A stretch of 34,132 nt of DNA, taken from assembly GCF_008801575.1 (NCBI RefSeq), contig NZ_VZPL01000049.1, positions 1 to 34,132 of the forward strand, given 5' to 3'. Within the stretch, counting starts at the first letter, position 1. Each line of letters begins with the position of its first letter. Shown piece after piece: positions 1-34,132 of the stretch. Origin of the DNA: Xanthomonas cissicola. Lineage in GTDB: Bacteria > Pseudomonadota > Gammaproteobacteria > Xanthomonadales > Xanthomonadaceae. The position numbers and the translations under genes were made by a program. The notes beneath the pieces were generated by a model, which worked only from the letters and a program-made list of their open reading frames with translations, had not been told where the DNA came from and did not search any database.

Positions 1-1
1 C

Positions 2-106
2 GGCCTGGCCAAAAACACCGCACACGTGCTGACCTTGTTTGCGCTCTCCAATCTGTGGATGAAGCGAAAGCAGTTGCTGCCGGCTATGGGGAGCGTGCGC
101 CTGTAA
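2..106 (+). pseudogene. IS transposase, C-terminal 34 residues (IS5-like), cut by window edge
   Basis: Frame 2 reads from the window edge to a TAA at 104-106. The tail contains AKNTAHVLTLFALSNLWM followed by a basic stretch, which resembles the C-terminus of IS5-family transposases common in Xanthomonas. Only the end is visible, so completeness cannot be judged and the family name rests on recall of the tail. The IS terminal repeat should lie in about 110-200; I could not define it because the other end is outside the window. Confidence 0.55.
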
Positions 107-269
107 ACCAGGAAATTCCCACGGAAAGCGCCAGAAATGGCGAAATTCCAAAGATTCAAACGCCACTCTTCGGAACGACGCGACATCCCGCACTCTCAGG
201 CCTCGTTATTCAGACCTTCCCTAGCGATCCCCTCCCACGCGGCGCACGACCGTGCAGGAGCGCACGCGC

Positions 270-2198
270 TCATCGCAAGCGCGAGAACGCACCGATCCCT
301 GCGATCGCCAGCCGCTCGGCGGGCACGGCAGTTTCCGCGAACGACAGCCGCAGATAGCGGATCTGGCGGACTTCTGGGAAATTCAGCCGCTGGGTCGAGA
401 GCGCATAGGCGATGTTGGAGAGCTCGCCGGCGCCGGCCGGCTGCCAGTGTTGGCCATCTTCGCTGGTTTCGACGCGATAGCCCTTCGGCGGCGCCGCACC
501 GGTCATCACTGCGCGCGAGGGCGTGAGACTGAACCCAGCAACCTGACGCGACGCGCCGAGGTCGATGGTCGCCTGCACGGGATGGCCCGGCGTCGGTGCG
601 GGCGTGATCCAGATCGTGCTGGCATCGTCGTCGAGCAAGGTCTCCGCCCCTGGCGCGCTCGCCTCGACGATGCGCCAGCCGGCGGTGGACAGCACGTCCG
701 GTGCATTCGCCGTCGGCCGCGCGACCGGCACCGGCGCAACGGCGCGGAACAGCGCGAATTCGCTGATCGCCGGGCAGACCGGCGCCTCGAGCACGACCAG
801 GCGCACCCGGCGTGCGGCGATCGGGCGCTCCAGGCGCACGATCCGCTGTGCACCGATGCACTGCGCCTCGGCCAGCCGCCGCCATTGCCCATCGACCTCG
901 GCTTCGACCGCGAAGCGGGTAACGCGCACGCCCAGCGGCAGATACTCCCGCAACCGGATCAGGTCGAAGCTGTGCACCGTCGACAGTTCCAGCGTCAGCG
1001 TTGGCGTGGTGACCTCGTCCGGCGTGGACCAGTAGCTGTCCGGCTGGCGATCGAGCACGCGCGCCGGCTCGAACCCGGCACCGCGCGAGGCGCTGGCACT
1101 GGCCTTGGCGCCCTTGGCCAGGTCGATGGCGAAGCTGGCGCGGATCGCGTCGCCGAAACTCTGCAGCACCGCCACGTCGTGGTCGGGGATGCGGCCGCGT
1201 CGGTCGGGCGGCAGATTGAGGTTCATGTTGGTACCGCGCGCCACCGAGGTGTCGAAATAGCGCACCAGATTCTCCGGGCTCCGCACCTTGCCGTCTTCGT
1301 CGGCGTGATAGAACCAGCCCGGACGGATCGACGTATTGGTTTCGGCCGGCCACCACAGCGCTCCTCCGCGCACGCCGGAATTGCCGTTTTCCTGGGTGTA
1401 CGGCGCATTGGGCATCGTCGGCCAGGATGGATCGCCGGCGATGCCATCTTCGTTGCCGCCCCACCGGATATCGGCACCGAGCGGATCGAAGGTACATGCC
1501 ATCGGCTGATGCTGATGCACCAGCTCGATCATCCGCGGCCAGTTGTAGTACGCAGGCGCATCGATCTTGCGCGATTCGCGCGCCCCACCGTAATAGCCAT
1601 CGCCACCATTGGCGCCGTCGAACCAGAACTCGAACAGGTCGCCGTAACCTGTGCAGAGTTCGACGATCTGTTTGCGGAAATAGTCCAGATAGCCGGGGCG
1701 GCCATATTCTGCGTGGTTGCGATCCCAGGGGGAGAGATAGATGCCGAAGGCCAGGCCGCCGCGTCGACACGCCGCGGCCATCTCGCCGACGATGTCGCCC
1801 TTGCCGTTTTTGTAAGGCGAATTGCGGATGCAATGCTCGGTCAGGCGTGTCGGCCAAAGGCAGAATCCGTCGTGATGCTTGGCAGTGAAAATCAGCCCTT
1901 TCAGATTGCCGGCCTTCGCAGCAGCGACGATCTGATCGGCTGAAAAATCGCTAGGATCGAATTTGCGCGGATCCTCGTCGCCATAGCCCCATTCCTTATC
2001 GGTGAAGGTGTTCATCGCAAAATGCACGAAGGCGTATTGCTCCCACCGATGCCAGCGCAGCTGGCGCGGGCTGGGCACCGCACCCCACGGCGCCGGACCG
2101 TTGGCACGCGGCGTCTGCGCAATGCGCGCTGCCGACGCGCCGAAGCTGGCGGCAGCGGCCACCACACCTGTGGCAAGAAAGGTACGACGATCGATCAT
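270..2198 (-). CDS. Alpha-L-fucosidase, GH29, exported
   Basis: Predicted 642-residue glycosidase that releases alpha-L-fucose from glycans. The N-terminus has DRRTFLATG followed by an alanine-rich hydrophobic stretch, a probable Tat-type signal, so it likely acts in the periplasm or outside. The GH29 barrel follows: KHHDGF near residues 107-112 and FEFWFDG near 189-195, where Asp194 fits the family nucleophile. The region after about residue 360 looks like beta-sandwich, discoidin-type carbohydrate-binding modules. The start was chosen at 2198 because it begins the export signal and has GGAAG 8 nt upstream; the frame is open another 140 codons upstream without family-like sequence. A role in plant xyloglucan or N-glycan breakdown is inference from the genus. 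The gene lies alone between two IS sequences. Confidence 0.9.
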   Translation of the reverse strand: MIDRRTFLATGVVAAAASFGASAARIAQTPRANGPAPWGAVPSPRQLRWHRWEQYAFVHFAMNTFTDKEWGYGDEDPRKFDPSDFSADQIVAAAKAGNLKGLIFTAKHHDGFCLWPTRLTEHCIRNSPYKNGKGDIVGEMAAACRRGGLAFGIYLSPWDRNHAEYGRPGYLDYFRKQIVELCTGYGDLFEFWFDGANGGDGYYGGARESRKIDAPAYYNWPRMIELVHQHQPMACTFDPLGADIRWGGNEDGIAGDPSWPTMPNAPYTQENGNSGVRGGALWWPAETNTSIRPGWFYHADEDGKVRSPENLVRYFDTSVARGTNMNLNLPPDRRGRIPDHDVAVLQSFGDAIRASFAIDLAKGAKASASASRGAGFEPARVLDRQPDSYWSTPDEVTTPTLTLELSTVHSFDLIRLREYLPLGVRVTRFAVEAEVDGQWRRLAEAQCIGAQRIVRLERPIAARRVRLVVLEAPVCPAISEFALFRAVAPVPVARPTANAPDVLSTAGWRIVEASAPGAETLLDDDASTIWITPAPTPGHPVQATIDLGASRQVAGFSLTPSRAVMTGAAPPKGYRVETSEDGQHWQPAGAGELSNIAYALSTQRLNFPEVRQIRYLRLSFAETAVPAERLAIAGIGAFSRLR

Positions 2199-2585
2199 TG
2201 GCGACTTCCGACTTTGCACAAGTTTCGATCTTAGCTTTTCCAACGGCGAAGCGTCCTCCCACCAAGCCAAAAGCGGTTGTGCAAAGGACCGCGTGCGGGT
2301 TGGCCCCGGGGCGGATGGCGTTGGAGAGCGTGCGAAGCAAACCGCAGCCGTTCGCGGCTTGACGGCGGCCTGCCTCAGAACATTGATGCCTTCAGCCCTA
2401 TGGCATCCGCGGGAGGCGTCCCAATCTGCTCCTACAAGCCACCATGTACCGCCGAAAGCAAGACAGCGTGACGCTACCGGCGCTGCCGTTCCAGCTTGCC
2501 TGCCGTCCGAGGGTATTCGGTATCTTGGGTGGATGATGACCCCGCTGACCGTGATGGGAGCTTTCTGGGTCAGCTCGATGCTCAG
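2199..2585. other. Intergenic region upstream of the fucosidase
   Basis: 387 bp between the fucosidase start and the IS3 remnant. Both strands have open frames, but none has a recognisable domain, a good ribosome site or sensible composition. It should carry the fucosidase promoter; no convincing -35/-10 pair could be picked. Confidence 0.5.
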
Positions 2586-2647
2586 CGCGTAAGCTCCCCC
2601 GATCCGCAGACACCGCATAAGTAGATCTTTCTGGCATCTTTCCCAAG

Positions 2648-2767
2648 TCAGGAGGCAGGACGCTTACTCCACTCGTAGTAGCCGCTGGCCGATACCTTCA
2701 GGCACCGGCACATCAGCCGAATCGGAAACTCATCGCGGCAACGTTCGATCACCTGATACCTCAGGGT
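2648..2767 (-). pseudogene. IS3-family transposase OrfB, N-terminal fragment
   Basis: In the frame overlapping the end of orfA the minus strand reads TLRYQVIERCRDEFP and then RCLKVSASGYYEWSKR before a stop at 2648-2650. This is the typical start of IS3 OrfB, including the SxSGYYxW segment. The integrase core with the DDE residues is missing, so the fragment cannot catalyse transposition. In intact relatives OrfB is made as an OrfAB fusion by frameshifting at the end of orfA. Confidence 0.75.
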
Positions 2768-3048
2768 GATCCCTTTGCGAAGAACGTCGCCGCTTCTCGC
2801 AAAAAATCCCGTTCCTTCTTCACCCGCGCCAACTCGCGCTTGAGTCGAGCCAGCTCCTCGTCCCGAGGCGTGCCACTGCCGCCGAATGCGGCCGTCCCCG
2901 GGGTCTGCGCCTCGCGCTTCCAGCGGGTCAGCAGGGTGTCGCGAATCCCCAGCTCCCGGGCCACCTGGGCACAGCTGACGCCGGGCTGGCTGGCCTGCTC
3001 AACCGCGCCACGCTTGAACTCGGCAGTGAACTTCCTGCGCTTTGACAT
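2761..3048 (-). CDS. IS3-family transposase OrfA
   Basis: 95-residue protein starting MSKRRKFTAEFKRGAV. An N-terminal helix-turn-helix (residues about 8-50, with QVARELGI and a downstream TRWKRE) binds the IS ends. It is followed by a leucine-rich helix (about 65-90, LARLKRELARVKKERD) typical of OrfA dimerisation. The ATG at 3048 is preceded by GAGGAG; a GTG two codons upstream is possible. Length and layout match intact OrfA, but its partner orfB is destroyed, so it is at most a regulator of related copies. Confidence 0.8.
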   Translation of the reverse strand: MSKRRKFTAEFKRGAVEQASQPGVSCAQVARELGIRDTLLTRWKREAQTPGTAAFGGSGTPRDEELARLKRELARVKKERDFLREAATFFAKGSP

Positions 3049-4009
3049 GAACACTCCTCATGGCCTTGATCGGCCTTCTTGTAAGTGTCCGTGAAAACGG
3101 GGGTGAACCCAACGTCGGGATGTCCAAGAAGGTCATGATCTTCTCGGCTTGGCTGGCGGCGCGGAACAGGGTCTTGGGGTCATCGGCCAGAGCCTTCATC
3201 CAAGACTGCAAGTAGGCGGCGTGCTGATCTTCGTGCTCTTTGCCCAAGCCAATGCCCAAGCGCTCGGAAATGAAAAGGCTGGACAGCTCTGCAACCAGTT
3301 CCTCCTTCGCGTAATCCTGGCTGCCGAAACGGCCAGTTTGGTCTCGGTCAAGCCGATGCTTCGCGCCAGTCCAGTGGGACACCTCGTGAAGCAAAGTGGC
3401 CTGGTAGCTCACGTCGTCGCTGAAGGTGTGGTGCTTGGGCAGGTGGATTGAATCTGCGGCGATGGAGTAAAAGGCCCGGTTCCCGCCATCGTGGTGGATC
3501 TTCGGTTGGTGCCGATCCAGCAGCTCCCGAACCCGCAGGTTGCGGACCGTCTCGGGCATGACAAAGGGTGGCGGGGGCTCGGGCATGCCGTCGATCTGGC
3601 TGGCGTTGAACACCGTCGCAACGAAGACGGATGGGCCTTGGTAGCCCTTCTCTTCGCCTTCAGCGGGAGGCTGCTCGCCCTCCTGGGCCTTGCCCGTCTT
3701 CGAGAAATCCCAGTAAGCGATCTGGTGGCCCATTTCCCCTCGGCGCACCTGTCCGCCAACGGCCAGCGCTTGCTTATACGTCAGCCACCGGCTGTCCTCG
3801 TAGCCGTTGACCAGCTGCGCCCCTCTCAGGATCAGGGTGTTCGACCCGCGATACTGCTTGCCCGTGGTGGGATTCCAGGGCCCGTTGATGGAGCCGTTCG
3901 GCGGGGCCTCGCGATCATTCCATGGCTGGCGCCAGGGGATGGTTCCCTGCTGCATGAGGGCGAGCATGCGCTCGGCGGTGGCTTGGATGAGATCGGAATA
4001 CTTGGACAT
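2999..4009 (-). CDS. ArdC-like antirestriction protein, 3' end replaced by IS sequence
   Basis: Residues 1 to about 299 are an ArdC/TraC-N-type protein: an N-terminal ssDNA-binding domain (start MSKYSDLIQATAERML, then GTIPWRQPW and GSNTLIL) and a C-terminal zincin-like domain with the metal motif HEVSHW near residue 215. ArdC proteins protect incoming DNA from host restriction. The native frame runs to TFLDIPTL at about 3112 and then enters the IS3 end, adding a foreign tail of about 37 residues up to a stop at 2999. Known ArdC proteins are about 300 residues, so little may be lost and activity is possible. The ATG at 4009 was chosen (GAGG upstream); a TTG at 4024 is an alternative. It is the last gene of the element's minus-strand series. 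Confidence 0.8.
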   Translation of the reverse strand: MSKYSDLIQATAERMLALMQQGTIPWRQPWNDREAPPNGSINGPWNPTTGKQYRGSNTLILRGAQLVNGYEDSRWLTYKQALAVGGQVRRGEMGHQIAYWDFSKTGKAQEGEQPPAEGEEKGYQGPSVFVATVFNASQIDGMPEPPPPFVMPETVRNLRVRELLDRHQPKIHHDGGNRAFYSIAADSIHLPKHHTFSDDVSYQATLLHEVSHWTGAKHRLDRDQTGRFGSQDYAKEELVAELSSLFISERLGIGLGKEHEDQHAAYLQSWMKALADDPKTLFRAASQAEKIMTFLDIPTLGSPPFSRTLTRRPIKAMRSVHVKAQEVHCRVQAWRG

Positions 4010-4076
4010 GGGGTGGTGCCTCAAATCTTTTTCAAACGCCTGCGCCTCTTAAGCAGGTACTTGTGGGTGGTTGGGT

Positions 4077-4322
4077 TTAGAACTCGAAATGCAGATCGAC
4101 GGATTTGCGCTGGTCCAGCAGACGACGCACCAAGTCGGCGATGTCGTTTTCGCTGCGTAGCCCCTCGTCTCCTGGCTTGCCTTGCCTGATGTGCAAACCA
4201 AATGCGGAGCGAATCAGGAGGAACTGGGGATCAAACTCGGGGCCCTCGGGGCCTTCCAGATTGGACAGACCGATGGCCTCCTCGTGGAAAGCGTCTTCGG
4301 GGAATGGGTGGGGCGATGGCAT
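4077..4322 (-). CDS. Small acidic protein of unknown function
   Basis: 81 residues, start MPSPHPFPEDAF, proline- and glutamate-rich N-terminus, then RSAFGLHIRQGKPG and a C-terminal amphipathic helix DIADLVRRLLDQRK ending in LHFEF. I do not recognise a family. The ATG at 4322 has AAGGAG about 10 nt upstream; a TTG 12 codons further up is less likely. It lies 71 bp after the helicase gene and 67 bp before the ArdC-like gene on the same strand, so it is probably co-transcribed with them. Its low pI would suit a protein that binds a DNA-binding partner, but this is speculation. Confidence 0.6.
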   Translation of the reverse strand: MPSPHPFPEDAFHEEAIGLSNLEGPEGPEFDPQFLLIRSAFGLHIRQGKPGDEGLRSENDIADLVRRLLDQRKSVDLHFEF

Positions 4323-4393
4323 GGGTGGGGGCTCCTTTGCTGGGATACCCCTTTGCAATACCGCGGCCTGGGGAAAAGTAAAGGCCTGCGCCC

Positions 4394-6274
4394 TTACTTT
4401 CCTGCCGCTTTCTTTTTAGCGCCCTCGGCCTTGCGGCATTCCCGTGCCTCCGTCTCGCGTTTGTCCTGGCACACCCAACCTGCAGCCTCCTTCGCCTGCC
4501 TTGCGCGGGTCTCGCCGCGTTCAGCCTGAACCTGCTCATACGGCGTGGTCGCGCTGAACCCAAACATCTCGCGGATCTCCGATGGTGTTTCCTCCCAGTC
4601 CTTTTTTAACAGGGCTTCAGCCCGAGCCACGCTGGCCTGGTTGGATTCATCGTTGGCGGCGCGCATGGCGCTTACCTCGGCCTGCCGCTGCTCGGGGGTC
4701 ATAGAGGCCAAGCGCTTCTGGGCGGCTTCCTCCGCACGCTCCTGGTCAGTTTGCTCCCCCTGCCAGATGCAGAGGAAGCAATCGGCCTGCTCTCCGTTGA
4801 TCCGGCGATTGGAGGGCCGCCCGCGCAGGTGCCCGGCGGTCTTCAGACCGCGGGTGAACTGGCGTTGCGAGAGGATTTCCTCGGCCTCAAAGCCCTTCTT
4901 TTGGCACCAGGACACGTAGCGGGTGTGCATGGCCTTGATGCTGCTCCACTGGCCGCTGCCTGCGGCTTCGCCAAACGAAACTCGGTCCGAATGCACCCAA
5001 CTGGCGATGGAATCGGCGTTGTGGATCACGGCTTGTTTGTAAGCACGAGCAGCCTCCGGCAGCTCGTGGTCGGCCATGAAACGGCCGCGTGCCACGACCC
5101 GGCGGGCGCCTTCCAGCATCCAATCGAGGAACAGCTGTCCTTCCTCGGCAAGCAGCTTTTTGTGGAAGTCTGGGATCCGCTCGGACTCGGGGATCGCGTG
5201 TGCCCATTCCACGATGGAGAGGCGTCGGGCCACCCCGCCAGACTTGTCACGGAAGAACGGCGCGGAGTTCGACGTGATGATCCACTTCGCTTTGGAGTGG
5301 TAGTTCAAAACGGACAAGTGTTTGCGATTGATCCCGATGCCGTTGCCACTGACCAGGGTCTTGAACGTGCCTTCCTTCCAGCGGTCGCATTCCACCTCAT
5401 CGACCAAGATGAGGTTCGCGCCGATGATGTGCTCCAGCGCGAACACGTCGCTCAACGTCGCCAGATCCAGGCGGGCTACCTTGTTGTGCATGCCTTCCAC
5501 CGCCTCGGCCAGGCTGCTTTTGCCGGAGCCCGCCGCGCCGTGCCACCAGGCTGCCATCTGATAGCTGCCCGGAAGCAACGTCATGCCGCACTGTTCCTGC
5601 ACCAAGTCCCGGACGCCTTCGTCAGGCAGAGCCCGGGCCAGAAACGTCGACAGCAGGCTGTCGGCAGGCAGGGGCTTAAGGGTGTAAGCCTGGCCATGCG
5701 CGGCGTTGGTGGTGATGTTGATCGCGTGAGTCATGCCATAGCGCGGTGCTGGGGCCAGGGCGTGGATGCTGTCTTTGTTGATCTCCAGGTAAGCGTCCTG
5801 GCAAGGCACCAGCGAACGGCCTTCCAGTTGCGGCAAGGGCGCTTGCTGGCCCAACCGGGTGCGTGCGTAGGCCCAGAGCCCGGCGGCGGTCTTGTCGCAA
5901 GCCTTGGCGGGGATGTTGGTGTCCAGCCAATCGGACGCCAGGCCCTGCCCCTTGCCGCCATGGACCATGGACCAGTGGTTGGTCTCCCAACGATAGATCA
6001 GCGTGGACTGGGTGGCCCACTCGTCGCGGACGCTGGCCCAGAGGTTGCCGTCCAGGCCGAGCTGGAGGTGGCGGGCGTAGAGGAAGTCCAGGCTCTCCGG
6101 GCGCAGCTCGCCTTTGTTGAGCTTGGCCTGTTTGTGCCGATCCAGTGCCCGATGCTCCACTTTCAGGTTGCTGGAGAACTCCTCGCGATTCCTCTCCCAG
6201 TGCTTTTCGATCAGGAAATGAACGTTTGCGGGCTTGACGGCCGACGGATCTTCGGCAACATTAAGTTTAGACAT
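4394..6274 (-). CDS. P4/D5-type replicative helicase (superfamily 3)
   Basis: 626-residue replication protein. A superfamily 3 ATPase domain is clear: Walker A GAAGSGKS at residues 246-253, Walker B LILVDEVE near 288-295, sensor WIITSN near 331-336 and a likely arginine finger in GGVARR near 346-351. The first 230 residues would be the D5_N-type region; no archaeo-eukaryotic or TOPRIM primase motif was recognised there. The C-terminal 130 residues are highly charged and probably helical, with a likely DNA-binding part. Such proteins initiate replication of phages, satellites and plasmids by binding origin iterons and unwinding DNA. The ATG at 6274 has GGAG about 10 nt upstream; an upstream in-frame extension lacks family-like sequence. 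The iteron array lies 5' of this gene, beyond the small Arc-like gene. Confidence 0.87.
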   Translation of the reverse strand: MSKLNVAEDPSAVKPANVHFLIEKHWERNREEFSSNLKVEHRALDRHKQAKLNKGELRPESLDFLYARHLQLGLDGNLWASVRDEWATQSTLIYRWETNHWSMVHGGKGQGLASDWLDTNIPAKACDKTAAGLWAYARTRLGQQAPLPQLEGRSLVPCQDAYLEINKDSIHALAPAPRYGMTHAINITTNAAHGQAYTLKPLPADSLLSTFLARALPDEGVRDLVQEQCGMTLLPGSYQMAAWWHGAAGSGKSSLAEAVEGMHNKVARLDLATLSDVFALEHIIGANLILVDEVECDRWKEGTFKTLVSGNGIGINRKHLSVLNYHSKAKWIITSNSAPFFRDKSGGVARRLSIVEWAHAIPESERIPDFHKKLLAEEGQLFLDWMLEGARRVVARGRFMADHELPEAARAYKQAVIHNADSIASWVHSDRVSFGEAAGSGQWSSIKAMHTRYVSWCQKKGFEAEEILSQRQFTRGLKTAGHLRGRPSNRRINGEQADCFLCIWQGEQTDQERAEEAAQKRLASMTPEQRQAEVSAMRAANDESNQASVARAEALLKKDWEETPSEIREMFGFSATTPYEQVQAERGETRARQAKEAAGWVCQDKRETEARECRKAEGAKKKAAGK

Positions 6275-6332
6275 TGTAGTTAGCTCCAACGAACCCTCGC
6301 CCTGCCAGGCGGGGGTTTCGTATTTGTGGGGG

Positions 6333-6500
6333 TTAGGCAACTTGCGGCAAGGCGTTGTCGAGGATGCGCCGCAGCTTTTCACTGGGAGAAATCCCCGAAC
6401 GCTTGGCGTCGGCTTTCAGCCGTTCAATCAGCGCCCGTTCCATTCGAGCATTGAACGGGTCTTTCCGAATCGAGGACTGAGGGGTTTTCTGCGGCTGCAT
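6333..6500 (-). CDS. Small Arc/ribbon-helix-helix-like protein
   Basis: 55 residues, start MQPQKTPQSSIRKDPFNARM. The core DPFNARMERALIERLKADAK followed by RSGISPSEKLRRILDNAL has the strand-helix-helix pattern of Arc/MetJ-type DNA binders. The ATG at 6500 has CGGAGA 6 nt upstream; an ATG 11 codons further up is possible. It sits between the iteron array and the helicase gene, 58 bp from the latter, a common place for a copy-number or promoter repressor. The repressor role is inference. Confidence 0.7.
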   Translation of the reverse strand: MQPQKTPQSSIRKDPFNARMERALIERLKADAKRSGISPSEKLRRILDNALPQVA

Positions 6501-6579
6501 GGAATCTCCGTATTGCTTGTGTAATACATCCAAGAAAGCAGGTTTCCGAACAACGTCAAGCCCAAAGCGAAAAGAAAGT

Positions 6580-6940
6580 TTTTAGTTGCTGGTTAACTCT
6601 GCTGCTGGTTTTCTGCTTTTTCTTAAACCAGCACCCAAACCAGCAACTAAAAACACTTCAAGTGATTGATATTTATTATTTTTGTTCAAAAAATAAGCTA
6701 ACTGCTGGCTTGCTGGTTTAAAATTTAAATTTTACGCTCGCACAACGTCTCAACGAAGATTGATATTTTTGAACCTCTTCACTCTTTTTCATCACTGAAG
6801 AAAAGTCGAATAAATTAACCAGCAAACCAGCAGAAGTGGGAAGGCCTTGCCCTGTATGGCTTTAGCTGCTGGTTTGGCTGCTGGTTTACGGCTTGAGCGT
6901 TAACCAGCAGAGACGTTAACCAGCAGAAAACGCTAACAAC
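6580..6940. other. Putative replication origin of the element
   Basis: A 600-bp stretch without a convincing gene (6501-7103) holds a segment far more AT-rich than its surroundings. 6655-6740 and 6760-6816 contain TTTATTATTTTTG and AAATTTAAATTTT runs and would melt easily. Iterons flank both AT-rich cores. Together with the neighbouring superfamily 3 helicase this fits an origin of replication with a DNA-unwinding element. No DnaA box matching TTATCCACA was seen. The origin call is inference from layout. Confidence 0.65.
6587..6925. repeat. Iteron array AACCAGCA, 12 copies in both orientations
   Basis: The 8-mer AACCAGCA or its complement starts at 6587, 6603, 6626, 6638, 6711, 6817, 6825, 6867, 6879, 6902 and 6918, with a one-mismatch copy at 6703. 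Copies come in close pairs, spaced by 8, 8, 12, 12, 16 and 16 bp. The last pair is embedded in a 14-bp direct repeat CGTTAACCAGCAGA at 6898 and 6914. This matches the layout of replication iterons bound by plasmid or P4-like initiators. Confidence 0.9.
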
Positions 6941-7053
6941 ATGGATACGGATGGATTCTTTTTCGCATGGTTTTACCAGTGAGTGGCAGGAAATAAGCGC
7001 CCGTTACCCGCGGGAGAAACAAAAGCAAAAGCAGCTCAAGGCAAAAGCGCCTG

Positions 7054-7084
7054 GGAGGCAAATGCGAGGCCTCCGGCCTTTTTT
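7054..7084 (+). terminator. Rho-independent terminator, plus-strand direction
   Basis: GGAGGC at 7054-7059 pairs with GCCTCC at 7069-7074, and a nested AGGCC-TCC-GGCCT hairpin at 7067-7079 runs straight into six T (7079-7084). The T run is on the plus strand, yet every gene around is on the minus strand. It would end a plus-strand transcript coming from the iteron region; no plus-strand gene was found there. Confidence 0.65.
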
Positions 7085-7103
7085 CACTCACCAAGCGTCG
7101 CCA

Positions 7104-7781
7104 TCACTCGTCGTTTGCAGCCTCGCAAGCTCCGGCCACCATGCCTACGCGGGCCATGTCCAGGTAGCCACCCGGGATCTGCCCTTCGCTAACCGCCAGG
7201 CGAAGCCGGCGTGCCGCCTCCTCCCCATAAGCCACGAACACCGGGCCGCAGGGCGGCGCGTCCCCAGGTGTTCCGTCCTGACGGCAGAACTTCAGCCTCC
7301 CGCGCTGGAACACAATGGCGCTCGTGGCAGGGTGGTTGAGCACGTGGTCCTGGAACCAGGCCGTGTCGGTCCTGGCAAACACCAGTGCGATGCCACCGCT
7401 CGGGTGGGTGGCCAGCTTCTGCATCCAGGCATTCTGTCCGCGGCCGAACGGCGGGTTCATGAAAACGAAGGCGTCTGCGGGCCAAGGCGTCGCCAAGCCG
7501 TCCTCAATGGGCGTCAGCATCCGACCCGCCGTGGGCCAAGGCATGTCTTCCGGCGTGCACGGATCGAGGTCAAACGGACCCAACCCCGTGAAGCATTCTC
7601 GCGGGCTCCCCCAGATCAGCTCCGGTGGCGTGAGCCAGGTGTCCGTGGTCTGCACTGCCGGCAGGCGGTCGTAACCGACCATAGCGGCGGCAAGCTTGGT
7701 GGATCGAGGGATGGACGTGGTCTTGCGGTCCTTGGGCAAACACAAAGCGGTGGTCTCGGGGGTGTGGGCAACAGCATTCAT
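7104..7781 (-). CDS. Phage-type DNA N6-adenine methyltransferase
   Basis: 225 residues. The order of motifs fits the phage Dam family: DTWLTPPELIWG (about 47-58), FDLDPCTP (70-77) and the catalytic FMNPPFGRG (108-116, the NPPF box), then LVFARTDTAWFQ and QRGRLKFC. It would methylate adenine in DNA using S-adenosylmethionine. No restriction endonuclease lies nearby, so it is a solitary methylase, plausibly protecting the element or marking its origin. The ATG at 7781 has CCGGAGA 7 nt upstream, much like the leader of the small Arc-like gene; a longer frame exists upstream but without such a site. Confidence 0.87.
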   Translation of the reverse strand: MNAVAHTPETTALCLPKDRKTTSIPRSTKLAAAMVGYDRLPAVQTTDTWLTPPELIWGSPRECFTGLGPFDLDPCTPEDMPWPTAGRMLTPIEDGLATPWPADAFVFMNPPFGRGQNAWMQKLATHPSGGIALVFARTDTAWFQDHVLNHPATSAIVFQRGRLKFCRQDGTPGDAPPCGPVFVAYGEEAARRLRLAVSEGQIPGGYLDMARVGMVAGACEAANDE

Positions 7782-7908
7782 GGCAATCTCCGGTGGTTGA
7801 AGTTTTCTGAGCAAAGCTTCGCCATCACGGCCTGGGAGCCGCGCTCTGCGAAAGGGGTTGAGGGATTGGGCCAAGCTTGGCCCGGACTACTTCAGGCGTG
7901 TCAGGCCA

Positions 7909-8160
7909 TCAGTCGTTGGCGGCGTCCTGGACGTCAAGGAAGCGCTCCAGGGTGGCGATCTGCAGGGTGAGAACCTGGTGGGCTTGAAGCGCCGTCATGT
8001 CCCCGCAGGCCACCATGACCGACTGGGCAATGCCCGCCTCGAACTGGGCCAAGGCCTGAGGAAGCGCGTCGGCGAGGACGTCAGCCAGGGCCTGAGGCGT
8101 GAGCGCGGCCCGGTGATGACGAGCGGCGACGGGGTCGAGCTGGAGGATGATAGGAAGCAT
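7909..8160 (-). CDS. Small alanine-rich protein of unknown function
   Basis: 83 residues from the ATG at 8160 (94 if the ATG at 8193 is used; neither has a strong ribosome site). Sequence starts MLPIILQLDPVAARHHR and continues with helical alanine- and leucine-rich segments (ALADVLADALPQALAQFEAG, then LQIATLERFLDVQDA). It looks all-helical and possibly oligomeric. No family recognised. It lies 127 bp before the methyltransferase gene, downstream of the recombinase operon terminator, so it probably begins a second transcription unit. Confidence 0.6.
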   Translation of the reverse strand: MLPIILQLDPVAARHHRAALTPQALADVLADALPQALAQFEAGIAQSVMVACGDMTALQAHQVLTLQIATLERFLDVQDAAND

Positions 8161-8221
8161 GTCGGCGGGTCCGTGTTGGTGTGGGAATAGCATCCTTTGA
8201 ACCGCTAATCGCGTCTGGCGG

Positions 8222-8241
8222 AAAGGGGCGGTTGCCCCTTT
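8222..8241. other. Perfect 8-bp hairpin between transcription units
   Basis: AAAGGGGC at 8222-8229, loop GGTT, GCCCCTTT at 8234-8241. There is no T run after it on either strand, so it is a weak terminator candidate. It lies just upstream of the small gene at 7909-8160 and may be an operator or a 5' leader structure. Confidence 0.5.
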
Positions 8242-8258
8242 GGCTTGACGACGGGCAC

Positions 8259-8284
8259 AAAAAAGCCCCGGACGTGAGCCGGGG
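8259..8284 (-). terminator. Terminator of the recombinase operon
   Basis: On the minus strand CCCCGG (8284-8279) and CCGGGG (8271-8266) form a stem with a 7-nt loop, followed by C and six T (complement of A 8259-8264). It lies 115 bp after the stop of the last gene of the recombinase operon. Confidence 0.8.
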
Positions 8285-8399
8285 TCTTGGATAGGTCGAC
8301 CTGGCGTCGGCGGAAGCCGGCGCCTCCCTGCCTTTTCTTCCCCTCCGCTCTTCGGCGGCGAGCAGCCGCCGCACGTTCGCTCCAGCGATCGCCTCCACC

Positions 8400-9335
8400 T
8401 TAGAACCGAAACGGTGGCCGCTCGATGGGAGGCCCTGCGGGCGGAAGGGTCACGTCCAGGATCGCGCCGCGCACCTCACTGACCTGCATCTCTAACGCTC
8501 GGCTTTCTTCGGCCCATTGCTCCACCAACGCTTTGTGGGCGTCCTGGGCATCCACCTTGTCCTCCTCCGGTGTGAGATGGGGGATCACGTTCTGGACACG
8601 CTGCAAGTGCTCTTGGAGCTCACTTCTAATGCCTTCCAAAGCTCCTATGTATTGGCTCACCCACTCATTTTTGAGTGTCAGGTCGACCCAAGGCAACTTG
8701 AACGCCTCGGGCAGTGTGGCCTGCTGAAGCATCACGATCCCTCGGCTATCTTCCCGCAGAGCGCCGCCTTTCGCTCGGAACAAATCCAGGAGGGCCTCAC
8801 GCTCCTCCGCGCTCCATCCCGCCAGGTTCAGCGACGAAACCCTGCCCTCGATCAACGTGATGTTGACCTTGCCCTCCTTAAGGACCTTGAATCGCGCGCT
8901 TGGAGGCATTGGGGCCTTCCGTCCTAGCACGTCGCCATCTTCTCGGCTTTCCCGCCACCGTCGGACACGGGGGTGGGCATCGGCCCATTCCAGCAACCGG
9001 GATATGGGAACGGCGGTGTGCGTGCCGTCGTCTACCAACAGGGGACCCGTCGGACTGTCGCTCTTGGCCAATTCGCGGAACGCCTTCTGCGATAGGTTAA
9101 GCAGCCCCGCCGCTTCTGCGGACGTCCAAGGCCTCGACTCGCTCGGACGCGTGCGTCCGGCTCTAGCGGCCGCGCGTGCCTGGTGATCAGCGACTGCTTC
9201 TTTCTCCACATCCCGCTTTAGGCGCGCCCATGACACGCCCTTGCCGCTCATGAACTCAGGGTTCCCGGGGGCGTAGGTCTCGCGGTAACGCTCGATCAGT
9301 TTGACGAGGACTTCTTGCTTGGAATCAAGAGACAT
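8400..9335 (-). CDS. HTH-type accessory protein, FRF tail (third gene of recombinase operon)
   Basis: 311 residues. Residues about 69-118 (WTSAEAAGLLNLSQKAFREL, then VPISRLLEWADAHP) resemble a winged, MerR/excisionase-like helix-turn-helix. The middle (about 155-215) is a mixed alpha/beta stretch including KVNITLIEGRV and GIVMLQQATLP, and 225-290 is probably coiled-coil. The protein ends PPIERPPFRF. The second gene of the operon has the same order (HTH, coiled-coil, short proline-rich tail ending PFRF). I know no named family. Placement behind the recombinase suggests a directionality or accessory factor; this is inference. Start ATG at 9335 has only a weak ribosome site. Confidence 0.72.
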   Translation of the reverse strand: MSLDSKQEVLVKLIERYRETYAPGNPEFMSGKGVSWARLKRDVEKEAVADHQARAAARAGRTRPSESRPWTSAEAAGLLNLSQKAFRELAKSDSPTGPLLVDDGTHTAVPISRLLEWADAHPRVRRWRESREDGDVLGRKAPMPPSARFKVLKEGKVNITLIEGRVSSLNLAGWSAEEREALLDLFRAKGGALREDSRGIVMLQQATLPEAFKLPWVDLTLKNEWVSQYIGALEGIRSELQEHLQRVQNVIPHLTPEEDKVDAQDAHKALVEQWAEESRALEMQVSEVRGAILDVTLPPAGPPIERPPFRF

Positions 9336-9373
9336 GGGGGCTTGCCACCAAGAGGAAACCTGATGGTAGGCGA

Positions 9374-10138
9374 TCAGAACCGGAACGGCTTGCGCGTGCT
9401 CTCTGGCGCAGTGGGCGGCGGCAGCCTGTCTTCCAGCCCTCTAGCGCGGTCTTGGTTGCGTGCGTGGTCTCGGGCTCCCAGGAAGGCAGCTAGCGCATCC
9501 TTCATGGCGTCATCGAAGGGATCGCGCGCCTCAACACTGATCCACGGCTCCAACAACGCGTCGGCCAAAGGCGCATCCCAAATCTCACCGTCGGCCAGGG
9601 CCCGGTCCAACGTGCCCTCGTCCACTGTGAGCACGTGCCCGGCGATCAGGCCTTCCACTACGGCCCAGGCGTGGGAGGTTGCCCAGTCCTCGTGCGACGT
9701 CACCAAGGTGGCGTAGCGTCCAGCGTTCTTGCGCAGCTTTTCCAGAGCCAACTTGGCCTCATGGATCTGTCTCTCCAGTTCCAGCTCCCGCTGCTGTTGA
9801 TTCAGCCGCTCCAACTCCGAACTCAACCGGCGCTCTTTCGCAGTCCTGCCCTGTTGACCATCTTTCCAGGCCACGAGCTCTTCGTAATCGTATTTCACCC
9901 GCTGGTTGGGGCCGTCCAGGGCACTGCCGGACGCTTTTTGAAAACGTGGGCCCATGGGCGGGATTCGGCGGCGCCACTCGCCCAGCGTGTCGGCATGGAT
10001 GCTCAGGAACAACGCTGCAGCCTTGGCGGACACCATCCCGCCCCCCGCGCTTTTGGCTCGGATCAACTCCCCATTCCAGGCCGCTTCGGCTTTGGCACGG
10101 AAAGCCTCTTCTGTGCGAACCGGTTCAATCCTCGTCAT
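9374..10138 (-). CDS. HTH-type accessory protein, FRF tail (second gene of recombinase operon)
   Basis: 254 residues, start [18 protein letters not shown]. Residues about 35-92 (VSAKAAALFLSIHADTLGEW, then YDYEELVAWKDG) form a probable helix-turn-helix with wing, as in MerR/excisionase-like proteins. Residues 98-140 are a strong coiled-coil rich in Glu, Leu and Gln. The C-terminal part has WATSHAWAVVEGLIAGHVLT and ends ESTRKPFRF. The ATG at 10138 lies inside the end of the recombinase gene (14-bp overlap), which points to translational coupling. An in-frame extension upstream overlaps the recombinase further and is less likely. Function unknown; a factor for integration or excision is the best guess from context. 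Confidence 0.75.
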   Translation of the reverse strand: MTRIEPVRTEEAFRAKAEAAWNGELIRAKSAGGGMVSAKAAALFLSIHADTLGEWRRRIPPMGPRFQKASGSALDGPNQRVKYDYEELVAWKDGQQGRTAKERRLSSELERLNQQQRELELERQIHEAKLALEKLRKNAGRYATLVTSHEDWATSHAWAVVEGLIAGHVLTVDEGTLDRALADGEIWDAPLADALLEPWISVEARDPFDDAMKDALAAFLGARDHARNQDRARGLEDRLPPPTAPESTRKPFRF

Positions 10139-12035
10139 CGAACGCCACCTTCTGATTTCTTGCGGCAAAGATCGTAGCTGGCGGGTCGTTGACCTCGTCA
10201 AGCCGCGGCTTGTCCGTGCCTTTCCAGCGGTTCCACACCCTCGGGCTGCTGGCCATCATGTGCTCCTCTACGAGGGCAAACGCCTCCCGTAAAACAGCCC
10301 ATTCCTGCTCCGTGTAGATCGCATCGGTGGAAGCGGAGTCCTTGTCCTTGACCCTGTGGTGAAGCATTTGCGATACGACCCGAGCTTTGCCGCTGTGGAG
10401 CCGTTCTGCGTAGCGCCCCAACGTGCGGCGCAAATCGTGAGGGGTCAGGCCGATGTCCACCTCCTCGCGCAAATCGATCAGCCCGGCGTCGCGGCGCACG
10501 TTGGCGATGATGGACTTGCTGTCGGAGTAGTGACCGGATTTGCTGCGCCGGGACCTGGCCGGAAAGACGAAACGGGTTCGATCCAGCGCGTGCTCGGTGT
10601 TGGCAACCGCGGCCTGAAGGGTTTCAATCAGGGCCGCGTGTCCGCCCCGCTTGATTGCTGTGGTGAGCGCGGCCTTGGCGGCCTCCAGCCCTTTCTTTGC
10701 CCCGCCATCGTCCTCGCGCTCGTTGAAGCGTCGCTGCAGGACGCGCTCGGCAAAATAGGTGACAGGCAAGAACCGCTGCTCTTTGTTCTTGGTTTCAAAC
10801 AGGTAAACCTGGCTGCCCGCGCGCTTGGTGGTTGGGTTGATCTCCCCGGGGGCCGCTAGCCAAACCCAAGACACCAGTTCCTGCGACAGCTCACCCGGGG
10901 TGCAGCGGTCATACCACCGCAACGGCGCCGCTTCGCTACGCCTGGTTCCCCAAAGCAAGGTCAGCAGCAGGTAGTCTGCACCGGCCGCGTTTCGCCCGCC
11001 TTGCTCGTCCCGCCGTGCTGCAATGGCTTTGAGGACCTTGGGCAGGGTTTTGTCATCCAAGGGATTGCGAACCTCGGCGCGGCTGTAGTGGCTGCGCAGT
11101 TCGTGGGCTTCGCGGAGCATGTCCCGAGTATGGATAACGACCAGGGGGTTGTAGAAGTGGCGTTGGGGCCGGCCGAACTGGTGATCGCGCGCTTTCTCCT
11201 CTTCGATGATGAAGTCAACCGCTCGCCTGGCGTCCGAGAACGTGTGCTCGGTTGAAGAAAGCCCGGCTGCTCGGACCCGCTGGATGTATTTGCCGGTGAT
11301 GCCCAGCGCTTCCAACTGGGGAACGGTGAGCTTGGCCCAGTCCTCTACCTCCGCCAGCTTGTTGCTTATTTCCCGGGGAATGCGGTTAGACAATTGCATG
11401 GAGCTGATCCGGCAAGCGTCAAAGGCTTGCTGGATGACCTCCAGCTGGAGCTGACTCAGGGTCTTGTCCGACAAGGCAACAGTGGGCCGTGAAAGGCGGG
11501 ACAAACTGTCGCGCACCGCATCTACGCTGACCGGTTTGATCTTCTTGTTCTTTGCGCGGGAATCCAGGTGCGCGATGTAACGCTCCATCCCCTCCCGCAA
11601 GGTTAAGTCCCCGAACTCTTTTTCCGATTCCCTCTCCTGGGTTTCCAGTAGCTGCCGCCGTTTGACGTGGACGGGGTTCTTCCCGGTTTGCTTGAGCAGC
11701 GCTAGGTGCTCTCGGCAAACCTCCCTCGCCTCGTCCAGAGGCATATCCGCGACGTTGCCCAGGGTGAAGCGGATTGGCTTGCCATCGGGCCCGCGCTTCT
11801 GCCCCACGTAAGTGGTCATTGTGGAACCGACGCGGAAGCCAAACCCGGAGGGCGCCCCCGGCCCACCGTCCAACACCAAGTAGGGCCTGCCCTCCGACCG
11901 GGGAGCGAGGCGGACCTTGCCCTGCGCGTCCCATGCAGGGGCCTTGGTCAAGGACAAGGCCAGGACTTGGTTGTAGGTCAGATTAAACTTGAGCGATCCA
12001 GCTCTCTTGCTTGCGCTTGTCGCGGTCTTCGTCAT
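10125..12035 (-). CDS. Tyrosine recombinase / integrase of the element
   Basis: 636 residues, large for the family. The N-terminal part (about 50-125, with [34 protein letters not shown]) resembles the arm-binding domain of P4-type integrases. A long middle region precedes the catalytic domain. Catalytic residues visible: Arg365 in WGTRRSEA, likely Lys416 in ETKNKEQRF, His533 and Arg536 in TPHDLRRT, His559 in QMLHHR and nucleophile Tyr574 in TDAIYTEQ. All are present, so it should be active. The ATG at 12035 follows TAGGGGGGATGCA, a strong purine-rich site; an upstream in-frame ATG at 12077 is less likely. First gene of a three-gene operon. Confidence 0.9.
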
Positions 12036-12056
12036 TGCATCCCCCCTACACTTCAT

Positions 12057-12149
12057 TGCTACATTAGCGCACGCCATCGCCCGTTTCTACGCCCCCGTTG
12101 CTACATTGATTTGACGTCATTTCAGCCACGCCGCTACTCAATTGCTACA
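12057..12149. repeat. Direct repeats TTGCTACA(TT) in the recombinase-mutS gap
   Basis: TTGCTACATT occurs at 12057 and 12098, and TTGCTACA at 12142, spaced 41 and 44 bp, with looser relatives (CTACTCA, TTACTCG) between 12131 and 12190. Placement directly in front of the recombinase, spacing of about four helical turns and the arm-binding-like domain fit arm-type sites of an attachment region. The first copy lies just upstream of the recombinase start, so binding there could also autoregulate it. Confidence 0.6.
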
Positions 12150-12233
12150 AAAAACACCGTCACTCGTCGTTACTCGCCCCTACTCACCGCCATTGCTCAA
12201 CCACACAATAATTATCAAGTGACTGATTTAAAA

Positions 12234-14834
12234 GTGATAACCAGTGACACCAAGGATGTGAAGGAACACACGCCTGCCATGAAGCAATTCTTCGCAGCCA
12301 AATCGGACTACCCCGATCTGCTGCTGTTCTTCCGCATGGGCGATTTCTACGAGCTGTTCTACGACGACGCGCGCAAGGCTGCGCGGCTGCTCGACATCAC
12401 CCTGACCCAGCGCGGCAGCTCCGGCGGTGCGCCGATTCCCATGGCCGGGGTGCCGGTGCATGCGTATGAAGGCTATCTGGCGCGCTTGGTGGCACTGGGC
12501 GAGTCGGTGGCGATCTGCGAGCAGATCGGCGACCCGGCGCTGGCCAAGGGACTGGTCGAGCGCAAGGTCGTGCGCATCGTCACGCCTGGCACGGTCACCG
12601 ACGAGGCGCTGCTGGACGAACGTCGCGACACCTTGTTGATGGCGATCTCGCGCAGCAAGCAAGGTTACGGCCTGGCCTGGGCCGATCTGGCCGGCGGCCG
12701 CTTCTTGGTCAATGAAGTGGACAGCGCCGATGCGCTGGAAGCGGAAATCGCGCGTCTGGAACCTGCCGAACTGTTGGTCCCCGACGAAGACAACTGGCCC
12801 GAATTCCTGCGCGGGCGCATCGGCGTGCGGCGCCGGCCGCCGTGGTTGTTCGATGCCGACAGCGGGCGCCGCCAGCTGCTGGCGTTCTTCAAACTGCACG
12901 ATCTGTCCGGCTTCGGCATCGACGACAAACCTTGCGCCACGGCGGCCGCCGGCGCATTGCTCGGGTATGTCGAGGAGACCCAGAAACAGCGCTTGCCGCA
13001 CCTGACCTCGATCGCGATGGAAGTGGCCAGCGAGGCCATCTCGATGAACGCGGCCACGCGCCGGCATCTGGAGTTGGACACCCGCGTCGATGGCGATACC
13101 CGCAACACCTTGCTCGGCGTACTGGACAGCACCGTCACGCCGATGGGTGGGCGTCTGCTCCGGCGCTGGCTGCACCGTCCGCTGCGCCTGCGCGATGTGC
13201 TGGTGCAGCGCCACCATGCGGTCGGCACGTTGATCGATGCAGCTGCCGATGCCGATCTGCGCGAAGCCTTCCGTGCGCTCGGCGATCTGGAACGCATCCT
13301 CACCCGCGTGGCCTTGCGCTCGGCGCGGCCGCGCGATTTTTCCACCTTGCGCGATGGCCTGGCGCTGCTGCCGAAGGTGCGCGCAATCCTGGCACCGTTG
13401 GATTCGCCGCGCCTGCAGGCGCTGCATGCCGAACTTGGCGAGCACGATGCCACCGCGCATCTGTTGATCAGCGCAGTGGCCGAGACGCCGCCGCTCAAGC
13501 TCAGCGACGGCGGCGTCATCGCCACCGGCTACGACGCCGATCTGGATGAGCTGCGTCGGTTGTCCACCAATGCCGATCAATTCTTGATCGACCTGGAACA
13601 ACGCGAGCGCGCCAGCAGCGGCATCGCCACGCTCAAGGTCGGCTACAACCGCGTGCACGGCTACTACATCGAGATCAGCAAGGGCCAGGCGGAGAAAGCC
13701 CCGTTGCACTACAGCCGCCGGCAGACGTTGACCAACGCCGAGCGCTACATCACCGAAGAACTCAAGAGTTTCGAAGACAAGGTGCTGTCCGCGCGCGAGC
13801 GTTCGCTGTCGCGCGAAAAACTGTTGTACGAAGGCCTGCTCGATGCGCTTGGCACCGAGCTGGAAGGTCTCAAGCGCTGCGCGGGTGCACTCAGCGAACT
13901 GGATGTCCTGGCCGGCTTTGCCGAGCGCGCGCAGGCACTGGATTGGTCGCAGCCGGAACTGGACAGCGCCCCCGGCCTGCGCATCGAACGCGGCCGTCAC
14001 CCGGTCGTGGAGGCGGTACGCGAGCAACCGTTCGAGCCCAACGATCTGGACCTGCACAGCGATCGGCGCATGCTGGTGATCACCGGCCCGAACATGGGCG
14101 GTAAATCGACCTACATGCGGCAGAACGCCCTGATCGTGCTGTTGGCGCATATCGGCAGCTACGTGCCGGCCAGCCGTGCGGTGATCGGGCCGATCGACCG
14201 CATCCTCACCCGCATCGGCGCCGGCGACGACTTGGCGCGCGGGCAGTCCACCTTCATGGTGGAAATGGCCGAAACCAGCTACATCCTGCATCACGCCACT
14301 CCGCAATCGCTGGTGCTGATGGACGAGATCGGCCGTGGCACCTCCACCTACGATGGCCTGGCACTGGCCGATGCAGTCGCGCGCCATCTGGCGCAGACCA
14401 ATCGCTGCTACACGCTGTTTGCCACGCATTATTTCGAGCTCACCGCACTGGCCGACGCATCGCATGCCGGTGGCGCCAGCGGTATCGCCAACGTGCATCT
14501 GGACGCGGTCGAACACGGCGAGCGTCTGGTGTTCATGCACGCAGTGAAAGATGGCCCGGCCAATCGCAGTTTCGGCCTGCAGGTGGCCGCACTTGCCGGG
14601 CTGCCCAAGGCGGCGGTAACGCAGGCGCGCCGGCGCCTGGCGGAACTGGAACAACGCGGCGGCGAAAGCCACAGCGCGCAGATGGCGCCCACCGCGCTGG
14701 ATGCGCCGCAACAATTCGGACTGTTCACCGCACCCTCCTCCGCTGCGCAGGAAGCCTTGCAAGCGCTCGACCCGGATGAGCTCACGCCCAAGCAGGCGCT
14801 GGAGGCGCTGTATCGGTTGAAGGCGTTACTTTGA
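12234..14834 (+). CDS. mutS: DNA mismatch repair protein MutS
   Basis: Recognises mispairs and starts mismatch repair with MutL. The mismatch-probing Phe-X-Glu is in [10 protein letters not shown]. The ATPase has Walker [21 protein letters not shown] and Walker [17 protein letters not shown], and the C-terminus ends [17 protein letters not shown]; full length for the family. The start is uncertain. The conserved block [10 protein letters not shown] is preceded by codons that do not look like a typical N-terminus. Candidates are GTG 12219, GTG 12234 (866 residues), GTG 12258 and ATG 12279 (851 residues); only the last two have AAGGA nearby, at poor spacing. The frame is open far upstream into the element. 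The 5' flank is element or junction DNA, so promoter and start may have been replaced on integration. Confidence 0.93.
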
Positions 14835-14839
14835 GGGCT

Positions 14840-14853
14840 GGGAATCGGGAATC
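14840..14853 (+). repeat. GGGAATC doublet after mutS
   Basis: Two tandem copies of GGGAATC directly after the mutS stop, the same heptamer that is repeated 11 times (opposite strand) upstream of ffh. It is followed by a 6-bp hairpin AGCGTA-GCTGCG-TACGCT at 14859-14876 without a T run. The rest of the 260-bp gap to the next gene shows nothing I can name. Confidence 0.7.
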
Positions 14854-15094
14854 GTAAGAGCGTAGCTGCGTACGCTGCGCTTTCGGACGCATTGCCTTGC
14901 AGGACTCGGGGATCGATTTGATCCTGCTTTGTGGGTTTTGTTCGCTCAGGTTGGAAGTCGTGATCGCATGATTGCGTGGTTGCCCAGTCCTGCATCGTGT
15001 CGCGTCAGGCTTGGCGTGTGCAGGTCGCTGGATTGATCTGTCGGCGCGACGGGCGCACCCTGCCGCAAGGCTTCGCCAGACAGGAAACCTTCCG

Positions 15095-15709
15095 ATGACC
15101 ACATCCGCTTCGTTGACCGATCAACTTGCTGCGCAATTGCAGGGCCCGCAGCTGCAGCAGCTCGCCGGCCGCCTGGGCATCGCGCCAGAGCAGGCGCGGT
15201 CGGCAGTGCAGGCCGCGCTGCCGCTGCTGATGGGCGCGCTGGGCCGCAATAGCCAGCAGGCCGGTGGCGCCGATGCGTTGCTGGTCGCATTGCAACGCGA
15301 CCATGCTGCCAGCCCGGACCTCGGCAGCTTGCTCGGCTCGCTGTTGGGTGGCTCGGCCACCGGTGCGCAGGGCAACGGTGCCGGCATCGTCGGCCATCTG
15401 TTCGGCGACAAGGCGCCGCAGGCCGCTGCCGGCCTGGGCCAGGCCACCGGGCTGGAGACCAGCAAGGCCAGTCAGTTGCTGCAACTGCTTGCCCCGATCG
15501 TGATGGCGTATCTGGCCAAGCGCTTTTTGAGCGGCGAAGCCGCATCCAGCAGCCAGCTCGGGCCTGCGCTGGCCCAGGAGCATCAGCAGGTGCGCAGCCA
15601 TCCCGCCGCCGGCGGGTTACTGACCAGCGTGCTGGACCAGGACGGCGACGGGCAGCTGGGCCTGGGCGATGTCATGAAGCTGGGCGGCAGCCTGTTCGGC
15701 AAACGCTGA
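15095..15709 (+). CDS. DUF937 family protein with EF-hand-like tail
   Basis: 204 residues, no signal peptide. The body is the DUF937/YidB-type pattern of short glycine- and alanine-rich helices: LAGRLGIAPEQARSAVQAAL, PLLMGALGRN, then GHLFGDKAPQAAAGLGQ and LLQLLAPIVMAYLAKRFL. The C-terminus contains DQDGDGQLGLGDV, a calcium-binding EF-hand or dockerin-like loop, followed by MKLGGSLFGKR. ATG at 15095 with AGGAAA about 9 nt upstream; a longer frame upstream lacks a ribosome site. Function is unknown in the family; calcium binding is inference from the loop. Confidence 0.82.
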   Translation: MTTSASLTDQLAAQLQGPQLQQLAGRLGIAPEQARSAVQAALPLLMGALGRNSQQAGGADALLVALQRDHAASPDLGSLLGSLLGGSATGAQGNGAGIVGHLFGDKAPQAAAGLGQATGLETSKASQLLQLLAPIVMAYLAKRFLSGEAASSSQLGPALAQEHQQVRSHPAAGGLLTSVLDQDGDGQLGLGDVMKLGGSLFGKR

Positions 15710-15737
15710 GACGCTGAGTCTCCGACGCATCGTCACA

Positions 15738-15763
15738 TGCATCCGTTGCGTGCATCCGTTGCG
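15738..15763 (+). repeat. 13-bp perfect tandem duplication
   Basis: TGCATCCGTTGCG occurs twice head to tail, starting 29 bp after the DUF937 stop. Possibly slippage; it has no hairpin. Confidence 0.9.
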
Positions 15764-15836
15764 GGAACGCATTGATTGCCTGCAACTGCGCCGCGATCAC
15801 CATCCGGCACGCTGGTCGGGCACTCGCGTGCTATCC

Positions 15837-15873
15837 ATAGCAGCACACTATCGATATGGTTGAATAATTCGAA
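15837..15873 (+). promoter_or_regulatory. OxyR-like site upstream of katG
   Basis: ATAG-N7-CTAT at 15837-15851 is a perfect half of the OxyR consensus (ATAG-N7-CTAT-N7-ATAG-N7-CTAT). The next half at the right spacing (GTTG-N7-CGAA, 15859-15873) matches only half of the positions. It lies 287 bp before the katG start, far for direct activation unless the promoter is also distant. The remainder of the 450-bp gap (15710-16159) holds a palindrome AATTCGAATT near 15866-15875 and no convincing gene. Confidence 0.5.
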
Positions 15874-16000
15874 TTCACCAAATGATCGATGCTCTTTATC
15901 GTGTGCGAACGCCTCCACGATAAGTCCGCCTGATGCGCTTGCTTGCGCCGCTCACCAAACTGCCCGTCGATGCATTCCGGGCTACCCAGGCAGGCGCTAG

Positions 16001-18406
<2,406 letters not shown>

Positions 18407-18417
18407 GCGTCCTCACT

Positions 18418-18449
18418 CACACGCACCTGCCAACATGCAGGTGCGTGTG
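18418..18449 (+). terminator. 13-bp hairpin after katG
   Basis: CACACGCACCTGC (18418-18430), loop CAACAT, GCAGGTGCGTGTG (18437-18449). A perfect stem 12 bp after the stop but without a T run; probably an mRNA 3'-end stabiliser or part of the termination region. Confidence 0.6.
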
Positions 18450-18456
18450 CCTGGTA

Positions 18457-18490
18457 ACGCAAACGCCCCGAATCACCGGGGCGTTTGCGT
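18457..18490. terminator. Bidirectional terminator between katG and hslR
   Basis: ACGCAAACGCCCCG (18457-18470), loop AATCAC, CGGGGCGTTTGCGT (18477-18490): a 14-bp perfect stem with short T and A tracts inside its base, between two convergent genes. Confidence 0.75.
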
Positions 18491-18529
18491 TTGCGGGTCT
18501 ATTGCATGACAGCCTGTTGCGACAGTGCG

Positions 18530-18937
18530 CTACAACGCATCGATATCGCCCAATGCCGTGATCAAACGTCGCGCACGCTTGTCCGGTTTACCCTCGGGCG
18601 CCCGGTAGCCGGTGCGCTCGGCAGCGCGCTGCTGGCGCCATTGCGCGCGGGCCTCGCGCGAGCTGTCGCTTTCGATGTACAGCGCCTGCGCGACCGGCGC
18701 CGGGCCGCGCACATCGCTGAGCGCGGCAACGGTGATCTCGAAGATTTCGCCGCCGCGGTCGATACGCAGTTGTTCGCCGCTGCGCAACGCGCGCGACGGC
18801 TTGGGACGCTGCCCGGCCACGTCTACCTTGCCGGTGTCCACTGCGTTCTTGGCCAGGCTGCGCGTCTTGAAAAAGCGCGCTGCCCACAGCCAGACATCCA
18901 GCCTGACCGTTATCGCCTGTTCCAGCTCTAGATTCAT
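18530..18937 (-). CDS. hslR: RNA-binding heat shock protein Hsp15 (HslR)
   Basis: 135 residues with an N-terminal S4 RNA-binding domain: VRLDVWLWAARFFKTRSLAK, then GKVDVAGQRPKPSRALRSG and LRIDRG. The basic, arginine-rich C-terminus (QWRQQRAAERTGYRAPEG, then KRARRLI) fits Hsp15. In E. coli Hsp15 binds 50S subunits carrying stalled nascent chains so they can be recycled. Start MNLELEQAITVRLD at 18937 was chosen because the S4 domain begins there; the upstream extension is arginine/alanine-rich noise. Convergent with katG across a shared terminator. Confidence 0.9.
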   Translation of the reverse strand: MNLELEQAITVRLDVWLWAARFFKTRSLAKNAVDTGKVDVAGQRPKPSRALRSGEQLRIDRGGEIFEITVAALSDVRGPAPVAQALYIESDSSREARAQWRQQRAAERTGYRAPEGKPDKRARRLITALGDIDAL

Positions 18938-19157
18938 TCGTTTCGCGGTCTCGTGTCGTGCTTTGGCTCGCGCAGTGCGCTGTGCATGCGCGCGCTGCGA
19001 TCTTGCGCAAACGCCGGTTCGGTTGCCGGCGTCTTCGGCGACGATGGCGTGCGCCACACCCGATGTTTGGGCCACGGCTGCGAAACTCAAGCGGGCAGGA
19101 CCAGGTGCGGCTTGGTCCGCACCGCAGGGCAGTACCGCCGATGGACCGCCGTCTCCG

Positions 19158-19814
19158 CTAGCTGTTCGTTATGTCCACGGTGCGCGGCATATCCGGGTTC
19201 GGATGCGCCGCGATCAACGCATCGTCGGTGGCGTTGGCACGCAGTGCCGCAGGTCGGGCGGCATGCCGTAGCGCGAAGGCGGTAAACGCAGGACGCGGCT
19301 CCAGCGTGCCGGTACGCGTGTAGAAACCCACCACCGCCGCCATGTATAGGTCGGCCGCGCTGAAGCGGTCGCCGGCCAGGTGTTCGCGGCCCGCGACCGC
19401 CTGTTCCAGCGTCTGCAGAAGGTCCGCTTCGTGGCCGTAGCCGGCGATGCGTGCCGGTGCCAGCACGCCGCTTTCCTTCGCGGTCAGCAGCGCCTCCACT
19501 GGGCCGGCCAGGAAAAACAGCCAACGGTAATAATCGGCGCGCGCCGGCGATCCCGGCGGCGGCGCCAGGTGCCGCTCCGGCACCAGGTCGGCCAGGTAGG
19601 CACAGATCGCCGCGTTCTCGGTGACGACCGTGTCGCCATGGCGCAGCGCAGGCACCTTGCCCATCGGGTTGATCGCCAGATAGTCAGGCGCCTTCATCGT
19701 GGTGTTGTAGTCGAGGATGACCGCCCGGTACGGCAGGCCGGTTTCCTCCAGCATCCAGCGGGCGACACGGCCGCGTGACAGCGGGTGGGTGTAGAGCACG
19801 ATCTCGGTGGACAT
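19158..19814 (-). CDS. Glutathione S-transferase family protein
   Basis: 218 residues. N-terminal thioredoxin-like domain with YTHPLSRGRVARWMLEETG, NPMGKVPALRHG (cis-proline loop) and VTENAAICAYLAD (glutathione gamma-glutamyl contact with Glu-Asn), then a helical C-terminal domain with FSAADLYMAAVVGFY. A Ser in the first loop is the likely catalytic residue. Substrate unknown. The gene lies 58 bp downstream of a YafY-type regulator on the same strand, so both probably form one unit and the regulator may respond to the substrate. Confidence 0.9.
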   Translation of the reverse strand: MSTEIVLYTHPLSRGRVARWMLEETGLPYRAVILDYNTTMKAPDYLAINPMGKVPALRHGDTVVTENAAICAYLADLVPERHLAPPPGSPARADYYRWLFFLAGPVEALLTAKESGVLAPARIAGYGHEADLLQTLEQAVAGREHLAGDRFSAADLYMAAVVGFYTRTGTLEPRPAFTAFALRHAARPAALRANATDDALIAAHPNPDMPRTVDITNS

Positions 19815-19872
19815 GGGCAGACTTCCCTGGTGGACAGCCTTCAGTCTGGTCCTGCCCTGCTGACAGGTGCTG

Positions 19873-20568
19873 TCAGCAGTCGGCCCCGTAGCCGGTCGCC
19901 GCGCGCCAGCGCTTGATCAGTAGATGCCGGCGCGAGGGATAGCGTTCGCCGTCGTCGGCCAGGGCCAGCACCCGGTCGGCACGGAAGTGGCGGAAGTCGC
20001 CGCGCAGTTCGCACCACGTGGCGATCATGCCGTAGCCGCCGAGAAAGGCCATCGCGAACGGCCAGACCCGCCGCTGCGAGGCAGCGCCTTCGGCATCGGC
20101 GTAGTCCATCCGCAGCACGTGTTCGAGCCGGATGCCGCGACGCAGGATCGGCAGCCACGGTGCGGGCGGTTGCGCCGCATCGGCCGCGGGCACCAGCAGC
20201 CCGCTGGTCTCGATCGATGCGCGCAGGGTGCCGGGCAGCGTGGCGGTGATGCGCGCCACCGCGCGCTGCGCCGCCTGCGCCAGTTCCGGATCGGCCTGGC
20301 GCCCCACCCAGCGCGCGCCCAGGGTCAAGGCCTCCAGTTCGTCCTCGGTGAAATTCAATGCCGGCAGCAGGAAGCCTGGACGCAACACGTAACCGACGCC
20401 GGGATCGCCGAGGATATCGGCGCCCTGCGCGCGCAAGGTGGCGATATCGCGGTACAGCGTACGCAGGCTGACGCCCAGCGCAGCGGCGAGCTGGGCACCG
20501 GCCACGGGCCGACGTCGTCCGCGCAGGGCGTCGAGCAGATGCAGTAAACGGGTCGCACGGATCACCAT
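19873..20568 (-). CDS. YafY-type transcriptional regulator (HTH plus WYL domain)
   Basis: 231 residues. The N-terminus MVIRATRLLHLLDALRGRRR followed by AQLAAALGVSLRTLYRDI is a DeoR-like winged helix. The C-terminal half matches the WYL-type ligand-sensing domain (LRMDYADAEG, VWPFAMAFLGGYGMIATWCE, FRHFRADRVLAL). ATG at 20568 begins the HTH; the frame is open about 108 codons further up with no domain. Likely ligand-responsive and likely controls the adjacent glutathione S-transferase gene; both statements are inference. Confidence 0.88.
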   Translation of the reverse strand: MVIRATRLLHLLDALRGRRRPVAGAQLAAALGVSLRTLYRDIATLRAQGADILGDPGVGYVLRPGFLLPALNFTEDELEALTLGARWVGRQADPELAQAAQRAVARITATLPGTLRASIETSGLLVPAADAAQPPAPWLPILRRGIRLEHVLRMDYADAEGAASQRRVWPFAMAFLGGYGMIATWCELRGDFRHFRADRVLALADDGERYPSRRHLLIKRWRAATGYGADC

Positions 20569-20949
20569 CGCGACAGCATAGTGGGCTTTGCGTCCTTGCT
20601 GCTTTGGGCCGCACAGCGATCCGGCATCCGGGTCATAGACGAATGGGCGCATCCATAGGAATCCAACCGCGATGCAGCGCTCGGCCGGCGCATCAGCAGG
20701 CCAGCTGTCGAACACGTCCGACCATGGCTGCGGCCCAGCCGATACACGCTTCCCCATCCTCGCCAGGCCCACCTGCCGCGTTGCGATGCATGCACAAACC
20801 CTAGGCAGCTTCGCATGCCGCTGCCAGACAAGGCGCGCAGCGCGCTCCACGATCGGCGCGCCCCACGCCACATAGCCGCAAGTGCGCTGCATCCGGGCTC
20901 ACCCGGGCAATGCTAGTGTGCGCACCTTCTGCGCGACGATACGACTGCG
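20569..20949. other. Divergent intergenic region
   Basis: 381 bp between the YafY-type gene (minus) and the MATE gene (plus). It must contain both promoters. I see no conserved repeat or clear -35/-10 pair, and the open frames here have no domain or ribosome site. Confidence 0.5.
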
Positions 20950-22434
20950 ATGCCCAAATCCGCTGTCCTGACCGAAGGCCCGATCGGCAAGAACCTGCTG
21001 TTGTTCGCACTGCCGATCATGGCCGGCAACATCGCCCAGTCGCTCAACGGATCGATCAACGCGATCTGGATCGGCCGCTATCTCGGCGAAGAAGCGCTGA
21101 CCGCGGCGGCCAATGCCAACAGCATCATGTTCTTCCTGATCGGCTCGGTGTTCGGCATCGGCATGGCCTCGACCATCCTGATCGGCCAGGCGATGGGCGC
21201 GCGCGATATCGCCCAGGCGCGCAAGGTGATGGGCACCAGCGCGAGCTTCTTCGGCGGGCTGTCGGCCGTGATCGCCGTGCTCGGCTGGTACCTGGCACCG
21301 CATTTGCTGATCGCCATGGGCACGCCCGCCGCCTCGCAAGCGCTGGCCGAAGACTATCTGCGGGTGATCTTCCTGGCGATGCCCACGCTGTACCTGTTCG
21401 CCTTCCTGTCGGCTGCATTGCGTGGCACCGGCGATGCGCGCACGCCGTTCCGTTTTCTGTTGCTGTCGGTGCTGCTGGATATCGTGTTCAACCCGCTGCT
21501 GTTGTTCGGTATCGGCCCGTTTCCGGCGTTGGGCATTGCCGGTGCGGCCTGGGCCACGTTGATCGCGCAGGTCGTCGCACTGGCCGGATTGCTGGTGTAT
21601 TTGCGTAAAAAACGCCATGTCTTGTTGCTGGGCCGGAGCGACCTGCGGCTGTTTCGCATCGACCCAGCCATCCTGCGCGCGTTGATCGTCAAAGGCGTGC
21701 CGATGGGCCTGCAGATGGTGATGATCTCGCTGTCGATGATCGCCATGTTGTCGCTGGTCAATGGCTTCGGCACTGAAACCGCTGCTGCGTTCGGCGCAGG
21801 ATTGCAGCTATGGAACTATGTACAGATGCCGGCCATGGCGGTGGGCGCCGCTTGTTCGTCGATGGCCGCGCAGAATGTGGGCGCCGGTCTGTGGTCGCGC
21901 GTGGATGCGGTCGCGCGTACCGGCATCGCCGCCAATTTCCTGATGACGGGCCTGCTGATCGTGCTGCTGATCGTGTTCGATCGCTGGACCCTGGCCCTGT
22001 TTCTGCCCGAAGGCAGCGCCACGCTGGAGGTTGCGCGACACCTCAACCACATCGCGATCTGGTCGTTCCTGCTGTTCGGTGTCAGCTTCGTGGTTTCGGG
22101 TGTGGTCCGCGCCACCGGTGCGGTGATTCCGCCGTTGTTGATCCTGGCCTTTTCGTTGTGGGGCGTGCGCGTGCCGTTGGCCAACGTGCTGCTGCCGCAT
22201 CTGGGCGCCGATGCGGTGTGGTGGAGCTTTCCGATCAGTTCGGCCTGTTCGATGCTGCTGTCGCTGGCGTATTACCGCTGGGGCGGCTGGCGCAAGGCGC
22301 GCATGCTGACAACACCCACGCATCCGGCGGAACTTGCGGCTGCAGCGGAAGTGCCGGCGCATCCGGCCTCGCCGGTCGCCGACCCAGCCCCGCTCACCGA
22401 CGCGCCAGGCGGGCCGCGGGCACCGCAGCGTTAG
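20950..22434 (+). CDS. MATE family efflux transporter
   Basis: 494 residues with about 12 membrane segments, beginning MPKSAVLTEGPIGKNLLLFALPIMAGN. Family signatures: SINAIWIGRYLGEEALTA in helix 2, GIGMASTILIGQAMGARD after helix 3, RGTGDARTPFRF at the end of the first half, and the pseudo-repeat in the second half (AAFGAGLQLWNYVQMPAMAV, GAACSSMAAQNVGAG). It would export cationic drugs or metabolites with Na+ or H+ exchange. The last 50 residues are an Ala/Pro-rich cytoplasmic tail. ATG at 20950 is the first start and has no strong ribosome site. Confidence 0.93.
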   Translation: MPKSAVLTEGPIGKNLLLFALPIMAGNIAQSLNGSINAIWIGRYLGEEALTAAANANSIMFFLIGSVFGIGMASTILIGQAMGARDIAQARKVMGTSASFFGGLSAVIAVLGWYLAPHLLIAMGTPAASQALAEDYLRVIFLAMPTLYLFAFLSAALRGTGDARTPFRFLLLSVLLDIVFNPLLLFGIGPFPALGIAGAAWATLIAQVVALAGLLVYLRKKRHVLLLGRSDLRLFRIDPAILRALIVKGVPMGLQMVMISLSMIAMLSLVNGFGTETAAAFGAGLQLWNYVQMPAMAVGAACSSMAAQNVGAGLWSRVDAVARTGIAANFLMTGLLIVLLIVFDRWTLALFLPEGSATLEVARHLNHIAIWSFLLFGVSFVVSGVVRATGAVIPPLLILAFSLWGVRVPLANVLLPHLGADAVWWSFPISSACSMLLSLAYYRWGGWRKARMLTTPTHPAELAAAAEVPAHPASPVADPAPLTDAPGGPRAPQR

Positions 22435-22636
22435 TCGCGTTTGCGGCAGGCGTACCGCCGGGTCCGCAGCCATCCCAGGCGCGTTCGCTTGGAACCGTCA
22501 TGGGACCATGGGTACTAACCCTCCGCACGCCGACCACTCCCGATCAAGCGCGCGTGGTTACTGCAGGCATTCCCGCAAGGTGCGGCGTGCATCATGCGTG
22601 GATGCCGCAACCGAACGTGCATTCCCACAAACGCAA

Positions 22637-22658
22637 ACAGCCGCCCGAAGGCGGCTGT
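22637..22658 (-). terminator. Terminator of rplS
   Basis: ACAGCCGCC and GGCGGCTGT (9 bp) flank CGAA, which is a stable UUCG tetraloop on the minus-strand RNA, followed by TTGCGTTTGT. It lies 33 bp after the rplS stop. Between the MATE stop (22434) and this hairpin I see no other structure. Confidence 0.85.
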
Positions 22659-22691
22659 CTGGCAGTGGCGGGACCGGCCCGCCGATACGGC

Positions 22692-23099
22692 TTACTCCGC
22701 CTTGGCAGCAGCCTGGCGAGCGGCCTTGGCCTGCGCAGCGGCGGCCAGATCTTCCTTGATGCGGGCAGCCTTGCCTTCCAGACCACGCAGGTAGTACAGC
22801 TTACCGGCGCGCACCTTACCGCGACGCTTCACTTCGACCGAGTCGATGATGGCGCTGTGGGTCTGGAACACGCGCTCGACACCGAAGCCGTGCGAGATCT
22901 TGCGCACGGTGAAGGAGGAGTTCAGGCCGGCATTCTTGGTACCGATCACCACGCCCTCATAGGCCTGCACGCGCTCGCGGTTGCCTTCCTTCACCTTGAC
23001 GTTCACCACAACGGTGTCGCCCTGGTTGAATTCCGGCAGCTTGCGCTGGATCTGGGCGGCTTCGAAGTCAGCCAGGATGGTCTTGTTGAGTTTGCTCAT
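22692..23099 (-). CDS. rplS: 50S ribosomal protein L19
   Basis: 135 residues, start [17 protein letters not shown]. Diagnostic segments: [59 protein letters not shown] and [21 protein letters not shown]19 sits at the 30S-50S interface. Slightly longer than the E. coli protein because of an Ala/Lys-rich C-terminal tail. Last gene of the rpsP-rimM-trmD-rplS order; the 144-bp gap to trmD holds an extra promoter-like box and leader. Confidence 0.97.
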
Positions 23100-23202
23100 G
23101 GTGGGCACCGCGTGTCTGGTGATATTGGACCGGCAGTCGCCGCACGGCGATTGCTCGAGGTTCGTAGGAGGGCCAGACGCAAGGCTGGCCAGCAAGCCGC
23201 AT

Positions 23203-23208
23203 ATTGTA
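23203..23208 (-). promoter_or_regulatory. Candidate -10 box for rplS with hairpin-rich leader
   Basis: The minus strand reads GGGGTACAATATG, a good -10 element about 104 nt before the rplS start; no good -35 stands at the right distance. The leader behind it can form GGCCAG-N8-CTGGCC (23171-23190) and a TCGCCG/CGGCGA hairpin. Confidence 0.45.
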
Positions 23209-23243
23209 CCCCAATCCATCTTGCAAGAGCTAGGGGTGAGCCC

Positions 23244-24002
23244 TTATTTCTCGTCGCCCGGGGCGAGTTCGCGGCGAAACTCGTCCAGCAGACGGCGATC
23301 GTTCTTCTCCAGCCCCGCCTCGTCGAGCAGGTCCGGGCGGCGCAACCAGGTCCGGCCCAGCGACTGCTTCCGGCGCCAGCGCGCAATTGCCGCATGGTTG
23401 CCTGATCGCAGCACATCCGGCACATCGCCCCATGCATGGGTCGCCGGATGGCTGTAATGCGGGCAATCGAGCAGGCCTTGCGAGCCTTCAAAACTGTCCT
23501 GGGCGGCAGATTCGGCGTCGTTCAATACGCCGTCCTGCAACCGCGCCACCACGTCCACGACAACCGCTGCACCCAATTCACCGCCGGACAATACGTAGTC
23601 GCCGATGGAAATTTCCATATCGACCGCCTGCGCCAGAAAGCGCTCGTCCACGCCCTCATAGCGGCCACACACCAACACCATGCGCGGCAACTGCGCCAAC
23701 TCGCGTGCGAGCACCTGCGTGAGCGGCCGCCCCTGCGGGCTGAGATAGATCACCGGCGCTGGCCGCGCGTCTGCGGCCTGCACCGCATCCAGGCAGGCCC
23801 GCAGCGGCTCGATCAGCATCACCATGCCGGGCCCGCCACCGAACGGACGGTCGTCCACGCGGCGATAGTTGCCCTGCGCATGCTCGCGCGGGTTCCAGCC
23901 CTGCAATTCCAGCAAGCCTCGCTCCTGCGCCCGCCCGACCACGCCGAACGCCGCGCATTGCGCGATGAACTCGGGGAACAGGCTGATGACGTCGATGCGC
24001 AC
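23244..24002 (-). CDS. trmD: tRNA (guanine-N1)-methyltransferase TrmD
   Basis: 252 residues. SPOUT methyltransferase that makes m1G37 in tRNAs and prevents frameshifting. Visible signatures: [12 protein letters not shown] at the N-terminus, [30 protein letters not shown] and [11 protein letters not shown] in the trefoil-knot SAM site, and [19 protein letters not shown] toward the end. The start is a GTG at 24000-24002, fixed by the conserved N-terminus. It follows rimM with a 63-bp gap containing degenerate GGGAATC-like sequence. Confidence 0.97.
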
Positions 24003-24065
24003 TGGAGAATCGGGAGTCGAGTTAGGGAATGGGAGAGCAAGAGCAGCACCGAGGCACCGCTTTGA

Positions 24066-24578
24066 TCAGAAATCCGGATCCCAGTCCACCACGATCAGGT
24101 TGGCTTCGAAGTCGACCGACTTGACGAAATCCGGGAACACAAACGGAATCATCCGTTCGCGATCGCCACGCACCACCACCACGTCGTTGGAGCCGGTGGA
24201 GAACAGGTGCGACACCGTGCCCAGCTTGACGCCTTCGACGGTTTCCACCTGCAATTCTTCCAGATCCACCCAGTAATATTCGTCGGGCTTGGGCGGCGGC
24301 AACGCACTGCGCGCGACGTAGATTTCGGTCCCGTGCATGGCTTCGACCGTGTCGCGGTCGGTGACGGCGGGGAACACCGCAATCAGATTCTTGCCCTGAT
24401 CGCGCCCACGCACGCCGCTGACCACCGACTCCTGTCCGGACGGCGCGCGCACGATCCACGGCTGATAGCGGAAGATGGCGGTCCGTGGCTCGGTCCAGGA
24501 TTCGAGCTTCAGCTCACCCTTGACACCAAAAGCGCCGACAATCCTGCCTAGCAGGATGCGGCGCTCGGTCTGCTTCAT
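24066..24578 (-). CDS. rimM: Ribosome maturation factor RimM
   Basis: 170 residues. N-terminal RimM domain begins [20 protein letters not shown]; the C-terminal PRC barrel has [33 protein letters not shown] and [13 protein letters not shown]. It binds S19 and helps assemble the 30S head. Start MKQTERR at 24578 lies 43 bp after rpsP, part of the conserved rpsP-rimM-trmD-rplS operon. Confidence 0.96.
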
Positions 24579-24621
24579 CTGCGTCGACTCTGGGCCAGGT
24601 AGCGATACCCGGCCCTCAAGA

Positions 24622-24879
24622 TCAGGCCGCAGCGGCCTGAGACTTGGCTTCGCGATACAGGTTACGCACCTTGTCGGTCAGCTGCGCACCGTTGCCGACC
24701 CAATGGTCGACGCGTGCGACGTCCAGCACGATGCGCGGTTCTGCGCCCTGGGCAACCGGGTTGTAGTAACCCAGGCGCTCGATGTTGCGGCCGTCGCGCG
24801 CGCTGCGCACGTCGGTCACGATGATGTGGTAGAACGGACGCTTCTTGGCGCCGCCGCGGGTCAGTCGGATCTTGACCAT
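24622..24879 (-). CDS. rpsP: 30S ribosomal protein S16
   Basis: 85 residues, start [20 protein letters not shown], then [20 protein letters not shown], all typical of S16, which is needed for 30S assembly. ATG at 24879 with AGGAAA 9 nt upstream. First gene of the operon, with a strong promoter about 50 bp upstream. Confidence 0.97.
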
Positions 24880-24931
24880 GATGTTGTTTTCCTGAGTTGC
24901 CCAGTCGCCAGAGTGGCGCGGTAAGCCGGCG

Positions 24932-24960
24932 ATTATAGCGCCCCCCAGCGGCGAAGCCAA
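24932..24960 (-). promoter_or_regulatory. Sigma-70 promoter of the rpsP operon
   Basis: On the minus strand TTGGCT (24960-24955), 17-bp spacer, perfect TATAAT (24937-24932). Transcription would start about 45 nt before the rpsP ATG. Confidence 0.8.
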
Positions 24961-24976
24961 GTCACCCCTGAGCCGC

Positions 24977-25801
24977 TCAGATCGCTTGCCAGGCCTGCGT
25001 TTGCAGCGCCTGCTCCAGAATCGCCAGCTGGGCGGCGGCGTCCGGCCACTGCACAGACCCGACCACCGCCAACGCTTGTTGCCCGCGCGCATTGCAGCTG
25101 AAGCCGCCATCGAATGCCTGGAGTTCGCCCAGCGTGACCGGGCGCGCCTCCTGCTCGATGCCAAGCGCTTGCAGCCCGGCCTGCAGCAGACGCTGCCGGG
25201 TGCCGGGCAAGGCCGGCCCCTGCGGCCACACGACCCTGCCCTGCTGCCACAGGCCCAGATTCCAGAACGCACCCTCCACGAGCCGGCCTTGCGGATCGAT
25301 CAGCAGCGCATCGTCGAACCCGGCAAGCATTGCCTGACGGCGCAGCTGCAGCAGCGCGAAGGTGCCGACGTGCTTGCACAGCGGCTGTTCGCGCACGTAA
25401 TTGGCCGGCTGCACGCGCACAGCGGTCGCTGGCATCTGCGCGGCGGGCGAGAGCGAGATCAACACATCCAGTGCGACGGCGCGCGATGGATCGCGCAGGT
25501 CGAAATCCTGCGAAAACACCGTGATGCGCACGCTCGCATCGGTGCTGCCGGCAGCCGACAACGCAACGCGCAACTGCGCGCGAATGGCGTCGGAATCGGC
25601 AGCAGCACCAAACAGGGCTGCGCTGTCGTGCTGCAGACGTTGCAGATGCAGGTCCAGACCAAGTACAGCGTTATCGCGCACCTGCAGCGTGGTGAAGTGA
25701 CCGTAATTGTTCAACGCCGCAGCACCGAGCTGCTGCGCGGTAGCGGCGATGCCATTACAGAAGATCAACGGCACAACAACGCCTGCGCCTGTTCCCACCA
25801 T
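24977..25801 (-). CDS. Class IV aminotransferase (aminodeoxychorismate lyase-like)
   Basis: 274 residues of the PLP fold-type IV family (PabC, BCAT, D-amino acid transaminase). Signatures: [42 protein letters not shown] (Lys is the likely PLP lysine), [20 protein letters not shown] and [12 protein letters not shown]. PabC-type 4-aminobenzoate synthesis for folate is the closest guess; D-amino acid transamination is the alternative. The ATG at 25801 overlaps the previous gene by 37 bp; a GTG at 25774 gives a shorter, more family-like N-terminus. It follows the nitronate monooxygenase gene tightly, so they are co-transcribed. Confidence 0.82.
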
Positions 25802-26835
25802 TGCGTCACGACCTGCGCAGCCGGTTGTGCGGGCGCCATCCAGGCGGATTGGCCGGCCCAGGCCTGCATCGCATCCAGACGGTTGTCGCGCGCAGCGGCC
25901 TGGCGCATCGGTGCGGTGAGCCCGCGCTGCACCGGGTATGGCGCGGGTGGCGGTGCGTCTGCAGCGTTTGCTGCACCGACATATGGTGTGGTCAGCGCGC
26001 GCCCCAACCGGCCCGAGAACGCACGGGTTGGCTGGGTGTGCTCCGGCTCTGCCTGAGATAACGCGTCGGCCCAGGCGCTCGGCAATGCAGCTTCGGGCGT
26101 GCGTAGCAAGCCGGTGCCGATCTGCACGGCGCTTGCGCCCAACGTCAGCGCTGCCGCAATGCCGCGCGCATCGGCGATGCCGCCGGCCGCGATCACCGGG
26201 ATATCGAGACGATCGACCAGACGCGGCAACAACGCCAATAGCCCGGTCATCTGCTGCGCGGCGCGACCGGCCTCGAACGCACCGCGATGGCCCCCGGCTT
26301 CGGCCCCTTGCGCAACCACTGCATCGGCGCCTGCTGCCTGCGCCACAAGCGCTTCGTCCAATGTGGTGGCGCAGGCGAACCAGGCGATCCCGGCATTCGT
26401 GAGACGTGCCACCTGATCGGGCCGGAAGATGCCCATGATCGATGAAGCGACTGCTGGCCGCGCTGCGAGCAAGGCATCCAATTGCGCGTCGAAATCGGCA
26501 GGTGTCGCATCGCCCGCTGTCTCCGGCACCGGTGGCCCCCACTGCGCAAGAAACGCGCGCAGGCGCGCTTCGGCGGCCGCATCGCGCGCAGGTGCCGGGT
26601 CGGGAATCCACAGATTGATCTGCGCAGGCCCTGCGCTGGCCTCACGGAATGCTGCCATCCACGCCACGATGTCGTGCGGCTGCGATAACACGGCCCCCAT
26701 CGCGCCCATGCCACCGGCATTGGCAACCGCCGCCGACAACGGCACCGGGCAGGCGCCGGCCATGGGACTGAGCAGGATCGGCAAGCGCAGCCCAAAGCGC
26801 TGCTGGAAGGCATCGACGTTGGAAAATCTGGTCAT
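25765..26835 (-). CDS. Nitronate monooxygenase-like flavoprotein
   Basis: 356 residues. FMN-binding TIM barrel of the 2-nitropropane dioxygenase family: LPILLSPMAGACPVPLSAAV, AGGMGAMGAVL, FACATTLDEA, VVAQGAEAGGHRG (phosphate/FMN and catalytic His), PVIAAGGIADARG and GASAVQIGTGLL. These enzymes oxidise alkyl nitronates such as propionate 3-nitronate, a plant and fungal toxin, but some family members have other roles. ATG at 26835 chosen; a TTG one codon up is possible. Overlaps the aminotransferase gene downstream. Confidence 0.87.
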   Translation of the reverse strand: MTRFSNVDAFQQRFGLRLPILLSPMAGACPVPLSAAVANAGGMGAMGAVLSQPHDIVAWMAAFREASAGPAQINLWIPDPAPARDAAAEARLRAFLAQWGPPVPETAGDATPADFDAQLDALLAARPAVASSIMGIFRPDQVARLTNAGIAWFACATTLDEALVAQAAGADAVVAQGAEAGGHRGAFEAGRAAQQMTGLLALLPRLVDRLDIPVIAAGGIADARGIAAALTLGASAVQIGTGLLRTPEAALPSAWADALSQAEPEHTQPTRAFSGRLGRALTTPYVGAANAADAPPPAPYPVQRGLTAPMRQAAARDNRLDAMQAWAGQSAWMAPAQPAAQVVTQWWEQAQALLCR

Positions 26836-27579
26836 CAATCACTTCGCACACCATGAGATGGCGCATGGTAACCGCGATGGGCAGACGCTGATGCCGGCAC
26901 GGACACGCGCACCTGCCGCGCCGGTCTGGCGGCTGCGCAGCAGATGGTCGCTGCGCTTGATACGCCGGCATCGGCATGCGTTGCCGGCACCACTCTTCGA
27001 CCCAGACATTCTCCAACGCGGAGCACGCCGGCGCTGCGACGCTGTAGATAAGCGCCTCAGAAGCGCTAAATCGATAAACGCCGAAGCCGGTTGGGTGCGA
27101 CGTGCCGGTGGCCCGAATAGCCGCAAGTCCAGGCACTAATCGCCATCGAAAGGACAGACACGCTGCGTGCAACTAGCCGGCATTGCGCTCACCCACACAT
27201 GGCCCAGCGCCGGCCCACGGAACAGCTTGAGCAGACGTCCCTCGCCTCGCATGCGACCGGCGCATTGACCGGGCAATGGCAACGGATGATGGAGCTGTTG
27301 CGTCGAGCTGTGCCAGACGAGCGATCGCCTGCGCGGCACCGCTGGCGTCGCCCGCGTCTTCAGCAGTGAACAGTGAAGTCCGCACGTCCGCACGTCCGCA
27401 GGCGCCACGCAAACAGGCGGTGATATCCGCGACAACCCGTACGTTGCACCGCCAGAGGACGAGACCTGACGTAACGGCCGCCCACCTTGATGTGGCCTGC
27501 CACGCAAGCACCAGGCCAGCGCAAGATGCACGCACTGGGCGCCTGCGAATGGCTTCGCAGCGCGGCGTGCGCAGGTTGC
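26836..27579. other. Long region without a convincing gene
   Basis: 744 bp between the nitronate monooxygenase-like gene and ffh. Open frames of up to 131 codons exist on the minus strand (27136-27535), but they are arginine/cysteine/proline-rich, start without a ribosome site and show no domain. It should hold the promoter of the monooxygenase-aminotransferase unit. A decayed gene is possible. Confidence 0.5.
27378..27400 (+). repeat. Tandem octamer GTCCGCAC, about 3 copies
   Basis: Copies at 27378, 27386 and 27394, the last lacking the final base. Short slippage-type repeat within the empty region. Confidence 0.85.
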
Positions 27580-28956
27580 TCAGCGGAACGGCATGCCGCC
27601 GCGGCCGCCCATGGCGCCCATCATGCCCTTCATGTTGCGCATCAGGCCCTTCATGCCGCCGCCGGCCAGCTTGCCCATCATCTTTTCCATCTGCTGGTAC
27701 TGCTTCATCAGCTTGTTGACGTCGGCCGGCTGCATGCCCGAGCCGCGTGCGATGCGGGCACGGCGCGAGCCGTTGAGCAGCGCCGGGTTGCGCCGCTCTT
27801 TCTTGGTCATCGAATTGATGATGGCGATCATGCGCGGCACTTCCTTGCCGGTGACCTGCTGTTTGACGTTGTCCGGGATCTGGCCCATGCCAGGCAGCTT
27901 GTCCATCAGCCCATGGATACCGCCCATGTTCTGCATCTGCTCGAGCTGTTCCTTCATGTCGTTGAGGTCGAACTTCTTGCCCTTGGCGACCTTGGCCGCA
28001 AGCTTGGCGGCCTTTTCCTGGTCGACGCTGTGCTCGACCTGCTCCACCAGCGACAGCACATCGCCCATGTCCAGGATGCGGCTGGCGACGCGGTCGGGAT
28101 GGAAAACATCCAGGCCGTCGGTCTTTTCGCCGGTACCGACGAACTTGATCGGCTTGCCGGTGATGTAGCGCACGCTCAGTGCGGCACCGCCGCGGGCGTC
28201 GCCGTCGGTCTTGGTCAGCACCACGCCGGTCAGCGGCAGCGCCTCGCCGAAGGCCTTGGCGGTGTTGGCCGCGTCCTGACCGGTCATGGCATCGACCACG
28301 AACAGGGTTTCGGTGGGGTTGACCGCGGCGTGCAGCGCCTTGATCTCGTCCATCATCGCCGCATCGATCGCCAGGCGGCCGGCGGTATCGACCAGCAGTA
28401 CGTCGACGAAGGACTTGCGCGCATCGCTGATGGCGGCACGCACGATGTCGACCGGCTTCTGCGACGCATCTGAGGCGAAGAACAGCACCCCGACCTGTTC
28501 GGCCAAGGTCTTGAGCTGCTCGATCGCGGCCGGGCGGTAGACGTCGGCCGAGACCACCATGACCTTCTTCTTGCGCTTTTCTTTCAGGTGCTTGGCGAGC
28601 TTGCCGACCGTGGTGGTCTTGCCTGCACCCTGCAGGCCCGCCATCAGGACGATGGCCGGCGCCGGCACGTTGAGGTTGAGGTCGGTGGCGGCCGCGCCCA
28701 TGACGGCGGTGAGCTCGTCGCGTACCACCTTGATCAGCGCCTGGCCCGGGGTCAGCGACTTGAGCACTTCCTGACCGACTGCGCGCACCTTGATGCGCTC
28801 GATCAGCGCCTGCACCACCGGCAGCGCCACGTCGGCCTCGAGCAGGGCGATGCGTACTTCGCGGGTGGCTTCGCGGATGTTCTCCTCGGTCAGGCGGCCG
28901 CGGCCGCGCAGGCGCTCCATGGTGCCGGAGAGACGTTGGGTAAGAGACTCGAACAT
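27580..28956 (-). CDS. ffh: Signal recognition particle protein Ffh
   Basis: 458 residues. N domain (MFESLTQRLSGTMERLRGRG), GTPase G domain with GLQGAGKTTT near residues 107-116, VDTAGRL, and TKTDGDARGG, then a methionine-rich M domain ending KMMGKLAGGGMKGLMRN and GMMGAMGGRGGMPFR. With 4.5S RNA it targets inner-membrane proteins to FtsY. ATG at 28956 fixed by the conserved N-terminus. Transcribed divergently from the CcsA/HemX-like gene. Confidence 0.97.
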   Translation of the reverse strand: MFESLTQRLSGTMERLRGRGRLTEENIREATREVRIALLEADVALPVVQALIERIKVRAVGQEVLKSLTPGQALIKVVRDELTAVMGAAATDLNLNVPAPAIVLMAGLQGAGKTTTVGKLAKHLKEKRKKKVMVVSADVYRPAAIEQLKTLAEQVGVLFFASDASQKPVDIVRAAISDARKSFVDVLLVDTAGRLAIDAAMMDEIKALHAAVNPTETLFVVDAMTGQDAANTAKAFGEALPLTGVVLTKTDGDARGGAALSVRYITGKPIKFVGTGEKTDGLDVFHPDRVASRILDMGDVLSLVEQVEHSVDQEKAAKLAAKVAKGKKFDLNDMKEQLEQMQNMGGIHGLMDKLPGMGQIPDNVKQQVTGKEVPRMIAIINSMTKKERRNPALLNGSRRARIARGSGMQPADVNKLMKQYQQMEKMMGKLAGGGMKGLMRNMKGMMGAMGGRGGMPFR

Positions 28957-28982
28957 GCGCAAAGGACCGCGGAGGGGAAACG

Positions 28983-29003
28983 GGTGCCGATTATAGCGGC
29001 ACC
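28983..29003 (-). promoter_or_regulatory. ffh -10 box centred in an inverted repeat
   Basis: Perfect TATAAT on the minus strand (28995-28990), about 34 nt before the ffh start. It is flanked by GGTGCCG (28983-28989) and CGGCACC (28997-29003), 7-bp arms around a 7-bp centre. No good -35 is visible. The arms could be an operator or a 5' mRNA hairpin part. Confidence 0.6.
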
Positions 29004-29124
29004 GGCTGGCGGCCTGCCCCGGCGCCCGGCGCACCCCGCTTGATCAGGCGCTCCCTCGCTGCGAGGTACCGCCCCCCCCTGCCTGCCAGCAAAAACCCAA
29101 GCGACCCGCGGCCCAGGCTTCTCC

Positions 29125-29201
29125 GATTCCCGATTCCCGATTCCCGATTCCCGATTCCCGATTCCCGATTCCCGATTCCCGATTCCCGATTCCCGATTCC
29201 C
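29125..29201 (-). repeat. Heptanucleotide tandem repeat GGGAATC, 11 copies
   Basis: GATTCCC (minus strand GGGAATC) repeats perfectly 11 times with period 7, then decays into GACTCGCC and AATCCCC. It fills the divergent promoter region between ffh and the CcsA/HemX-like gene, ending 46 bp before the latter. Copy number should vary by slippage. Confidence 0.97.
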
Positions 29202-29247
29202 GACTCGCCAATCCCCAATCCCCGCCCCACCATGCGAAACTTCCACG

Positions 29248-30039
29248 ATGACAATCGTTCTCATCGCGTTCGCCCTGTATCTGCTGGCCACGGCGCTGCT
29301 CACCTGGGCGGTGTTGCGCGATGGCAACCAGTCGCCTGCGCGCTGGCTGGCGCCCGCATTGGCTGCAGTGGCGTTGCACGCCGGTTACCACGTGCTGGTG
29401 GCGGTGCGCACCGCGGGCGGGCCGGACATGCACTTCTTCGCGGCACTGTCGTTATGCGGGCTGGGCATGGCTGCGCTGACGGCGGTGTTCGGTGGCCGCG
29501 GGCGGATGGCGGCAGTGGGTGTGGTGGTGTTCCCGCTTTCGGCGATCCTGTTGGCCAGCTACCACGCCTACGGCCACGAGCCCAGCTCGGATCTGGGCTG
29601 GCGACTCGAATTGCACGCGTGGCTGGCCTTGCTGGCCTACGCCACCCTGGGCATCGCAGCGCTGCTGGCAATCATGCTATGGCTGCAGGAACGCGCGCTG
29701 CGGCGGCGCGATTTCCATAGCTGGCTGCGCGCACTGCCACCGCTGACCGAGCTGGAAACGCTGCTGTTCCGCACGATCACGGTGGGCTTTGTGCTGTTGA
29801 GCCTGACCCTGCTGACCGGCCTGTTGTTCGTGCAGGACTTCCTGGCGCAGCGGCTATTGCAAAAGACCGTGCTCAGCATCCTGTCGTGGATCGTGTTCGG
29901 TGCGCTGCTGATCGGCCGCTGGCGCAATGGCTGGCGCGGCACCAAGGCGGTGCACTGGACGCTGACCGCGATGGCGCTGCTGGTGCTATCGTTCTTCGGC
30001 AGCAAGTTCGTCATCGAGCTGGTGCTGGGGCCGCGTTGA
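29248..30039 (+). CDS. CcsA/HemX-like inner membrane protein (YpjD type)
   Basis: 263 residues with about 8 hydrophobic segments. Start MTIVLIAFALYLLATALLTW; conserved histidines in ALHAGYHVLV, ASYHAYGH and LELHAWLALLAYATLG fit heme-ligand positions of the cytochrome c assembly (CcsA/HemX) family; the middle loop carries FHSWLRALPPLTELE and the next segments FRTITVGFVLLSLTLLTG and FGSKFVIELVLGPR. The true WWD motif of CcsA is absent. A gene of this type next to and divergent from ffh is common in gammaproteobacteria. Function is unproven; heme handling is likely. Confidence 0.85.
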   Translation: MTIVLIAFALYLLATALLTWAVLRDGNQSPARWLAPALAAVALHAGYHVLVAVRTAGGPDMHFFAALSLCGLGMAALTAVFGGRGRMAAVGVVVFPLSAILLASYHAYGHEPSSDLGWRLELHAWLALLAYATLGIAALLAIMLWLQERALRRRDFHSWLRALPPLTELETLLFRTITVGFVLLSLTLLTGLLFVQDFLAQRLLQKTVLSILSWIVFGALLIGRWRNGWRGTKAVHWTLTAMALLVLSFFGSKFVIELVLGPR

Positions 30040-30192
30040 GCGCCTTGGGCGTACGCGTGCGCTGGGCGGGCGCGCATGGATCGATCTTGTGCAGCCTGCG
30101 ACGGGCATAGACCCGCGCCAGACTGACACTGCGATCAGCTGCACTGGGTCGCGCCCGCACGACGCAGCCCAGCTAACTAGCTCTGAAATCTC

Positions 30193-31242
30193 TCACGCAT
30201 CCAGCGCGGCGCACACGGCGTCCCAGGGCTGGCCCGGCCCCGCGTTGGCAAAGCGATAGCTGATACGGCGGCGATAGGTCTCGCCCGGCCGCAGGATGGT
30301 CGAAGGAAAGTTGGGGTGATTGGGGGCGTCCGGATAATCCTGCGGCTCCAGGCATACGCCACGGCCCAGTCCGGGATGGTGGGCGTCCAGATGTTGGCCC
30401 TCGTACACCTGCACCGCCGGGGCATCGCTGCTGATACGCAGCGCCACGCCACTGTGCGGGGAGTACAGCTCGGCAACGCAGTCCGCGTCGGCGGCCAGCA
30501 CCAGACACTGGTCATAGCCCTTGCCGAGGATGATCTGGGGATGCGCCGTGTCGGTGTTGTCTGCCAGCGCGGCAGGTTGGCGGAAATCGAATGGCGTACC
30601 GGTCACCGATGCGATCTCGCCCGTGGGGATCGACTCGGCATCCACCGGCAGGTAGCGATCGGCTGGCACGCGCAGCACCTGCGCTGCGGCCCGCAGCTGC
30701 GGGTCGCCGGACAGATTGAAATACGGGTGATGGGTAAGATTCAACGCAGTCGCGGCATCGCAGTGCGCTTCGAACTCCAGCTGCAGGCTCAACCCGTGAA
30801 GCTGCAGGCGCGCACGCACGTGCAGATTGCCGGGGTAGCCCTCTTCGCCATCGGGTGAGTCGTAGCCCAGCAGCACCTGGTCCGGCGCCTGCTCCAGCAC
30901 GCTCCACACCCGTCGTCCGAAGCCGCGCAGCCCGCCGTGCAACTGGTTGCGCCCTTCATTGGCGGCCAGCACGTGGGTGACGCCCTCCAGGGTGTAACGC
31001 GCACCGGCGATGCGGTTGCCGAAGCGGCCCACCAGAATGTTGAGGCTGTCGCCGTCGGCAGCATAGGCGGGTAGATCCAGCAGGTTCAGCACCAGCGGCA
31101 CCACACCCTGTGCGGTGATCAACTGCAGCGTATGTAGGATGCCGCCGTAGGTAAGCACCTGCGCTTCCAGACCAGCCTCGCTGCGTAGCGTGAGCGCGTG
31201 GATCTCGACACCGTCTGGCAACTGCCCGAACACTCGCTGCAT
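30193..31242 (-). CDS. galM: Aldose 1-epimerase (galactose mutarotase)
   Basis: 349 residues. Interconverts alpha and beta anomers of sugars such as galactose or arabinose. Signatures: YGGILHTLQL, GRFGNRIAGARYTLEG, NEGRNQLHGGLRGFGRRVW, LTHHPYFNLSG (catalytic His), GKGYDQCLVL, VYEGQHLDAHH and CLEPQDYPDAPN (catalytic Glu). The ATG at 31242 has AGGA 7 nt upstream and begins the conserved domain. Divergent from the GH51 arabinofuranosidase gene with 237 bp between, which suggests joint use in arabinose release and uptake (inference). Confidence 0.94.
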   Translation of the reverse strand: MQRVFGQLPDGVEIHALTLRSEAGLEAQVLTYGGILHTLQLITAQGVVPLVLNLLDLPAYAADGDSLNILVGRFGNRIAGARYTLEGVTHVLAANEGRNQLHGGLRGFGRRVWSVLEQAPDQVLLGYDSPDGEEGYPGNLHVRARLQLHGLSLQLEFEAHCDAATALNLTHHPYFNLSGDPQLRAAAQVLRVPADRYLPVDAESIPTGEIASVTGTPFDFRQPAALADNTDTAHPQIILGKGYDQCLVLAADADCVAELYSPHSGVALRISSDAPAVQVYEGQHLDAHHPGLGRGVCLEPQDYPDAPNHPNFPSTILRPGETYRRRISYRFANAGPGQPWDAVCAALDA

Positions 31243-31479
31243 GGATCGTCCTGCCGATGAGGTAGCCCGCGAGCATAGCCGCATGCGGTGGCTGCCGACC
31301 ATGCTGCTGCGCACATCCTGGCCGGCGAGGCGATTGCGGCGGCGAAGCGACTGCCGCGCCTGCCTGCAACGGCCGCGCTGCAGCAATACAAAGGGCGGCC
31401 ACGGGCACTACGCTAGCAGCGCGTTTCCCATCGCAGCAGCACCCACCCGACCATCGACCAGCACAGGAGCACCGACCCG

Positions 31480-33063
31480 ATGCAGTGGATTTCCCCCGCA
31501 TTGCAGGCATCGCGCAGGCAGCTGTTGAACGCCGTTTTCGTCGCCGCCTCGATTGCCAGCGTGCCGGCCAGCTTCGCTGCCGAGGTCAAGATCAACGGCA
31601 CGTTGCGCGTGGACCAGCCCGGCGCGCAGGTGTCGCGGCAACTGTTCGGCCAATTCGCCGAGCATCTGGGTACCGGCATCTATGGTGGCGTGTGGGTGGG
31701 CGAGGAGTCGCCGATTCCCAACACGCACGGCTATCGCAACGACGTGGTCGCCGCACTGAAAGCCATTGCCGTCCCCAACATCCGCTGGCCCGGAGGTTGC
31801 TTCGCCGACGAATACCACTGGCGCGATGGCGTCGGCACGCCGGCCAAGCGCCCGATCCGGGTCAACACGCACTGGGGCGGTGTGGAAGAGTCCAACCGTT
31901 TCGGCACGCACGAGTTCATGGACTTTACCGAACTGCTCGGCACCCAGGCCTATATCGCCGGGAACGTGGGCGATGCTGCGCCGGAGGAGATCGCGCAGTG
32001 GGCCGAATACATGACCGCGCCCACACGCTCGAGCCTGGCCAACGAGCGCCGCGCCAATGGCCGCGATGCGCCCTGGCAGGTTCCCTACTTCGGTGTGGGT
32101 AACGAGTTGTGGGGCTGCGGCGGCAATATGCGCGTGGAGTACGCAGCCGATGTATTTCGCCGCTACCAGACCTTCGTCAAGTCGCCGGCCAGCCAGAAGA
32201 TCCTCAAGATCGCGCCTGGCCCAAGCGACGACGACTACCACTGGACCGAAGTGATGATGCGCGAGGCCTCCAAGTTCATGGACGGGCTGAGCATGCACTA
32301 CTACACCATTCCCGGTGGCTGGCCGCCGCGCGCGTCGTCGACCACGTTCGACGAAGCCGCGTGGATCCAGACCTTGTCGCGCACCTTGGTGATGGACGAG
32401 CTGATCACCAAGCACAGCGCGATCATGGACAAGTACGACCCAGCCAAGAAAGTGGCTCTGGTCGTGGACGAATGGGGCACCTGGTATGCGCCATTGCCAG
32501 GCACCAACCCCGGTTTCCTGCAGCAGCAAAACAGCCTGCGCGACGCGCTGGTGGCGTCCCTCAACTTCGACATCTTCAGCCAGCATGCCGAGCGCGTGCG
32601 CATGGCCAACATCGCGCAGATGGTCAATGTGCTGCAGGCGATGATCCTCACCGATGGCGACAAGATGGTGCTGACGCCCACTTACCACGTGTTTGCGCTT
32701 TACAAGCCCTACCAGGACGCCACCCACCTGCCGCTGCAATTGCAGACACCGCAATACCGTCATGGCGACACGCAGGTGCCGGCAGTGCACGGCTCGGCGG
32801 TCAAGGCGAAGGATGGCCATGTGTATGTCGCACTGACCAATCTGGACGCGAGCGCGTCGGCGACTGTGAGCGTGCAGGTGGAAGGGTTGCCGCTGCGTGC
32901 GGTGGAGGGACAGATCCTGACGGCACCGGCGATCGCCACGTACAACACCTATGCGCAGCCACAGGCCGTTGCGCCAGTGGCATTCAAGGGCGCACGTGTC
33001 CAAGGCAAGACAGTGAACGTGGCGCTGCCGGCGCATTCCATCGTGATGCTCAAGCTGCAATGA
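31480..33063 (+). CDS. Alpha-L-arabinofuranosidase, GH51, exported
   Basis: 527 residues. N-terminal signal peptide (about 1-33, ending PASFAA). The GH51 barrel shows GQFAEHLGTGIYGGVWVGE, IRWPGGCFADEYHWRDGVG, acid/base Glu209 in GVGNELWGCGG and nucleophile Glu331 in VVDEWGTWYAPLPG, followed by a C-terminal beta-sandwich. It removes arabinofuranosyl side chains from plant arabinoxylan or arabinan. The ATG at 31480 has AGGAG about 10 nt upstream. Divergent from galM. Export of the product is inferred from the leader. Confidence 0.95.
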   Translation: MQWISPALQASRRQLLNAVFVAASIASVPASFAAEVKINGTLRVDQPGAQVSRQLFGQFAEHLGTGIYGGVWVGEESPIPNTHGYRNDVVAALKAIAVPNIRWPGGCFADEYHWRDGVGTPAKRPIRVNTHWGGVEESNRFGTHEFMDFTELLGTQAYIAGNVGDAAPEEIAQWAEYMTAPTRSSLANERRANGRDAPWQVPYFGVGNELWGCGGNMRVEYAADVFRRYQTFVKSPASQKILKIAPGPSDDDYHWTEVMMREASKFMDGLSMHYYTIPGGWPPRASSTTFDEAAWIQTLSRTLVMDELITKHSAIMDKYDPAKKVALVVDEWGTWYAPLPGTNPGFLQQQNSLRDALVASLNFDIFSQHAERVRMANIAQMVNVLQAMILTDGDKMVLTPTYHVFALYKPYQDATHLPLQLQTPQYRHGDTQVPAVHGSAVKAKDGHVYVALTNLDASASATVSVQVEGLPLRAVEGQILTAPAIATYNTYAQPQAVAPVAFKGARVQGKTVNVALPAHSIVMLKLQ

Positions 33064-33714
33064 GCGATCGGATGCAATGCACAGGGCCTACGTGCCGGGC
33101 ACGGCCAGCAGTATGTGTGCCGTGCTGCCTCGTTCGGACGCGCCTTGCAAGGGAGCGCGATCGTTGCATTTCGCATGTGCCTGGTGATCACGTCGCCATG
33201 CCGTCGCGACCACAGGTTCAAGGCGCGTACCGGAGGCGTATCGCGTTGCAGGCGATGCGCCGTTTCTAAAGGCAGATGGCGCTGTTGTTGAGGCCCGGGT
33301 TTCGGAGTTGAAAACACTGGACTGCAATCGCTCGCCAAGACGTGTGCCGGCGCATCGGCAGTACGCGGCATCTATCGTGCACAGACCACGTCGATGCGCA
33401 CTGGGCACGCGCACCACAGGCCACGGTCTTGCAACCGCTTGCAAGCGAGTTCGGCTGAGGCGGTCGCGGCGTCGCGTATCCGGACGTGCAATCGGCATTG
33501 GGGAAAGCACACATCATCGATGCGCCGCGCCACTGGCTGCTGCCGCGCAACATGTCGCCGACAGGGTTTGCGACCGGCATCATGCCAATGATTGATTATT
33601 CCGGAATGAACACAACGAATCTGAAGCACGCACGACATTTTCTTTGACACCCAGGCAGCCGCTACGCAGCGTCGCCCCTCCACGGATTTGATTCCGTACC
33701 AGGAGAGGCTCGCA
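33064..33714. other. Long intergenic region upstream of GH16
   Basis: 651 bp. No believable gene. It contains a LacI-type operator candidate at 33430-33443 and TTGACA at 33644-33649, 66 bp before the GH16 start, without a clear -10 at 17 bp. Confidence 0.5.
33430..33443. promoter_or_regulatory. LacI-family operator candidate
   Basis: TGCAACCGCTTGCA has the central CG and TG-N-AA-N-CG-N-TT-N-CA layout of LacI/GalR-type operators and lies within a perfect 7-bp inverted repeat CTTGCAA-CCGC-TTGCAAG (33428-33445). It stands 272 bp before the GH16 start. The cognate regulator is not in the window. Confidence 0.5.
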
Positions 33715-33870
33715 ATGAACACACTACGCGCTGTGACTGTGCAGTTCGCTGTTCTGCTTGGCGTCGCGCTTACAACGAGCGCGAGTGCGCAGACGCTGGT
33801 ATGGGAAGACAACTTCAACGGGCCTGCCATCGACGGCACCAAATGGACCTACGACGTCGGCAACGCGTAA
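33715..33870 (+). pseudogene. GH16 beta-glucanase, 5' fragment cut by IS3 insertion
   Basis: Start MNTLRAVTVQFAVLLGVALT with a Sec signal ending ASAQ, then TLVWEDNFNGPAIDGTKWTY, the typical beginning of GH16 laminarinase-type glucanases (first strand, DNF and KW). ATG at 33715 with AGGAG 10 nt upstream. After DVGNA the frame hits a TAA made by the IS3 end at 33868. Only about 50 codons remain, so the gene is inactive here. The rest may lie beyond the IS outside the window. Confidence 0.85.
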
Positions 33871-34132
33871 GCTCCCCCGTCAAGCAGGCACTTTAAAAGT
33901 AGAGCTTTCGGCGTACTTGTTGCGGTACTCGACCGGGGTCATTCCGCCGAGCGAATCATGGGATCTTGCTTGGTTGTAGTCGATCATCCACCAGTGGGCG
34001 GCTTCGCGCACCTCGTCGAGGCAGGCGAAGAGATTCAGGTCGAGCACTTCCTCGCGGAACGTACGATTGAAGCGCTCAATGAAGGCATTCTGATTTGGCT
34101 TTCCCGGCTGGATGTACTGTAGTGCGACGCCA
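33866..34132 (-). mobile_element. IS3-family element, right end, running out of the window
   Basis: Starts at the junction with the GH16 fragment (terminus TAAGCTCCCCCGTCAAGCAG) and contains the end of an IS3 OrfB on the minus strand. Its terminus shares CGCGTAAGCTCCCCCG with position 2585-2600, so both elements are probably related. The other end is outside the window. Confidence 0.85.
33880..34131 (-). CDS. IS3-family transposase OrfB, C-terminal 83 residues, partial
   Basis: The minus strand reads [20 protein letters not shown], then [39 protein letters not shown] and a tail ending KVPA before TGA at 33882-33880. This is the end of the rve integrase core; the Glu in FIERFN is the last of the DDE triad. 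The first part is cut by the window edge. Probably intact in the genome. Confidence 0.9.

What the first reader, a model, noticed from the sequence alone, without database searches (positions are those of the whole stretch)
3112..12279. Satellite-like element seated at the 5' side of mutS: possible mutator switch
Seen: a recombinase-accessory-methylase-iteron-helicase-antirestriction set ends directly before the mutS reading frame, with no other gene between and about 200 bp from recombinase start to mutS start. Known: SpyCI islands of Streptococcus pyogenes integrate at the 5' end of mutL and their excision changes mismatch repair. Inference: integration here separates mutS from its native promoter and possibly its native start, so excision or element replication could change mutation rate in Xanthomonas.
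Basis: partly seen in the sequence, partly recalled or inferred. Interest (0 to 1): 0.75.

Follow-up and report, generated by a model that had tools for sequence, protein, structure and literature searches.

The report
Mobile islands re-cap the mutS gene
A family of mobile DNA islands in Xanthomonas and its relatives inserts inside the start of the DNA-repair gene mutS and supplies a replacement start for it, so the gene probably keeps working under borrowed control; in this genome the island seems to have lost one end, which would make the swap permanent.

Summary
In detail: an integrase/Dam/iteron/helicase/ArdC island (3112-12279) abuts mutS. Comparison shows more: the island ends inside mutS. 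Recombination at codons M-K-Q (ATGAAGCAA) replaces everything upstream, including start codon and about 20 codons, with an element-borne in-frame 'cap'. In six relatives the displaced mutS start lies at the island's far end, 12-37 kb away. Relatives of this integrase lie divergently beside mutS in 30 of 35 family genomes that carry a match (11 genera), and in one genome of another family. One cap type was acquired four times independently on the Xanthomonas mutS tree (p-AU 2e-75); element-like caps persist without elements in 25 of 31 Xanthomonas genomes compared. HTPL codons of the caps show purifying selection (pN/pS 0.14). So separation of mutS from its native start is supported; a mutator switch is not. 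Frame conservation suggests the elements keep mutS on, as published for dusA and prfC elements. Here the left end is lost in IS debris, so normal excision should be impossible if the contig is right. No promoter stood out in consensus scans; MutS level and mutation rate could not be tested. I found no report of this mutS site in the open library searched.

The parts
12219..14834 (+). mutS reading frame with element-borne start (GTG 12219), 871 aa
   Evidence: MutS domains; mutS1 model 1102.9 bits against cut-off 641.7, model starts at residue 17; start position inferred from alignment of caps
12219..12281 (+). element-borne cap of mut[22 protein letters not shown]
   Evidence: differs from all other 30 genus genomes compared while the body is 88-96% identical; nearest cap with upstream DNA in L066 and G379, 71% each
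12279..12287 (+). inferred attachment core ATGAAGCAA (codons M-K-Q)
   Evidence: displaced mutS starts of six relatives end here; exact ATGAAGCA(A/G) in three of six, one base off in the other three
12036..12218 (.). element end between integrase and mutS; repeated GCTAC-type stretches, possible arm sites; must hold the mutS promoter unless it lies inside the integrase gene
   Evidence: sequence; alignment with class C ends; no promoter found on the plus strand
10125..12035 (-). mutS-specific tyrosine recombinase, 636 aa, open frame
   Evidence: alignment A1
9374..10138 (-). accessory protein (254 aa) that follows the integrase in most elements; possible directionality factor (guess)
   Evidence: in 17 of 24 stretches; relatives; weak PHROG excisionase match; model too poor to use
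8400..9335 (-). second accessory protein, 311 aa, unknown; relative in L066
7909..8193 (-). 94-aa ORF, unknown
   Evidence: no family
7104..7874 (-). phage-type DNA N-6-adenine methyltransferase
   Evidence: PF05869, phrog_111
6580..6930 (.). iteron-like CTGCTGGTTWA repeats in both orientations
6333..6533 (-). small protein, weakly ribbon-helix-helix
   Evidence: RHH_1 E 0.0006, just below cut-off
4394..6382 (-). P4-type primase/helicase (DUF5906)
4077..4358 (-). 93-aa ORF, unknown
   Evidence: no family
3112..4024 (-). ArdC antirestriction gene, cut at 3112
   Evidence: match to the relative in L066 stops at 3111
2588..3111 (.). IS debris (IS3-type orfA 2761-3054) in place of the element's left end
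   Evidence: 2984-3111 at 99-100% in 5 other contigs, 2588-2655 in 12 other places; orfA
270..2366 (-). alpha-L-fucosidase, the gene that lies upstream of mutS in relatives; left host flank

Best explanation
This is the right part of an integrative island whose recombinase uses codons Met-Lys-Gln of mutS (ATGAAGCAA) as its attachment site. Integration removes the host's own promoter, start codon and first codons from mutS and replaces them with an element-borne cap that keeps the frame and the HTPxM motif. mutS is then expressed from element DNA. Shown by comparison: the position, the integrase-mutS pairing, the displaced host start at the other end in relatives, in-frame caps, repeated independent acquisition, selection on cap codons. 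Inferred: that the element carries a working mutS promoter, that the cap is translated, and that MutS activity is kept. In this genome the left end is replaced by IS debris, so the element should be locked in and mutS depends on the foreign 5' end.
For: Upstream of EHTPxMKQ the genus genomes fall into unlike cap classes over a conserved body. Displaced mutS starts at the far end in G034, G005 and G191, G282, G328, G238; an IS-interrupted one in G019, whose empty relative G018 is about 95.7% identical over 11.4 kb on the far side. Integrase beside mutS in 30 of 35 genomes with a match and in G840 of another family. Type-C caps 93% identical on unlike mutS bodies, four changes, one clade rejected with p-AU 2.4e-75. 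HTPL pN/pS 0.14 over 28 carrier loci. Precedent shown for dusA, stated for prfC (PMC8409611, passages).
Against: No sigma-70-like promoter on the mutS strand above shuffles in the window or in 27 carrier loci. Displaced start not found in 16 of 20 family loci with up to 40 kb fetched, nor in the window or own genome (the last without a positive control). Matches in G032, G003 and G295 are fragments not next to mutS. Integrases of G034, G005 and G019 hold stops, so activity is unproven for the Xanthomonas carriers with both ends. The contig crosses repeated IS ends, so the lost left end could be a join error.
Confidence: 0.82

Rival explanations
1. Mutator switch: integration lowers or stops mutS expression and excision restores it, so the element toggles mutation rate as SpyCI does for mutL.
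For: Native promoter and start are displaced; no promoter seen in the element end; SpyCI precedent (PMC3430984, passages); the dusA island lowers dusA expression (PMC8409611, passages).
Against: In-frame caps with a start codon in 28 of 28 carrier loci (G328 has its start further out); selection on cap codons; element-like caps kept after loss of the element; no displaced start found in this genome.
Confidence: 0.12
2. mutS is translated from ATG 12279; the cap is not made, and the element simply ends before the gene.
For: ATG at 12279 is present in all 28 carrier loci; no strong ribosome-binding site is obvious before GTG 12219 (by eye).
Against: HTPxM upstream of it is conserved down to E. 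coli MutS and inside the curated MutS model, which starts at H; third positions vary while H, T and P do not.
Confidence: 0.05
3. No mobile exchange: the tails of MutS simply diverge fast and the integrase genes are old neighbours inherited with mutS.
For: N-terminal tails of MutS lie outside the curated model.
Against: Nearly identical caps on distant mutS bodies; two copies of the mutS start in six carriers; unlike cargo between elements.
Confidence: 0.01

Closest known systems
IMEVchUSA3 and other dusA-specific islands (PMC8409611, passages read)
   Different: Target dusA, not mutS; there expression was measured; no relation of the integrases was tested here
SXT in prfC (stated in PMC8409611 passages; Hochhut and Waldor 1999 not read)
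   Different: A large conjugative element; target prfC
SpyCI islands of Streptococcus pyogenes in mutL (PMC3430984, passages; others seen as listing)
   Same: Island at the 5' end of a mismatch-repair gene
   Different: SpyCI cuts mutL off from the mutS promoter and causes a mutator state; here the frame is rebuilt by an element-borne cap. One SpyCI strain is rescued by a promoter inside a decayed integrase gene
GInts (PMC5385486; abstract, outline, part 1 of 6 and passages)
   Same: Tyrosine-recombinase islands with variable cargo at the 5' end of one gene
   Different: GInts have three integrases plus GinD in an operon; this family has one long integrase
P4-type satellites (recalled)
   Same: Integrase plus P4-type primase/helicase in the window's element
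   Different: No relative in phage or viral collections; many relatives of the integrase sit on islands without that helicase

Membership tests
5'-end-swapping integrative elements (dusA/prfC type; a way of working, not a lineage) | Integration inside the 5' coding end of a core gene, host 5' end displaced to the other side | tested here: met
   Six relatives with displaced start; in the window itself only the right junction exists
5'-end-swapping integrative elements (dusA/prfC type; a way of working, not a lineage) | Reading frame restored with a new N-terminus | tested here: met
   28 of 28 carrier loci (G328 start at -87)
5'-end-swapping integrative elements (dusA/prfC type; a way of working, not a lineage) | Element supplies a working promoter | tested here: inconclusive
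   Consensus scans not above shuffles; expression not testable here
SpyCI-type mismatch-repair switch | Island at the 5' end of a mismatch-repair gene | tested here: met
SpyCI-type mismatch-repair switch | Gene silenced while integrated, restored by growth-dependent excision | not testable with these tools
   Needs RNA and mutation-rate data; in-frame caps speak against silencing
SpyCI-type mismatch-repair switch | Both attachment ends present so that excision can occur | tested here: not met
   For the window copy: no left end found. Some relatives do have both ends
GInt | Operon of three integrases plus ginD | tested here: not met
   One integrase; the next two gene products have no integrase family match
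P4-type phage satellite | P4-type primase/helicase | tested here: inconclusive
   primase_Cterm 98.4 bits, below cut-off 108.7; PHROG primase matches
P4-type phage satellite | Relatives among phages or viral contigs; packaging functions | tested here: not met
   Integrase: no match in phages or viral contigs. Packaging functions were not tested on their own

The most novel reading that the evidence does not exclude
The start of mutS is a standing exchange port in the Xanthomonadaceae: islands repeatedly swap in their own promoter-plus-cap, some caps are kept for good after the island is lost (most of Xanthomonas), and each swap can reset MutS level and with it the mutation and homologous-recombination rate of the lineage, possibly to the advantage of an island that must spread between divergent hosts.
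Probability: 0.3. Interest if true: 0.85.

Novelty: new variant of a known kind. Interest (0 to 1): 0.63.

Why it matters
mutS sets the mutation rate and the barrier to recombination with foreign DNA. An integrase family that specialises in this gene and rewrites its 5' end would mean that control of mismatch repair in a large bacterial family is repeatedly borrowed from mobile DNA. It also offers natural matched pairs (G018 empty, G019 occupied) in which the effect on mutation rate can be asked directly.

Tried and rejected
Left attachment site in the window: patterns for the mutS start found only the one at 12264; a class-A start probe found nothing in the own genome (no positive control, so weak). 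Left part of the element elsewhere in the own genome: only the ArdC piece at 3111-3334. Promoter in the element end: one promoter-like site on the other strand, none on the mutS strand; own scan of 27 loci, mean 7.56 against 7.78 in shuffles. A shared motif near the cap start: 11 of 27 by the pattern used, not pursued. Structure of the accessory protein: mean pLDDT 59, not searched. Names of hosts: the genome-contig scan with the single protein gave one locus, so hosts of the relatives are unnamed; plasmids and phages gave none. The upstream comparison used a wrong anchor for G033 and was rebuilt. The group table leaves ungrouped rows out; one search replaces it. The long/short count takes the most upstream in-frame start from -75 to -24, so it counts some short caps as long (for instance G117 and G091).
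Full report
What is in the window. mutS lies on the plus strand and the element on the minus strand, divergent from it. From mutS leftwards: integrase (636 aa from 12035), accessory proteins of 254 and 311 aa, a 94-aa ORF, a phage-type Dam methylase, iteron-like CTGCTGGTTWA repeats, a weakly RHH-like protein, a P4-type primase/helicase, a 93-aa ORF and ArdC. ArdC breaks off at 3112. Beyond that is IS debris whose ends recur in other contigs of the genome, then the alpha-L-fucosidase gene. The closest element found, L066 (from a 13.3-kb contig labelled Opitutae MAG; integrase 85%), has the same gene order with an extra methylase-like ORF, a longer ArdC and a further large ORF (ankyrin-like by my reading, not from a call). 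In the own genome its left part matches only the ArdC piece that ends at 3111.

The 5' end of mutS is exchanged. Of 35 genus genomes searched, 34 have mutS. I compared the 5' ends of 31 of these 34, those for which loci were held. Over about 1 kb the body is 88-96% identical to the window, but upstream of EHTPxMKQ the sequences fall into unlike classes: the window's own GTG cap; another GTG cap shared by G005, G011, G019 and G034; TTG caps in 25 (one, G027, with a frameshift); a short ATG cap in G033. Matches to the window's integrase occur in 9 of the 35; in 7 (the window, G034, G005, G019, G013, G023, G002) they lie within about 500 bp of mutS, in 2 (G032, G003) the matched fragment lies elsewhere. 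A profile search of the 1.5 kb upstream adds decayed traces in G003 and G015, and weakly in G001.

Displaced starts. A search of the upstream stretches of 21 genomes (window included) for second copies of the mutS 5' end found them at -12.2 kb in G034 and -17.2 kb in G005, each running into element DNA right after ATGAAG(A/C)AAT, and an IS-interrupted one at -6.2 kb in G019. G018, without the element, is about 95.7% identical to G019 over 11.4 kb on the far side. Of 20 family loci for which up to 40 kb were fetched, a displaced start was found in G191 (-30.9 kb), G282 (-37.0), G328 (-25.7) and G238 (-25.0), and not in 16. In G191 the displaced start is itself of element type, which suggests successive integrations. 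The core is ATGAAGCA(A/G), codons M-K-Q, exact in three of the six and one base off in the other three.

The integrase family is specific for mutS. Of 395 family genomes, 35 have a match. Loci of 24 genomes outside the genus were held: 23 have mutS divergently adjacent, 1 (G295, a fragment) does not. With the 7 of the genus this makes 30 of 35, in 11 genera by the labels; G032, G003 and G295 are not adjacent, and G055 and G116 were not looked at. Identity to the window's integrase goes down to about 29%. One genome of another family of the order, G840, also has the pair (9 of 250 order genomes matched). Of 369 class genomes only two, both of the same family, matched at 1e-30. No match in plasmids, phages or viral contigs.

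Caps are kept as protein. In 28 carrier loci (fragments of integrase included) 26 have a start codon between -75 and -48, one (G277) at -39, and one (G328) only further out (ATG at -87). Loci of other genera without a trace: 33 long, 25 short, 0 none; Fisher p 1e-4, only a guide, because species are related and the rule counts some short caps as long. H, T and P are the same residues in 28 of 28 while their third positions vary; pN/pS over HTPL is 0.14. The curated MutS model begins at H of HTP and E. coli MutS aligns from about there, so the exchanged tail lies largely outside the conserved protein. Cap DNA of 27 carriers averages 46% GC, against 60% in 59 loci without an adjacent integrase and 63% in the mutS body.

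Independent acquisition. On a tree of 997 columns of mutS downstream of the core (31 genus genomes, 2 outgroups) the type-C cap of G005, G011, G019 and G034 needs 4 changes, all cap types in the genus 6, and one clade for the four is rejected (p-AU 2.4e-75). Cap plus upstream DNA is 93% identical among those four, but 52% between swapped and unswapped genomes (bodies 94%; shuffled sequence 42%, sd 15).

Fossil caps. Of 26 short-cap control loci, sorted by eye does (G198). Of 30 long-cap loci of other genera (one, G063, with a decayed integrase trace), 18 exceed all shuffles, 4 are reached by one shuffle and 8 by more; four loci (G256, G321, G202, G042) were in neither list. So element-like caps seem to persist after loss of the element. 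The direction is open: elements may have captured a host cap instead, and most best matches are to G239 and G282 of one other genus, so old common descent is not excluded.

Cargo differs. By clustering of ORFs from 24 stretches only the integrase (22 of 24) and the 254-aa accessory protein (17 of 24) are common; the P4-type helicase occurs in 10 and the ArdC cluster in 7, the window's cut ArdC not being clustered. G034 carries a MobA/MobL relaxase, with relatives by clustering in G191 and G282. G328 has type I and G238 type III-like restriction genes, G282 a C5 DNA methylase. These look like mobilisable or satellite-like islands rather than prophages (inference).

Mechanism and verdict. The best reading is integration with re-capping, as shown by experiment for dusA and stated for prfC in PMC8409611 (passages read). 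In that paper dusA expression stayed but was significantly lower, so an effect of a swap on MutS level is plausible. The mutator-switch reading keeps about 12%. The promoter is not shown. In the window the missing left end should prevent excision by the normal route if the contig is right; it crosses repeated IS ends, so a join error is not excluded. Literature: the listings of five full-text searches showed no paper on this mutS site; of the papers listed there I opened PMC2704930, PMC5385486 and PMC3430984, in part. The library lacks most subscription journals.

Noticed in passing
L056 (G033:C94), 12844-13221: A 378-bp piece of mutS (90% identical) lies between the fucosidase gene and the full mutS, about 5.4 kb upstream of the latter; G033 is also the one genus genome with a short ATG cap. 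Looks like an older rearrangement or replacement of mutS.
   Followed up: partly
L057 (G031:C1), 7004-7122: A 119-bp piece of mutS (87%) about 9 kb upstream of the full gene.
   Followed up: no
L003 (G027), mutS cap: The TTG cap has one A fewer in an A-run than its relatives, which breaks the frame before MKQ. Possibly a sequencing error (90% completeness in 3 contigs), possibly a slippage site.
   Followed up: no
L066 (CALNBE010000297.1): The contig is labelled uncultured Opitutae but carries the mutS start and element of a Xanthomonas-like bacterium; probably a binning error.
   Followed up: no
G191, -30873 from mutS (L144): The displaced mutS start at the far end is itself of element type, almost the same as the present cap: successive or tandem integrations.
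   Followed up: no
interval between fucosidase and mutS, L046-L065: The interval differs greatly in length and content between Xanthomonas genomes, from under 1 kb to more than 15 kb; a hotspot of insertion and deletion.
   Followed up: partly
mutS cap starts, L066-L090: Unlike caps share a GACTGATnnnAAA-like stretch around the start codon, possibly a protein-binding site inside the coding cap; 11 of 27 by a strict pattern.
   Followed up: partly
L036 (G032) and L037 (G003): Fragments of the integrase lie away from mutS, perhaps scattered remains of elements.
   Followed up: no
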